A program made the translations under genes and the position numbers. Positions 1-50,989 of a DNA stretch of 50,989 bases are shown piece by piece. Source of the stretch: a virus; IMG/VR virus record IMGVR_UViG_3300005290_000006, positions 76,360 through 127,348 of that record. One strand, given 5' to 3'. The notes under the pieces are model-generated. The model saw only the letters and a list, made by a program, of their open reading frames with translations. It was not told the DNA's origin and made no database searches. The stretch's first letter is position 1; every line of letters begins with the position of its first letter.

Positions 1-174
1 CGTCTGCGCGACAAGGTGTTGAAGACATTCAACAATCGCATCACCCCACGGTTCGTATTCGGGGTGTGCGCCAGTCAGCCGAAACATAAAGAGTACTTCC
101 GTAAACGTGAGGTCGCCTTTGAGCCGAAGAAGAAAACGTTCAAAGTGATTGACTCTAACTGCGCACTCCAGTAG
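1..174 (+). CDS. C-terminal end of an unidentified protein (truncated by window edge)
   Basis: Frame 1 is open from the window edge to a TAG at 172-174, giving 57 residues that end in SNCALQ. The tail is rich in lysine and arginine (EPKKKTFK). The start lies outside the window. A 27-base gap separates it from the next gene on the same strand, so it probably belongs to the same transcript. I do not recognise the protein. That it is coding rests on the open frame and phage-like codon choice. Confidence 0.6.
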   Translation, partial: RLRDKVLKTFNNRITPRFVFGVCASQPKHKEYFRKREVAFEPKKKTFKVIDSNCALQ

Positions 175-201
175 TGCGCGGTACCCTTCAGAGTTACCGT
201 T

Positions 202-642
202 ATGGATAAGAAAAAGATCCTGATATTTAAGCTGGAGTGCCCAAAGGCAGGCCTGCTGAGTCAGGTCGTGGAAGACGCACTAGAAGACGCACTGGACGTT
301 GTGCTGCGCCATGGTGAATGTATTGATGAGGGTCTCTTTCTCGGGGCCTTTAACAAGAACCTTGAAGATCAGTTTTACGAAGAAGATGGGTACGTGACCT
401 TCAATGGTAACGATCAGGAACTGTTGAACTTCAATCGTGAACGTCACGGCTGTATGCAGCAGTACATGGTCGAGTTCACCACGGCTTTACGCAGTATTGC
501 TTCACTAAACGAACCTGTTATTGAGCTTGCACAAAAGTTACATTGGAACGACCAACTGTATCTGGCTCGACGACTGCCCAACCACTGGTTAATTGCTGTT
601 GAAAAGAAGGAGACTGACCATGGCGCAACAACCTGCTTCTAG
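202..642 (+). CDS. Small hypothetical protein, first of four related tandem genes
   Basis: A 146-residue acidic soluble protein with no signal peptide or membrane segment. Its plan recurs in the next three genes: a beta-strand and Cys-Pro start (FKLECPKAG), a helix with VVEDALEDAL, a variable acidic middle, then a helix LRSIASLNEPVIELA and a final strand NHWLIAVEKK. It overlaps the following gene by 23 bases. The ribosome binding site before ATG 202 is weak. Function is unknown; position in a compact operon and similarity to neighbours are all that can be said. Tandem duplication is inferred from the shared plan, not from strong identity. Confidence 0.7.
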   Translation: MDKKKILIFKLECPKAGLLSQVVEDALEDALDVVLRHGECIDEGLFLGAFNKNLEDQFYEEDGYVTFNGNDQELLNFNRERHGCMQQYMVEFTTALRSIASLNEPVIELAQKLHWNDQLYLARRLPNHWLIAVEKKETDHGATTCF

Positions 643-1057
643 CGACCAGGTCATGGCAATACCACTCCTGCTGACGTGCCCGAACATACATCATCTCCCT
701 ACCGTTGTTACGGCAGTGGTGGAGGAAGGTCTCATTGAACTCCTAATGGGGGACAGTTGCTCTGATGACTGGTTTGACGATGGATGGTATTACGGACACC
801 TGAAGGAACGACTGTGGGATGCTAAGGGAGACATTATCCTGGCGGCTCATGGCGAAGAACTGTGGGACTTCATGCTGGATCCGGATGCGGGCTTTGTTCG
901 CTACAGCAACCAGATCGAAGCGGCTATTATGAGCTTCTACAAACACAACGAACAAAAGATCAACTCGCTGTACAACGGGTACGAGGTTAAGTCTGTGAAG
1001 ACCGCTCGTGCGTTTAAGAACCAATGGCTGATGTTAGCCCAAGGAGTGAAGTTATGA
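620..1057 (+). CDS. Small hypothetical protein, second of four related tandem genes
   Basis: Start chosen at ATG 620, preceded by AAGGAG at 607-612. An in-frame ATG-like start at 593 has no such site and would lengthen the overlap with the preceding gene. The 145-residue product repeats the plan of its neighbour: LLLTCP near the start, a VVTAVVEEGLIELL helix, an acidic tryptophan-rich middle (DDWFDDGWYY) and a tail with ARAFKNQWLMLA that matches ARRLPNHWLIAV of the gene before. The stop overlaps the next start as ATGA, typical of translational coupling. No function is recognised. Confidence 0.7.
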   Translation: MAQQPASSDQVMAIPLLLTCPNIHHLPTVVTAVVEEGLIELLMGDSCSDDWFDDGWYYGHLKERLWDAKGDIILAAHGEELWDFMLDPDAGFVRYSNQIEAAIMSFYKHNEQKINSLYNGYEVKSVKTARAFKNQWLMLAQGVKL

Positions 1058-1428
1058 GTGTCCGTTCACTATTCGTCCCAACACCAGAAGTTGAAAAGTA
1101 CACCAACTACTACTTGGTGCAACTGATGGCCAAAGAACGCATTCGTTGCATCATGAAGAACGAAACCTTCAGCGACATCGCGCCATCGCTGGTGGAACGC
1201 TACCTGACCCTACCCCCGGCTGTTCAAACGGCTGACGCGATCAAGAAGTACTGCGAGGCTGAAGGCAAGATCATCAACAAAGCCTTCAAGGAGTTTGAAA
1301 AGACTCCTGCTTACGTAAACGCCCTCGAACAGCTGAACCCGTACAAGGGCAATCCGTTCGAGATCACCAGCGTTACCTCCGGCGGCATCATGGTGTTGAT
1401 CGAGGTTCCTGAACCGGTGTCGGCATGA
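1054..1428 (+). CDS. Small hypothetical protein, third of four tandem genes
   Basis: The ATG at 1054 is preceded by AAGGAG about seven bases upstream and overlaps the previous stop as ATGA; the longer frame from 1024 lacks this. The product has 124 residues. Its C-terminal half (a helix beginning CEAEGKIINKAF, then a final strand GGIMVLIEV) can be laid over the ends of its neighbours, so it may be a more diverged or N-terminally different member of the same set. It is soluble, has no recognised motif, and is coupled to the next gene by another ATGA. Confidence 0.65.
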   Translation: MSVRSLFVPTPEVEKYTNYYLVQLMAKERIRCIMKNETFSDIAPSLVERYLTLPPAVQTADAIKKYCEAEGKIINKAFKEFEKTPAYVNALEQLNPYKGNPFEITSVTSGGIMVLIEVPEPVSA

Positions 1429-1907
1429 AAAGCCTCACGATCAACCTTAACCCGGCTACCCGGGAAGAGCTGTACGCAGATATCCATCCGGACTTCCTAG
1501 CGCATATCCTCATGGAAGCGCTTTACAACGTCACGCTTGACATCCCGAACACCATGGCAATGTATGTGCCGGTGGTTGACGATGCCAACGAGTACGCGGA
1601 AGATCCGGATAGCAACGTCATGGCGTCCGTGGAGTTCCTGATGGAAGTCCTGAAGGGGGAAGACACCAAAAATGGCGTTGACGTCACCACTCCGGATTAC
1701 CTGGAGAAGATTGGTGAGTACCAGAACTTCATCTCGTACAAGCTCTGCAATGCCATCGAGTCCATCGCCCAGTTCAATGACCTGGCCGTGCTCATGGTGG
1801 TTAACACAATGCTGAACCTGCCGGAATTCAAAGCCAAACTGAACTTCTCTACTACCCACTTGGGTGATAAGGTCGTGTTTGTACTGAGCGGCCTGATCGA
1901 TCTGTAA
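1425..1907 (+). CDS. Small hypothetical protein, fourth of four related tandem genes
   Basis: A 160-residue acidic protein starting in the ATGA overlap with the gene before. It shows a helix AHILMEALYNVTLDI, an acidic middle (DDANEYAEDPDSN), a helix NAIESIAQFNDLAVLM that parallels LRSIASLNEPVIELA in the first gene of the set, and a final strand DKVVFVLSGL. A perfect inverted repeat lies 13 bases after the stop and probably ends the transcript. Function is unknown; the run 202-1907 looks like duplication and divergence of one ancestral phage gene. Confidence 0.7.
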   Translation: MKSLTINLNPATREELYADIHPDFLAHILMEALYNVTLDIPNTMAMYVPVVDDANEYAEDPDSNVMASVEFLMEVLKGEDTKNGVDVTTPDYLEKIGEYQNFISYKLCNAIESIAQFNDLAVLMVVNTMLNLPEFKAKLNFSTTHLGDKVVFVLSGLIDL

Positions 1908-1920
1908 TCACCCAATTAAC

Positions 1921-1955
1921 TATTCCTAACGGTCCGTATGGATTCGTTAGGAATA
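1921..1955 (+). terminator. Hairpin after the tandem small genes
   Basis: An 11-base perfect inverted repeat: TATTCCTAACG at 1921-1931 and its complement at 1945-1955, with a 13-base loop. It is followed by TGTCCGCCTTATTCC rather than a U tract. The last arm ends in ATATG, so a TATG sits at the foot of the stem, as with several other hairpins in this window. Confidence 0.5.
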
Positions 1956-1992
1956 TGTCCGCCTTATTCCCTACACCTGAGGTACATGCGTT

Positions 1993-2502
1993 ATGGAATT
2001 CTTAGAAACCGCTATGACTGTTAACGAGATGAAACTGTTCCGTGAACTGGAATACCCTTTCAATCTCAGGATCATCAACGACGTGATTGCGCTGAAGAGC
2101 CAAGACAACCCGGACTACGAGGTGTTCGCGCCTCTGGTTTACTACCGTCACGAAGCCGCCCTGACCGTACCCGGGGCAGCGGTGAAAGTGAGTCCATACC
2201 TGTACTTCATTAGCAACAAGGGTCGGGTGGTCAACATGCGTAATTCCACCAACCCCAAGTTCATCGACTGGAGCCTGGATTCCAGTGGTTACCCGCACAT
2301 CGTCACGACTGTCCGGAAGAAGCCAGAACCCCTGACTATCCACCGGGCAATCGCGTGTGCGTTTGTTCCGATTCCTGAGAGTCTGAAGGGGAGCCATCCC
2401 AAGGATTTGATCGTCACTCACAAAGACAACGACAAAACCAACTTCGACCCAGCTAACCTCGTGTGGTCCTTACCACCTGAACGTCTCAGCGAAGCAGCTT
2501 AA
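1993..2502 (+). CDS. HNH endonuclease-like protein
   Basis: A 169-residue protein. The middle has a NUMOD4-like strand pair (YLYFISNKGRVVNMRN, about residues 69-84), where the family has 'VSnlGrV'. The C-terminal part has the HNH_3-type core: IHRAIACAFVP, then VTHKDNDKTNFDPANLVW near residues 140-157, matching the family pattern 'R.vA.aFip.p...vnHiDgdktNN...NLeWvt'. This suggests a small DNA nuclease of the free-standing homing type or a DNA-binding relative. The metal-site histidine of VTHKDN is present. The start at ATG 1993 has GAGGT nine bases upstream; ATG 2014 is an alternative. It lies between hypothetical genes, as homing endonucleases often do. Confidence 0.7.
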   Translation: MEFLETAMTVNEMKLFRELEYPFNLRIINDVIALKSQDNPDYEVFAPLVYYRHEAALTVPGAAVKVSPYLYFISNKGRVVNMRNSTNPKFIDWSLDSSGYPHIVTTVRKKPEPLTIHRAIACAFVPIPESLKGSHPKDLIVTHKDNDKTNFDPANLVWSLPPERLSEAA

Positions 2503-2514
2503 GGCAGAAACGAC

Positions 2515-3030
2515 ATGACCCCTGAACAACGTACTAACCTGATCGATCGCCTGGATCGCAGCTTCCTGGCTTTACCACGCTGGGCAAAGATTGCCTGCAA
2601 ACATGGCATGGGCGCTCCTAAGCATCATCCGGAAACCGGCAAAGAGTATGAATCCTTCCGGGAAGTGCTGGAGAGTGGTACAAACGAGTGGCTGGAAGTC
2701 CTCAAGGGCGACTTCGAATCCAACGAAGATCTGGCACCTGAAGAAGTTCCGCCGGAGCCAGAGTTCACCATGCCGTTCAGTAACAACGTGATCCGCAAGG
2801 ATTGGGTGATGTGGAAAGCCCGCATTCTTACCCATCACAAGGAAGAGGTTGTTCCGCATACCTCTATCGTGTCGGCACTGTACGCGGCCAGGGACAAGTT
2901 GGACCTCCCAACCAACTACCCAAACCCTGATCCAGGAAAGCTCATCCTGAATGTACGTGAAGAAAAGGAATGGGACACCTTTGTATTCTTCTACACCGAA
3001 CCGAAGGAAGAAGCTGAAACTCCTAAATAA
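2515..3030 (+). CDS. Hypothetical protein
   Basis: A 171-residue soluble, acidic protein, 12 bases after the HNH gene and last before a strong terminator. It has a proline/glutamate-rich linker (LAPEEVPPEPEF) in the middle, several tryptophans (WAKIAC, WLEVL, DWVMWKA) and a charged end (EPKEEAETPK). No known domain is apparent. Its place at the end of the operon and good codon use support a real gene. Confidence 0.65.
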   Translation: MTPEQRTNLIDRLDRSFLALPRWAKIACKHGMGAPKHHPETGKEYESFREVLESGTNEWLEVLKGDFESNEDLAPEEVPPEPEFTMPFSNNVIRKDWVMWKARILTHHKEEVVPHTSIVSALYAARDKLDLPTNYPNPDPGKLILNVREEKEWDTFVFFYTEPKEEAETPK

Positions 3031-3039
3031 CGGCCATAG

Positions 3040-3089
3040 CCCTACCAGCCCGTAATGGGCTGGTAGGGTAAGGTCTTTTCTTTTTTTTT
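3040..3089 (+). terminator. Strong intrinsic terminator between convergent genes
   Basis: A 12-base perfect stem (CCCTACCAGCCC at 3040-3051, complement at 3057-3068) with a five-base loop GTAAT, followed by a T-rich tract at 3075-3089 that includes nine Ts in a row. It is the only hairpin in the window with a long classical U tract. It lies between the stop of the plus-strand gene (3030) and the stop of the minus-strand RNAP gene (3093). Confidence 0.9.
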
Positions 3090-3092
3090 GTT

Positions 3093-4391
3093 TTATCCGC
3101 GAATTGCAGTTTGCAGGTCAAGACGAACAACCGTGCCGCCTGCGGTGTGAGCCGCCTTCATACGCGTCAACATGGACGTAGTAGGAATGAGCACCACCTC
3201 CGCACTGATACGAGTGCCGTACATACCCAGGCTTTCGCCACAGCAGGTCTTACAGAAGTTACCGTCAGGCGTGGTGCAGTATTCAGTGACACGGATCTCG
3301 ATGGTTTTACCCACTTGCTTCTCGAGACTTTCCGCGGTGAGCTGAACTGCTTTCCCAGCAACGATCTGCCAGCTACCAACCCAACCCTTCTTGTTCTTGT
3401 GCCCGATACGGATCATTTCACCTTTAGGACTACCGCAGTCCACATCAGTCACACTCGAACGACCCACCAGACGCAGAGTCTCTTTTACCTGTGCGCCACC
3501 GTCACCCGTTGCCATCGAACGGGAGTAGGAGCCCGCCACCGCCGTGTTGATGTAGTCAACGATGTGTTTCGGATCCATACCGGTGTTCAGCGACTGAGGC
3601 AGCGCCACCCAACCCGTACCGTCCGCACTTGGCTCAATACCGAACGCCAGGAACATCCGCTTACGTGCCGTGTGGATAAACTTCTTGTTAATGAAGAAGT
3701 TCTTGCTTGGGCCTTTACGCTGGATGGCTTCGTCCATCTTCACCGCTTGATCCACGATCTCAGTAAACACAACCGGATCGTTGAGCTTATCCTTGTGCAG
3801 TTCAAACTGATCTGCCAAGAACTTGGTGATCGATGGATCCACGACCAAGATGTCCACGCCACCCGGCTTAATGAAGTGACTACCCAGGCCTTCCAGGAAG
3901 TTGCAGTTCTCGCTGAACTTCATGCAGTCGTCAACGCTTGCCTTGCCCTCAGGAACTTCTTCCCCTGGCAAAGGGTTGTCTACCATCAAACGACTCAGCA
4001 GGCCTTCAATGAGGGGCTTGGTGAACTCCTTATTGATGTAGTCCACTTTACCCTGGAACGGTTCCCAGAACAGGATCACATTAAACAGGAACAAACCGAA
4101 GGTGGTGGAGACGGGTGTGTTCTTCAGGCAGGGGTGGAAGTCACCTGGTAGATCCAGCTTGAGGTCCATGTGGAACATCGGGCTTTTAACGTCACCCTCC
4201 ACTACAACTTGCCCGCCTTCTACCAGGGCGTGATACTTACCACCCTCCACAAACACCGCGTAAGGAATCTTCTTGAATGCACCAGAGGAATCCTCGTCTT
4301 CGAACTGAATGGTGATCATGGATTGAAGCGCGGCCTTCAACCCGTAACCCTTGTGATCAAAACAGTACTTGAGGAATTCGAGTTTAGTCAT
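3093..4391 (-). CDS. RNA polymerase beta'-like subunit, bridge-helix to trigger-loop part
   Basis: A 432-residue piece of a multi-subunit RNA polymerase. Residues 282-326 (NTAVAGSYSRSMATGDGG ... VTDVDCGSPKG) align with the bacterial beta' stretch 'ktA.SGylTRrLvdvaqd.vVtedDCGT..G'. Cys319 (in DCG) with Cys372, Cys380 and Cys383 reproduces the four-cysteine zinc site of beta' (pattern C...C-x(6-7)-C-x2-C). The end, MLTRMKAAHTAGGTVV, matches the start of the trigger loop 'QLTMRTFHiGG'. The Mg-binding NADFDGD motif is absent, so it is one part of a split beta'. phiKZ relatives carry a virion and a non-virion enzyme; position well before the capsid gene suggests the phiKZ gp80-type virion subunit, which is inference. 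It overlaps the upstream gene by 8 bases. Confidence 0.82.
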   Translation of the reverse strand: MTKLEFLKYCFDHKGYGLKAALQSMITIQFEDEDSSGAFKKIPYAVFVEGGKYHALVEGGQVVVEGDVKSPMFHMDLKLDLPGDFHPCLKNTPVSTTFGLFLFNVILFWEPFQGKVDYINKEFTKPLIEGLLSRLMVDNPLPGEEVPEGKASVDDCMKFSENCNFLEGLGSHFIKPGGVDILVVDPSITKFLADQFELHKDKLNDPVVFTEIVDQAVKMDEAIQRKGPSKNFFINKKFIHTARKRMFLAFGIEPSADGTGWVALPQSLNTGMDPKHIVDYINTAVAGSYSRSMATGDGGAQVKETLRLVGRSSVTDVDCGSPKGEMIRIGHKNKKGWVGSWQIVAGKAVQLTAESLEKQVGKTIEIRVTEYCTTPDGNFCKTCCGESLGMYGTRISAEVVLIPTTSMLTRMKAAHTAGGTVVRLDLQTAIRG

Positions 4392-5343
4392 CGGTGAGTA
4401 CCAACCGGTTAATGAGTGTTTCGATGTCGACCATGGCTTTATAGTCGGTGATCACACCACTGAGGTAAGAGATCAGGCGATCCTTGAGCACAGGGTTGTT
4501 GAGTTCACTGGCCAAGAAGATAGCCGTCACTTCTTTACCAAACGCAACCAACTTCTCGGGCGTTGGTTCGTCGGTGTACTCCTCCAGCTCACGGCTGTAG
4601 AAGTTCAGGAAGCTTTGTACGGACCCACCGATCTGACCGTTGTTACGGATGTGGGTGTAGACCAGGGTACCGTCCAACAGTTCTTTGTTCTGAACGATAC
4701 GGGTAATGATGTTCTGAGGCGGCATGTCAACCGCTTCTTCCTGCACCAGGGCGTCACGGATGGCTTTGAGCGTAACCTCGCTCACATCGTCTACCATGAG
4801 CTCGTAGACGTCGATATCGAAGTGGTCACCCTTATAACGCTGCATCAGCATCAGGTAACGTTCTTTCGGTGGGATGTCCGTGGACTCCAGCAGGCCGGCC
4901 AACCCAATCAGATCCTGGTAGTTCTGAAGGTCGTAGAACAAGTGGACCAACTGACAGAGTTGCATCAGCCGATCTTGGCTAACCTCATCCTCGTTCAGCG
5001 TAAAGCCCATTTTAACCAGCGTCTCGATTATATTGCCGGTTATGATTTGAAACACCGAATTTTTCTTTTCCGGGATGTGGGTGTTCTCGTCGATCAGGAT
5101 CTCAGTAATGAGGTTCGGAACCAGCGACCCCGAGCGACCCGTCAAGAAGTCTGGATCTTCCAGATCTTCGTTCTGCGTTTGTGCAGGATCACTGAGGAGA
5201 ATTAAATTGAACCCCTCGGTCAATATTTTAGCTTGAGGCTCTGGAATAGAGTCCTTAAAGTCACTCCAGATTCCGCCCATGAGGGTGGCGGCTAGATCTT
5301 CATCCTCATGCATTACTACCGCTTCTTGGGTCTCAATGATCAT
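4384..5343 (-). CDS. Hypothetical protein co-transcribed with the RNAP beta' part
   Basis: A 319-residue acidic soluble protein, upstream of and overlapping the RNAP beta' gene by 8 bases, so the two are surely made from one message. It is mainly helical in appearance, with an acidic N-terminus (MHEDEDLAATL) and a helical C-terminus (DIETLINRLVLTDD). I see no polymerase motif, signal peptide or membrane segment. Coupling to the polymerase gene could mean an accessory role in the same enzyme or simply a virion protein; the sequence does not decide. Its start is only 43 bases from the divergent gene at 5387. Confidence 0.7.
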   Translation of the reverse strand: MIIETQEAVVMHEDEDLAATLMGGIWSDFKDSIPEPQAKILTEGFNLILLSDPAQTQNEDLEDPDFLTGRSGSLVPNLITEILIDENTHIPEKKNSVFQIITGNIIETLVKMGFTLNEDEVSQDRLMQLCQLVHLFYDLQNYQDLIGLAGLLESTDIPPKERYLMLMQRYKGDHFDIDVYELMVDDVSEVTLKAIRDALVQEEAVDMPPQNIITRIVQNKELLDGTLVYTHIRNNGQIGGSVQSFLNFYSRELEEYTDEPTPEKLVAFGKEVTAIFLASELNNPVLKDRLISYLSGVITDYKAMVDIETLINRLVLTDD

Positions 5344-5386
5344 TGGGGCATTACCTGGCTGTCAATTAAAAAGGGAACATAGCATA

Positions 5387-6283
5387 ATGGCTACCAAAAA
5401 CTCTTCGCTGCGTGCTAACAAACAAGTTAAACGCCAGAAACGCGCCAAGCAAAAGCAGGCCGCTATCCGTAAGGAACAGGCCGTCACCAAACAGATGCTC
5501 GGTCGTAAGGCCATGGAAAAGGAGTTGTTCGGTAATGTCTCCGACAACGACATCCTGCAACAAGCTCACCGCCGTCTGAAGCAGCTGAAGAAGAAAGCTC
5601 GCCAGGGCAAGATCAGTCAGAAAGAATTCGAAGAGCAGATCGCTGGCCACGAAGAGATCACCAACACCGTCGTCATGCAGAACATCAACGACGTGATCCC
5701 GGCGCTGATCCGTGTGCACTCCGGCGTTGAAGTGTTCAGCCGCCTGGCCGCTGAAAAGCGCTTCGAAGTAACCGCCGAAGAAAACACCCTCATCAATACC
5801 CTCGATGAGCAGGTCGTTCACATCACCGAAGACATCTCGGCGATCGTATCGTTCGTGGAAGACAAGAAGGAGCCTGATGACTACATGGCGATCTTCATGC
5901 ACTACACCGAACTGTTGGCACGTTGCTTCGAAGTGACCATGCCGGCGCTGATGCTCATGCTCGATGCGAAGAAGCCTGAGATCGACGCGTACGCCGACGA
6001 GCATCGCAACAAAGAACTGCCGGTGTTCGAATACATGCGCGGTCTGCATGAAGAACGTATGCGTGTTGTGGTTCCGATCTACCGCACCCGCACTTCGCCG
6101 ATCGAAGGCATCGTTGAAGAAGCCAAGCACAGTTACACCCCGGAAAACCCAATGCCAAGCGATCCGATCATCGACAGCGATGTGGCAGAAGCGGTGCTGG
6201 CGGAAACCCCAAACCTGGAACAAGACGTCCTCGCCGGCGACAGCGAACATCCTTTGTCCAGCGACGTCGTTTCTAACGTCTGA
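5387..6283 (+). CDS. Probable virion structural protein, basic coiled-coil N-terminus
   Basis: Start at ATG 5387, with AAGGGA about ten bases upstream; the open frame from 5279 is antisense to the divergent gene. The 298-residue product starts with a strongly basic helix (residues 1-45, rich in K, R and Q, including KRQKRAKQKQ), continues as a charged helical region and ends with an acidic disordered tail. The basic start could bind nucleic acid or a partner shell. Highly regular codon use and position before 6311, 28 bases downstream, point to an abundant late protein. Function not recognised. Confidence 0.7.
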   Translation: MATKNSSLRANKQVKRQKRAKQKQAAIRKEQAVTKQMLGRKAMEKELFGNVSDNDILQQAHRRLKQLKKKARQGKISQKEFEEQIAGHEEITNTVVMQNINDVIPALIRVHSGVEVFSRLAAEKRFEVTAEENTLINTLDEQVVHITEDISAIVSFVEDKKEPDDYMAIFMHYTELLARCFEVTMPALMLMLDAKKPEIDAYADEHRNKELPVFEYMRGLHEERMRVVVPIYRTRTSPIEGIVEEAKHSYTPENPMPSDPIIDSDVAEAVLAETPNLEQDVLAGDSEHPLSSDVVSNV

Positions 6284-6310
6284 AATCCCTCTGTTAAGGA
6301 AAGGTAATCC

Positions 6311-8026
6311 ATGAGCGAACAAGAGAATACGCCCGCCGGTACCACTGGTGAACCGGGGGCTACCTCTGCTCCAGTAACCCCGTCTGCACCGGTTGTGGAA
6401 GCAGCCTTTGCCGACAAACACACCGCTTTGAACACCCCCATGAAGAAGATTCTTCCTTCGGTCTCGGAACTCATTCGTCCGGGTACTGAAGAAGACCGCG
6501 GCAATGGTTACCTGCCAATCTTCCTGGGTAACACGCCGTCGACTCATAAGGCGGCAAATGACCTGCTGTCCAAGTGGCTGCAACTCACCGCCATGAAGAG
6601 CCTGTTGGAAGAAGGCCGGGCTACTGACTCGATGTTCGCTTCTACCAAGAACGAATGGGACCAGCACATCGCCGCCAACTTCCCTGGCAAGACCTCGGCC
6701 GAAATGGAATCGATGAGTGGTGATCTTTACCGCTTCATGGAAGAGTACGTCGACAACATCAAGATCCGTTCCAAGGTCATGAATGAAGACGGCGTCACTA
6801 ACGTCCATGACCGTGGCAGCGACATCATCGGTGGTGACATCACCGGTAAGAAACCTTCGCGTTCCACCAAGGGTTTCAGTGTCTCTGAGATCATGCGTCG
6901 TTCGGCCATGCGTGCTGAAGACGGTGAGTTCCAGTTCGACGTGCTGCTCCGTGACTCGTTCTGCATGCTGACGTTCACTCGTCCAAGCAAGCTGGACCTG
7001 GCTGGCCTGGTCAACGACATCAACCGTACTGTGCGTGGTTACGTGCGTACCGTCGGTGGCAACAGCATTACCCTGGCGTACATCGCCGGCATGCGTGTGG
7101 TCTGGGACTTCCTGTCTCAGCGCATCGTGAGCAGCAGTGTTACCGGCATCAGCGACTTCAAGGATCTGGTGAAGGTTATCCGGATCACTGACTTCGGTAC
7201 CATCTGCATGGCGTTGATCCGCGCTACGCACAACAACGGCATCAACCTGGAACTGCGCTGCTTGAACAACAAGTGCGACTGGTCTGACTTCCAGGTGGCT
7301 GACCCGGACAAGATGGTGCGTGTGCGTCACTCCATCGAAACCGAAGCAGAGTCGGCGATCTACGCCAACATCTACAACGGCAACGAGAAGTACAGCATCA
7401 CCGAAACCCTGAAGATGATCGGTGAATCGAAGTACGGCCTGGAAACCGATCGGGTTTACAACGCCGACAAGTCGATCTACTTCAAGGTGGCGCCGTGCTC
7501 CATGGCCGAAGCTTTCGAAACGTTCGACTTCTACGCCGGCCGCGTCAACCCGCAGCTGCAAGAAATCCGCTCCAAGGTGACCGATCCAAAGGAATACGAA
7601 TCTCAGGTTGCGATTCTGCTGACCACCCTGGGTTCGACCGAGTTCCTGCACTGGATCGCCAGCTACGTGTCGGTTGCCCCGCCTAACACCGACGGCGAAG
7701 ACATCGTGCTGAACCGTGCTGAGTGCGAAGCCGGTGAGTTCAACAAGGGTGCGATGGAAGTGATCCTGGACAGCAAGGTGTTGAACAAAACGCTGTCCTC
7801 GTTCATCCTAAACAAAACGCCATTCATGTCGCGTACTTTCGTTGGGGTGGCTAACTACCAGTGCCCTAAATGTAAAGAGCGCATGGAATCGTTCCACGAC
7901 GAAGATCGCAAGATGGGTTACACCCCTATCGACCCGTTCATGGCTTTTTTTACCCTCACCCAGTTGAAGCTGATGACTCAAGCGGCGGAAGCGGCCGAAG
8001 CAACCCAAGAAGCCATCTCGAACTAG
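6311..8026 (+). CDS. Zinc-ribbon-like virion or assembly protein with a -1 frameshift site near its end
   Basis: A 571-residue protein with a proline/threonine/alanine-rich first 40 residues and a mixed helical body. Two cysteine pairs, C317-x4-C322 (RCLNNKCDW) and C518-x2-C521 (YQCPKCKERM), could form one zinc site. At codons 545-547 (GCT TTT TTT, 7943-7951) there is an in-phase T_TTT_TTT heptamer; the normal frame then ends 24 residues later at TAG 8024. The -1 frame is open through the next gene to 8469, predicting a 719-residue fusion. This is the arrangement of tail assembly chaperones (lambda G/GT) in many tailed phages, and a baseplate/tail assembly role is my inference. The gene starts after TAAGGAAAGG. 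Confidence 0.8.
   Translation: MSEQENTPAGTTGEPGATSAPVTPSAPVVEAAFADKHTALNTPMKKILPSVSELIRPGTEEDRGNGYLPIFLGNTPSTHKAANDLLSKWLQLTAMKSLLEEGRATDSMFASTKNEWDQHIAANFPGKTSAEMESMSGDLYRFMEEYVDNIKIRSKVMNEDGVTNVHDRGSDIIGGDITGKKPSRSTKGFSVSEIMRRSAMRAEDGEFQFDVLLRDSFCMLTFTRPSKLDLAGLVNDINRTVRGYVRTVGGNSITLAYIAGMRVVWDFLSQRIVSSSVTGISDFKDLVKVIRITDFGTICMALIRATHNNGINLELRCLNNKCDWSDFQVADPDKMVRVRHSIETEAESAIYANIYNGNEKYSITETLKMIGESKYGLETDRVYNADKSIYFKVAPCSMAEAFETFDFYAGRVNPQLQEIRSKVTDPKEYESQVAILLTTLGSTEFLHWIASYVSVAPPNTDGEDIVLNRAECEAGEFNKGAMEVILDSKVLNKTLSSFILNKTPFMSRTFVGVANYQCPKCKERMESFHDEDRKMGYTPIDPFMAFFTLTQLKLMTQAAEAAEATQEAISN
7945..7951 (+). other. Candidate programmed -1 ribosomal frameshift site (T_TTT_TTT)
   Basis: Seven Ts placed exactly in the X_XXY_YYZ phase relative to the 6311 frame. 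The -1 frame continues from TAC 7951 without a stop to 8469, 172 codons. I found no convincing pseudoknot directly downstream and no strong internal ribosome-binding-like sequence just upstream, so stimulation is unexplained. Confidence 0.7.
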
Positions 8027-8469
8027 AATTCGAGCGACGCTTCAGCGGGGAGTATCGTACAGTAGTTACTAACCTGTTAGGTGTCACGTTAAAGGGTGCA
8101 GACCCAGACGCGATGGCCTTTCAGGAAAGTATGCTGCACGACTTCAACATGGGGTATTACGACCGTTCCACCATGAGTCCTCATTCCTCTGTTGCGTTTA
8201 TCAAAATGGAGAATGGGTTCGTCCACCCGTGGTCAATCAAACATATTGGCAACCAATATGGCTACGGGAAAATGAAGGAGTTAATCCCCCTCAGAGACTA
8301 CTTAACGCTTCCTGCCTTTTTGGTAGACGACTTGGTGGCCGGTATCACTGAAGGTGAAGCGCTTCGGACTAAGCAAGACACTCCGAAAACTGACGACACA
8401 CCTCTCTCCAAAGAGGACCGTGCGTTGTTGGAACTGGCTAAGAAAGCAGGGCTCGGAAAACTGCCGTAA
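7951..8469 (+). CDS. -1 frame extension of the 6311 protein (or separate 118-residue protein from ATG 8113)
   Basis: In the -1 frame from the slippery site, the sequence reads through the 8026 stop and gives a plausible protein well before any ATG: EFERRFSGEYRTVVTNLLGV, then LKGADPDAM, then the part beginning MAFQESMLHDF at ATG 8113. ATG 8113 has no ribosome binding site at normal distance (AAAGGG is about 16 bases away), so it is poorly placed as an independent start. The stretch encoded by 8026-8112 looks protein-like although no start precedes it. The end (LSKEDRALLELAKKAGLGKL) is helical. Best explained as the downstream domain of a frameshift fusion; independent translation from 8113 is the alternative. 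Confidence 0.65.
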   Translation, partial: YPHPVEADDSSGGSGRSNPRSHLELEFERRFSGEYRTVVTNLLGVTLKGADPDAMAFQESMLHDFNMGYYDRSTMSPHSSVAFIKMENGFVHPWSIKHIGNQYGYGKMKELIPLRDYLTLPAFLVDDLVAGITEGEALRTKQDTPKTDDTPLSKEDRALLELAKKAGLGKLP

Positions 8470-8487
8470 ACCCATCATCGGATGTCT

Positions 8488-8516
8488 CCAGGGGCCTAGC
8501 CCCTGGGGATATCTTA
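8488..8516 (+). terminator. Short hairpin ending in CTTATG
   Basis: An 8-base perfect stem, CCAGGGGC (8488-8495) and GCCCCTGG (8499-8506), with a three-base loop, followed by GGATATCTTATG. It lies between the frameshift pair and the gene at 8569. The UUAU end without a U tract recurs at other hairpins in the window. Confidence 0.6.
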
Positions 8517-8568
8517 TGACATCACGTCTTTATTTTCGCTTCATCACTCAGACGAAAGGGCCCTTTCA

Positions 8569-9231
8569 ATGAGCACTACTAATACGCAAGACTCCAAAGA
8601 TTATACCCCACCTGCCGTTGAAGAGGTTGCACCGGTTTCCGAGAAGGGCGGCGCTGCTCCTGTTGCAACCGTTCAATCGAAACAAACCCCTGCCCCGGCT
8701 AAAGTCGAAGTCGCCCCAGCCAAGATCGCTGAGCCTACCCTGGTTCCGCTGCCGGCTGTGATTGGTGTGAACAAGATCCTCAATGCCAAAGGCACTGTGG
8801 TGACTGACATCATGATCAAGCGCATCGACAAGCACCTGGAATACCTCAACGGTACGGTCGGCTTCAAAGACACCGAAGAGCGTGACGAAGAGCAGGTCAG
8901 CTTCATCGAAACCATCGGCAACTCGCTCAAGATGGACTTCGACGGTTACGTGGTCTTCACCGACTACCTGCTGACCAAGATCCGCGACAACCAGAAAGTC
9001 TTCACCGACGGCCTGGCGTTCCGTTTCTGCGCCGAGCTGAAGAAAGGTTCGTACACCGAAGCGGTCAAGAACTACCAGGCGTACATCGAGTTCCTCACCA
9101 AGATCGCGATCAACTGGAACGTTCGTTACAAGCTGAAGAAGCTCGTCGACACCGCCTACGTGATCCAACCCCTGAATCAGAAGGGCAAGGAAAACGTCAC
9201 CCAGTATTTCAACAAGCTGGCCAGCGTTTAA
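8569..9231 (+). CDS. Probable virion protein with alanine/proline-rich N-terminus
   Basis: A 220-residue protein. The first 60 residues are a low-complexity A/P/V/K region (TPAPAKVEVAPAKIAEPT), probably a flexible arm. The rest is helical with a charged loop KDTEERDEEQ. AAAGGG lies close upstream of the ATG. It sits between the frameshift gene pair and an inner-body-like gene, and has the highly regular codon use (GAC, AAG, CTG) of an abundant late product. No family recognised. Confidence 0.65.
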   Translation: MSTTNTQDSKDYTPPAVEEVAPVSEKGGAAPVATVQSKQTPAPAKVEVAPAKIAEPTLVPLPAVIGVNKILNAKGTVVTDIMIKRIDKHLEYLNGTVGFKDTEERDEEQVSFIETIGNSLKMDFDGYVVFTDYLLTKIRDNQKVFTDGLAFRFCAELKKGSYTEAVKNYQAYIEFLTKIAINWNVRYKLKKLVDTAYVIQPLNQKGKENVTQYFNKLASV

Positions 9232-9275
9232 GCCAGTAACCCCTCCACCCCTCAAGTAGAAGTAAGGAAGCAGGT

Positions 9276-10373
9276 ATGGAACCTCTTGCTATTCTTGAAA
9301 ACGACGATGACGACGCGTCGATTCAAGATACACCCCACGTCGAGATCATGTTCGAAGCCCTGAATGACACCATCGAAGGTGTTTCAGGCACTGAAGGTTT
9401 TAACCTGACTGAAGCTCAGGTTTATGCGCAAGGCGTGCTGATGGCAAGCGGCGTTCTTCGCAGTACCGCTGTCGAGGGTAACGAGGGTTTCTTCAGCTCC
9501 ATCGGCAGCGGCGCCAAGTCCATCTACGAGTACGTCGTCAAGATGTTCAAGTCGGTGTGGGGGTTCTTCTTCAACCGTGACGCGACCAAGGCTGCGGAAG
9601 AAGCCAAGGCAGAAGTCAAGGTTGAAAAACAGAAGATCGAAGTGTTCGAGCGATCTTCTGATCCGGAAGCAGTGGCCTACGCTGAAAAGGCCATGAAGTA
9701 CATCCAGGCGCGTGTCAAGAAGGCGAATGGTGTTGTGGACGAGGATACCATTGATCTCGACAACGACACCATGGAAGACATCAAGCGCAAGCTGGAAGGC
9801 GATTCTTCTCAGAAGAAAGCCGGCGTTGTGAAGCTGATGGACCTCATGCCAAAGGTTAACAAGAACGCTCAGAAGAAGTTCAAGCAGAAAGCTGAAGCGG
9901 TGGTCAACGTCAACAAGGCCTTCGTTGCGATGATCGATCAGATCTCCAAGCGTCAGCCTGGTGAATCCAAGGTCCGGAGCGATTCCAAAGCCGGTGCCCT
10001 CGCTAACAAGCTGGCCACTGAAACTCGCGCCTATGAGCCGATCGTCACCAAGAACATTGCCAACCTCATCAAGCATGAGGAAGTCAAGGACAAGGCCGAC
10101 GCGAAGCGCATTCTGGACGAGATCACCCACGACATCGAAGCCGGTGAAAAGATCGCCAAGAACATGAAATCGCACACCAGCGAAATCAGTTCCGAAATCA
10201 ACGCGATGGAAAAGCTGATGTCGGCCGGGCCTCTGACTCCTGAAGCCAAGTCCGACCTGGACGCACTGCGTTCGGTATTGAGCCGCGGTACCACCATCGC
10301 TCAGTACCTGAAGCGTGTTACCGATGCACAAACCGCCATGGCCCGATCTGTAACGGCTGTGTTCGGCGTTTAA
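9276..10373 (+). CDS. Inner-body-like head protein with protease-type cleavage motifs
   Basis: A 365-residue protein. The acidic N-terminus contains two candidate cleavage motifs: GTE|GF at 38-42 and GNE|GF at 68-72. The second is followed at once by an amphipathic/hydrophobic segment (SIYEYVVKMFKSVWGFFF, about 82-99) and then a long lysine-rich helical region. In phiKZ, many head and inner-body proteins lose an N-terminal propeptide by cleavage after S/A/G-x-E; this gene fits that pattern, as do at least seven others in the window. Predicted role: packaged with the DNA inside the capsid. A strong hairpin follows. Confidence 0.65.
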   Translation: MEPLAILENDDDDASIQDTPHVEIMFEALNDTIEGVSGTEGFNLTEAQVYAQGVLMASGVLRSTAVEGNEGFFSSIGSGAKSIYEYVVKMFKSVWGFFFNRDATKAAEEAKAEVKVEKQKIEVFERSSDPEAVAYAEKAMKYIQARVKKANGVVDEDTIDLDNDTMEDIKRKLEGDSSQKKAGVVKLMDLMPKVNKNAQKKFKQKAEAVVNVNKAFVAMIDQISKRQPGESKVRSDSKAGALANKLATETRAYEPIVTKNIANLIKHEEVKDKADAKRILDEITHDIEAGEKIAKNMKSHTSEISSEINAMEKLMSAGPLTPEAKSDLDALRSVLSRGTTIAQYLKRVTDAQTAMARSVTAVFGV

Positions 10374-10388
10374 GCGTCAACCGTGAAT

Positions 10389-10434
10389 AACCCTAACCCA
10401 TTCCCTTTGTCGGGGAATGGGTTAGGGTTTATGG
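10389..10434 (+). terminator. Strong hairpin between convergent genes, tail TTTATGGTTGC
   Basis: A 17-base perfect stem: 10389-10405 pairs with 10413-10429 across a seven-base loop. It is followed by TATGGTTGCTTACG, which runs into the stop codon of the minus-strand polymerase-like gene. There is no long U tract. The tail resembles TATGTTTGC seen after other hairpins. Confidence 0.85.
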
Positions 10435-10438
10435 TTGC

Positions 10439-12262
10439 TTACGCAGCTTCTTTCATTTCTTCTGGTGTAACGGTTGGTGTACTTTGTGCTCTGCTGTCAC
10501 GCAGTTTCTTCAGCTCATCTTCAAAGCCCATTTCGCTCAAGGCTTTCTCGAAGACTTCTTGCAGCGCAGCAGGTTGTGGGAAGCGGAACAGGTCATGGCA
10601 CAACCCAAACGCATTCGCCTGTGTACTGCTGGCATAGTTCACGGCAATCTCCCGGAACTTCATTGGATCCGCCCCTTGGATCCCCCAGACCTCTGCCATG
10701 GTCGTTTTACCACCTGCGTTGAGTGCGAGTGTAGCTGTTGGATACGCACCCTCTACGTCGATGTCAGAGGTATCAGTCCGTCCGTTACTGTAGACGTCAT
10801 CCAGACCGTTAAACAGCAGTTTACCCAGGGGAGCATTCTTCTCTGTATCGAGCAGCGCAATCCAATCACCCAGAGTAGGCAGTCTCTCAGAGAACGTCTT
10901 ATCCCGGTTGCTTGGAGTAGAACCCCAGACGTAACCACGCTCACGCGCCATGAAGGACAAGGTGTCCGAGATCATGCTTGGCTGAGAGACGTAGTTGAAG
11001 TATTCCGAGTATTTCAACAACATCGGCAACGAGAGACTGAAGTCACTGGTCTTCTCGTTAATCTCTTCAATTACGAAGTTGTCGCAGATGTTGTACATGG
11101 AGTACAGGTATGGGTGATACTTCTGCATGTAACGGTGCCACTGAGGAGAGCCTACACCATGTTCGTGGCCTTCTTCGGTGTACAACTTACCCGGTACATC
11201 CTCTTTGCTCGCAATGCCTTGCAGAGAGGTGTCCTGGAGCTTCCCTTCAACCGGCTGACGCTTGATCGCGTAGAACGAACCCGCATCGGCAAACTGGAAG
11301 GTGGCCATGGTGCGAATCGTTGGGAAACGCTCTTGCCATTCCAACGGCATCTTCGTGCCATCTTCTTTATGCTTGTGCGTACGACCCGGGTGGTACTTGT
11401 ACGACTTGTACTCGCGAGGAATGCGTGGATCCGAATACACTTCCGCCAAGTTAAAGCCGTCAGCCAACAACGCCTTCTCGTTCGCTTCCATATCGTAAGC
11501 GGCGTTCCAAGCGGCTACCCAATCAGGTTCCCACTCGTGCATTTTCTGGATACAGGCATTAACCACCTGACCCGGGGTATCAAACAACTGATACTCGATC
11601 TTGCACTTACGACGCTTGACGTGCTCACCGAGGTACTTGGACTCGGCTTCACGCAGTTGCTGGATGATCTCGTGGTCTTCAAGATGTTTACCAGCTTTCT
11701 CGGAATACCACGTACGAACCGCTGCGAAGTAAGCCCTGGTCTTGAAGGTCACCGATGCCATCATGATCGGCACGCCCTTCTTGAACATGTCACCCTCAAC
11801 GTCATAAGCCGCTAAGGTGTACGCCTCGGTTTCCTGATGAATACCGTACCGTTCAAAGTACTTACGCTTGAAATGAACCGGAGGGGTTTGATCCAAACCA
11901 AACACATGGGGGTTGTTCTTGGCCTGACGCAAATCAAACGAACTGTCGTTACGGCCGTAAAGGAACTTGTTAACCGCAGCTGCCAACTGACACCGAGGAA
12001 CCTTGTACTCTTTGCACATGCTCTCTTCAATGTAGTCTTTGTGCTGCTTGAACTTACGCTTATCTTCTTTAACAATCCAGATAGGCTGCTTGTAGTTCTC
12101 CAGCGCTACCAGGGAATTTGAACGTGTGCCATCCTCGTGGATGTTGGTGATCTTGGCGCACAGCAGATCTTTACTCTTGTCAAAACGGTTAATCGACTGA
12201 GCGGCATGTTTGCACACTTTGGCAATTATGGGGGAGACGTTAGGTAAGGTTGATTGTTCCAT
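10439..12262 (-). CDS. Family B DNA polymerase-like protein: exonuclease plus palm motif A only
   Basis: A 607-residue protein. Exonuclease motifs of family B polymerases are visible: ExoI D154-V-E156 (AAYDVEGD), ExoII WNAAYD at 252-257, ExoIII Y390-NIC-D394. Palm motif A is at 502-508 (DVEGAYPT, compare DxxSLYPS), followed by a family-like LNAGGKTT. Only about 100 residues follow, and I see neither the fingers motif (KxxxNSxYG) nor motif C (DTD). So the protein has proofreading and a partial palm. Either the rest of the polymerase is another gene outside this window, or this is an exonuclease derived from a polymerase. It stands alone on the minus strand among late genes; its start shares an intergenic region with the metalloprotease gene. 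Confidence 0.75.
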   Translation of the reverse strand: MEQSTLPNVSPIIAKVCKHAAQSINRFDKSKDLLCAKITNIHEDGTRSNSLVALENYKQPIWIVKEDKRKFKQHKDYIEESMCKEYKVPRCQLAAAVNKFLYGRNDSSFDLRQAKNNPHVFGLDQTPPVHFKRKYFERYGIHQETEAYTLAAYDVEGDMFKKGVPIMMASVTFKTRAYFAAVRTWYSEKAGKHLEDHEIIQQLREAESKYLGEHVKRRKCKIEYQLFDTPGQVVNACIQKMHEWEPDWVAAWNAAYDMEANEKALLADGFNLAEVYSDPRIPREYKSYKYHPGRTHKHKEDGTKMPLEWQERFPTIRTMATFQFADAGSFYAIKRQPVEGKLQDTSLQGIASKEDVPGKLYTEEGHEHGVGSPQWHRYMQKYHPYLYSMYNICDNFVIEEINEKTSDFSLSLPMLLKYSEYFNYVSQPSMISDTLSFMARERGYVWGSTPSNRDKTFSERLPTLGDWIALLDTEKNAPLGKLLFNGLDDVYSNGRTDTSDIDVEGAYPTATLALNAGGKTTMAEVWGIQGADPMKFREIAVNYASSTQANAFGLCHDLFRFPQPAALQEVFEKALSEMGFEDELKKLRDSRAQSTPTVTPEEMKEAA

Positions 12263-12274
12263 GGAGTACCCTGC

Positions 12275-12303
12275 ATTTTATGCCTGCTTTTGACACTATA
12301 TTA
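12275..12303. promoter_or_regulatory. Possible divergent promoter region
   Basis: The 78-base gap between the divergent polymerase-like and metalloprotease genes holds ATTTTATG (TATG at 12279-12282) and TATATTA at 12297-12303. In phiKZ, early promoters are AT-rich with a TATATTA-like core, and late promoters carry TATG; this recollection is from the literature. The same ATTTTATG occurs before the capsid gene. Confidence 0.35.
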
Positions 12304-12340
12304 ATAGGGTCTACGTATCAACTTAAAGGAGTTCCCGCGC

Positions 12341-13732
12341 ATGATCTCTATTGATTTCCTAAAACAAAGCCGTGCTGGGATCGAATTCATCGACTTCCAG
12401 ACGACTCGTTTCTACGACGTACTGGCTGCCTGTATCGAGAAACACATCTCGTACGACACCGGTGCTGCCGTATTGAAGGACAGTGTCAGCAAAGAATTGT
12501 TAGCCATCGTTGAAGAGTTCACTGGCTTCAGCAATATCACCATCAAGTACGAAGACCAGGGCAACCTGGCAGTCGACACCGGCTACTTCTCGCCGAAGCA
12601 CGTCCTCAACAACGAAGGCGTGGATCAACTGATGGGCATCACCAAGACCACGTTGTACCGCTGGTTCGCTGAGAACAAGGTCAAGATGTTCAAAGGCACC
12701 ATCGACTACACCACAGGCAAGGTAGGTGGTAGCTTTAAAACCGTCCCGGTGAATTTGCACATCAACAAGAACCTCAGTGTAACCTTTGCCCCTGAGAAGG
12801 TGGCCAAGCACGGTGTTCCTCTGCCTGGTATTATTGCCGGTGCAATCGCTCACGAGCTGGGTCATGTGTTCGGTGCCTGCATGATGCTCTACACCGCTGC
12901 GTCGGACAACCTGGTAGCCAAGGCGGCTTTGGCACACTACAAGGCTGCTGGGCGTACTGAAGACCGTGTGGTGGTTCTGAAAGACACGGCTGCCATCCTC
13001 GAACTGGATCCGGCCAAGATCGCTGAGCTGCAAGCGATTGCTGAAAACCCGAATGACGACTCCTTCATCCTCTACTGGAACAAACTGACCGTGCAGCGTA
13101 ACAGCCGTCGCAGTCTGTCCGTAGGTGTGGAGCGCATGTCGTCGGAAGTGGTTGCCGACATGTACGCCATCCGCATGGGTTGCAGCAAAGGTATCATCGC
13201 CGCCATCTCTGCTTTCGTAGACATCGGTGCGATTACCGTGATCACCAACAGCCTGCTGAGCGCAACCATCCTCACCGTGCTGGCGGACATCACCTTCCTG
13301 CCCCTGTTGATCAGCTCCGCAAGCTTCACCCCGTTCTTCGTGTTCAGCGGTCTCGTGTTTACCACGTTGTTCATTGCTGACTACTTCTCCCGGGGTTATT
13401 CGGGAGTCTACAACGCTGACCACCGTCGCTTCGAAGACGCCATTCGTCAACTGATCGCTCGCCTGAAAGAAGACAAGCGCATCACCGCTGCCGAGAAGGC
13501 TGAGTTGACCAAGGACATCGAAGTATTGCTGGAATTGGGTAAGTCATTCAAACCCTGGTACGACAATACCGTTATCGGTCGCGCCATGGGCTGGGTGTTC
13601 AACGGTGGCGATTTCAAGAAGCAAGAGATCGAGCACTACACCCAGGTGCTGACCAACCACGAGCTCAACGTGTTCAGCATCAAGCTTGCCGCATTGAAAC
13701 AACGTCGTGACCCGGACAACATCGAAGCGTAA
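12341..13732 (+). CDS. Membrane-anchored HExxH zinc metalloprotease-like protein
   Basis: A 463-residue protein starting after AAAGGAG. The gluzincin-type motif HELGH is at 171-175 within AGAIAHELGHVFGA. A second conserved-looking motif SSEVVADMYAI at 267-277 would supply the third zinc ligand (Glu269, the ExxxD arrangement of M48/HtpX-like peptidases). It is followed by a very hydrophobic region (about 284-347) with two or three likely membrane segments, then a charged helical C-terminus. Predicted role: a membrane or membrane-associated peptidase. It heads a plus-strand operon leading into inner-body-like genes, so it may act in the virion or in infected-cell membranes; neither is shown. 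It is distinct from the serine-type head protease known in phiKZ. Confidence 0.7.
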   Translation: MISIDFLKQSRAGIEFIDFQTTRFYDVLAACIEKHISYDTGAAVLKDSVSKELLAIVEEFTGFSNITIKYEDQGNLAVDTGYFSPKHVLNNEGVDQLMGITKTTLYRWFAENKVKMFKGTIDYTTGKVGGSFKTVPVNLHINKNLSVTFAPEKVAKHGVPLPGIIAGAIAHELGHVFGACMMLYTAASDNLVAKAALAHYKAAGRTEDRVVVLKDTAAILELDPAKIAELQAIAENPNDDSFILYWNKLTVQRNSRRSLSVGVERMSSEVVADMYAIRMGCSKGIIAAISAFVDIGAITVITNSLLSATILTVLADITFLPLLISSASFTPFFVFSGLVFTTLFIADYFSRGYSGVYNADHRRFEDAIRQLIARLKEDKRITAAEKAELTKDIEVLLELGKSFKPWYDNTVIGRAMGWVFNGGDFKKQEIEHYTQVLTNHELNVFSIKLAALKQRRDPDNIEA

Positions 13733-13759
13733 CCACCCCCATTTAACAGGAGTACCATC

Positions 13760-14170
13760 ATGTCTCATTTGCCACACGTTATGGACTACAAGAAGAAGCT
13801 GGTCGAACTCGGCATCTCTTGCCCGCAACAGGGTGCGCAGTTCGCACTCGAAGCGTACAGCACCGCGATCATCCGTCATCACTTCAAGAACTCGTGCAGC
13901 ATCGGCCTGAGCGAAGACGAAGAGAACTACGTCTGGAAGATGCTGGACCGCTGGAACTCGGTATCCCCGATCAATGGTTCGTTCGTGTTCGCCACCGTCA
14001 AGGACCGCATGACCCGTCTGCGCGCGGCGCTGATCACCACCGGTCGTCCTATCCCGTTCACCACTGTGGTTGTGGTAGAAGGGACTGAAGGCGTTGACGT
14101 GGCACAGAACGAGCAGTTCGAAGTGCTGGTGGCCTACCTGATGTCTGAACTGGGGAAAGGCCATGAATGA
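13760..14170 (+). CDS. Hypothetical protein
   Basis: A 136-residue protein with AGGAG nine bases before its ATG, 27 bases after the metalloprotease gene and overlapping the next gene by 8 bases. Mainly helical; contains a histidine-rich start (MSHLPHVMDYKKK) and a helix around KDRMTRLRAALI, ending EQFEVLVAYLMSELGKGHE. It has no membrane segment or known domain. Operon position suggests a partner of the inner-body-like protein encoded next. Confidence 0.7.
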   Translation: MSHLPHVMDYKKKLVELGISCPQQGAQFALEAYSTAIIRHHFKNSCSIGLSEDEENYVWKMLDRWNSVSPINGSFVFATVKDRMTRLRAALITTGRPIPFTTVVVVEGTEGVDVAQNEQFEVLVAYLMSELGKGHE

Positions 14171-15692
14171 GTACCTGGACTCGTACAAGCAAATTGCCGA
14201 CGGTCACCCCGACGACTCGTACGAACCGGGAACCAACAAACAGCGCATTGATCTGACCGAGTACTACAAGGAAACCAAGCAAGACGACGCCACCATGATG
14301 GTGAGTGGGATCGAAGCGATGAACCTTGGTAAGTTCTCCAAGCGCGTGGCCGGTTACTTCAAACTGGCGGGCTTTGAATCGTACGACCCGTTTCCGTCTG
14401 AGCGTAACGCCCGGGCTGGCCAGGAAGGTTTCTTCGCCACTCTGAAGAACGGGTTCAAGACCTTCATCGAGAACATCATCAAGTACATCCGCATGGCGGT
14501 GGATTGGGTGGTCGACACGGTGCGTGGGATCTTCGGCTTCCGCAAGAGTGCGCGAATCAACAAGGCGATCAACGATTCCTTGGATGACCTCAAGAAAGAG
14601 TTCGTCACCGTGCTCAGCGGCCTGGGTTTCCCAGCGGCGGAATACAACCTGGAAAACTTCCTGCAAAACCTTCCTCCTAACCAGGACCGGGTAGCGCAGT
14701 TGATCCTGCTGAAAAGCAAGTTCGAAACGGACCAGGGTTCCATCGATGCGCTGGGCGAAGCCTTGCCATTGCTGCAACAGTGCATTGCCAAGCTGAAGAA
14801 CTCCAGCGACCGTGTGACTCAGGCATCTTCCAGCCTGAAGATCACCATCAGCAAGGAACACACCAAGGTGCGCGCCCGCGGTCACCTCAATGAGAACTGG
14901 GGTCAGCCTACCCCGGATCTCCCAGCTGAAGTCAACCGGGTCATGAAGGCGATCCTGGACGTGTCCACCGGTCTCGACGCAGTCGGTCTGGCTACGGAAG
15001 TGTCCAAGCTCTACAACCTGCTGTACGGCATCAACTTCAGCAACGATGAGCTCATGACCGGTTTCAGTAACGTTCGTAAGCGCATCCAGGAAACTGTAGC
15101 GACCGAGACTGTCAAACTCGGCAAGCAGGACATCCCTGTGCTGTTGACCAGCATCCAGTTCCTCAACATGCGTTACATCGAAGTCACCTCGGATGACCTG
15201 GACCTCTCGAAGATCAACTTCAAGAACCTGGGCAACACCGTGGACAAGACGGACGCAGAGAAGGTTGGTTTCATCGCCGACTTCTACGAGAACCCTGCGC
15301 TGGTGCAGATGTATCAGCAGATGACAGTTGACGTGCGGAACTTCAGCCAGTTCTGCTACAGCGTATCGAGTTCCCTGATGGTGGTGGAGAAACAAATCAC
15401 CAACCTGGTGGAATGGTACAACCGGGCACACGCCTTCTACTACCACGGTCTGCTGGAAGACATGGAAGAGGTGGCGAAGATCAACCGTGAAGCACGTGCA
15501 GCGGGTCACACCCCGTACGCCAACGCGGCTGGTTATCCTCGTGAGTTCGTGTTCATCAAAGATGCTGACGCTCAAACCTTTGCTGAGAAGGCCGGTGCAG
15601 TGTCCGAGACGATCATCTCGAACGACTTCGGTGGCGTTAAAACCACCTTCAACAACTTCGCCAAACAAACTGGCTGGGGGAAACTGGTATGA
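14163..15692 (+). CDS. Inner-body-like head protein with protease-type cleavage motif
   Basis: A 509-residue protein. The first 88 residues are acidic and tyrosine-rich and end in GQE|GF (86-90), a good match to the S/A/G-x-E site of the phiKZ head protease; a second possible site is GIE at 49-51. Directly after comes a long amphipathic stretch (FFATLKNGFKTFIENIIKYI and onward to about 126), then an extended helical body. This is the same plan as the products at 9276, 24342, 25366 and 26752. Inferred role: processed internal head protein. Coupled to the gene before by an 8-base overlap and to the next by ATGA. Confidence 0.65.
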   Translation: MNEYLDSYKQIADGHPDDSYEPGTNKQRIDLTEYYKETKQDDATMMVSGIEAMNLGKFSKRVAGYFKLAGFESYDPFPSERNARAGQEGFFATLKNGFKTFIENIIKYIRMAVDWVVDTVRGIFGFRKSARINKAINDSLDDLKKEFVTVLSGLGFPAAEYNLENFLQNLPPNQDRVAQLILLKSKFETDQGSIDALGEALPLLQQCIAKLKNSSDRVTQASSSLKITISKEHTKVRARGHLNENWGQPTPDLPAEVNRVMKAILDVSTGLDAVGLATEVSKLYNLLYGINFSNDELMTGFSNVRKRIQETVATETVKLGKQDIPVLLTSIQFLNMRYIEVTSDDLDLSKINFKNLGNTVDKTDAEKVGFIADFYENPALVQMYQQMTVDVRNFSQFCYSVSSSLMVVEKQITNLVEWYNRAHAFYYHGLLEDMEEVAKINREARAAGHTPYANAAGYPREFVFIKDADAQTFAEKAGAVSETIISNDFGGVKTTFNNFAKQTGWGKLV

Positions 15693-16423
15693 CCGACGTT
15701 ACCTACGATCAGTTGGTTGAAAGCCGCAACGCAGCCATGTCTGAAATGAACGGCTGTCTGTCCTCCCTGAAAGGCATGGCAGAGAAGTTGCACGAAGGCG
15801 TCTCCCTCAAGGAAGCCTGCGAAATCGTGGACCGCTTCTGGCCTACACGTGAAGCAGGTGAACTGAAGACTCGTCTCTTCAGCTCGTTCCCCAAGGAGAA
15901 TGGACAGGTCCTGTTGAACAAGGGCCTGGACAAACGCATTGTGGAAAACATCGCGGTGGACATCACGCGGGCGTACTTCCACAACATCTCCGAGTACGTC
16001 TCGTGCAAGGTTGAAGAGTCGCTGGCTCACATCAACAGCCTGGGCCTGGATAACGGTGCGGCCGCTGAAGCCATCGGGCAACTGCGCAAGCAGGTAGCTC
16101 GTTACCTCGGTTACATCAACTGGGGTGTGTACGAAATCAAGACCCAGTTGTTGGGCAAGAACGTGGACTGGGAAGAACTGACCCCATCGGTAGATGGTGT
16201 TGAGAACGGTGATTACCTCTTCCTGGAAAACCTGCCGTTGCTGACCGAGCAAGCGCACGATCGTTTCATCGAAGAGAACCTGCCCCAGAAGTACGGGTTT
16301 GCTCTCTCCGACCTCGATTGGCGTTTCGGTACGCTGGAAGCCGTGATGGAACTGTCGTTGCTGTTCGCGAAGTACCTGCACGAGTTCGAGTCGAAGATCG
16401 GTAACAAAGAAGTAGTTGCGTGA
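15689..16423 (+). CDS. Hypothetical structural-region protein
   Basis: A 244-residue, mainly helical, acidic protein that begins in the ATGA overlap with the inner-body-like gene, so it is translationally coupled to it. The body has several leucine-rich amphipathic helices. There is no clear G-x-E-G-F site, membrane segment or recognised domain. Last gene of the 12341-16423 block, followed by a strong hairpin. A role as a partner or chaperone of the coupled protein is possible but not shown. Confidence 0.65.
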   Translation: MTDVTYDQLVESRNAAMSEMNGCLSSLKGMAEKLHEGVSLKEACEIVDRFWPTREAGELKTRLFSSFPKENGQVLLNKGLDKRIVENIAVDITRAYFHNISEYVSCKVEESLAHINSLGLDNGAAAEAIGQLRKQVARYLGYINWGVYEIKTQLLGKNVDWEELTPSVDGVENGDYLFLENLPLLTEQAHDRFIEENLPQKYGFALSDLDWRFGTLEAVMELSLLFAKYLHEFESKIGNKEVVA

Positions 16424-16427
16424 ATAA

Positions 16428-16479
16428 CCCCTACCCCATGCCCCCGTTAAGGAAGGCATGGGGTAGGGGCTATGTTTGC
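16428..16479 (+). terminator. Strong hairpin between convergent genes, tail CTATGTTTGC
   Basis: A 15-base perfect stem (16428-16442 with 16455-16469), 12-base loop, followed by CTATGTTTGCTTAC. The last bases include the stop codon of the minus-strand gene. No U tract; same TATGTTTGC element as after other hairpins. Confidence 0.8.
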
Positions 16480-19401
16480 TTACACGTTTGCAATGCTCGA
16501 ATCGTGTGGCAGGAAGATGATGTCAATCGCTTCCTTAACGCCCACACCGCCATCACCGGTCAACTTCAAGTTCTTACGGACACTGAAGCCAGTGAGGTTA
16601 TCCACGTTACTGATAACGTCCACTGTGGTATCACCGGAGATAGCGCTCAGCTTCACGGACACCACCTGGTCACCCACGTCTTGCATCAGACTGGTGACGA
16701 AGTTGGTAATGCCGATCGTCATTGCGCCGTACAGAGCCACGTTGATAACCCGTGGGGAACTGGCGGTTAACGCATCCTTCAGGTTTTGGTTCTTGTAACC
16801 CGCTGCCGTCAGGTAATAGGTAATGGTAAACTCGAGGTCCTGCTTGAGGAACGACTCGTAGTTGCTGTTGACCACCACCTTCTGGTACCCCAGCTTGCTG
16901 CGTGGCTGGTAGAACAGGTCGGTACGGTCCAGCGCTTCCGAGGTAAAGGCTTCCATGTCTTTACTGATGACGTTGACGAAGTAGTTCTTCGTGTCCAGAG
17001 CAAACTGGACGTCATACGGGTCATCGCTGAAGAAGTAGTTCCCGTCGAAAGCAATGAAGTCCCAGTGGTACTTGAGATCACGAGGAGCCAAGATAACAGG
17101 TTTCCCGTCTTCTAACACCACGTCACCCGCACGATACAACAGACGCGTACTGCCGTCAGAGTTGTAGACGATCTGACCAGCCTGTTGTTCCAGGATAGCC
17201 TCATCGTTGTCATCGAAGACCAACTCACCTTCTTCATCCCGCTTGAACTTGTTGACCAAGTAGGTTTCAGGAACGTCTGTTGGATAACGCAGGTACTGGG
17301 CTTCACCCACCAGCGGACGAATCCGGCTGTAGAGGTTACCCATCAGTTTACCGAAGGTCACGCCGTAGCGGGTCTCGATGATCGCAACCATGTCTTCAGG
17401 GAACAAGGACTGGTCGATCTTCGCATCGGAATCCGTTTTGCTGAACTCCTGGTCACCCACGTAGCAGAAGATAAACGTCATGTCGATCTTCAACTTGGAA
17501 CCGGTGCTTGGCTGGACGGTACCGAACTGGTGCAGGTTGGTGAAGTAAATCACGTCGTTCACATCAACGTCGAACTTACTTTCCAGGTCAAACTCCCAGA
17601 TACGTTCCTTGTCTTCCGTGATGCCCACCAGAGTACCGGCAATAGAGGCCAGGCTGGTGGAGTCTTCGGGGGAGATCGACAGCTGCATGCCCAACACGTT
17701 GTTATCGAGCTGCTTGTACGCGTCACTAGACTTCGTCACCAGGGTGATCTTGTAACCGGTGTCAACGTGATCAATAGCAATCGACCCCACCCCCAGTTCA
17801 AACCCGAGTGTCGAGTTCTCAGCCACGAAGGTTTGGTTGTTGACAGTTGGGGCATCCAGGTGATAGGTCCGCAGCACGGCCTGGTTGCTGGTCATGTCCA
17901 ACACGTAGTAGAACGGTGTGTAGACCAGTGTCGAAGACGACATCGTGTCCACAAGCTGCTCACTGGACATTGCCAGGTAACGGTTCTTGTTGAGTTGGTT
18001 AACCAACTTGGACGTCGGGGTGGTGATGTCGAACAACACGTTGTGCGGGATGGTAATGCGCTTACCGTTATCCAACACCACGCCTGCACCCACCAGATCA
18101 TTCGCCGAAGCCAGGTGACTGCCCACGTAGCAAGACATCGGAGCGTAGAAGCCCTTGTTGTCCTGGATAGGTAGTTCCTTGCTGAGCGAGTAGGTCCGCT
18201 TGGTGAGGTAGTCGATGGTCTGCACTGCGCCGTAACCGTAGTTCTCAACCTTACCTTTCAGGTTGCTCTCGGTAATCGGGGTATTACGCTGGCGACGGTC
18301 ATCAATCAACGCTTGCTTCATCTCGTTGAAAGGAACCGGGTTAGTGCCGCCCGTGGTGATATCGATCACCGCCCAGGCCGCACCACCGGCGTTACGCAGC
18401 ATGGCCGACGTATCACCCAGCTTGCCAGCGCCGTAACGGAAGTCCTGGTAAGTTGGAGTAATCGACTGCGATGGGGTATCGCGCAGATCCTTGACCAACA
18501 CACCCTTGGTGGTGTAGGTGTAGATGCGGATCGTGCCAGTCCCCAGCTTGTTGCTGATGTAGACGTCAGGGATCTCGTAGTTGAACACGTTGTTAACCGT
18601 GTCAATATCCAGAGCCAGGGTAACCTTCAACGGGTCAAACACGTCCTGGTCGAAGGTGACGTCAATCTCGTTCAGCTGCCCGTCCTTATAAAGGAACGCA
18701 CGCACACCGAACAAGTAGTCCGAGTAATTAATCGAACCCCGGCAACCAGAACTTTCGTTCGCCGTGATGTTTTCAGTCGCTCGGATATCCAACTGCTCAA
18801 CAGGAATGTTGAACAAACGGTAGATCTTACCGTTAACTTCCTTGAGGTCCTTTTCGATCAGGTTAGTACCGATCGGACTGAAAGGGTTGTTGGTCTGTTC
18901 GTCGTACACAGCCTGCCAACCGGCTTTCTCACTATAACGCAGCTCTACGCCGTTGTTCACGCAGAAGCTGTAACCGTTAACGTCGAGGATGGTGTCCTTA
19001 GGAATCAAGATCACTTTGTAACTAACAGTGGTCTTACCCTGAGTAACCGTGACGTCCTTCGCAATGTCCTTGAAGGAATCCTCGGTGATTGCGAATTGCA
19101 GCATGGAGTTAGCCGGCATGGCAAACAAACCAAAGCGTTCGTCATCACCCATGTTGCGGCTGAGGTCGCTGACGTTACGAGCGTGCTTCAGGGCTACCTT
19201 GCTGGTTGCGTCTTCCAGGCGATTGAGGAAGCCGTGCGTAGTACCCAGGATCAGGTCCATGCACAAGACCGCTGGGTGAGACTTGCTGTTCAGCTTGACG
19301 GTCCCGTTAAACCAGTTCTTTTCGATTTCATCAACGATCAGGTTAATGCCTCGTTGCGGGTTGTTCGCCAACCGAGTCAGATCATCTTGAGACATTGCCA
19401 T
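16480..19401 (-). CDS. Large virion structural protein, possibly baseplate wedge-like
   Basis: A 973-residue protein, the longest in the window. It is rich in beta strands and asparagine, with no membrane segment. The stretch around residues 125-205 (IPKDTILDVNGYSFCVNNGV ... GKIYRLFNIPVEQLDI) and a later RRQRNTPITESNLKG resemble the layout of baseplate wedge proteins of the gp6/J type, which have 'iPkGT.l...g..F.t' and 'R....vT..D'; this is a weak resemblance. It follows the 19401-20474 gene with start and stop sharing one base; two starts (MAMS) are possible, the first with GGAGA ten bases upstream. Role in the tail/baseplate is inference. Confidence 0.6.
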   Translation of the reverse strand: MAMSQDDLTRLANNPQRGINLIVDEIEKNWFNGTVKLNSKSHPAVLCMDLILGTTHGFLNRLEDATSKVALKHARNVSDLSRNMGDDERFGLFAMPANSMLQFAITEDSFKDIAKDVTVTQGKTTVSYKVILIPKDTILDVNGYSFCVNNGVELRYSEKAGWQAVYDEQTNNPFSPIGTNLIEKDLKEVNGKIYRLFNIPVEQLDIRATENITANESSGCRGSINYSDYLFGVRAFLYKDGQLNEIDVTFDQDVFDPLKVTLALDIDTVNNVFNYEIPDVYISNKLGTGTIRIYTYTTKGVLVKDLRDTPSQSITPTYQDFRYGAGKLGDTSAMLRNAGGAAWAVIDITTGGTNPVPFNEMKQALIDDRRQRNTPITESNLKGKVENYGYGAVQTIDYLTKRTYSLSKELPIQDNKGFYAPMSCYVGSHLASANDLVGAGVVLDNGKRITIPHNVLFDITTPTSKLVNQLNKNRYLAMSSEQLVDTMSSSTLVYTPFYYVLDMTSNQAVLRTYHLDAPTVNNQTFVAENSTLGFELGVGSIAIDHVDTGYKITLVTKSSDAYKQLDNNVLGMQLSISPEDSTSLASIAGTLVGITEDKERIWEFDLESKFDVDVNDVIYFTNLHQFGTVQPSTGSKLKIDMTFIFCYVGDQEFSKTDSDAKIDQSLFPEDMVAIIETRYGVTFGKLMGNLYSRIRPLVGEAQYLRYPTDVPETYLVNKFKRDEEGELVFDDNDEAILEQQAGQIVYNSDGSTRLLYRAGDVVLEDGKPVILAPRDLKYHWDFIAFDGNYFFSDDPYDVQFALDTKNYFVNVISKDMEAFTSEALDRTDLFYQPRSKLGYQKVVVNSNYESFLKQDLEFTITYYLTAAGYKNQNLKDALTASSPRVINVALYGAMTIGITNFVTSLMQDVGDQVVSVKLSAISGDTTVDVISNVDNLTGFSVRKNLKLTGDGGVGVKEAIDIIFLPHDSSIANV

Positions 19402-20474
19402 CAGATTTCTCTCCAGTATTCCATTTCCATGGTGTCAATGTTGATCCATGGATAAGACTCGCTGCCGTCAGCGTAGTGTTCGGAAAATGCAAGTTTACGA
19501 TATTTCTGCTCACGAACAGACGGCAGCAGGTCCGGGTTGGATTTCAAGGTGCAGCGGTTGAACATGTCGGCAATACGGATGTTACCGAAACGGAAGCCTA
19601 CAGAAGAGAAGTTAATCTCCAACTCATCCTGTCCCTGCCCACGAATACTGTTCTGCGTCCGGTCGATGGTACTGAAGGCACCCGACGGGAATGTGGTGGG
19701 GATGCTGCTCCCACTACAGAACAACCACTCGATGTTCCGCATGTTCTTGTTCATGATCACGTGGTAAATGCGGCAGTCGTAATCAATGTAGTTCTCGATC
19801 AACGCAGACGGGTAAGGTTCCATCCCCTCATCGCCTAGCTTGACCGCTTCAATGTAATGGATCCAGGCTTCAAACATGTAAGCAAGGAAGTTAGGTTTAG
19901 GCACGTGGTACGACTGACGAACGTCGAAATCGTAGTTGACCTTCAGCACACCGTTGACGAACTGGTAGACTTCTTTACGGAAGCCTGGGTTGGATTTACC
20001 CATTGCCAGTTGCAAGTCAGGGAAACCAGAACTCACCTTCAGGTAGTTGGTGAGCGGAGGAATCCACGGGTACTTGGGGTTGAGAATATCGGACATACCA
20101 CTGTTACCACGACCCCACACCGGATCCAGCATGCCCTTTATATAAGCCAGCAAAGTATTTTTCTGAGGCCTGTACAAAGGAGCCAGCTGTGGATGTTTGA
20201 TGACGTTTTCGTCAGACAAATTCAGCATGGGCCTGCTAACAAACGCTAATCCTATGGTGTCGTCGGGGATGGGCGCTAGCTGGTTTCCTGGACCGAGAAT
20301 TCTGATGCCCCGGAGCATGTTGACCAACGGACTCTGTATCCCGGGTCCACCGTTTTCCTTGAACGCATAATCCAGGTACTCAGGAACAGTTTGTCTCGTT
20401 AAATCAACGGTAGGTTTCTCATTACCAGGTGTGCCTTCAAACCATCCCTCATTAGAAATCGGGCTGTCAGCCAT
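19401..20474 (-). CDS. Virion structural protein, function unknown
   Basis: A 357-residue protein rich in proline, aromatic residues and asparagine, typical of tail or baseplate components: NYDFDVRQSYHVPKPNFLAY in the middle and EMEYWREI at the end. No membrane segment or catalytic motif. It is the first gene of a two-gene minus-strand operon with the 973-residue protein; TGATG joins them. Its start is 30 bases from the divergent gene at 20505, with AAGG on one strand and GGAG on the other in the gap. Function not recognised. Confidence 0.65.
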   Translation of the reverse strand: MADSPISNEGWFEGTPGNEKPTVDLTRQTVPEYLDYAFKENGGPGIQSPLVNMLRGIRILGPGNQLAPIPDDTIGLAFVSRPMLNLSDENVIKHPQLAPLYRPQKNTLLAYIKGMLDPVWGRGNSGMSDILNPKYPWIPPLTNYLKVSSGFPDLQLAMGKSNPGFRKEVYQFVNGVLKVNYDFDVRQSYHVPKPNFLAYMFEAWIHYIEAVKLGDEGMEPYPSALIENYIDYDCRIYHVIMNKNMRNIEWLFCSGSSIPTTFPSGAFSTIDRTQNSIRGQGQDELEINFSSVGFRFGNIRIADMFNRCTLKSNPDLLPSVREQKYRKLAFSEHYADGSESYPWINIDTMEMEYWREI

Positions 20475-20504
20475 AATTATTTATTCCTTCTCGGAGAGGT
20501 TAAC

Positions 20505-21620
20505 ATGATCGGAAGTGTACTCAATCTGGGGTCTTTCTTACTCGACTTCGCGTCGAAAGTCTACCCAGACAGCAAAGATATAGGCTCGGCAGCCGACGTG
20601 GCTGAGCGGGTAAAACGTTCATACAATGTGGTTTCGACCACATCGGTGACACAGTCTGCAAACCGCGCAATCATTGCTCCAATGTGCGGTATCGAAGCGC
20701 CTTTGCTGCACCAGGAATTCATGGCTGATCTGATGCAGATCGTCATGCTGCGTGACGTCGTGGCCACCCTGACCCACTTGGCTTTGCAGAACTCTGCTGG
20801 CATGGGTGTCAAGGTTCAGGACATTATCGGCACCATCAGCCCTAACCGTGGCGGCATGCTGTCCGTGCTGGGTGCTGAAGCCCTCAACGACAACATCCGC
20901 GGCCTGGAAGACAACACTGCCAAAGGCGAAGACGAAGACAAAACCAACTTCGTTCAAGTCGGTGGCAAGACCTTCCCGGATCTCCACGAGTTCGCCCCGC
21001 TGGCCATCGGTAAGGTAGTGAACGCTACTATCTACGGTGACAACGGCGCCAAGATCGAGTTCCCGCTGACCTTCCGTCAAATCCCGATGCCGATGAAAGC
21101 GGCTGACCTGACCATGACGTTCTCGGCTGCGAAGATCGAAGACGGCTTTAAAGCTCGCATCATGATGATGAAGACCGGTGAGTTGACCTCTCCTGAATTC
21201 TGTTCTGGCTTCGACATCGTTAAAGAGCGCTTCCGCATCCGCAACGAAGAAATGTCGGGCTACTATAAAGAAGCCCTGGCTCGTGAAACCGGTAACCGCA
21301 TGGCGGCGATCAAGACCGGCCTGGTCAGCTTCAACAGCATGGCCAACACCTTCATCCTCAGCAAGGACACGGCCAACCAGCTCGAACTGGACATCGGTAA
21401 GCGTTTCGATGATCCGAAGTCGCGCGAGAAGATCTTCTCGGCGGTCAAGGCCAACACCATCATCGTGTGCAACGAAGACCGTGGCGTGTTCACGTTCTAC
21501 ACACACGGTTCGAACATGGCAGAGACTTACACCCGTAAGGACCTGTCGAACAAATCCAAGAAAGACACCGGCAGTAACACGCTGGCTGATCTGGTCAAAC
21601 TGTTGAACGGGGGCGTGTAA
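20505..21620 (+). CDS. Probable abundant virion protein
   Basis: A 371-residue protein with a hydrophobic start (MIGSVLNLGSFLLDFASKVY) and a middle beta-rich domain (VQVGGKTFPDLHEFAPLAIG). GIE|AP near residue 63 is one possible head-protease site. Codons after about 20690 are strongly regular, suggesting high expression. GGAGAGG precedes the ATG. It starts the long plus-strand run to 35352; the next gene begins directly after its stop. No known family recognised. Confidence 0.65.
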   Translation: MIGSVLNLGSFLLDFASKVYPDSKDIGSAADVAERVKRSYNVVSTTSVTQSANRAIIAPMCGIEAPLLHQEFMADLMQIVMLRDVVATLTHLALQNSAGMGVKVQDIIGTISPNRGGMLSVLGAEALNDNIRGLEDNTAKGEDEDKTNFVQVGGKTFPDLHEFAPLAIGKVVNATIYGDNGAKIEFPLTFRQIPMPMKAADLTMTFSAAKIEDGFKARIMMMKTGELTSPEFCSGFDIVKERFRIRNEEMSGYYKEALARETGNRMAAIKTGLVSFNSMANTFILSKDTANQLELDIGKRFDDPKSREKIFSAVKANTIIVCNEDRGVFTFYTHGSNMAETYTRKDLSNKSKKDTGSNTLADLVKLLNGGV

Positions 21621-22505
21621 ATGGACGCAATTGAATATAGCGCTGGCGTTGAAACGTTTAAAGACACTGAGGTCATCTCGGCGTTGCTGAACATTTCGGT
21701 TGCCGCCACTGACCTGGAAGGTAACATCAGTCGCATTCGTAACAGCGACCTGGACCTCTCCGCCGTTGCCAACGAGTGGATCATCACCAAAGGCCTGGGC
21801 AAGTTCCTGCGGGACAATGGTGTGCGTACTGACGACCTGTCGCAAACCCTGCTGGTCGGTGTTGCTGCGATCCAAGCGCTGGTGCCTGAAGTGACCAAGC
21901 TGGTCAAAGGCTACAACGAGAAGATTTGGTCCGGCAAGATGCTGACCCTGCGTCAGACCAACATCCTGAACCTGATCGAGCACCTCACGTTCTGGATCAA
22001 GTTCACCCGGATGATCTTCGACGTTCTGTTGACCATGAACAACAAGGACATCCACGCGGACCAGTACCTGACCAAGTACGACACCCGCTGGATCAACGGC
22101 ACCGATCGTTTCTACCGTCAACTCACTGCCGAGCTGCTGAAAGGCTCCAAGGCTGTGCTGGCGCGTTTGAACGACGTACCGGATATCGAAATGACCCCTA
22201 CTACCCTCGACGTGCTGGAAAGCACTGAAGGCGCTGACAAGGTCGATCTGCTGAAGCAGGGTTTCGGTGTCCACCTGGTCAACCCGATTTTCTGGTACCA
22301 CCTGGCCTGGTCCAAGATCAACATCATGCGCATCGAAAACATGCGTCGTGATAACGAACTGTTCGCCATGAAGATCAACCAAGCCATCAACAAGAAGTCC
22401 GGTGGCGGCGAAGATCCTCAGCTCGAACGGCAGATCGAGATCTACCAGAACGAGATCATCAAGAACACTGTTGCCATCGAACAGATCGAGAAGAAATATG
22501 CCTGA
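21621..22505 (+). CDS. Probable virion protein with short N-terminal GVE|TF motif
   Basis: A 294-residue protein starting at the base after the previous stop, so it probably depends on translation of that gene. Near the N-terminus, SAGVETF gives G-V-E|TF at residues 8-12, matching the S/A/G-x-E cleavage pattern; the propeptide would be very short. The body is helical, with aromatic-rich segments (HLTFWIKFTRMIFDVLL), and the last 50 residues look like a coiled coil (QLERQIEIYQNEIIKNTVAI). It overlaps the next gene by 8 bases. Confidence 0.65.
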   Translation: MDAIEYSAGVETFKDTEVISALLNISVAATDLEGNISRIRNSDLDLSAVANEWIITKGLGKFLRDNGVRTDDLSQTLLVGVAAIQALVPEVTKLVKGYNEKIWSGKMLTLRQTNILNLIEHLTFWIKFTRMIFDVLLTMNNKDIHADQYLTKYDTRWINGTDRFYRQLTAELLKGSKAVLARLNDVPDIEMTPTTLDVLESTEGADKVDLLKQGFGVHLVNPIFWYHLAWSKINIMRIENMRRDNELFAMKINQAINKKSGGGEDPQLERQIEIYQNEIIKNTVAIEQIEKKYA

Positions 22506-23010
22506 TTACAGACTGATCAAAAACGGCTACGTGGAAGCGTCGTTGTCTGATCAGGAGTTGGCGTCGTTGTTCAAGAACTTGCGCCTGTTGCGTACGGACT
22601 CGTACAACGACTTCGAAATTGTGGTGAAGGGTTACGTTGCCGTGGAAACACTGCGGGAAGCGAAACGTATCACCGGTAACAATTTCGCCCACTTCCTGGA
22701 ACTGAACTTCGACGGCGGCCGCGGTCCGCTGGCAAGCCTGGTACGCGACATCGTGCATTACCTCAATGGTAAGCAAGGGCACCTCACCGTGCTCACTGCG
22801 ATTCGCATGCAAGAACACGTGTTGGAAGCCTCTGCCCGTGCTCGCTCTGCAACTTATCAGTCGGGACATCGTCCGGGTGGTAATGAGCCGTTCCTCAAGG
22901 ACGGTTACCGCATCGAAGACTACGACCTTTATCGTCTTGCTGCTGGTATTGGCCCCGCCGCTGTAGGACGGATTCTTTTACTCTTGGGCGGAGAAAACAA
23001 CTATGCCTAG
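22498..23010 (+). CDS. Hypothetical protein
   Basis: Start at ATG 22498, within the 8-base overlap with the preceding gene; the longer frame from 22402 only shadows that gene. The 170-residue product is basic in the middle (AIRMQEHVLEASARARS) and ends with a hydrophobic stretch (LAAGIGPAAVGRILLLLGG) that could be a helix in a membrane or in a protein core. It overlaps the following gene by 8 bases. Function unknown; part of the tightly packed 20505-25319 operon. Confidence 0.65.
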   Translation: MPDYRLIKNGYVEASLSDQELASLFKNLRLLRTDSYNDFEIVVKGYVAVETLREAKRITGNNFAHFLELNFDGGRGPLASLVRDIVHYLNGKQGHLTVLTAIRMQEHVLEASARARSATYQSGHRPGGNEPFLKDGYRIEDYDLYRLAAGIGPAAVGRILLLLGGENNYA

Positions 23011-24322
23011 TCCTGAGGTTCTTGCGAACGAGAAGTTGGCGGCCGAGATGGCTGCTATCAACGTGGTGACATCGACCGAACTGGTTGAAGCCGCTACGAA
23101 CACTGGCGACCTGAACCGTTACCAGAACGAACTGGACAACGCGAAAGACCGTGTTCAGTCCGTGAAAGACACACTGCAAACGCTCAAGGCTCACGAGGTC
23201 ACCCCGACCTTGGTTTCGATCCTCGACAACCAGCTGGACCGTTCGCAAGTACCTATCCAGCCGGCTGAAGGTATGAGCGCGGTAGAAGGCGTTGAAGCAT
23301 TGGGTCTTACCCTGATGCCTAAAGACTACCTTCTGACGCGCCTGGTGGGCTGTGAGGGCTTCCTGGAAGACTTCTTCAAGAAGACGCGTGAAGTGTCGAG
23401 CCAGATGTCGATCAGTTTCCGCGAGACGTACATCCTGTTCACCCAAAGCCAGGACTCTCTGGACAAGTCGGTGGACCTGCTGGAAAACTCGCTGAACACT
23501 TCCCCGCCATTCGAAAAGGATCGCGAGAAGATTCTCCTGGGCAATCGTCTGTTCAACCTGTTCAAGGTTAACGGTAAGGTCGACGAGAACTGGGTCGAGA
23601 ACCTGAGCAAGCTGAGCCGTTCGCTGTCGGGGTTGAGCCAGAACTACTACCTCAACAACCGCAACCACCTGAACGCCACCCTGAGCTTCTTCGGCGGCTT
23701 TGACGGTAAGAACCAGGTCCAGGCTGAAGAGCGCTTCATGCTCCTGCCAACCTCGATCCCTTCCGAGCGCTTCAAAGAGTGCACCTACCCATGTCCTCAG
23801 CACTCCACGGCCGCGGCTAACGCCAAGCAGTCGGTTGAGCTGATGGGTGGTGCCTACTTCGTCGACATTCGTCAGAACCACGTGGACAAGGCTACCAAGT
23901 CTATCGGTGCGGTTGAAGACTTTGTTCAGCGCATGCTCGACATCGACATGACTGGCTTCGACAACTCCGCCCCAATGATCTTCCCGAAACTGGACTTCGA
24001 AATCAAGTCCCTGTCTTCGAGCCAGATCAAGGCTGTGGTCAAGATGCTGCGTGAAGTCCTCAAGGAATGGCGCAAGGTCTTCGACGGTGGCGAGAAGTTC
24101 AAGCTGGGTGAGTCGGATTACTCCGAGATCACCAAGGGCTTCTACGAGTCGGACATCAGCGACGAAATGAAAGACAAGCTCCTGACTACGTTCTCGGCCA
24201 TCGTGCGGAAGAACCAAATGGAACTGCTGAACATCCGCACTGCGGTGAACGGCTACCTCGTCCTGATCGTTGCTGGGCTGATCGAGCTCTGCCACACTTC
24301 CATCAAGGTTAACACGCCTTAA
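23003..24322 (+). CDS. Inner-body-like head protein with protease-type motifs
   Basis: A 439-residue protein starting after GGAGAAAAC. Candidate cleavage motifs: AVE|GV and GVE|AL near 93-99 and GCE|GF at 116-120, each matching S/A/G-x-E. The part before is a helical acidic propeptide-like region; after it come FLEDFFKKTREVSSQM and a long helical body. Same plan as other inner-body-like products here, but with a less hydrophobic segment after the motif. It likely belongs to the head interior; exact role unknown. Confidence 0.6.
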   Translation: MPSPEVLANEKLAAEMAAINVVTSTELVEAATNTGDLNRYQNELDNAKDRVQSVKDTLQTLKAHEVTPTLVSILDNQLDRSQVPIQPAEGMSAVEGVEALGLTLMPKDYLLTRLVGCEGFLEDFFKKTREVSSQMSISFRETYILFTQSQDSLDKSVDLLENSLNTSPPFEKDREKILLGNRLFNLFKVNGKVDENWVENLSKLSRSLSGLSQNYYLNNRNHLNATLSFFGGFDGKNQVQAEERFMLLPTSIPSERFKECTYPCPQHSTAAANAKQSVELMGGAYFVDIRQNHVDKATKSIGAVEDFVQRMLDIDMTGFDNSAPMIFPKLDFEIKSLSSSQIKAVVKMLREVLKEWRKVFDGGEKFKLGESDYSEITKGFYESDISDEMKDKLLTTFSAIVRKNQMELLNIRTAVNGYLVLIVAGLIELCHTSIKVNTP

Positions 24323-24341
24323 ATCAAGGTCGAGGTGGAAC

Positions 24342-25319
24342 ATGTCACAGATCCAACGTGATCTGACATCTGCCCTGGAACAGCACGTTCAATTGCTCCA
24401 AGCGAACAATGACGTGCTGAGTCTGGGTAAGCTGATGTCGACCAGTCCCCATTCTGTAGCGGGGAACGAAGCTTTCGCTGACAGCATGAAAGAACTGGGT
24501 TCTGGCCTACTGAGCGTTACTATGTGGGTCGGTGGTAAGGCTTTGAACGCCTTTACCGCAGGCATTGAAGCGGCTGGGACCCAGCTGTCTAAGTCCTTCG
24601 ACGACAACAAGACTTACATCAAGCGCTTGTTGGGTGACGTAGGCAAGAAGGATGAGCATGAACTGAAGCTCACTGCAACACAGGTGGCGATGATTACCTG
24701 CAAGGGTGACATCCACAGCATCTCCGGCGACATGGACGTGCTGATCAAACACCTGGAGCTTCTGGATAAACACAGCAAGGCGGTCCTGGATCATTTGGAC
24801 GCCCAGCTGATTGCCGTGAAGAAACTCAAAGACGCCAAACACACGGATGACGTCTTCGGGGTTATCGACGCGGTCGAGAAGTTGAAGTACCCGGCTTTCG
24901 CTGCATCGGCCACGCTGCCAGGCGGCAAGGAATGGACCTTTACCAGCGGTGAGGATGATTCTCCGAAATATTCTATGTCGGGGGATACTCCTGCGGGCGA
25001 AGGTGGAAACCTTTCGTTGTCCAAATCCAGTGCGGCTGAACTGCTGAACAAACTGGAGAAGGTCAATGTCCTTCACCAACGTGTCAAAGCTGCCTACGAC
25101 AGCTATCTTGCTTTTATCAAGTCCTGGGCCGAAATGGTTAAGGGCGTTGACGAGAACTTGACCAAGCTGGAATACCGGGTAACGAAGTCTGCGTTGAAGG
25201 AAGCCGAGAAGCTTCTGGAAGGAAACCGCGGGGCGCTTGCATTTTATAGTGGATTCACTCCGCGCGTGGTCGGATACACCGACCGGTACATTCATGGTGT
25301 ACTGGGTGTTTTCGCTTAA
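24342..25319 (+). CDS. Inner-body-like head protein with GNE|AF motif
   Basis: A 325-residue protein with GAGGTGG upstream of ATG. The first 40 residues include a helix (LEQHVQLLQANNDVLSLGKL); then SVAGNEAF gives G-N-E|AF at 41-45, followed by a mixed hydrophobic segment (GLLSVTMWVGGKALNAF). The rest is helical and lysine-rich with a low-complexity middle (GEDDSPKYSMSGDTPAGEGG). This is the same plan as the products at 9276 and 26752, with a short propeptide. Predicted processed internal head protein. Confidence 0.6.
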   Translation: MSQIQRDLTSALEQHVQLLQANNDVLSLGKLMSTSPHSVAGNEAFADSMKELGSGLLSVTMWVGGKALNAFTAGIEAAGTQLSKSFDDNKTYIKRLLGDVGKKDEHELKLTATQVAMITCKGDIHSISGDMDVLIKHLELLDKHSKAVLDHLDAQLIAVKKLKDAKHTDDVFGVIDAVEKLKYPAFAASATLPGGKEWTFTSGEDDSPKYSMSGDTPAGEGGNLSLSKSSAAELLNKLEKVNVLHQRVKAAYDSYLAFIKSWAEMVKGVDENLTKLEYRVTKSALKEAEKLLEGNRGALAFYSGFTPRVVGYTDRYIHGVLGVFA

Positions 25320-25333
25320 TTGTTTATAAACAA
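25320..25333. promoter_or_regulatory. 14-base perfect palindrome upstream of an abundant protein gene
   Basis: TTGTTTATAAACAA is a perfect palindrome 32 bases before ATG 25366. Its core, TGTTTAyAAAC, recurs at 38219-38229, 25 bases before the major capsid gene. It may be a promoter element, a binding site or a small 5' mRNA hairpin. Confidence 0.35.
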
Positions 25334-25365
25334 ACTCACTCGTTAACGAACAAGGGAAATACAAC

Positions 25366-26613
25366 ATGAGCATTCTGTCTCGCTGGAACGGCTTCGAAGA
25401 GCTGGAATTGAACGGCGGCACCCTGCCGGTCGAAGTAACCGCAGCTGCTGAAGATGCAGCCCGCGCCGAAGTGGCCGAAGTCCAGGTTGAACTGGAACAA
25501 CAAGGCCAGGAAATCGAAGAACTGCGCGCCGAAGTGGCCAACCAGGACGAAGCCCTGGAAGAAGTTCAAGAGCTGGTATCGGGCATGGAATCCATGCTGG
25601 GTTCGGGTTCTTTCCACTCGCAGTCTTTCGCCTCGCTGTACAACCGTGCTGCCAAGCTGAACACCGTCCTGGGCGGCGCTTCCGTTGACCGTTGCGGTAC
25701 CGAATCGATGACCGACGCTGCCACCGCGCTGGTCATGGCTCGCACCGGCATGGAATCCTTCATGGAAACCGTGAAGGGCTACGCGAAGAAAGCGATCGAA
25801 GTGATCAAGCACATCTTCAACACCATCATCAACTTCTTCGTGGGCCTGGTTAACGCCGCCGAGAAGCTGGACCGTCGCGCTACCCAGATCGGCGAGCGTC
25901 TCGAGAAAACCGAGAAGCTGAAAGAAAAGGTCAAGCTGGGCGGCTGGAACGTGCTCTTCGACTACGAGAAGCATGGCCTGGCTGAAGGCACTGAAGGCTG
26001 GGGCACTACCCTGGGCGCTCTGCGTGGTTTCGCTGACGTTGCCAGCGACGTGAACAAGGTGTCGGTTGCTTCGTTCAACTCGGCCTACGGCAGCCTGGTT
26101 TCGGCCATCAAAGGCGACGCCAAGAAAGACGTCGGCGCCGCCGAGAAGTCGGAAGGCGACAAGAAAGTCCTGATCGGCATGAGCGCTGGTATCCGCGTCC
26201 ACGCCGAGATGAAAGACGGCAGCGCGAAAGACCTGGCTGAAGCAGCTGAAATGGCTCGTTCCGTCAAGCTGTTCTTCGGCACCGGCGACGCCAAGAAGCT
26301 GACCAGCGGTGAATCCGCTCCGAAAGCTGACAAGGCCAAACTGAAATCGGCTCTGGCCGAAGTCAAGGCAATCGCCAGCCAGCTGCGTTCCGACAAAGTT
26401 TCGGCGGCCTTCTCGAAGTCCGTTCGCGACAAAGTCATCGGCACCTTGAACGTCGTGAAAGCGGACGACAAGGAAAAAGAGAAAGAAGTGAACGCTCAGG
26501 TTGCACTGGTTCGCGCCGTGTACTCCAGCGCCTCTTCGGCCACTCAAGCCGTCAACAAGCAACTGGTTCGCTGCGCGAACTGGACTTGCGACGCGGTCGC
26601 TGCACACATCTAA
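25366..26613 (+). CDS. Very highly expressed inner-body-like head protein
   Basis: A 415-residue protein. Residues 27-75 form a long acidic coiled coil (VEVTAAAEDAARAEVAEVQV and onward). Candidate cleavage sites are GTE|SM at 111-115 and GME|SF at 128-132, the latter followed by an amphipathic segment KGYAKKAIEVIKHIFNTIIN and more hydrophobic residues to about 160. The C-terminal two thirds are alanine/lysine-rich helices. Codon use is the most biased in the window besides the capsid gene, which predicts a major virion component. AAGGGAAA precedes the ATG. It has its own 5' palindrome and a hairpin after the stop, so it may form a single-gene transcript. Confidence 0.7.
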   Translation: MSILSRWNGFEELELNGGTLPVEVTAAAEDAARAEVAEVQVELEQQGQEIEELRAEVANQDEALEEVQELVSGMESMLGSGSFHSQSFASLYNRAAKLNTVLGGASVDRCGTESMTDAATALVMARTGMESFMETVKGYAKKAIEVIKHIFNTIINFFVGLVNAAEKLDRRATQIGERLEKTEKLKEKVKLGGWNVLFDYEKHGLAEGTEGWGTTLGALRGFADVASDVNKVSVASFNSAYGSLVSAIKGDAKKDVGAAEKSEGDKKVLIGMSAGIRVHAEMKDGSAKDLAEAAEMARSVKLFFGTGDAKKLTSGESAPKADKAKLKSALAEVKAIASQLRSDKVSAAFSKSVRDKVIGTLNVVKADDKEKEKEVNAQVALVRAVYSSASSATQAVNKQLVRCANWTCDAVAAHI

Positions 26614-26645
26614 CCCTCACCGGTTAAGTTGCTGATGTAGAGAAA

Positions 26646-26678
26646 CTAAACGCCCTGGGTTCTGCCCTGGGCGTTTAG
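26646..26678 (+). terminator. Hairpin after the abundant inner-body-like gene
   Basis: A 10-base perfect stem, CTAAACGCCC (26646-26655) and GGGCGTTTAG (26669-26678), extended by GGG/CCC inside, five-base loop. The tail is CCTCTATGCC with no U tract. The remaining gap to 26752 holds an AT-rich stretch (CATTTTCATTTTTA) that may contain a promoter. Confidence 0.75.
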
Positions 26679-26751
26679 CCTCTATGCCGCATTTTCATTT
26701 TTAGGGGATGCTATAGGCACGTTCTATTATCCACCGACAAGGGGTTTCCTT

Positions 26752-27774
26752 ATGTCCATTTCTGATAGTCCCCGTTTTATCAATACCCCCACGTTGTTGG
26801 AGGAGTACAACGAGGACCAAAAAGGTTACGACCAAGCGATTGATGGGGATACCATTATCGAGCTGAGTCATGAGTACAAGGCTGTGGCAGGTAACGAAGA
26901 GTTCTACAAAGTCCTTCTGACCAACATGACTTCCCGTCAAGGTGAAGTAGCGGGTAACGAAGGTTTCATGGAAACCATGAAGAAGGGTGCGACTTCTGTT
27001 ATCCAGGCAGTCAAGGATTTCTTCAAGTGGCTCTTCTCCTTCTTTACTGGGAAGAAAGAGATCGCTGAACGCAAGGTGATGACCCTTACCTTGGAGATCG
27101 AAAAGAATGGCGTGATCACTGACCCCATTCCTTACCCGGCCTCCTACACCAACGTTTACCCGAAGACCGGTATTACGGCTAACAACCTGGCGTGGCTCAT
27201 GCCGGCGCTGGCGGACATCGAAGCAGCCATGAAGCGTGTTGAGAAATACGTGGGTGTGGTTGAGAAGACTTGTAACGTCTTGGTGGCTGACATCACCATG
27301 ACCGGTGTAGACGAAGGGAAACTCAAATCGTCTATCGTCGCTTTTATCAAGGAAAGTCAAGAAGCCCTCGGTGTTAAAGAGCTGAACAAGCCAACTGAGT
27401 TCTTCGGTCTGAATGACTTCCAGATGGATGGCAGCGGTAAGATCAAAGAACTCCCGGATCCACCGAACACCACCAAGGATCCAAAGTTCCGCACCGACCA
27501 AACCCAGGTCCTCACCATCCTGAAGAAACAACAGGAACTGGTGAAAGCAGCGGACACCATGGTGGGTAATACGACCAAGCTGGAAAAGGTGTTCATCAAG
27601 GGCCTCAACAGCTCGCTGCAAGGCACCAAAGAAAAACCACAGGTCAAAGCCGCTGAAGATCTTCAAGAGATCGTCCGTCACGTCATGGCGAACCTGAAGA
27701 TCATGGAGATGGCTGTGTTCCGCGCTATCTTCGCCACCACCGACCTCCTCTCCGCCACTGTCAAGAAAGGTTGA
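26752..27774 (+). CDS. Inner-body-like head protein with two AGNE motifs
   Basis: A 340-residue protein after AAGGGG. The propeptide-like first 70 residues contain AGNE|EF at 46-51 and AGNE|GF at 67-72, suggesting two cleavage steps. After the second comes an amphipathic segment (MKKGATSVIQAVKDFFKWLF) with FFTGKK, then a mixed body with a proline-rich loop KELPDPPNTTKDPK. Clear relative in plan of the 9276 and 14163 products. It heads a tight set with 27779, 28278 and 29683. Predicted processed internal head protein. Confidence 0.65.
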   Translation: MSISDSPRFINTPTLLEEYNEDQKGYDQAIDGDTIIELSHEYKAVAGNEEFYKVLLTNMTSRQGEVAGNEGFMETMKKGATSVIQAVKDFFKWLFSFFTGKKEIAERKVMTLTLEIEKNGVITDPIPYPASYTNVYPKTGITANNLAWLMPALADIEAAMKRVEKYVGVVEKTCNVLVADITMTGVDEGKLKSSIVAFIKESQEALGVKELNKPTEFFGLNDFQMDGSGKIKELPDPPNTTKDPKFRTDQTQVLTILKKQQELVKAADTMVGNTTKLEKVFIKGLNSSLQGTKEKPQVKAAEDLQEIVRHVMANLKIMEMAVFRAIFATTDLLSATVKKG

Positions 27775-27778
27775 CCCC

Positions 27779-28267
27779 ATGCGTCTCAATCTGTTGAACC
27801 AAACTGTTATTGTGGCGGCTGCGGTTGCCAAGGCTGGATTGGTGGGCATGAACCCCCGCTTCGGCGCCACCACCGCTGTAAACGACCGTGCGTTTAAGTA
27901 CGCGGTAACGGGTGACGTGTCCAACGCTGTCATGATTGAACGGGTGAGTCTGAACGAACTGTTCGACAAGATCCCGCAAGACATCACCGGTTTTACTTTC
28001 GACACCCCTGTTCTTCTGGTTGCCGACGTGCATGAAAAGCTGGGTGTGGATTTCGCTGTACAGGAATCCCCGGTGGACATGCTGGCGTTTGAAGAGATCG
28101 GTCCTGAGGACGCGCTGGGCGAACTCTTCCTTAAATGGAAGCGCGTGGTGGGGCTGAGCGACTTGAAACGCTCTGAAGTGGACCTCAGCACGTTTGAGGA
28201 CTACATGTACATCGATGCCCGTAACGCTGTGCTGTTTAAAGGCACCGTGCAAGTCAAAATCAAATAA
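27779..28267 (+). CDS. Hypothetical protein
   Basis: A 162-residue protein starting four bases after the previous stop. The start is hydrophobic (LLNQTVIVAAAVAKAGLVGM) and could be a signal-anchor or buried helix; no lipobox is seen. The rest is mixed, with an acidic stretch MLAFEEIGPEDALGELF and a beta-rich end (NAVLFKGTVQVKIK). Ten bases separate it from the next gene. No known family; probably a virion or assembly factor by context. Confidence 0.6.
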   Translation: MRLNLLNQTVIVAAAVAKAGLVGMNPRFGATTAVNDRAFKYAVTGDVSNAVMIERVSLNELFDKIPQDITGFTFDTPVLLVADVHEKLGVDFAVQESPVDMLAFEEIGPEDALGELFLKWKRVVGLSDLKRSEVDLSTFEDYMYIDARNAVLFKGTVQVKIK

Positions 28268-28277
28268 GGGGTCCGAC

Positions 28278-29690
28278 ATGGGTCTTTTCATTCAGTTGCA
28301 CCTCTTGGGGTTGATGATCATCACCAAGGTATTGGAAATCGACAAGAGCGCTCACCCGGTCTTGGCCAAGGTATTGGAGTCGCTGGGGATCTACGACGAC
28401 ACCCGGCCCATGACGGCGGATGAAGTCAAGAACTGCTTCTACATGGTGCTCTCCGCGCTGGGGAAGAAGTTCACGTACTACGACGCCAATGAGCTGAAAG
28501 TCAATTGGATGCTCAACGACTACCTTCTGAATCTCTACTACGACATGCGTAATGGGATCTATGAACGACCCAAGACGATCGCCATGACTATCTGCGGGTG
28601 TGGCAATCGCGGCGGTACCATGGATCAGACGTCAGGCGTCATGAAGTTTGTGGAAGAAGTCCAGTTCGTGTTCGAGAAGTTGGAGAAGTTCCACGCTGGC
28701 GAAGATGACTTTGGTACCGAGATCCTGAACAGTTATGTCCGTAAGCTGGAATACATCGAGAAAGTGCTCGAGCTTACTGACGTGTTCGTTGCCGGTCGCT
28801 TGGGTGCCATGGCGGGTACGCCTGAGTATTCCGAGGCGCAGCTGGCAGACATCGGTGAGATCCCGGATCCTGACTTCGATATCGATGGTCTGGCATGCAG
28901 CGGTAGCACTGGCTGCCTGTGCGGGTGCACCATGGATCACCCTCTGAAGGTTATTCAGGGTATGGAGGACTTCCTCAATGGGGTTGAATCCTCTGACCGC
29001 GACTACTTCGTTGGGGTGGCTGGGGCGAACAACATTCGTCTGGAAGGCTACACCGGTAACGAGGGTCCTGTCTTCGATGCCATCAAGGATGTGGGCGAGA
29101 AAGCCTGGAATGCACTCTCGGCTTCGTTGAAAGCGATTAAGGAGATGTTCTCCTCCAGTGACTCCTCTGCAAAAGTGGAGGCTGCTGAAGAAGCCGCTGA
29201 CAACAACAAGAAAGCCCTGGCCGCGATGAAAGACACTGCGGCTGTCATCAACGACAAAGCACGTCAAGGCATCCAGACCCTGGCAGACACCATTGACCCG
29301 ACCGGGAAGATCAAGAACCTGGTGAGTCAACTGCGTACGCCTAAGGACGCCCCTAAGGTGATCGACGCGTTGATGGGACTCATGGCCAAGGAAGCAACCA
29401 ACAACGGCTCTGTGGGCAAGCAGCTGGATACGGCGGCTACCTCCATCTCTGATCTGAAGTCGGCTACGGCTGCTGCGTCGGGTGATGAGTCGAACAAGGA
29501 CGTGGTTGCTGCCAAGAAGTCCAAGGTCAATGACAAGGTCAAGGCCAGTAAGGAAGCCATCAAGGACGTCAAGTTCGAACTGGCTGCTCACAGCAAGCTG
29601 ATGGACGGTATCAAGAAAGCCATTACCGGGATCAGCCCAAAGATTTTCATTGTCGACAAATCTAAGGACGAGGGGAACAAAGATGAATAA
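28278..29690 (+). CDS. Two-part inner-body-like protein with a cysteine-rich N-terminal half
   Basis: Start at ATG 28278; the frame from 28194 is a shadow of the preceding gene. The 470-residue product has two different halves. Residues 1-255 have a hydrophobic start (LHLLGLMIITKVL) and six clustered cysteines: C106-x-C108 and C207, C213, C215, C217, which could bind metal. Then G260-N-E262|GP is followed by an amphipathic segment (AIKDVGEKAWNALSASLKAI) and a lysine/alanine-rich helical tail, as in the inner-body-like proteins. If cleaved after Glu262, more than half would be removed as propeptide. GME and GVE at 228-237 are other possible sites. It overlaps the next gene by 8 bases. Confidence 0.6.
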   Translation: MGLFIQLHLLGLMIITKVLEIDKSAHPVLAKVLESLGIYDDTRPMTADEVKNCFYMVLSALGKKFTYYDANELKVNWMLNDYLLNLYYDMRNGIYERPKTIAMTICGCGNRGGTMDQTSGVMKFVEEVQFVFEKLEKFHAGEDDFGTEILNSYVRKLEYIEKVLELTDVFVAGRLGAMAGTPEYSEAQLADIGEIPDPDFDIDGLACSGSTGCLCGCTMDHPLKVIQGMEDFLNGVESSDRDYFVGVAGANNIRLEGYTGNEGPVFDAIKDVGEKAWNALSASLKAIKEMFSSSDSSAKVEAAEEAADNNKKALAAMKDTAAVINDKARQGIQTLADTIDPTGKIKNLVSQLRTPKDAPKVIDALMGLMAKEATNNGSVGKQLDTAATSISDLKSATAAASGDESNKDVVAAKKSKVNDKVKASKEAIKDVKFELAAHSKLMDGIKKAITGISPKIFIVDKSKDEGNKDE

Positions 29691-30411
29691 TGTACATCCC
29701 CGTATCCTGGGGTCGATTCTGGCTCGCTTGCAGGAAGGGTCAGTTATCAAGTCTGCCAAGTCGGTCTCTGCCGATAACTCCGTGTTCGAAGTAGAGCAGG
29801 GCGGAGCTACTCGTGAGCTGACTGTACCGAAGGTGGACGTTTCTACCTACCTGGCGGGTCAGACCATCGAGATCGTGGCCAAGGCTGGTGATCGCTGGGA
29901 AACCATCATGGAACGCGTGTCGGCCAAATACCGGCTGTTCCTGGTGCCGGGTGTTGACTACACGACGGACACCGCCAAGGTTGAGTTCAGTGAAGCGGAC
30001 TCCGCTGTGAAGATGTACGAGGTGTTGCCAGACAGCATCAGCCTGAAAGGCAGCATCACGGTCAAAGCCATCTGTGGTACACAGCGTGCGCGTCCTGCGA
30101 TTGCCGTATGCTGTGCGTTGGATGAACAGAAGACTCAACTGGCTTTGGTTAGCAAGGTCTTCCCTGCCCATGAAGTGATCCTCATTGGTCCAGGTGGTCT
30201 CCCTGCTGGTTTCTGCGACGGTTTAATCGAACACCTGACAGACTTGGGCATTGAATTCATTCCGAGTGCTCAAGACCTGGCAGGGGCTGAAGTGATCGAT
30301 CTGATCAACGACGGGGTGTCTGATCTCGCTATCGTGAAGACGGCCAGCGAGCAGATGTGGTTCGTACGCTATCGACTCCTGTCCGCCAGTGGTGAAGACT
30401 CAGCCGGTTAA
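29683..30411 (+). CDS. Hypothetical protein
   Basis: Start at ATG 29683 in the overlap with the previous gene, with GAGGGG about ten bases upstream; the longer frame from 29650 is antisense-free but lacks a site. The product has 242 residues. The N-terminal half is beta-rich (VSTYLAGQTIEIVAKAGDRW) and the C-terminal half has an alternating alpha/beta look (AHEVILIGPGGLPAGFCDGL ... HLTDLGIEF), which could be a small Rossmann-like fold, but no catalytic motif is clear. A hairpin follows immediately. Function unknown. Confidence 0.6.
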   Translation: MNNVHPRILGSILARLQEGSVIKSAKSVSADNSVFEVEQGGATRELTVPKVDVSTYLAGQTIEIVAKAGDRWETIMERVSAKYRLFLVPGVDYTTDTAKVEFSEADSAVKMYEVLPDSISLKGSITVKAICGTQRARPAIAVCCALDEQKTQLALVSKVFPAHEVILIGPGGLPAGFCDGLIEHLTDLGIEFIPSAQDLAGAEVIDLINDGVSDLAIVKTASEQMWFVRYRLLSASGEDSAG

Positions 30412-30422
30412 CAGGCATAACA

Positions 30423-30450
30423 CCAGTATGGAGGTTGCCCTCCATACTGG
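30423..30450 (+). terminator. Perfect hairpin between 29683 and 30480 genes
   Basis: A 12-base perfect stem, CCAGTATGGAGG (30423-30434) and CCTCCATACTGG (30439-30450), with the loop TTGC. The stem carries a GGAGG; the tail ATTCGTTCATTCG lacks a U tract. It lies 30 bases before the next start. Confidence 0.7.
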
Positions 30451-30479
30451 ATTCGTTCATTCGTAAACGGGAATTCGAC

Positions 30480-32003
30480 ATGCTCGAAACTTTCATTGAG
30501 TCGGAGGAAGATTACAATGCTTTCTTCAGACCAGCTATCCACGATTCCATCCGTCAAGTTCTCAAGTTCTACGGATTGAACAGCGGTAACCAAATCTATT
30601 TCAACGGTGAGAACGAGATCACGCCTTTGGTGGGTAGTCTCGCCACTGACGACGTCCGTTCTACTCGTTACACGGACGGTGTGTTCCGGAACAAGATCTT
30701 CGTCACCGCTGAGGTTGAGCAACACGAGTTCAACTCCGGCAACAGTAACCAGCGCCGCATGGAGACTGAACTCCCGACGTGGTCTGATGGTGGCGAGCTT
30801 CCGCTAATTCTCACACCTTCTTTCGAAGGACGTCGTATTACGGTAGGGGTAACTGCTTACTTTAATAGCCGGACCCTGGCCAAACAGTTCGTCAACAAGA
30901 TCAACCGCCTGCAAGCCAACCAAATGGTCGAGATGAACTTCTCCGCCACGGTACACTTGTTGATCAACCCACAGATCATCGAGTTCTTCAAGAAGGTGCA
31001 CGCGCTGCTGGTTCAGTGGAACCCTGCCACTCCTGAACTGCCGGATTGGTTTGATGCAGGCTGCCGAGCACCTATCACCACCATCGCCAACCGTATCGGC
31101 AACTTCGCCCGCATGGTTCAGCCGATGAAGTTGGACAACATCGGTATCCGCTTTAATGATCCGGAAACCAAGTTGGCACGTAAGGCTGAAGTGTTCGGTA
31201 AGTACGAAGTCACACTCAGTTACAACTTCTTCTTCCAAGAGTTCATTGGGTGGGAGTTGCAGTACCCGCTGATGGTTTACCAAAGCCAGATCCCGGAGGA
31301 GTTTATCCCTGCTCCCCAGGAACAGCACACCAAGCAGTTCAACAAACGAGTGGCTCCAGAGGTGGCCTTCGCTGCGTCGTTCGCTTTCCCTGACCGGTCG
31401 ATCCAAGTTCCTTATTACGTCAAGCTGCCTGAGCATGACCCGTGGAAGTGGAAGTTCCAGGATTGGATCCAGCCAGTTCTTCAAGCGCGCTGCACAGTTG
31501 AGGATGTCCCGACTCCACAGATCGGTGGCAACATCTTTGACCTCCCAGGTTACGTGTGGAATGAAAAGGTCAAGGCTTACATGCTGCGTCGTCGTGAGTG
31601 GGCGTTCAGTCATACCCACACGCCGTTCTTGGTACAAGTCTACAGTGGCGATCGTAAAGTTCACGCACCTCAGCTGTCTATGGACGAGACTGGGCTTATA
31701 ACGCTCTCCAGGCCCCCTGAGATGAAGAACACGTATCGAATCGTTGTAACCCTCGACTGGGCGATCCGCGACTACTCTGACGCGTTCTGGGATGATATAC
31801 GGAATAACCGGGATGACTGGCCGGTGGTGGAATCGATCTTCCCGTTCTACGACTGGGATCAGTACCCAGACGGCTGGATTCATCACCTGGACGAAATCCG
31901 GGCGGACATCGCTAAAGGCTGGGGTCGCATTGGTCACCGCATTAACAACTACATGATGAACTTGGACCTTGTGGCCTTTAACCTCCTTGAGGAGAAGAAA
32001 TAA
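30480..32003 (+). CDS. Virion structural protein, function unknown
   Basis: Start chosen at ATG 30480; the frame is open from a TTG at 30435, but that lies in the hairpin. The product has 507 residues, rich in aromatic residues and proline, mostly beta. Patches such as FFFQEFIGWELQYPLMVYQS and EHDPWKWKFQDWIQP are typical of tail or baseplate proteins. The stop shares its last base with the next start (TAATG). First of four coupled genes (30480-35352) that probably build one substructure. No family recognised. Confidence 0.65.
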   Translation: MLETFIESEEDYNAFFRPAIHDSIRQVLKFYGLNSGNQIYFNGENEITPLVGSLATDDVRSTRYTDGVFRNKIFVTAEVEQHEFNSGNSNQRRMETELPTWSDGGELPLILTPSFEGRRITVGVTAYFNSRTLAKQFVNKINRLQANQMVEMNFSATVHLLINPQIIEFFKKVHALLVQWNPATPELPDWFDAGCRAPITTIANRIGNFARMVQPMKLDNIGIRFNDPETKLARKAEVFGKYEVTLSYNFFFQEFIGWELQYPLMVYQSQIPEEFIPAPQEQHTKQFNKRVAPEVAFAASFAFPDRSIQVPYYVKLPEHDPWKWKFQDWIQPVLQARCTVEDVPTPQIGGNIFDLPGYVWNEKVKAYMLRRREWAFSHTHTPFLVQVYSGDRKVHAPQLSMDETGLITLSRPPEMKNTYRIVVTLDWAIRDYSDAFWDDIRNNRDDWPVVESIFPFYDWDQYPDGWIHHLDEIRADIAKGWGRIGHRINNYMMNLDLVAFNLLEEKK

Positions 32004-33292
32004 TGTCATTCGCCATCACACCACTGGGGAAGGAAGTTGAACCTACCCCAGAAGTGCCCAAGATTTACAGCGACACGTACAAACACTCCATCGTGGACTC
32101 TTCCTTTCAGCCTGAGCGCAGCATGCTCAGTATGGTGGACGGTGCACCCCGTATGGGTGAGTACTACCGTTGCTTCCTGAACGCGGGTGAGGAATCCACT
32201 CCCTTCGCACCAGGCAACACCGGCACCTACCAAAGCTACGAACGCATCCACAAGTGCATCATCAAGCAAGAAGGGGACGGAGCGTTTAACTTCAACCCTG
32301 AGAACGCTGAAAGCACCAAGATCTTCAACGGTTGGGCGATCAATCAGCTGGCGCCTATCCGCAACGACGTAGTGATCTTCGACATTGGTGATGGTAACGC
32401 CGGCCTCTTTGCGGTCACCGAACAACCTGAGCCTCGGAACATCACGGCTAATAAGGTCTGGTACATCACGTACCAATTCCTGTGCATCGTCACGGAAGAG
32501 ATCTACCAGCTGTTGAATGCCCGGGTTGTTGAAGAATTTGTCTACGACAAAGACGCCGCGTTGCACTCCAGCGCCGACATCATCAGCACGGGTGACTACC
32601 AGCTCGGTCAGGACCTGTTCCGCTGGAAAGGCACCATCGCCAACTATCTGATGCGAGAGTTCTACTGGAACCCAGAGAAGACTATCGTCTACGACACTGC
32701 TGGCGATGAGAAAGTGTACGACCAGTACTTGGTGAGTTTCATCAAGGCAGTACTCCCGGCCGAACTCCAGACCACGTACCCGTTCATCAACGAGTTCTCG
32801 GTGCAGTACGGTGGTTTGGATCGGGGTTACCACGGCACGATCAACATCTGGGAAGTGCTGCTACGCGGTGACTTCAACCTGCTGAGGATCTGTGACAACA
32901 AAGCCGCCATGATCCAGACCACGCGTCTGGCCAACACCCGGTTGTACGGCAACCTGCGTTCCAGCAAGATCAAGTGGTTCATCGCCACCGACCCAGAGAA
33001 CTACAAGCTGTATAAGCAGTACTTCAACATGGACGGGTATCCAATCCAGTTGCCGTCTACGGAAAGTACGTTCTCGGGTTACGTGTTCTCGGAAGCCTTC
33101 TTCAATGGCACCACCGAAGACCCATTCGAATTACTGGTCTTCTCGATCTTGCGCGACAAGGTTGTAGACAAGAAGAAACTCCTGGCTTACTGCGAGGGGT
33201 ACTTCGACCTCGAGAAGAATAAACAACTTTACCACGGCGCGATTCTGATGCTCCTACTGGAGGTCAGCCGTAAGCTAGGAAATCCTCTATGA
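32003..33292 (+). CDS. Virion structural protein, function unknown
   Basis: A 429-residue protein beginning on the last base of the previous stop. Composition is rich in Tyr, Phe, Asn and Gly, with many short strands (VWYITYQFLCIVTEEIYQLL; WKGTIANYLMREFYWNP). No membrane segment or catalytic motif. It ends in a helix (HGAILMLLLEVSRKLGN) and overlaps the following gene as ATGA. Its composition recalls the 357-residue protein at 19401-20474, but I cannot show homology. Probable tail/baseplate component. Confidence 0.65.
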   Translation: MSFAITPLGKEVEPTPEVPKIYSDTYKHSIVDSSFQPERSMLSMVDGAPRMGEYYRCFLNAGEESTPFAPGNTGTYQSYERIHKCIIKQEGDGAFNFNPENAESTKIFNGWAINQLAPIRNDVVIFDIGDGNAGLFAVTEQPEPRNITANKVWYITYQFLCIVTEEIYQLLNARVVEEFVYDKDAALHSSADIISTGDYQLGQDLFRWKGTIANYLMREFYWNPEKTIVYDTAGDEKVYDQYLVSFIKAVLPAELQTTYPFINEFSVQYGGLDRGYHGTINIWEVLLRGDFNLLRICDNKAAMIQTTRLANTRLYGNLRSSKIKWFIATDPENYKLYKQYFNMDGYPIQLPSTESTFSGYVFSEAFFNGTTEDPFELLVFSILRDKVVDKKKLLAYCEGYFDLEKNKQLYHGAILMLLLEVSRKLGNPL

Positions 33293-34008
33293 GCATGTCC
33301 CATTCGCGTTACAACCAAATTCGTGAGCGAATCTTCTTCCTGTTCAACATCATCAACAACCGTGCGTTCCCGGTGTTCATTGCTCCCAAAAGCTTAATGA
33401 GCATCGAGGAGCTGCGCGGTCGTTACGAGGTCAAGCAGGAAGGGTACGCGAACGACGGCGGGTATTACGACAACCCCCAATCTCGGAATATGACCTGTCC
33501 ACAACTCATCGATATTCTCCCTAACCTGACAACACCGGATGAACTGGGTTTTGGGAATGCCAACGTAACAGTTGTGCAGATGTACGAGTCGCTTCAGGAA
33601 TACATCGGGTTGTGGTGCGAGATTGCTAACAACGCACCTGAGTTCAAGACGCCACCGATGAAAGAGTTGCGTTGGCTGGAAACCTTAGCCTGGACACTGT
33701 TCCCGACGTACAAGCGCGTGAAGCACTTCGTGATTGACTACGACATCGAGAAACAGTTGGCAAGTGATCGGGCGTTGAACAAGATGGGACTCATGGGGCT
33801 GTCCATGCTGTTCGACTATTCCAAGAAGAAAGGTGATATCAGTTTCATCTCTCACTTGGATGGTCTGTCGGGGAACAGTGACGACATCATCTCGGCTGAG
33901 AACTTCATGTCGGATCGTCCAATGGTTTCGAACATTGCCGTGCAGGACAGTCTGTCACAGCTCGAGTCCAACGACACAACCGCGAGCGAATGGCTCTTCA
34001 GGGGGTAA
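33289..34008 (+). CDS. Virion structural-region protein, function unknown
   Basis: A 239-residue protein coupled to the previous gene by ATGA and three bases from the next. Mainly helical with aromatic clusters (RIFFLFNIINNRAFPVFIAP; WLETLAWTLFPTYKRVKHF). The C-terminal 60 residues are polar and probably flexible. Small size between larger structural genes suggests a connector or assembly factor; this is inference only. Confidence 0.6.
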   Translation: MSMSHSRYNQIRERIFFLFNIINNRAFPVFIAPKSLMSIEELRGRYEVKQEGYANDGGYYDNPQSRNMTCPQLIDILPNLTTPDELGFGNANVTVVQMYESLQEYIGLWCEIANNAPEFKTPPMKELRWLETLAWTLFPTYKRVKHFVIDYDIEKQLASDRALNKMGLMGLSMLFDYSKKKGDISFISHLDGLSGNSDDIISAENFMSDRPMVSNIAVQDSLSQLESNDTTASEWLFRG

Positions 34009-34011
34009 GAC

Positions 34012-35352
34012 ATGGAAGTTCCAAAGCCGTTAGCCAACCTGGTGTCCTACGCTAACTCTGTTGAGCAGGGCGCCAGTGAGCGGTTGTTTACGATGACCGC
34101 CACGATCATCACTCCAACTGATCAGATCCCCTTGCTAATTCCGACGGGGTTTGCTTGCCTGTCACTGTTTGGTATCCACCACACAGACGACATGAAGATC
34201 AAGGCGCAGCTGCAACCTGGCGTGTATCAGAACAGTGTACTCGCCAACAAGGACAACCTATACATCGAAGTTGTAGAGCGTCAGGGGTACACCCAGACGA
34301 AGTATCGGTTCCGGGCCTTCCCGTTGCATGACTCCAGTGCGGCGATGTCGGCTAACAACACGGCGTTGGCGGACCTCAGTACCAAAGATGCACTCAACAT
34401 GGTGGAGGTCCAGTTCCAGCTCATGGACATCGGTTATGCCAAGTTACGGACTGAAACCGTAGCGGATCACATGCTGATGTGTACGCTGGACAACGTTCTG
34501 CATTATCAACTGACCAAGTTCGGGCAACAACTCGACCTGACAGGGGCTGATGCATTTCGTGGGGTGGACATTGAATACCCGTTTGACAACACACGGGTGT
34601 TTAAGCAGGTGGTCATCCCGCCCATGCCGCTGAGTAAGCTGGCCGACTTTCTCCAGCAAGACGATCAGTTCGGTTTCTACAGTCGAGGGATGTCGTCCTA
34701 CTACCGTAAAGGGATGTGGTACATCTTTCCTCCGCTGAAGATTGGCCGTTACGAGAGTGCTCGGAAAGTAGCGAACATTTACGCCTTGCCATCGGACGTG
34801 TTCCCTACCCTGAAGAATAGTTGGTTTGAGGACGATAAGGTTCTGACCATTCTGTCGACAGGTGAAGGTGACAACACCGACGGGAGTGACATCCACAAAC
34901 TCAACCACGGTTCGGGTAAGCGGGTAATCAGTCCTGATGCGGTCATGGGTGAGACAGGTCGGTACTACGCCAAAGGACAAGCCCTCACAACACGGGCGGA
35001 CTCCCTGTCGGAGTACAAGACGTCTCAACGGGGCAGTGGGGAGGAGAACATTCCTTTCCATGCGACTCCTACCAACAACCTGTGTAAGCTGCTGTCGCAG
35101 AACGCATACACCGACGGATCGATTGTATCGAGGACCTGGCACAACTCCAGCCGCAATCGTATTGTTCCTGGAATGCCTTGTCGGTACTACTTCATGAACG
35201 GCAGTGACGCGATGATGTACCGAGAGGGCACCATTGTTTCTATCCGTTCTGAATACCAGCAGGACACGCAGAACCCTGGGCAGCCTGTGTTTCGGGAGCA
35301 CAGCACCATGGAAATGTTTTTAGCGAATAATGTGATCCCCGCCGAGGTTTGA
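34012..35352 (+). CDS. Virion structural protein, possibly tail hub-like
   Basis: A 446-residue protein after GGGGGTAAGAC. Beta-rich, with PLSKLADFLQQDDQFGFYSR followed by WYIFPPLKIG (near 205-245) and, towards the end, VPGMPCRYYFMNGSDAMMY then a strand pair EGTIVSIRSEY. Phage tail hub proteins of the gp27/gpD type have a similar order: a 'f.FY....iF....' segment and a late 'l.PG..v.......g.v..v.h'. The resemblance is by eye and weak. Last gene of the 30480-35352 set; stop followed by an AT-rich gap with a small hairpin. Confidence 0.55.
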   Translation: MEVPKPLANLVSYANSVEQGASERLFTMTATIITPTDQIPLLIPTGFACLSLFGIHHTDDMKIKAQLQPGVYQNSVLANKDNLYIEVVERQGYTQTKYRFRAFPLHDSSAAMSANNTALADLSTKDALNMVEVQFQLMDIGYAKLRTETVADHMLMCTLDNVLHYQLTKFGQQLDLTGADAFRGVDIEYPFDNTRVFKQVVIPPMPLSKLADFLQQDDQFGFYSRGMSSYYRKGMWYIFPPLKIGRYESARKVANIYALPSDVFPTLKNSWFEDDKVLTILSTGEGDNTDGSDIHKLNHGSGKRVISPDAVMGETGRYYAKGQALTTRADSLSEYKTSQRGSGEENIPFHATPTNNLCKLLSQNAYTDGSIVSRTWHNSSRNRIVPGMPCRYYFMNGSDAMMYREGTIVSIRSEYQQDTQNPGQPVFREHSTMEMFLANNVIPAEV

Positions 35353-35421
35353 GTCAATGGATATATTTTCTTGTCCAGTGGCTTATGTTTATACACCAGT
35401 AATGGAAGCTCTTGCGGAAGC

Positions 35422-35447
35422 AGGGGGAGGGAAACCCCCTCCTTTTT
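35422..35447 (+). terminator. GC hairpin with short U tract
   Basis: A six-base pairing, AGGGGG (35422-35427) with CCCCCT (35435-35440), or alternatively GGAGGG with CCCTCC, followed by CCTTTTTGC. It is between the 34012 gene and the small gene at 35478. Weaker stem than others in the window but with five Us. Confidence 0.65.
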
Positions 35448-35477
35448 GCTTCACCTATTCAGAAGGAAAGAAGAAAG

Positions 35478-35855
35478 ATGACAGAAACAAAAGAAACTCC
35501 TAATTACGAATTCAGTTACGTCAGCGAGATTGAACAATGGCTTGGTGTCTCAGACATTCGTGAATACCCTGAAGGTGTTCGTGCGGCGGTTCGCAAGATT
35601 CTTCTTGAGAAAGTCCCCGGCGGTAATTGGAGTAGTCGTGAACTTCGGCACCTCCTGTTCAGTATCAAAACCGATGGCTTCTCTTCCATCCCCGGTAGCA
35701 TTCTCCAGCAGACACACAACGTTGCGGACATTACCCCGAACAGTCTTTTGGGTGATGTAATGCAGCAGGTGGAATGGCAGCGCGGAGTTATCGCGTGGTT
35801 GCTCGATGAGCTGGAAGGTAAACACCCTCCCCTGGGTGAACGTAACGACACCTAA
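35478..35855 (+). CDS. Hypothetical protein
   Basis: Start at ATG 35478, with GAAGGAAAG upstream; the open frame extends to 35412 but crosses the hairpin. The product has 125 residues, with a helix-rich plan: YVSEIEQWLGV, a basic helix (GVRAAVRKILLEKV) and a final EWQRGVIAWLLDELEGKHPP. No known domain. Flanked by hairpins on both sides, so probably its own transcript. Possibly regulatory or an accessory protein; unknown. Confidence 0.6.
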   Translation: MTETKETPNYEFSYVSEIEQWLGVSDIREYPEGVRAAVRKILLEKVPGGNWSSRELRHLLFSIKTDGFSSIPGSILQQTHNVADITPNSLLGDVMQQVEWQRGVIAWLLDELEGKHPPLGERNDT

Positions 35856-35871
35856 GCCCCACTACACGGTT

Positions 35872-35912
35872 TACTCCCCTACTCCGCAATGGAGTAGGGG
35901 AGTATTCTTATA
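35872..35912 (+). terminator. Strong hairpin with CTTAT tail
   Basis: A 14-base perfect stem (35872-35885 with 35891-35904), five-base loop GCAAT, followed by TTCTTATAAA. It ends the plus-strand gene at 35855 before the convergent helicase gene. Confidence 0.85.
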
Positions 35913-35961
35913 AACGCTCTAACGGCTTTACACGGCTTCAGAAGGTGTAAAATCATAGCCA

Positions 35962-36014
35962 GGCAAACATAACCCTTAACTCTCTCCCCGGGAACGGACC
36001 CCAGGTGAGAGAGT
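35962..36014 (-). terminator. Hairpin ending the minus-strand helicase gene, tail TTATGTTTGCC
   Basis: Read on the minus strand, ACTCTCTC (36014-36007) pairs with GAGAGAGT (35986-35979), with partial pairing inside, followed by TAAGGGTTATGTTTGCC (TATGTTTGCC at 35971-35962). It is about 55 bases after the helicase stop. The TATGTTTGC element, seen after plus-strand hairpins elsewhere, here follows in the minus direction, matching the orientation of the gene it ends. Confidence 0.65.
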
Positions 36015-36068
36015 ATTTGGGTGGTTTATTTAATACTAATAATGTCTGTATTAAAAATTACTGTTTTC

Positions 36069-37601
36069 TTACAGGTGGTCGAAATCATTCACGAGCTCAC
36101 CGGTGTCGGTGATCTTCTGTTGCAGACTCCGACGAAAGCCGGCTTTGGTATTGATATCGTGCTTCAATCCGAAGACCGGATCGATGTCGTAGATGAAGAA
36201 CCGTTTGGTTGGTTCACACCCTTCCCCACGAGACTTGCCGACGCAGCCAGTAAAGTAGTTCTTTGTATTGGTTTTGGCCACATGGATCGTCAACTCGATA
36301 TCCACTTCGTTCGTGATCTTGGTGGAGGTTTCAGTCATGGACTTACCTGCCACTTCACGAGAGAAGTACACCTCAGACTCATCGTCTGTTTCTTTCAGCA
36401 TCTTCTTGGCTTCTGGGCTAAGTTGATGCGGAGTTACAAAGCAAATACCACGAGCAATCATGAAAGAACGAACACGACGGAAAAGGATCTGAAGCTTGTC
36501 AGACTTGCTTTCGCCTGGGATCTTGTCGATTGGCACCAGACCGAGGTAGTCGTAGCCGTACCAGATGATTTCGTGACCTTTCATCTCGAGGTTACGAACA
36601 CGGTCGAACATGCTTTGCATGCTGTCTTTGTTCGCTTCGATCTGGTTGATGATCAGGAACCAACCGTTCTCTTTAAAGCAGTCGCAAATGGTCTGGACGA
36701 TGTCAACGGCTTCCGAAGTCTGGAAGTCTTTGTCGTACTCACCCCGAACCGTCAATGCGAGTTTGTACATCCGCATGATGATCAAGTCCATGGTATCTTC
36801 TGAGGATTCCATGAGCAGGGTGGGGATCTTCGCCTTGTTACGCAACAGAGGTTTGTTGTACAAACCAATGGAGGCCAAGAAGTGAGCCATGGTGAGAGAC
36901 TTACCACGGTTCGTCAGGGCGTTGATCAGGTACATCTTGGACCGACGCATGCCACCGTCAGGTTCGAAGGCTTGGTTGATCGCCTGGAGGCCTAGCCGGA
37001 GGATACCTTCGCGACTGTTCTCCTTCTTGGCCATCTCAATGATCCCCATGAACGAGTCAGGGGTTTCCGAGGTGACCGTGTGGACGATCTCAGACTGCCG
37101 TTCGTCATACGACATGGCAATCCGTTCTTGAATCAGGTCGGACAGGTTAGCCCAGTCTTCCTTCTTCATCTCGTGCAGTTCTTTGAAGTACGCGTCACGC
37201 ACACCGGCTTTAAAGCGCTTCTGGAACGCCTCGTTCTCACCGTTCATGCGCACTTCAGTAACGTGCTTGTAGACCAGCTTACGAGTCATTTCATCGTCAG
37301 CACAATCTTCAAGACCGGCTTCAATGGTCCTGCGAAGAGTGTCATCATTCTTGCAAAACAGCTCAACACGCTGCATTAACAATGATTTTATAACAGACTC
37401 ATCGTTAGGTTGCTTCAGCAGCCACTGAATGGTGGTTCGAATCGCATCACGAGTTTCCTTATCCTGACTGAAAACATCAGCATTAGGTTTCGGGAGTTCT
37501 TCTAAGGTTTCTACCAATTCGGTGATCAGGTTATTGTCTTTCAGCTTCTTAGCCTGATAAAGAGCAGACAGTATTTTAACCAACACCAGTAAATCGTTCA
37601 T
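36069..37601 (-). CDS. DnaB/gp41-type replicative helicase-like ATPase
   Basis: A 510-residue protein. The C-terminal half is a RecA-type motor: Walker A in INALTNRGKSLT (about 226-237, GK-S/T present), the glutamate of MESSEDT at 265, Walker B IIWYGYDYLG (345-354, Asp351), motif H3 CFVTPHQLS (387-395, Gln393), and a basic GKSRGEG (455-461) where an arginine finger is expected. The N-terminal 180 residues are helical, as in DnaB. Predicted to unwind DNA at the phage fork, as a hexamer. A single minus-strand gene among structural genes. Its start is 23 bases from the divergent gene at 37625, and both ribosome binding sites lie in CTCCCCGGGAG. Confidence 0.85.
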   Translation of the reverse strand: MNDLLVLVKILSALYQAKKLKDNNLITELVETLEELPKPNADVFSQDKETRDAIRTTIQWLLKQPNDESVIKSLLMQRVELFCKNDDTLRRTIEAGLEDCADDEMTRKLVYKHVTEVRMNGENEAFQKRFKAGVRDAYFKELHEMKKEDWANLSDLIQERIAMSYDERQSEIVHTVTSETPDSFMGIIEMAKKENSREGILRLGLQAINQAFEPDGGMRRSKMYLINALTNRGKSLTMAHFLASIGLYNKPLLRNKAKIPTLLMESSEDTMDLIIMRMYKLALTVRGEYDKDFQTSEAVDIVQTICDCFKENGWFLIINQIEANKDSMQSMFDRVRNLEMKGHEIIWYGYDYLGLVPIDKIPGESKSDKLQILFRRVRSFMIARGICFVTPHQLSPEAKKMLKETDDESEVYFSREVAGKSMTETSTKITNEVDIELTIHVAKTNTKNYFTGCVGKSRGEGCEPTKRFFIYDIDPVFGLKHDINTKAGFRRSLQQKITDTGELVNDFDHL

Positions 37602-37624
37602 TCAAAACTCCCCGGGAGCTAAAG

Positions 37625-38170
37625 ATGATTTTGAATTATCCTAACGGTAATCCGTTTAAATTCTTTTTCCTGACCAGAGGGATGGTGGAGACTCTGGTCC
37701 GTTGTTCGATTCCGTTGCAAGACTTGGACAAATTGTCGGCATACCATGGCATTCTGACTTACGGAGAAATGGCCGACATTCTCAAGTACCAACTGATCGT
37801 CGGGAAGACGATGGGTATTCCAACCACGGACGCTGCCGCTCAGTTCGGTAAGGGCTTCGATGGTGCCATGCTCGCAGATGCATTCAATGCGTCTAACAGT
37901 GAAGCTTTAGCCGGCCAGTTCCAGGCGGCCTCGCAGTTCCAATCCCTTGTTATAGGGCAAACCATTGTTATGGTGGCAGGTGTGCGTACCGACAAACCCC
38001 TGCCGGGCTTCTCTGTGCAAGAGGGGAGCACATTCTCAGCCGCCCTGCTGGAAACGATTTATGAACGTGTGGGTTATCTGGAAGCTCATTCCGGAAAAGT
38101 CATACATCCTGCTATCGGGGAATTCACTCTGGCGGAGGTTTTTAAACTCCTCAGCATACAAAACCCCTAA
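37625..38170 (+). CDS. Hypothetical protein upstream of the capsid gene
   Basis: A 181-residue protein with GGGAG nine bases before the ATG. Start is aromatic-rich (NPFKFFFLTRGMVETLV). The centre is a small-residue-rich helix region (AFNASNSEALAGQFQAASQF) and then a hydrophobic strand SLVIGQTIVMVAGV. No membrane anchor is certain. It sits 84 bases before the major capsid gene and is separated from it by a probable promoter. Function unknown. Confidence 0.6.
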   Translation: MILNYPNGNPFKFFFLTRGMVETLVRCSIPLQDLDKLSAYHGILTYGEMADILKYQLIVGKTMGIPTTDAAAQFGKGFDGAMLADAFNASNSEALAGQFQAASQFQSLVIGQTIVMVAGVRTDKPLPGFSVQEGSTFSAALLETIYERVGYLEAHSGKVIHPAIGEFTLAEVFKLLSIQNP

Positions 38171-38180
38171 CACCCTTACA

Positions 38181-38229
38181 TATTTTATGTGCAGCTCAAC
38201 TTGCGCAGACAATATATCTGTTTACAAAC
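38181..38229 (+). promoter_or_regulatory. Probable promoter and leader of the major capsid gene
   Basis: The 84-base gap holds TATTTTATGTGC (TATG at 38186-38189), 66 bases before the capsid ATG, and an inverted-repeat-like TGTTTACAAAC at 38219-38229. TATG is the short core reported for late promoters of the phiKZ non-virion RNAP; ATTTTATG is also found at 12275. Promoter identity is inferred from motif and position. Confidence 0.45.
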
Positions 38230-38254
38230 TGTTTAACTCACAGAGACTGACCAC

Positions 38255-40447
38255 ATGGCCAAGAAAATTTTGACGGCAGCGTTGAAGCCGAAAAGCAACC
38301 TGTTCCACGCTATCCGTTCTTCGCTGGTAAACAACAACGCCCTCGCCACCTTTGCCGGTAACGAAAGTTTTGGCGAGTTCCAAACCCAGATGGGTTCCGT
38401 TGCCGGTATCGAAGGCATCAACCTCGGCGCTGAGCTGGCTGTACTGAAACCCGGTTCGTTCGACGCCTTCATGGGCGCCAAGCTGCGTAAGGGCCTGCCA
38501 AGCGAAGCCCTCTCCATGTTCGGTGAAGCCGAGCAAGGTCTGAAGTCCATCCAGGGTCTGGAAGGCTTCTCCATGCAGAACTTCGCTGGTGAGCAGGCTG
38601 ACCTGAAAGCAGCCAACATGACCCTCAACGCGCAGTCGCACTTGCAAACGCCTGCTGCCGAGGCACTTTTCACCACCATCTCCGTCAAGTACGAAGATGA
38701 AGGCGCCGAGATGGTTGTTCGTGCCGCTGGTCTGGGCACTTACGCCTACGGCAACAGCGCATGGCAATCGGCTTCCGAACTGCGTCCGATCTTCGGCCTG
38801 CTTCGCTCCGGCGAAATGTTCAAAGACGAAGTGCTGGCCCTGTGGCCTGTTTACCCAACCGACGCCGGTGACGACACTCGTCTGCTGTTCGCTGACGCCG
38901 CGCTGGTTGCTCCACAGAACGCCACCTACCCTGAAGGCGACGCCTACGGCCGTAGCGCTCACAAAACTCAGTTCCTGACTGTTCCGGTTACCGTACCGAA
39001 CCTTCTGGCTCTGACCCAGGTTCCTGGCCAGCGTCAGTGGACTTCGACCGACGAGATCGAATCGAACTCCATCAGCATCCGTACCCTGGCTCTGGGCGGC
39101 AAGATCGGCGCTACCGCGGTCAACTTCTTCATCGACACCCGTTCGATGTCGAACAACACCTTCGGTCCAACGTCGATGGGTCAGTCCTCGGACGATCGTC
39201 AACTGAACATGCACATCCGTCACCTGCCGGGCTTCTCGGTTGAAGACAAAGATGGCGTGAAAGTCGGCGAAACCCTGTTCGCAACCTTCAAGACCGCTGG
39301 CTACGAGCCGCTGCTCACCGTTTCGGCTTCTGGTAACTACCAGCGCCAAGGCAACGAGCTGCGCCTGAACGCCGGTACTGCTGAAGTGACCGCTCTGAAA
39401 GAGCTGAGCTCCAAGCGCATCATCACCCTGGGCAAGGCCGATGAAGATCAGAAAGCTCTGATCCGTTCGTTCAGCGGCGGCACCGTGGTGGCTCTGAAGC
39501 CTACCTTCAACGTGTCGAACACCAGCCGTGGCAACTTCGGCTACCGCATCGAAGTCTTCGATGCTCGCAAGCACCTGTCTGTACAGCGCCGCTCCCCAGT
39601 ATCGGTGAAATACCCGATCAGCAAGGACGACGTCAACCAGGCTTCGCTGGACTTCGCTATCGGCCAAATGTCGATCGTGATCAACAACCAGTGCTCGCGC
39701 AACGCGTTCGACAAGGCTCAGGATCACCTGAAGTACATCACCTCCATCGACGGTTCCCCAGTCGTGGGCAACAACCAGGGCTCCAACGTCCTGGCCGGTC
39801 AGCACTTCGTTACCGCTTCCGCGGTGAACCGTGCGATCAAGCTGCAAGACGTCGTGTCGGCTGTTGACTCTGCCGGCGTGTACGAATCCGTCTGCGCTGC
39901 GATCACCAACGAAATCAGCGACATCACTGCTGCCCTGAACACCAAGTCGGGTCTGGCTGCGATCGCTGAATACGGCGGCACCGATGGCAACATCGAGTGG
40001 ACTGTTGTTGTTCACCAAAACCTGAGCCGTTTCGTAATGCGCTCCGGCGATGCTCGTACCACTGGTCCGAAGCAAACCCTGAACGTTGTCGAAACGAACT
40101 TCGACTCGCAGATCGGTCAAATCCTGATCGTTCCGAAGAACACCTCCACCAACGATACCATCAACCCTCTGGGCGGTATCGGCGTGAACGTGTCCAAGGA
40201 AAACATCCTGGTCCAAGGCAACGTCACTCGTGACCAGCAGGACTTCGGTGTGGTCATGACCCTCCCGATCTACAAGCACTGGGCTCTGAACCCAATCATC
40301 GGCTCGCTGACCATCACCGACGCCCATGACTTCCTGGGTGACGAAGGTCTGCTGTCGAAGCTGGCTTCTCAGCGCGTTACTGTCGACAACATCGGTGACG
40401 CTGGCGCGAACGTTGAGCCAACCGAGCCGGTTGACCCAAACGCCTAA
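38255..40447 (+). CDS. Major capsid protein, phiKZ type
   Basis: A 730-residue protein, close in length to the phiKZ capsid protein. The first 136 residues look like a cleaved N-terminal domain: AGNE|SF at 34-39, GIE|GI at 51-55, GLE|GF at 101-105, AGE|QA and, best placed, PAAE|AL with Glu136; each fits S/A/G-x-E. The mature part would begin ALFTTISVKYEDEG and is beta-rich with an HK97-like feel (for instance KDEVLALWPVYPT). Codon bias is extreme, as expected for the most abundant protein. Preceded by a TATG promoter candidate and followed by a nested hairpin and a terminator. The exact mature start needs protein data; the phiKZ protein is cut at a comparable distance. Confidence 0.85.
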   Translation: MAKKILTAALKPKSNLFHAIRSSLVNNNALATFAGNESFGEFQTQMGSVAGIEGINLGAELAVLKPGSFDAFMGAKLRKGLPSEALSMFGEAEQGLKSIQGLEGFSMQNFAGEQADLKAANMTLNAQSHLQTPAAEALFTTISVKYEDEGAEMVVRAAGLGTYAYGNSAWQSASELRPIFGLLRSGEMFKDEVLALWPVYPTDAGDDTRLLFADAALVAPQNATYPEGDAYGRSAHKTQFLTVPVTVPNLLALTQVPGQRQWTSTDEIESNSISIRTLALGGKIGATAVNFFIDTRSMSNNTFGPTSMGQSSDDRQLNMHIRHLPGFSVEDKDGVKVGETLFATFKTAGYEPLLTVSASGNYQRQGNELRLNAGTAEVTALKELSSKRIITLGKADEDQKALIRSFSGGTVVALKPTFNVSNTSRGNFGYRIEVFDARKHLSVQRRSPVSVKYPISKDDVNQASLDFAIGQMSIVINNQCSRNAFDKAQDHLKYITSIDGSPVVGNNQGSNVLAGQHFVTASAVNRAIKLQDVVSAVDSAGVYESVCAAITNEISDITAALNTKSGLAAIAEYGGTDGNIEWTVVVHQNLSRFVMRSGDARTTGPKQTLNVVETNFDSQIGQILIVPKNTSTNDTINPLGGIGVNVSKENILVQGNVTRDQQDFGVVMTLPIYKHWALNPIIGSLTITDAHDFLGDEGLLSKLASQRVTVDNIGDAGANVEPTEPVDPNA

Positions 40448-40516
40448 GCCCAACGGACTACGGTCAGTTGACAGTAGGTTGATGCTTCTGTCAACTGTAC
40501 TGATGCCGGTTGGGCT
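40447..40516 (+). other. Nested inverted repeats in the capsid 3' untranslated region
   Basis: Inner pair CAGTTGACAG (40465-40474) and CTGTCAACTG (40488-40497) is perfect over 10 bases with a 13-base loop. Outer pair AGCCCAAC (40447-40454) and GTTGGGCT (40509-40516) is perfect over 8 bases and starts at the last base of the stop codon. Together they can fold the 70 bases after the capsid gene into one long structured arm, 32 bases before a separate terminator. Confidence 0.6.
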
Positions 40517-40548
40517 GCTGGTTGAAGTGAGTTGAAACAGAGTCTGCT

Positions 40549-40599
40549 CCCTCCCTCACCTCGAAAGGGGTGAGGGAGGGTAGTAGTCTTATGTTTGCA
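40549..40599 (+). terminator. Hairpin after the capsid gene, tail CTTATGTTTGC
   Basis: A 12-base perfect stem, CCCTCCCTCACC (40549-40560) with 40569-40580, loop of eight bases, followed by TAGTAGTCTTATGTTTGC. The UUAU end and the TATGTTTGC element are shared with hairpins at 16428, 45843 and 35962. Confidence 0.8.
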
Positions 40600-40636
40600 T
40601 TTTGATATTTGGGGTCCACTGGAATCTTTGAAACCT

Positions 40637-40667
40637 ACATTATTAGTTTAGAATCGTCTAATAATGT
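40637..40667. promoter_or_regulatory. Inverted repeat, operator- or promoter-like
   Basis: Two 10-base arms, ACATTATTAG (40637-40646) and CTAATAATGT (40658-40667), perfect complements separated by 11 bases, so their centres are about two helical turns apart. AT-rich arms are more like a dimeric protein site or promoter than a terminator. The second arm ends 20 bases before ATG 40688. Confidence 0.45.
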
Positions 40668-40687
40668 TTCCATTGGAGGCCTCCAAA

Positions 40688-41824
40688 ATGGACAACGAAA
40701 TCAGTAGCTTCAAATTGAATTACAGGATCGTCAATCGATCAAGCCAAGAATTGATTGTGCGGGCTAAAGGTGGTTTGGGTTACATCATCAAACGCGCCAA
40801 GGAACCGAGCTACTCTGACCAGCGTCAGGTGCACGTGAACATCCCGTCGGTTATCATGGCCAACCTGCTCATCGATGAAAAGGCAGCGCTCACCCTGTTC
40901 GACAAGAAACTGTTGCAGGGTATTCGCCAAGATCGTGATCGTCTGAAAGATAACAACCCGGGTTTCTTCGACATGTTCAGTCAGGAAATCAACGTGTGCA
41001 TCGCACTTACCAGCAGCCTCGTTGAAAAGAATGACGCAATCCATAGCGAGATCCTCGGCATCACTTTGTACAACGGAGCAGAGAACGCCAACCGCCCATC
41101 CCTGAACACCCCAGCAGCAACCCTGCAAGAGCTGTGTGAAGTCGAAGCAGCTGAAGAGACTCAGCCTAAAGGTGGACTGCACCACTTTATCTATGTCAAC
41201 GATCCTCGCCGCGAATGCAACCCGATGTACACTAACGTGATGGGTAAAGCAATCGAAGTGCCTGTGGTGTATGACTCAGGTAAACAATCTGGTCTGTACA
41301 TTGGGTTACTCCACGGTAATGAATCACCGCAAATACTATATTACACTTTCGAAGGTTTGGACGGCAAAACGATGGAGTCGGTGGGTCTGTTCGCTACGAA
41401 GGTAGCGTGCGAGAATGGCGCCAACACCGAACGTACTCAGCAAGCTGAGAAGAAGGCCCTGGAGAATGCCAAAGAAGCAGGCAAGCAACGGGACCTGGTT
41501 GTCGGTCTGCAAGAGATGTTGTCCAAACAGGAAGTCGTAAATAGTCGCCTGGCGAAGGACCTGGTGCAATCGCGGCAAGATCACAAAACAGAAGTCTCTC
41601 ATCTGAAACACGAACATCGCATTGAAATAAGTCAGCTCAAGCACCAAACAAAAGTGTCCGGGGATATCTTCAAATACGAAACCCGAATCAAAGACACTGT
41701 GGCAAAAGCCAATATGGAGTTTGTGAAGCGTCAAAGTTCTGTCAATAATTGGGGTGAACTCGCGAAGGCAGTTACGGCTGTGGCCGGCGTCGCGTTTACA
41801 GGATATAAGCTTTTCACTTCGTAG
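40688..41824 (+). CDS. Coiled-coil protein with C-terminal membrane-anchor-like tail
   Basis: Start at ATG 40688, eight bases after TTGGAGG; ATG 40664 is in the inverted repeat. The product has 378 residues. The N-terminal 250 residues form a mixed domain (YRIVNRSSQELIVRAKGGLG at the start). From about 250 to 350 there is a long charged coiled coil with repeated heptad-like HKTEVSHLKHEHRIEISQLK. The last 20 residues (ELAKAVTAVAGVAFTGYKLF) form a short hydrophobic helix. This would suit a protein that bridges a surface or membrane by a tail anchor. Codon use is less regular than in the capsid gene. Function unknown. Confidence 0.65.
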   Translation: MDNEISSFKLNYRIVNRSSQELIVRAKGGLGYIIKRAKEPSYSDQRQVHVNIPSVIMANLLIDEKAALTLFDKKLLQGIRQDRDRLKDNNPGFFDMFSQEINVCIALTSSLVEKNDAIHSEILGITLYNGAENANRPSLNTPAATLQELCEVEAAEETQPKGGLHHFIYVNDPRRECNPMYTNVMGKAIEVPVVYDSGKQSGLYIGLLHGNESPQILYYTFEGLDGKTMESVGLFATKVACENGANTERTQQAEKKALENAKEAGKQRDLVVGLQEMLSKQEVVNSRLAKDLVQSRQDHKTEVSHLKHEHRIEISQLKHQTKVSGDIFKYETRIKDTVAKANMEFVKRQSSVNNWGELAKAVTAVAGVAFTGYKLFTS

Positions 41825-41840
41825 TAATCTGGAGCTCAGG

Positions 41841-43493
41841 ATGCATCCACGTTTGATCGGACCGATTGAGGCAACGATGCCGAAATTCAATCAGGTAATT
41901 GTTGAAGGGTTTCATCAAAAGGAATTCGAAAACGGTCTTCATTATTTCGACCATTCGCTTCGATTGATTTTCAAAAGCATTGAAAAACGTGGGGTGTTCT
42001 TTCGTGGCGTATTCAGAGTACCGCCGCGTGAGTACATTGAGTACCTCACCAAGTCATCCACCAAAATCTTCGACATTCACAAGGAGACGTTGTACCCTTG
42101 CAAGATCATGTTCGAGTATCTGGACAAGTCGGGCAAGATCATTGCGTTGAACCCAGTGTACGTTATGCTGCCGTATTGCGACAAGCATGGCGATCTCTGG
42201 TTGCGTGGTGTGCACTACAGTTTGCAATTCGTACTGGCTGAGCGTGGCTTACCGGTAACGAAAGAGAACTCGCTGTTTGTCAAAGTCTTGGGGTTCAAGT
42301 TCAAGATCGGCGTGGAACACTTTAAGTACGACATGGTGCTCTCCGAAACCGGAAACAACTTGACTCGAACTGCCGACATCAACCTGGCTGCGAATCGGTT
42401 CTATTCACCGACCGAAGCTCGGAAGATTAAGGATACCAAAACCCCTACGCCTTTATTAGCCTGGTATATCTTTGCGGATATGGGGTTCACTCGTGCCATG
42501 CAGCAGTATGGTGAGTGTGACTTTGAAATCGGACCTACCGATGCCTTGATTGCGGAATGCAAACCACAGGATCGTTGGGAAATCATCACCCGGTCGAGTT
42601 CTCCGAATTCGAAATCGCTGGGTGACTTCGTGGGTCACGACTATGCCGTGGCGGTGCGAAACAAATCCGATAAGCGTAAAGAACTCAGCTCGATGGCGTT
42701 GCAGTATGCCGGGGCGTTGTTGTTTGTCATTGATTGCCTTTCCTCGTACTTTGATATCGACAGCATCGACAACCCGGACTACTGGAAGTTGATTATTGGT
42801 CGCTGCTCCGTGAAAGCGGGTGACAGTAATGAGTACATCATGCGACTCATGCATGAGCACTTTGACTCGATCAACGAGTACCTGGACGAAGACTCGATCA
42901 AGAAATTCGCGTCCCAGTCCATCGTGGTGGCGAACATGTTCGACTTGTTTAACTACATCATTGCGAATCGCAGTGAGATCGTTCAAACAACCGACCGTGC
43001 ATCCATGTTCTTCAAAGAACTGGCTAGTTTGGAATTCACGTTGGACAAGCTGATCACAGCCGCCAACAGTTTCAAACACGACATCAAGAACAACTCGGAA
43101 CTCAGCCAGAAGAAAGTGTCCCGGTTCCTCAACAACAACTTCCACATTAAGGAGATTGACAATGCTCGAACGACCAATCTCATTCAGGAACCGACCCCAA
43201 CCGATAATCCGTTCATCGATTACGTGTTGGGTTGTATGCCACAGCACAAAGTCTACACAGGGGTAGGTAACAAGAAGAAGCGCGGGGATTTCGATACAAC
43301 AGACAGCGCATGCTTCACTCACCCTTCACTGCCTTTCGTAAATAGTTACCTGCGGGTGACTAACCCGTATCCAGACGGACGAGGGTATCTAACACCATGC
43401 ATCCATCTGATCAACGACAAAATAACCGGACTCGCTCCTGAGTTCAAAGAGTTATATGAAGCGACAGATCGACGCCTGAAACGCCGAGAGTAA
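41841..43493 (+). CDS. RNA polymerase beta-like subunit, N-terminal half
   Basis: A 550-residue protein, start at ATG 41841 with GGAG seven bases upstream. Two regions match bacterial beta: DIDSIDNPDYWKLIIGRCSV (305-324), like 'DDiDHlgNrRir.vGe', and residues 480-525, where RGDFDTTDSACFTHPS and LPFVNSYLRVTNPYPDGRGY then LTPC align with 'RDVHpsHYGriCPieTPEGpNIGLinSLa.yar.N.yGfieTPY'. The protein stops 30 residues later, so the catalytic C-terminal half of beta must be another gene. phiKZ splits beta in this way; location soon after the capsid gene fits the non-virion gp123-type subunit. Family assignment is from motifs seen; subunit identity is inferred. Expected role: late transcription in infected cells. 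Confidence 0.8.
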   Translation: MHPRLIGPIEATMPKFNQVIVEGFHQKEFENGLHYFDHSLRLIFKSIEKRGVFFRGVFRVPPREYIEYLTKSSTKIFDIHKETLYPCKIMFEYLDKSGKIIALNPVYVMLPYCDKHGDLWLRGVHYSLQFVLAERGLPVTKENSLFVKVLGFKFKIGVEHFKYDMVLSETGNNLTRTADINLAANRFYSPTEARKIKDTKTPTPLLAWYIFADMGFTRAMQQYGECDFEIGPTDALIAECKPQDRWEIITRSSSPNSKSLGDFVGHDYAVAVRNKSDKRKELSSMALQYAGALLFVIDCLSSYFDIDSIDNPDYWKLIIGRCSVKAGDSNEYIMRLMHEHFDSINEYLDEDSIKKFASQSIVVANMFDLFNYIIANRSEIVQTTDRASMFFKELASLEFTLDKLITAANSFKHDIKNNSELSQKKVSRFLNNNFHIKEIDNARTTNLIQEPTPTDNPFIDYVLGCMPQHKVYTGVGNKKKRGDFDTTDSACFTHPSLPFVNSYLRVTNPYPDGRGYLTPCIHLINDKITGLAPEFKELYEATDRRLKRRE

Positions 43494-43500
43494 ACTAGCC

Positions 43501-45831
43501 ATGCAACAAAATAACGGTGGTCCCAGCAGTATGATTCGTCCAGGAGGCGGAGCGACAGTAGCCGTCCCGCAAATGGGCGCAAACAATATGGCTGCACGAA
43601 CAGCAATGGGCGGCACCATGATGGGAGGTGCGATGGATCCCATGGCTATCTTCCGTCAGATGGTGGACGGGGGTGGTACTTCCGCCGCAGCTGGCGGGAT
43701 CAAGTGGGAGTCGTACGGCAGTGGTGGCATGTACGATTCGGGCATGCAGGAGATCCTTAATTCCTCAGGCCCGGATCAAGATTCGATGCAGTACCACGCT
43801 TCGGCTGTGGTGCAGTACAACGTAATCTTCATGCAGCACCTTATCTCGCGTTCCGGTAAGTTCTACGAAGTATACCGGCAGACGGTGGAAAGCTTCCGTC
43901 GTAATGAGCAGGGTCACCCATGCCCTGTGCGAGATGCATTTGTCACCATGTTCAATCGTCACCAGGAATTTAACCGCCCGGTGGCGATTGCAGCCGCTCC
44001 ATTGTTCGGCTGGCGTCTGATCCACATCCGTCAGGAAACTGGCCGTGAGGATCTGAACGCCTCGCAATATCTGGGCGCAGCAGAGATCGCCATTCGATCC
44101 GTCCTCTTTATGGAGATGGTCAACTGGATGATGAAAACGAACGAGGGTCAAATCCACGCTCGTCAGCTGCCGAAAGACCTGGCAATCAAAATGCCAAACC
44201 TGGACAAGTACAACGACGTGATCAATGCGGCGTGTGCGGTGTTCGGTATTAACAATCCGTACGCGGGTATCAAGTTCGAAGTCAAAGCAGCCGTACGCAG
44301 CGACTTAGCGAACAACCGTTTTGAACAGGGCGCAGAATACCTGTACAGCAACGGTATGGGCATGACGGGTCAATCCGATATGTCCGAAGGCAAAGATATG
44401 TGGGCAATGATTCAACGTAATGCTCGGGACTGGCGCGGTGAAGCACCAACCCGTAACGTTGCCGAGCCGCTGGATTCGCTGTACGCGGCTGAACAAAGCT
44501 GGAACAAAATCCGTAACGACCTTTCCAACCTTACACCCAAAAACAAAGAGGAGTTCCACCTCGGCCGCTTCTTCCACTATGTTGGTAAACTGAATCACTA
44601 CATGATCCCAGAGACCGACTGGAAGAAGATCCAACACGCGTTTGTGAAACACCCAGAGATGGGGAAAGAGGAAACCGTTCTACCAGGCTGCTTCCGGATC
44701 GTAATTATCAATCTGGATACAGACTCAGGATGGTTCAGCAAAATTGTCCGGAGTGAGGTCTATGACATGCCTACTGTATTGACTGATCCAACTGTGTTGT
44801 TGCCACTGCTCAATGATGACGGTAGTGACTACTTGAAGGTTGAAGTATCTGCTGTTGAAGACGTAGCCGGCCTGAAGGGCGACAAGCCGCTGGTGGTCTC
44901 GGTTGAGACCTGCAACGTTCTGCAAGAGAAAGATAAGGTTCCAGTGATCACACTGAAGGACCAAATCGTAGCGGCCAGTTCGAAAGAGCTGGAATCCACC
45001 ATCACCAACGTTAACGCGCGTGTCAGTGCAAATTTCACCAAAACCAACGCGGTTAGCTTCAACACCAAAGTCTGGGATACGTTCGCCCTGAACCGTCCTG
45101 AAGACAAGATCCGTTTGTTCCAGGATCTGCCGTTCTTGTTCAAAGACAGCAAGATGGAAACCCGCCCAACGTTCTTCTCGGCGTGTCGTCAATTGCTGGA
45201 CTACTTCAAGCAGGGTATCCTCGACAAAGAACTGATGTCGTTTATCGATGGCCGTCTGACCACGACGATCAACGATTACTTCATCAATGCCGCCGGCTAC
45301 GACAGCTTCAAGCACGAGAAGAACTATCTCTCGGTTGACAGCATCGTGAAGGACTATGAAGACCTGGACGAGCATTTCGAAAAGCATGACCAGATCATGT
45401 TCCGAATCCTCAACTCCAGCGACAAACCACACCCACTCCTCGAAGCACTCAAAATCTTCACGTACGAACATCCGGGCATGCCAGCTGAAGGTGAGCTGTC
45501 GGCGATCGAGATGATCAAGTACGAACAGGAACTGGTGTTGGAGCGTCCGCTGTTCATCACGTTCATCAACAACCGCGGCGGTCCGATCTATCAGGAAGCC
45601 AACGTACCCATCCAGCTCAAGCGTAGTACCTTCCCTGAATACTTCGATCTGATCGAGAAAGCGTTTGACGGGACCATGGGTGACGCTGAGTTTGATACCA
45701 CGGACAAAATTGTGTCCTTCACTTCCAGCGACAACTTGTGGCTGTGGACCTACTCGGCCATCGACAAGAACATGGCGACTCTTCGTCACGTTTCGCGTCG
45801 TAGCCCGTTGGTTCTGCTGACCCTGGACTAA
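43501..45831 (+). CDS. Large hypothetical protein, function unknown
   Basis: A 776-residue protein, seven bases after the RNAP beta gene. The first 60 residues are low-complexity Gly/Met/Ala (ATVAVPQMGANNMAARTAMG), followed by a glycine-rich stretch, then a large mixed alpha/beta body with several aromatic-rich segments. No membrane segment or catalytic motif recognised. The start lacks a good ribosome binding site, so coupling to the upstream gene is likely. It ends at a strong hairpin. Transcription with the RNAP gene may or may not imply a functional link. Confidence 0.65.
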   Translation: MQQNNGGPSSMIRPGGGATVAVPQMGANNMAARTAMGGTMMGGAMDPMAIFRQMVDGGGTSAAAGGIKWESYGSGGMYDSGMQEILNSSGPDQDSMQYHASAVVQYNVIFMQHLISRSGKFYEVYRQTVESFRRNEQGHPCPVRDAFVTMFNRHQEFNRPVAIAAAPLFGWRLIHIRQETGREDLNASQYLGAAEIAIRSVLFMEMVNWMMKTNEGQIHARQLPKDLAIKMPNLDKYNDVINAACAVFGINNPYAGIKFEVKAAVRSDLANNRFEQGAEYLYSNGMGMTGQSDMSEGKDMWAMIQRNARDWRGEAPTRNVAEPLDSLYAAEQSWNKIRNDLSNLTPKNKEEFHLGRFFHYVGKLNHYMIPETDWKKIQHAFVKHPEMGKEETVLPGCFRIVIINLDTDSGWFSKIVRSEVYDMPTVLTDPTVLLPLLNDDGSDYLKVEVSAVEDVAGLKGDKPLVVSVETCNVLQEKDKVPVITLKDQIVAASSKELESTITNVNARVSANFTKTNAVSFNTKVWDTFALNRPEDKIRLFQDLPFLFKDSKMETRPTFFSACRQLLDYFKQGILDKELMSFIDGRLTTTINDYFINAAGYDSFKHEKNYLSVDSIVKDYEDLDEHFEKHDQIMFRILNSSDKPHPLLEALKIFTYEHPGMPAEGELSAIEMIKYEQELVLERPLFITFINNRGGPIYQEANVPIQLKRSTFPEYFDLIEKAFDGTMGDAEFDTTDKIVSFTSSDNLWLWTYSAIDKNMATLRHVSRRSPLVLLTLD

Positions 45832-45842
45832 GTAACCGAACA

Positions 45843-45881
45843 ATAACTCAGGGGCCACCAAAGCCCCTGAGTTATGTTTGC
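45843..45881 (+). terminator. Hairpin with TATGTTTGC tail
   Basis: A 13-base perfect stem ATAACTCAGGGGC (45843-45855) with 45863-45875, loop of seven bases, leading directly into GTTTGC so that TTATGTTTGC spans the stem foot. Ends the 40688-45831 run. Confidence 0.8.
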
Positions 45882-45928
45882 TTCATCTTTCTTTCTAACA
45901 CAACACCCTTTATTTAGAGGCAACCAAT

Positions 45929-46138
45929 ATGTCACCAGAAGCAAAAGCACTGGATAAAGAACTAAGGCGTATGCACACCGAATCACCGTTCCCACCTACC
46001 GTCAAAGTTACTTGGGTCGAAACAATAGCGGGTTGGTTCTTCACGGCATTGAGCACCCTTATCCTCATGGCAATGGGTGGGGCTATCACAGTAGCCTACC
46101 TCGCGCATGCTGGCTGGATCCAATTCGCTAGCTTGTAG
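45929..46138 (+). CDS. Small membrane protein
   Basis: A 69-residue protein with AGAGG ten bases before ATG. The N-terminal 30 residues are charged and polar (LDKELRRMHTESPFPPTVKV); then a hydrophobic region GWFFTALSTLILMAMGGAIT and VAYLAHAGWI forms one long or two short membrane segments. Size and plan are consistent with a phage-encoded inner membrane protein, such as a holin-like or superinfection-related protein; the sequence does not decide. No lysozyme gene is next to it. Confidence 0.6.
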   Translation: MSPEAKALDKELRRMHTESPFPPTVKVTWVETIAGWFFTALSTLILMAMGGAITVAYLAHAGWIQFASL

Positions 46139-46234
46139 AAAAGTTAACTTACAGTTTCTTTCAGACCTATATAACTCAGGTAGTAAGTAATACAAATAAA
46201 TTCTTTCCTACCCTGATAATACAAGGATTTGATC

Positions 46235-46603
46235 ATGACTTCTTTCAACGAAAACCTGCGTAACGCTTCTGCCCAAGCTGCTCGTGAAGACCGTGCTGCT
46301 TCTTTCCGTGGTGTGCGTAACGAAGGCCTGGCTGTATCTGAAGTCGCCGGTGTACTGGGCGGCCTGATCGGCGGTGCTGCTGTATACGCTCAAGGTGGTT
46401 CTCCGGTTGCTGCTCTGGCCGGCGCTGTGTGCGGTGGCCTGGGTGGTTACGCCGCAGGCAACATGATGAGCCCAATCAGCAACCTGACCACCAGCACCAA
46501 AATCCTGACCGGCATCGGCGCAGGTTGCTTTGGTATCAGCGTAGCCGGTCTGGCTGCAAGCATCGTCGAAGCATTCAGCGGCAACACCCCTGACGCTCAG
46601 TAA
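46235..46603 (+). CDS. Glycine-zipper membrane protein
   Basis: Start at ATG 46235 with AAGG eight bases upstream; TTG 46229 is an alternative. The 122-residue product has a polar N-terminus (residues 1-30), then a glycine/alanine-rich hydrophobic region with GxxxG-type spacing (VAGVLGGLIGGAAVYAQGG and LAGAVCGGLGGYAAGNMM), and a third hydrophobic helix (ILTGIGAGCFGISVAGLAAS). Strong codon bias suggests an abundant product. Glycine zippers occur in oligomeric membrane channels and in virion-internal or pore-forming proteins. Preceded by an AT-rich region (CTATATAACTC at about 46168) that may be its promoter. Confidence 0.65.
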   Translation: MTSFNENLRNASAQAAREDRAASFRGVRNEGLAVSEVAGVLGGLIGGAAVYAQGGSPVAALAGAVCGGLGGYAAGNMMSPISNLTTSTKILTGIGAGCFGISVAGLAASIVEAFSGNTPDAQ

Positions 46604-46619
46604 TGAGCTAGGTGGTGCA

Positions 46620-46650
46620 AGGGGCAGTTACGGCTGCCCTTTATTTTTGT
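46620..46650 (+). terminator. Hairpin with TTTATTTTTG tail
   Basis: Stem AAGGGGCAG (46619-46627) with CTGCCCTT (46634-46641, one GU pair or bulge), six-base loop, followed by TATTTTTG. Ends the glycine-zipper gene as a single transcript. Confidence 0.8.
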
Positions 46651-46675
46651 TTCTTTCAATCCAGAGGAATACAAC

Positions 46676-47413
46676 ATGTCACTTGGTAACCACAATCCTT
46701 TCGCTGGTATGAGCGATGCACAGCTGTCGGTTGAACTGATCCAGTTGGTAAAGTTCTCACCACTGACCGACAACGGCCAAAAGCTGCTGATGGTAATCGG
46801 TCAGCGTCTGAGCGGTGCCGCTTACCCAACTGAAGAGCAAGCCAAACCGGCCGGACACAATACTTTCATTCGTGGTATTAACCTGGCAGACCGCGATGAC
46901 ACCAACACCATCTGGGAGCGCGTGACCAACCTGGTTAACGAAGTCACGTTCGATTCCAAGCTGGAGGCGTCAACGGCGGATGGTGATAGAACCAAACATG
47001 CGATCCTGGCGGCAATCGATAGCCGCGTCAGTCAGGACCGTCTGTCCCGCGCTCAGGTGTATGTGCAGGTTAACAAAGACCTGTCCAACTGGCGTGTGTT
47101 GGTGGACATCCCTTCGCCGGAACTCACCGGCACGATCATCCGTCACTACATCTGCAACAGCGGTATCTATTACGCCTACCCCATCGAGTTCCGCAACTCC
47201 CCAGTTCCGCCAACCCCGTTCAGCCTTATTCCGCCGTCGTGGAGAAATGACGAGAAGTGGGAAAGTATCACTGTCGACTTCGACTCCAAAGACGTCGTCC
47301 ATTACTTCACCACCCCAAGCTCGGGCAGGGCGACCGGCGCTTACATCTGTGATTTGAAAGGCGCTACCAAACTGCGTTATGACCCTAACACCGGTGCTGG
47401 CTCCCCGCTGTAA
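46676..47413 (+). CDS. Hypothetical protein with shared N-terminal helical module
   Basis: A 245-residue protein after AGAGGAA. Residues 13-46 (MSDAQLSVELIQLVKFSPLT, then QKLLMVIGQRL) form a helical module that is repeated at the starts of the products at 47498, 48036 (internally) and 50920. A second shared block is FIRGINLADRDDTNTIW, matching MDLTNYAGRDNSHIL at 47498. The C-terminal part is beta-rich and different. No catalytic motif. Between two strong hairpins, so probably its own transcript. Family unknown. Confidence 0.65.
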   Translation: MSLGNHNPFAGMSDAQLSVELIQLVKFSPLTDNGQKLLMVIGQRLSGAAYPTEEQAKPAGHNTFIRGINLADRDDTNTIWERVTNLVNEVTFDSKLEASTADGDRTKHAILAAIDSRVSQDRLSRAQVYVQVNKDLSNWRVLVDIPSPELTGTIIRHYICNSGIYYAYPIEFRNSPVPPTPFSLIPPSWRNDEKWESITVDFDSKDVVHYFTTPSSGRATGAYICDLKGATKLRYDPNTGAGSPL

Positions 47414-47419
47414 CAACAA

Positions 47420-47475
47420 CCTCTAACTCTATTTTGTAACCCAAGCTTTAATAGAGTTAGAGGATTTTCTTTTCT
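47420..47475 (+). terminator. 14-base hairpin with U-rich tail
   Basis: CCTCTAACTCTATT (47420-47433) pairs perfectly with 47450-47463 across a 16-base loop, followed by ATTTTCTTTTCTTT. A classical intrinsic terminator. Confidence 0.9.
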
Positions 47476-47497
47476 TTACCCCTGGAGTTTTTCTAAC

Positions 47498-48064
47498 ATG
47501 ACACTAAAACACAAACCACTCCACAAGCTGACCAATGCCGAATTGGCTGAGAAGTTAAACGATGTCGTTCAGTACTCGGTCCTGAGCGAGCTGTCGCAGC
47601 AAGTGCTACGCCACGTTATTTACCGGTTAGAGTCTTCCGATCTCTACGGGGACGTGCTGGATTCCAAGACGTACGAGAAGAACACTCAGTGTGTCATGGA
47701 CCTCACGAACTACGCCGGTCGGGATAACTCCCACATTCTTCAGGTCATCTGTAACTGGCTGAATGACCTGACATCTGATGGTCATATGCCACCTGACGTT
47801 GATCAGGCGCAAATGTGGGATGACATGCGGACCATCATCACCGACAGTGATCTGGCTGAGCTTCTGCAACCGGGCTTACCGGCAATGTTGTTTGTTGGAT
47901 CGGGGCCGCGTGGTCCGAAGTGGACCCACGACAACTGGGCGATCTGCATCTACCACAAAGACGGCGGTGAGGGTCACATTAGCGGTTTCGCTCACGTGCT
48001 TACCAAGGCTTATCCAACCAGAGGAGTGCTTGTTAATGCGGATGACTCCAAAGCCGACAGCTGA
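47498..48064 (+). CDS. Hypothetical protein with shared N-terminal helical module
   Basis: A 188-residue protein with CTGGAG upstream. Residues 10-44 (KLTNAELAEKLNDVVQYSVL, then SQQVLRHVIYRL) carry the helical module seen at 46676, and MDLTNYAGRDNSHIL continues the likeness. The C-terminal half differs, with a strand-rich part (AMLFVGSGPRGPKW; NWAICIYHKDGG). It overlaps the next gene by 29 bases. No catalytic motif. Apparently a paralogue of the 46676 product with a different C-terminal domain. Confidence 0.65.
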   Translation: MTLKHKPLHKLTNAELAEKLNDVVQYSVLSELSQQVLRHVIYRLESSDLYGDVLDSKTYEKNTQCVMDLTNYAGRDNSHILQVICNWLNDLTSDGHMPPDVDQAQMWDDMRTIITDSDLAELLQPGLPAMLFVGSGPRGPKWTHDNWAICIYHKDGGEGHISGFAHVLTKAYPTRGVLVNADDSKADS

Positions 48065-48278
48065 CGTAATGAAGTTGTCGAACACTGAGTTGGTTGACCT
48101 GCTCAAGTTCTACAACCTGTACGCAGTTTCCACTGGGGGTGCTCGCAGTCCGTTGGTGATTGATGGTAAATCCATGCTGGAAGAAATCAAACGTCGTCTG
48201 CTTAAAGACGAACCGAAACCCCCCACCCCTCCCGTTTCGATTCACCCTGAAACTCCAAACAAACTCGACATCATTTAA
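48036..48278 (+). CDS. Small hypothetical protein with the shared helical module
   Basis: Start at ATG 48036, nine bases after AGGAG; ATG 48042 is a close alternative. The 80-residue product is little more than the module, MKLSNTELVDLLKFYNLYAV then SMLEEIKRRLL, plus a proline-rich tail (DEPKPPTPPVSIHPETPNK). It overlaps the end of the 47498 gene by 29 bases in another frame. It may be a minimal, single-module member of the family. Confidence 0.6.
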   Translation: MRMTPKPTADVMKLSNTELVDLLKFYNLYAVSTGGARSPLVIDGKSMLEEIKRRLLKDEPKPPTPPVSIHPETPNKLDII

Positions 48279-48292
48279 CAAGGAGCAACAGC

Positions 48293-49000
48293 ATGCAACA
48301 GAAAGCCAACTCACCTTACGGCGAGGCCTACAAGACCACTCCCATGGAAAAGATCCAATCCACCTTCCGCAAGATGTGGCACTGGGAACCCTTGAAGTTT
48401 CCTGAGTACACCGGTTTGCGTGTCATGATGATGCCGGTAAAGCTCGGTTCCTTGGTAGGTGTTCCAGATCAGTACAAGGGCCTGGTGACCGCGCTGTACG
48501 GCATGACCGAGTTCCGCTTCATCGCTGACCAGTGCATCGGTTACCTCACCATCGACGAGCAGGAACTGCATCCTGGTGAAACCCTGCGTCGTGCAGGTAA
48601 ACACGTGGATGGCTACTACCACGGTTCTTGCGGTGCGTGGGGTGGTGGCCCAGGGGAGCCTGGTGGTGGTTGGGGTTCCGTCGGTAACGGTATGTTGACT
48701 GTTTCCAGTACCGCTCATTGCCGTGGTTACCTGGGGGTTATCCAAGGTACTCCTGGTCCTGAAGGCGAAGCCGATCACCTGATCATGCCAAACCAAGGCA
48801 CCCTGTTCGGCGCTGGTGATGTGTACTGGGTCGACGGCGCTGCTGTGCACGAATCGTTGCCGGTGACGGAGATCACCAAGCGTCAGTTCGTTCGCCTCAG
48901 CATGCCAAGTAGCGGGCCGTGGTTCGAAGGCTACACGCCGAACCCTGACTCGAGCATTCAGCCGACTGGCGATATCCTGCCGCGTCGGGAATTCATGTAA
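48293..49000 (+). CDS. Possible 2-oxoglutarate/Fe(II) oxygenase-like or cupin-like protein
   Basis: A 235-residue protein after AAGGAGC. It has the residue order of the double-stranded beta-helix oxygenases: H104-V-D106 (RRAGKHVDGYYHG), a distal His186 (GAAVHESLP), and Arg197/Arg201 (KRQFVRLSMPS) where 2-oxoglutarate is bound. Around them are strands such as GDVYWVDGAAV. Between the HxD and the distal histidine is a glycine-rich loop (GAWGGGPGEPGGGWG). If right, it would hydroxylate a nucleotide, protein or small molecule; the substrate cannot be told. The match is by motif order only; a non-catalytic cupin fold is the main alternative. Confidence 0.5.
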   Translation: MQQKANSPYGEAYKTTPMEKIQSTFRKMWHWEPLKFPEYTGLRVMMMPVKLGSLVGVPDQYKGLVTALYGMTEFRFIADQCIGYLTIDEQELHPGETLRRAGKHVDGYYHGSCGAWGGGPGEPGGGWGSVGNGMLTVSSTAHCRGYLGVIQGTPGPEGEADHLIMPNQGTLFGAGDVYWVDGAAVHESLPVTEITKRQFVRLSMPSSGPWFEGYTPNPDSSIQPTGDILPRREFM

Positions 49001-49010
49001 GGATACCGTC

Positions 49011-50849
49011 ATGCAAAAGGGTACCTTGATGTCTGGGGTTTTCGGCTCCTTGGCCTCGATTCTCGGCAGGGTGGCGAGCGCAAAACCCATAGCCCCAATG
49101 GTCGAGTACAACGACGACGGGCAAATCATCATCCACTTAAACCAGTTGATTCCTGTTGGTAAGGATTCTTTTAACTTCTCGTATCCGATCCTGCTGGGGT
49201 TGATAAGCAGCTGTTTCCACAACGGACACTGGAAGGTCACGCCTGCCCAGTTCATGAACATCAGAGAGGACATGCAAGAACGCATTCCTGGGTTGATGTG
49301 CGATATCGGCGGGTTGTTTGCCCACGAGGTCGACATCATTCTGGGGTTCCAATTGTCCCCTGCCGCGTATCGTCTGGACCACCGTATTAAAGGTAGTACC
49401 GGGCTGATGAAACACACCGAAACTTTTACCTTCGAAAATCTCGACCACATCCTACCATCCAGAAAGGAAAAAGAATCCATGAACACCAACACTCAAGCAC
49501 CAAGAACCCACGTCATCCACATCAACCGTTTCCTTGGTCCTTCGCCTGAACAACGGCAGAGTCTTTTGCAGAACCACCTGCTCAATGAAACCCAGGACTT
49601 CTTCGTCGACCAAATCGACGCCTTGGCCGCCTGCCACGCCATTGCCCCGTCTCTGGAGCTGCTGTCTAATCTGGCGTTGACCCACTACGTCGAAGTGACG
49701 GTCTGGAACCGCTGTGAGCCTGGCCATCCTGGTTGGGAGTTCAAATGCACCAAGCGTAAGACGACTCTGGGTGATCACGACGGCGATCGTCCTCTCGGCG
49801 GTGCATACGGTGGTCACTTCGGCGGTTTCATGGGTGCGCAATACCAACCGAATATGGGTATGTTCAATGGCCCATACGGCGGCATCGACAACAACATGCT
49901 CTGCGAGTTGTTGAACCTGTACAGCCTGACCCAGATCCAACCGCTTCCGTATCAGGCGCGGGGTCGTCATTTCCCGGCCGGTTTAGAACTGCTGGATCTG
50001 GTCAAAGAGCGTCTTGGACACATCTCGTTCGGTATGCAGCAAACGATGCCGCCGAATATGTTCAACATGAGCATGCCAAACACGGGTGCAAGACCGAATG
50101 GTCCCGGTTATGCAAGCGCCAACTTCATGGACCAGCGGATGCCGTTTGACGGTCGTTACGCTCATGCTCGCGGAACATACGGCGAGGGTGGTGCGGAACG
50201 TTATACCCGCATCGTCACAGGAATCAAAACCTTCGGTGACGCGGGCTTGGACACCACTCCTCCGGTAATGCTGGAAGGCGACGTTCTGCTTGGTGCGGCA
50301 CTTGACGAACCAGCTGGTCGTCTGGTTTTCGTTGCCGCAAACCGTCAACGGAACCTCTACGCGATCTATCAGACAACCCGCCAGGGTAACCTCATCGATC
50401 GTTGTGAGTACCCAACCGGTAGTGAATGGACTGGGACACATTCACTTCTGAGACTCTTCATGCAACTTCCAATGGTCCCGTATCAGGACTTCTCGTTCAA
50501 CGTATCGGACAGCATCGAGGAAACTTTCCACACGATCCGGGACAAGTTCCAGCAACTTAAACTGTCGCCAGGTCATCACGAAGCCCTTCTGCTGGAAGTC
50601 AGTGAAGTGTTGAAAGCGAAACCAATCAGCTCTTCGGAACATGTCACTCTGGACTTCGTGATCGGTCTGCCTGCTTTTCTCCCGGAAGGCTTGCGTCTGG
50701 CACTACCCGATGAGTCGACGCGTCCTATCGGCGGAACCAGCCCGTCGGCCTGGATCATCCATAGCGGGCTCGCGGATGAAGGTGATGATTGTCTCCCTCA
50801 GCGTTTTTGGGTTCTGGATAGCACCATCGTTCCACCGCGTAACTGGTAA
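49011..50849 (+). CDS. Two-part hypothetical protein, apparent in-frame fusion
   Basis: A 612-residue protein starting after TAAGGA. Residues 1-150 form one domain, ending in a charged RKEKES; residue 157 is a Met (ATG 49479) preceded by AAGGAAAAAGAATCC, a good ribosome binding site, so a second product of 456 residues starting MNTNTQAPRTHVIH may be made. The downstream part has two Gly/Met/Asn/Pro-rich low-complexity stretches (GGAYGGHFGGFMGAQYQ; MFNMSMPNTGARPNGPG) and ends with a regular alpha/beta region. No catalytic motif or membrane segment recognised. Either a fusion of two genes or a gene with an internal start. Confidence 0.65.
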   Translation: MQKGTLMSGVFGSLASILGRVASAKPIAPMVEYNDDGQIIIHLNQLIPVGKDSFNFSYPILLGLISSCFHNGHWKVTPAQFMNIREDMQERIPGLMCDIGGLFAHEVDIILGFQLSPAAYRLDHRIKGSTGLMKHTETFTFENLDHILPSRKEKESMNTNTQAPRTHVIHINRFLGPSPEQRQSLLQNHLLNETQDFFVDQIDALAACHAIAPSLELLSNLALTHYVEVTVWNRCEPGHPGWEFKCTKRKTTLGDHDGDRPLGGAYGGHFGGFMGAQYQPNMGMFNGPYGGIDNNMLCELLNLYSLTQIQPLPYQARGRHFPAGLELLDLVKERLGHISFGMQQTMPPNMFNMSMPNTGARPNGPGYASANFMDQRMPFDGRYAHARGTYGEGGAERYTRIVTGIKTFGDAGLDTTPPVMLEGDVLLGAALDEPAGRLVFVAANRQRNLYAIYQTTRQGNLIDRCEYPTGSEWTGTHSLLRLFMQLPMVPYQDFSFNVSDSIEETFHTIRDKFQQLKLSPGHHEALLLEVSEVLKAKPISSSEHVTLDFVIGLPAFLPEGLRLALPDESTRPIGGTSPSAWIIHSGLADEGDDCLPQRFWVLDSTIVPPRNW

Positions 50850-50861
50850 TAGGTAGTGCAT

Positions 50862-50900
50862 CCGTGGGGAGTTGTTAGCCCCACGGTTTTCTTCTGTCTT
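50862..50900 (+). terminator. Hairpin with U-rich tail
   Basis: CCGTGGGG (50862-50869) pairs with CCCCACGG (50879-50886), nine-base loop, followed by TTTTCTTCTGTCTTTT. Ends the 48036-50849 run. Confidence 0.85.
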
Positions 50901-50919
50901 TTACACAAGGATTTGAAAC

Positions 50920-50989
50920 ATGGATAACAAACCTCAGCTAACCAATCAACAGTTAGCGGGAATCTTGAAGTGTTCCCAAATACGTCAAG
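50920..50989 (+). CDS. N-terminal end of another module-family protein (truncated by window edge)
   Basis: ATG 50920, after ACAAGGATTTGAAAC, opens a frame that runs to the window edge (23 codons). It begins MDNKPQLTNQQLAGILK, which matches the start of the helical module LTNAELAEKL at 47498. So it is probably a fourth member of that family; the rest is outside the window. Confidence 0.5.
   Translation, partial: MDNKPQLTNQQLAGILKCSQIRQ

Follow-up and report, generated by a model that had tools for sequence, protein, structure and literature searches.

A conserved slippery site points to programmed -1 frameshifting in a probable tail assembly chaperone gene of phiKZ-type jumbo phages

Two open reading frames on the plus strand of the window, a 50,989-nucleotide stretch of the IMG/VR virus record IMGVR_UViG_3300005290_000006 (positions 76,360 to 127,348), appear to constitute a single gene with programmed -1 frameshifting, and the resulting product pair is most likely a tail assembly chaperone (TAC). 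The upstream frame (6311..8026) encodes a TAC-N-like short form of 571 residues, a homologue of phiKZ gp77, EL ORF047 and PhiPA3 gp74 (phrog_4585). The downstream frame (8113..8469, plus strand) would be a separate gene of 118 residues to a gene caller. phiKZ-type phages are among the leading models of giant and nucleus-forming phages, and our searches of the open literature found neither a report of this frameshift in these phages nor an identified tail chaperone for them. The proposed frameshift would correct the gene models of the whole superfamily, in which a core protein pair had been read as two hypothetical genes.

Slippery site and predicted products

The upstream gene carries the heptamer T_TTT_TTT at 7945..7951 (plus strand), which encodes F546-F547. 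Because codons 545-548 of the 6311-8026 CDS are split as GCT (7943-5), TTT (7946-8), TTT (7949-51) and ACC, the seven-T run lies in the X_XXY_YYZ phase of this CDS, and the codon reading confirms both the position and the phase given in the first-pass annotation. The -1 frame opens at 7876, 69 nt ahead of the T run, and remains open to the stop codon at 8467-8469, running into the 8113 frame as that annotation had claimed. It contains no ATG, GTG or TTG ahead of the 0-frame stop in the window. The product sizes that had been predicted are also correct, with 571 residues in the absence of a shift and 719 residues (547 + 172) with a shift. The 172-residue -1 extension (7951..8469, plus strand; YPHPVEADD...GLGKLP; phrog_19747/24181) forms the C-terminal part of the 719-residue product. 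It reads YPHPVEADDSSGGSGRSNPRSHLELEFERRFSGEYRTVVTNLLGV... after the slip and ends at the stop at 8469, and its predicted tryptic peptides in the window phage include SHLELEFER and TVVTNLLGVTLK.

The 133-kb record contains four runs of at least seven T, and the slippery site is the only run of exactly seven. The other runs, of 8-9 T, are located at G000:C1 60567-60575, 79440-79448 and 28558-28565.

Conservation of the site and the -1 frame

The junction was compared at 113 loci, which comprise 20 phages of a first set (including EL, RisingSun, OBP and Miami), five further phages in which the junction was read (phiKZ, pEa_SNUABM_54, DT01, PhiPA3 and pEa_SNUABM_43) and 88 IMG/VR loci; about 107 loci remain once IMG/VR copies of the same isolates are removed. 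These loci cover EL-, RisingSun-, OBP-, Miami-, Vibrio/Aeromonas-, phiKZ-, PhiPA3- and 201phi2-1-type jumbo phages together with IMG/VR contigs. At all 113 loci, TTT followed by TTT, TTC or (once) TTG occupies one codon pair near the end of the upstream protein. The pair encodes Phe-Phe (Phe-Leu once) within the motif DPxMxFF, IDMLSTFF or VDIGYVFF. An open -1 frame of 151-183 residues follows the site at every locus save contig L040, which is cut off early. TTT is preceded by T except at ~13 loci with G or A, which belong to PhiPA3-like phages and some related contigs. In tblastn searches, the 0-frame protein matches 69 phage records and the -1 extension 28, and in most of these 28 records, including those of EL, RisingSun, FishSpeaker and Miami, the extension match starts at the first post-slip residue.

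The expectation of the first-pass annotation that homologues keep the heptamer and the open -1 frame thus holds across the 113 loci, and a separate, well-started downstream gene with no slippery site is seen at none of them. The same annotation suggested that a zinc-ribbon-bearing frameshift protein would, if confirmed, be a new form for a phiKZ-type phage. The form is not special to the window phage but general across the phiKZ-type superfamily, phiKZ included.

In the record of Pseudomonas phage vB_PQ1 (PQ516283), the locus and its neighbours are annotated as many small ORFs, which look like the result of indel sequencing errors; the slippery site is intact. Such broken frames could suggest that the two-frame layout itself is an artefact of sequencing or the mark of an indel in a decaying gene. 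However, the 113 loci at which the layout recurs come from many different sequencing projects, a degree of conservation that refutes this explanation, and the -1 part is under purifying selection. Its probability is therefore negligible.

The codons at the site are strongly biased. In the window gene, TTT is used at three of 27 Phe codons (11%), and two of these three form the slippery site. All homologues chosen as representatives (42/42) use TTT for the first Phe of the site, against a mean TTT usage of 0.26 in the genes, whereas none of the 24 other Phe-Phe pairs of those genes starts with TTT. The difference between 42/42 and 0/24 gives a Fisher p of 1.6e-18, a value that is not corrected for the relatedness of the sequences; the homologues share descent, and the site counts are not independent events. 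TTT is likewise the first site codon in 57 of 57 additional loci. The residue ahead of the Phe pair is variable (A, S, N, T or V), with T as the third base in 39 of 42 representatives. The homologous proteins diverge to about 13-17% identity, and at such distances the site would not have survived under silent drift alone. Given the biased Phe codons of the heptamer and the rarity of T runs in the 133-kb record, the heptamer is not a chance occurrence. From these features of the DNA, we infer that ribosomes slip at the site in the cell, and programmed -1 frameshifting at 7945-7951 is almost certain.

Slippage of the RNA polymerase on the T run, which would add an extra U to some mRNAs, could produce the same fusion. 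Phages of this family carry multisubunit RNA polymerases of their own, and some stuttering could occur on a seven-T run. However, efficient transcriptional slippage in bacteria usually requires longer runs. Runs of only six T occur in about half of the homologues (TTTTTTC, GTTTTTT and one TTTTTTG), and runs of five in another three (GTTTTTC). Furthermore, the codon phase is identical at all of these sites, which would be unnecessary if the polymerase were slipping. The many five- and six-T sites and the fixed phase speak against polymerase slippage, which we regard as very improbable.

No conserved downstream RNA structure was detected in 39 loci (mean z 0.04), and an upstream SD-like stimulator is absent in all but one of the 39. 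Such stimulators usually accompany programmed frameshifting and do not define it, and this lack of a stimulatory structure or SD-like element is a gap and not a refutation of ribosomal frameshifting. In E. coli constructs, U_UUU_UUU is reported to be less shifty than A_AAA_AAG (PMC5009743).

Downstream start codons and selection on the -1 frame

The two frames are shown as two genes in the annotated records, and such an arrangement would require the downstream ORF to be translated from its own ATG at 8113 or 8131, with the T run being incidental. As the first-pass annotation noted, no SD-like motif precedes ATG 8113 at a normal distance. The next ATG, at 8131, is preceded by an SD-like motif (CAGGAAAGT-ATG), and some internally started C-terminal fragment could arise there in addition to the fusion; this start is not conserved. 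ATG 8113 itself is missing from 72%-identical relatives, as had been anticipated. A -1-frame start codon ahead of the 0-frame stop is absent in 36 of the 42 representatives, and the first start past the stop lies at scattered positions among the relatives, mostly without an SD-like motif. The -1 frame nevertheless stays open over 157-183 residues. No start codon is common to the relatives, and conserved protein is encoded ahead of every possible start. Since the starts chosen by annotators lie at non-homologous places and mostly lack an SD-like motif, a separate downstream gene is very unlikely, and the retention of the site with biased codon usage in 113 loci also contradicts an incidental T run.

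In the window phage, the AGGA at good spacing from ATG 8131 could support the initiation of a 112-residue C-terminal fragment.

The segment between the 0-frame stop and ATG 8113 (8027..8112, plus strand) can be translated in the -1 frame via the frameshift only. Over the 87 nt past the 0-frame stop, most of the compared pairs of relatives have a -1-frame dN/dS well below 1 (for example, dN 0.12 and dS 2.12, or dN 0.26 and dS 1.60), and the contrast is weaker in a few pairs. This 87-nt stretch is located mostly ahead of any annotated start. The 8026-8112 part, which looked like real protein to the first-pass annotation, lacks a conserved start and is under purifying selection in the relatives' -1 frame.

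phiKZ counterpart

In phiKZ (AF399011, 66000-74500), the slip would join PHIKZ077 (533 residues) to PHIKZ076.4, and the first possible start of the -1 frame occurs 85 codons past the slip. Judged from the sequence, the two annotated genes PHIKZ077 and PHIKZ076.4 appear to form a single gene with a frameshift, whose product would read ...LSTFF|YFGG across the junction. PHIKZ077 was identified as the true phiKZ counterpart by a profile search, and it carries no 'structural' note in AF399011. PHIKZ082/082.1, a candidate by position, is the DNA polymerase and has no such site. As annotated, PHIKZ076.4 is missing ~85 codons of the conserved upstream frame. Peptides that span the two frames could be searched for in existing phiKZ proteomics.

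Several records (L001, L019 and L020) label the 0-frame gene as a 'putative ZipA-like cell division protein'; we saw no support for this name in our analysis.

Relationship to T4-like gp26 and other tail assembly chaperones

The protein has the layout CxxxxC...CPxC...FF-slip-helical extension. The first Cys pair (C317/C322, 7259..7276, plus strand) and the second Cys pair (C518-P-x-C521, 7862..7873, plus strand), which is 24 residues ahead of the slip, are both invariant and may constitute a split zinc ribbon. The remark of the first-pass annotation on a zinc ribbon is therefore reasonable on the basis of these four Cys residues. Modelling with AlphaFold2 gave a confident structure for the short form (pLDDT 86); the model of the -1 extension is poor (pLDDT 65). 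In a Foldseek search, the short form matches phiKZ-type homologues and then a single T4-like 'Baseplate hub assembly protein' (probability 1.00, E 9e-3, target TM 0.49), and the next matches have a probability of 0.07. A profile of 28 phiKZ-type proteins compared with a gp26/gp51-type profile scores 27.4, and the best of 150 column-shuffled controls reaches 24.6. The profile alignment places the C..C pair, CPKC and FF in register, and its formal hhalign probability is low. The hhalign comparison is uninformative with a three-sequence T4 profile and better with about 80 cyanophage sequences. Two genome records also call relatives T4 gp26-like.

Other searches gave negative results. Pfam has no family for either part, and the PF12322 model does not detect the short form. 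Searches for PF12322 in the genome that contains the window, in phiKZ and in contig L021 gave no match, although two of the three do not prove absence. Fold and sequence searches of the PDB returned no relative, and a profile comparison of the -1 extension with its T4-type counterpart gave no match (P 0.15).

T4 genes 26 (short) and 51 (long) were reportedly proposed as TAC-N and TAC-NC by Vladimirov et al. in 2022. Both T4 proteins belong to PF12322, and gp51 is the longer one. The T4-like gp26/gp51 system (PF12322, phrog_150) resembles the window gene in having short and long forms with a common N-terminal part, and T4 gp26 contains Cys pairs at matching places, CPxC and an FF near its end, as does the window protein. 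The FF of T4 gene 26 is encoded by TTC TTT without a slippery heptamer, as is expected from the two-gene arrangement. T4 thus uses two genes and no frameshift, whereas a frameshift is predicted for the phiKZ-type gene.

Cyanophage gp26 has an in-phase T run at the FF and a -1 extension, as in the phiKZ-type gene. In P-SSM2 gp26 (L073, 1465-2380), the terminal FF is encoded by an in-phase T_TTT_TTC and is followed by a 60-residue -1 extension that contains YSLTELENMMPWEREIYLALLQQYIEEE. The extension lies directly upstream of a long ORF, probably the tape measure. The in-phase T_TTT_TTC at the C-terminal FF and the subsequent -1 extension of ~60 residues are kept in 80 of 80 related cyanophage contigs (L076-L155). 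The window gene therefore represents the same layout at a larger scale. Its phiKZ-type family has N-terminal parts of 467-684 residues, compared with 208-243 residues in the T4-like and cyanophage gp26 systems, and extensions of 151-183 residues, compared with ~60 residues in cyanophage gp26. In addition, the phiKZ-type gene, unlike its T4-like and cyanophage counterparts, does not adjoin a tape-measure gene and is missed by the Pfam model. According to PMC10885494 and PMC12846349, Vladimirov, Gautam and Davidson (Virology 2022, 566:9-15) identified the chaperones that assemble the tails of T4-like phages.

Similar arrangements occur in other phage families. In Pakpunavirus and Vandenendeviridae, a GTTTTT slip at the end of TAC-N resembles the T run described here, and every genome has a -1 frame that continues without a stop across 'intergenic' DNA; unlike the present gene, this TAC is located upstream of the tape-measure gene (PMC12846349). 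As in lambda gpG/gpGT and other systems of the Xu-Hendrix-Duda type, a -1 shift near the end of the upstream ORF would generate a minor long form. The lambda slippery site is G_GGA_AAG, and gpG has ~140 residues. Virions do not contain lambda G and GT (PMC5009743), to which the non-structural Churi homologue of phiKZ gp77 is comparable.

The similarity to T4-like gp26 in structure and profile, together with the cyanophage gp26 site, lends independent support to the tail assembly chaperone reading that the first-pass annotation had raised. The phiKZ-type pair is likely to work like the T4-type chaperone pair, on the grounds of distant similarity rather than formal membership in PF12322.

Gene context and proposed function

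The gene is flanked by RNA polymerase beta subunit and DNA polymerase genes, with no adjoining tape-measure gene. A position just upstream of the tape-measure gene is usual for a TAC and is not defining. The upstream neighbour (5387..6283, plus strand; 298 residues, phrog_28183) is conserved and occupies the same place as phiKZ gp78 and PhiPA3 gp75, and the downstream neighbour (8569..9231, plus strand; 220 residues, phrog_14374) is conserved as well. Churi gp256, the homologue of phiKZ gp77, is expressed, was detected 15 min after infection, is non-structural and is not among the growth-inhibiting proteins (PMC11849849). These properties fit a non-virion protein.

The frameshift may be real and its product something other than a tail chaperone, namely another non-virion assembly or early protein that is linked, for example, to the adjoining virion RNA polymerase genes. 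Such a role would suit the synteny with polymerase genes rather than tail genes, the 15-min detection of the Churi homologue, which is early for a tail protein, and the weakness of the sequence link to PF12322. However, it would leave aside the similarity to T4-like gp26 in Foldseek and profile comparisons, and the layout of Cys pairs, FF, slip and extension that is common to the T4-like gp26 family, and we consider it rather unlikely. If frameshifting occurs, a tail assembly chaperone role is highly probable on the grounds of distant similarity. We infer this role, as the most likely one, from the anatomy of the gene and its link to T4-like gp26/gp51.

In the chaperone mechanism that we propose, most ribosomes would finish the 571-residue protein. 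A fraction would slip at T_TTT_TTT, where both Phe-tRNAs would re-pair one base back, and would then read the -1 frame to yield the 719-residue protein with its 172-residue, mostly helical C-terminal domain. The abundant short form may coat the tape-measure protein, and the rare long form may recruit the tail-tube protein. On a broader scale, phiKZ-type jumbo phages, including phiKZ with PHIKZ077 and PHIKZ076.4 as one gene, probably make a hitherto unrecognised T4-gp26-like tail assembly chaperone pair of unusually large size through -1 frameshifting at a single conserved site, and the T4 gene pair 26 and 51 would replace a shared ancestral frameshift. This proposal would give the hypothetical pair a candidate function and connect the machinery of tail assembly in phiKZ-type phages with that of T4-type phages.

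A 761-residue antisense open frame also covers the locus on the minus strand (5366-7651 of the window) and is probably a by-product of the codon bias of the coding strand.
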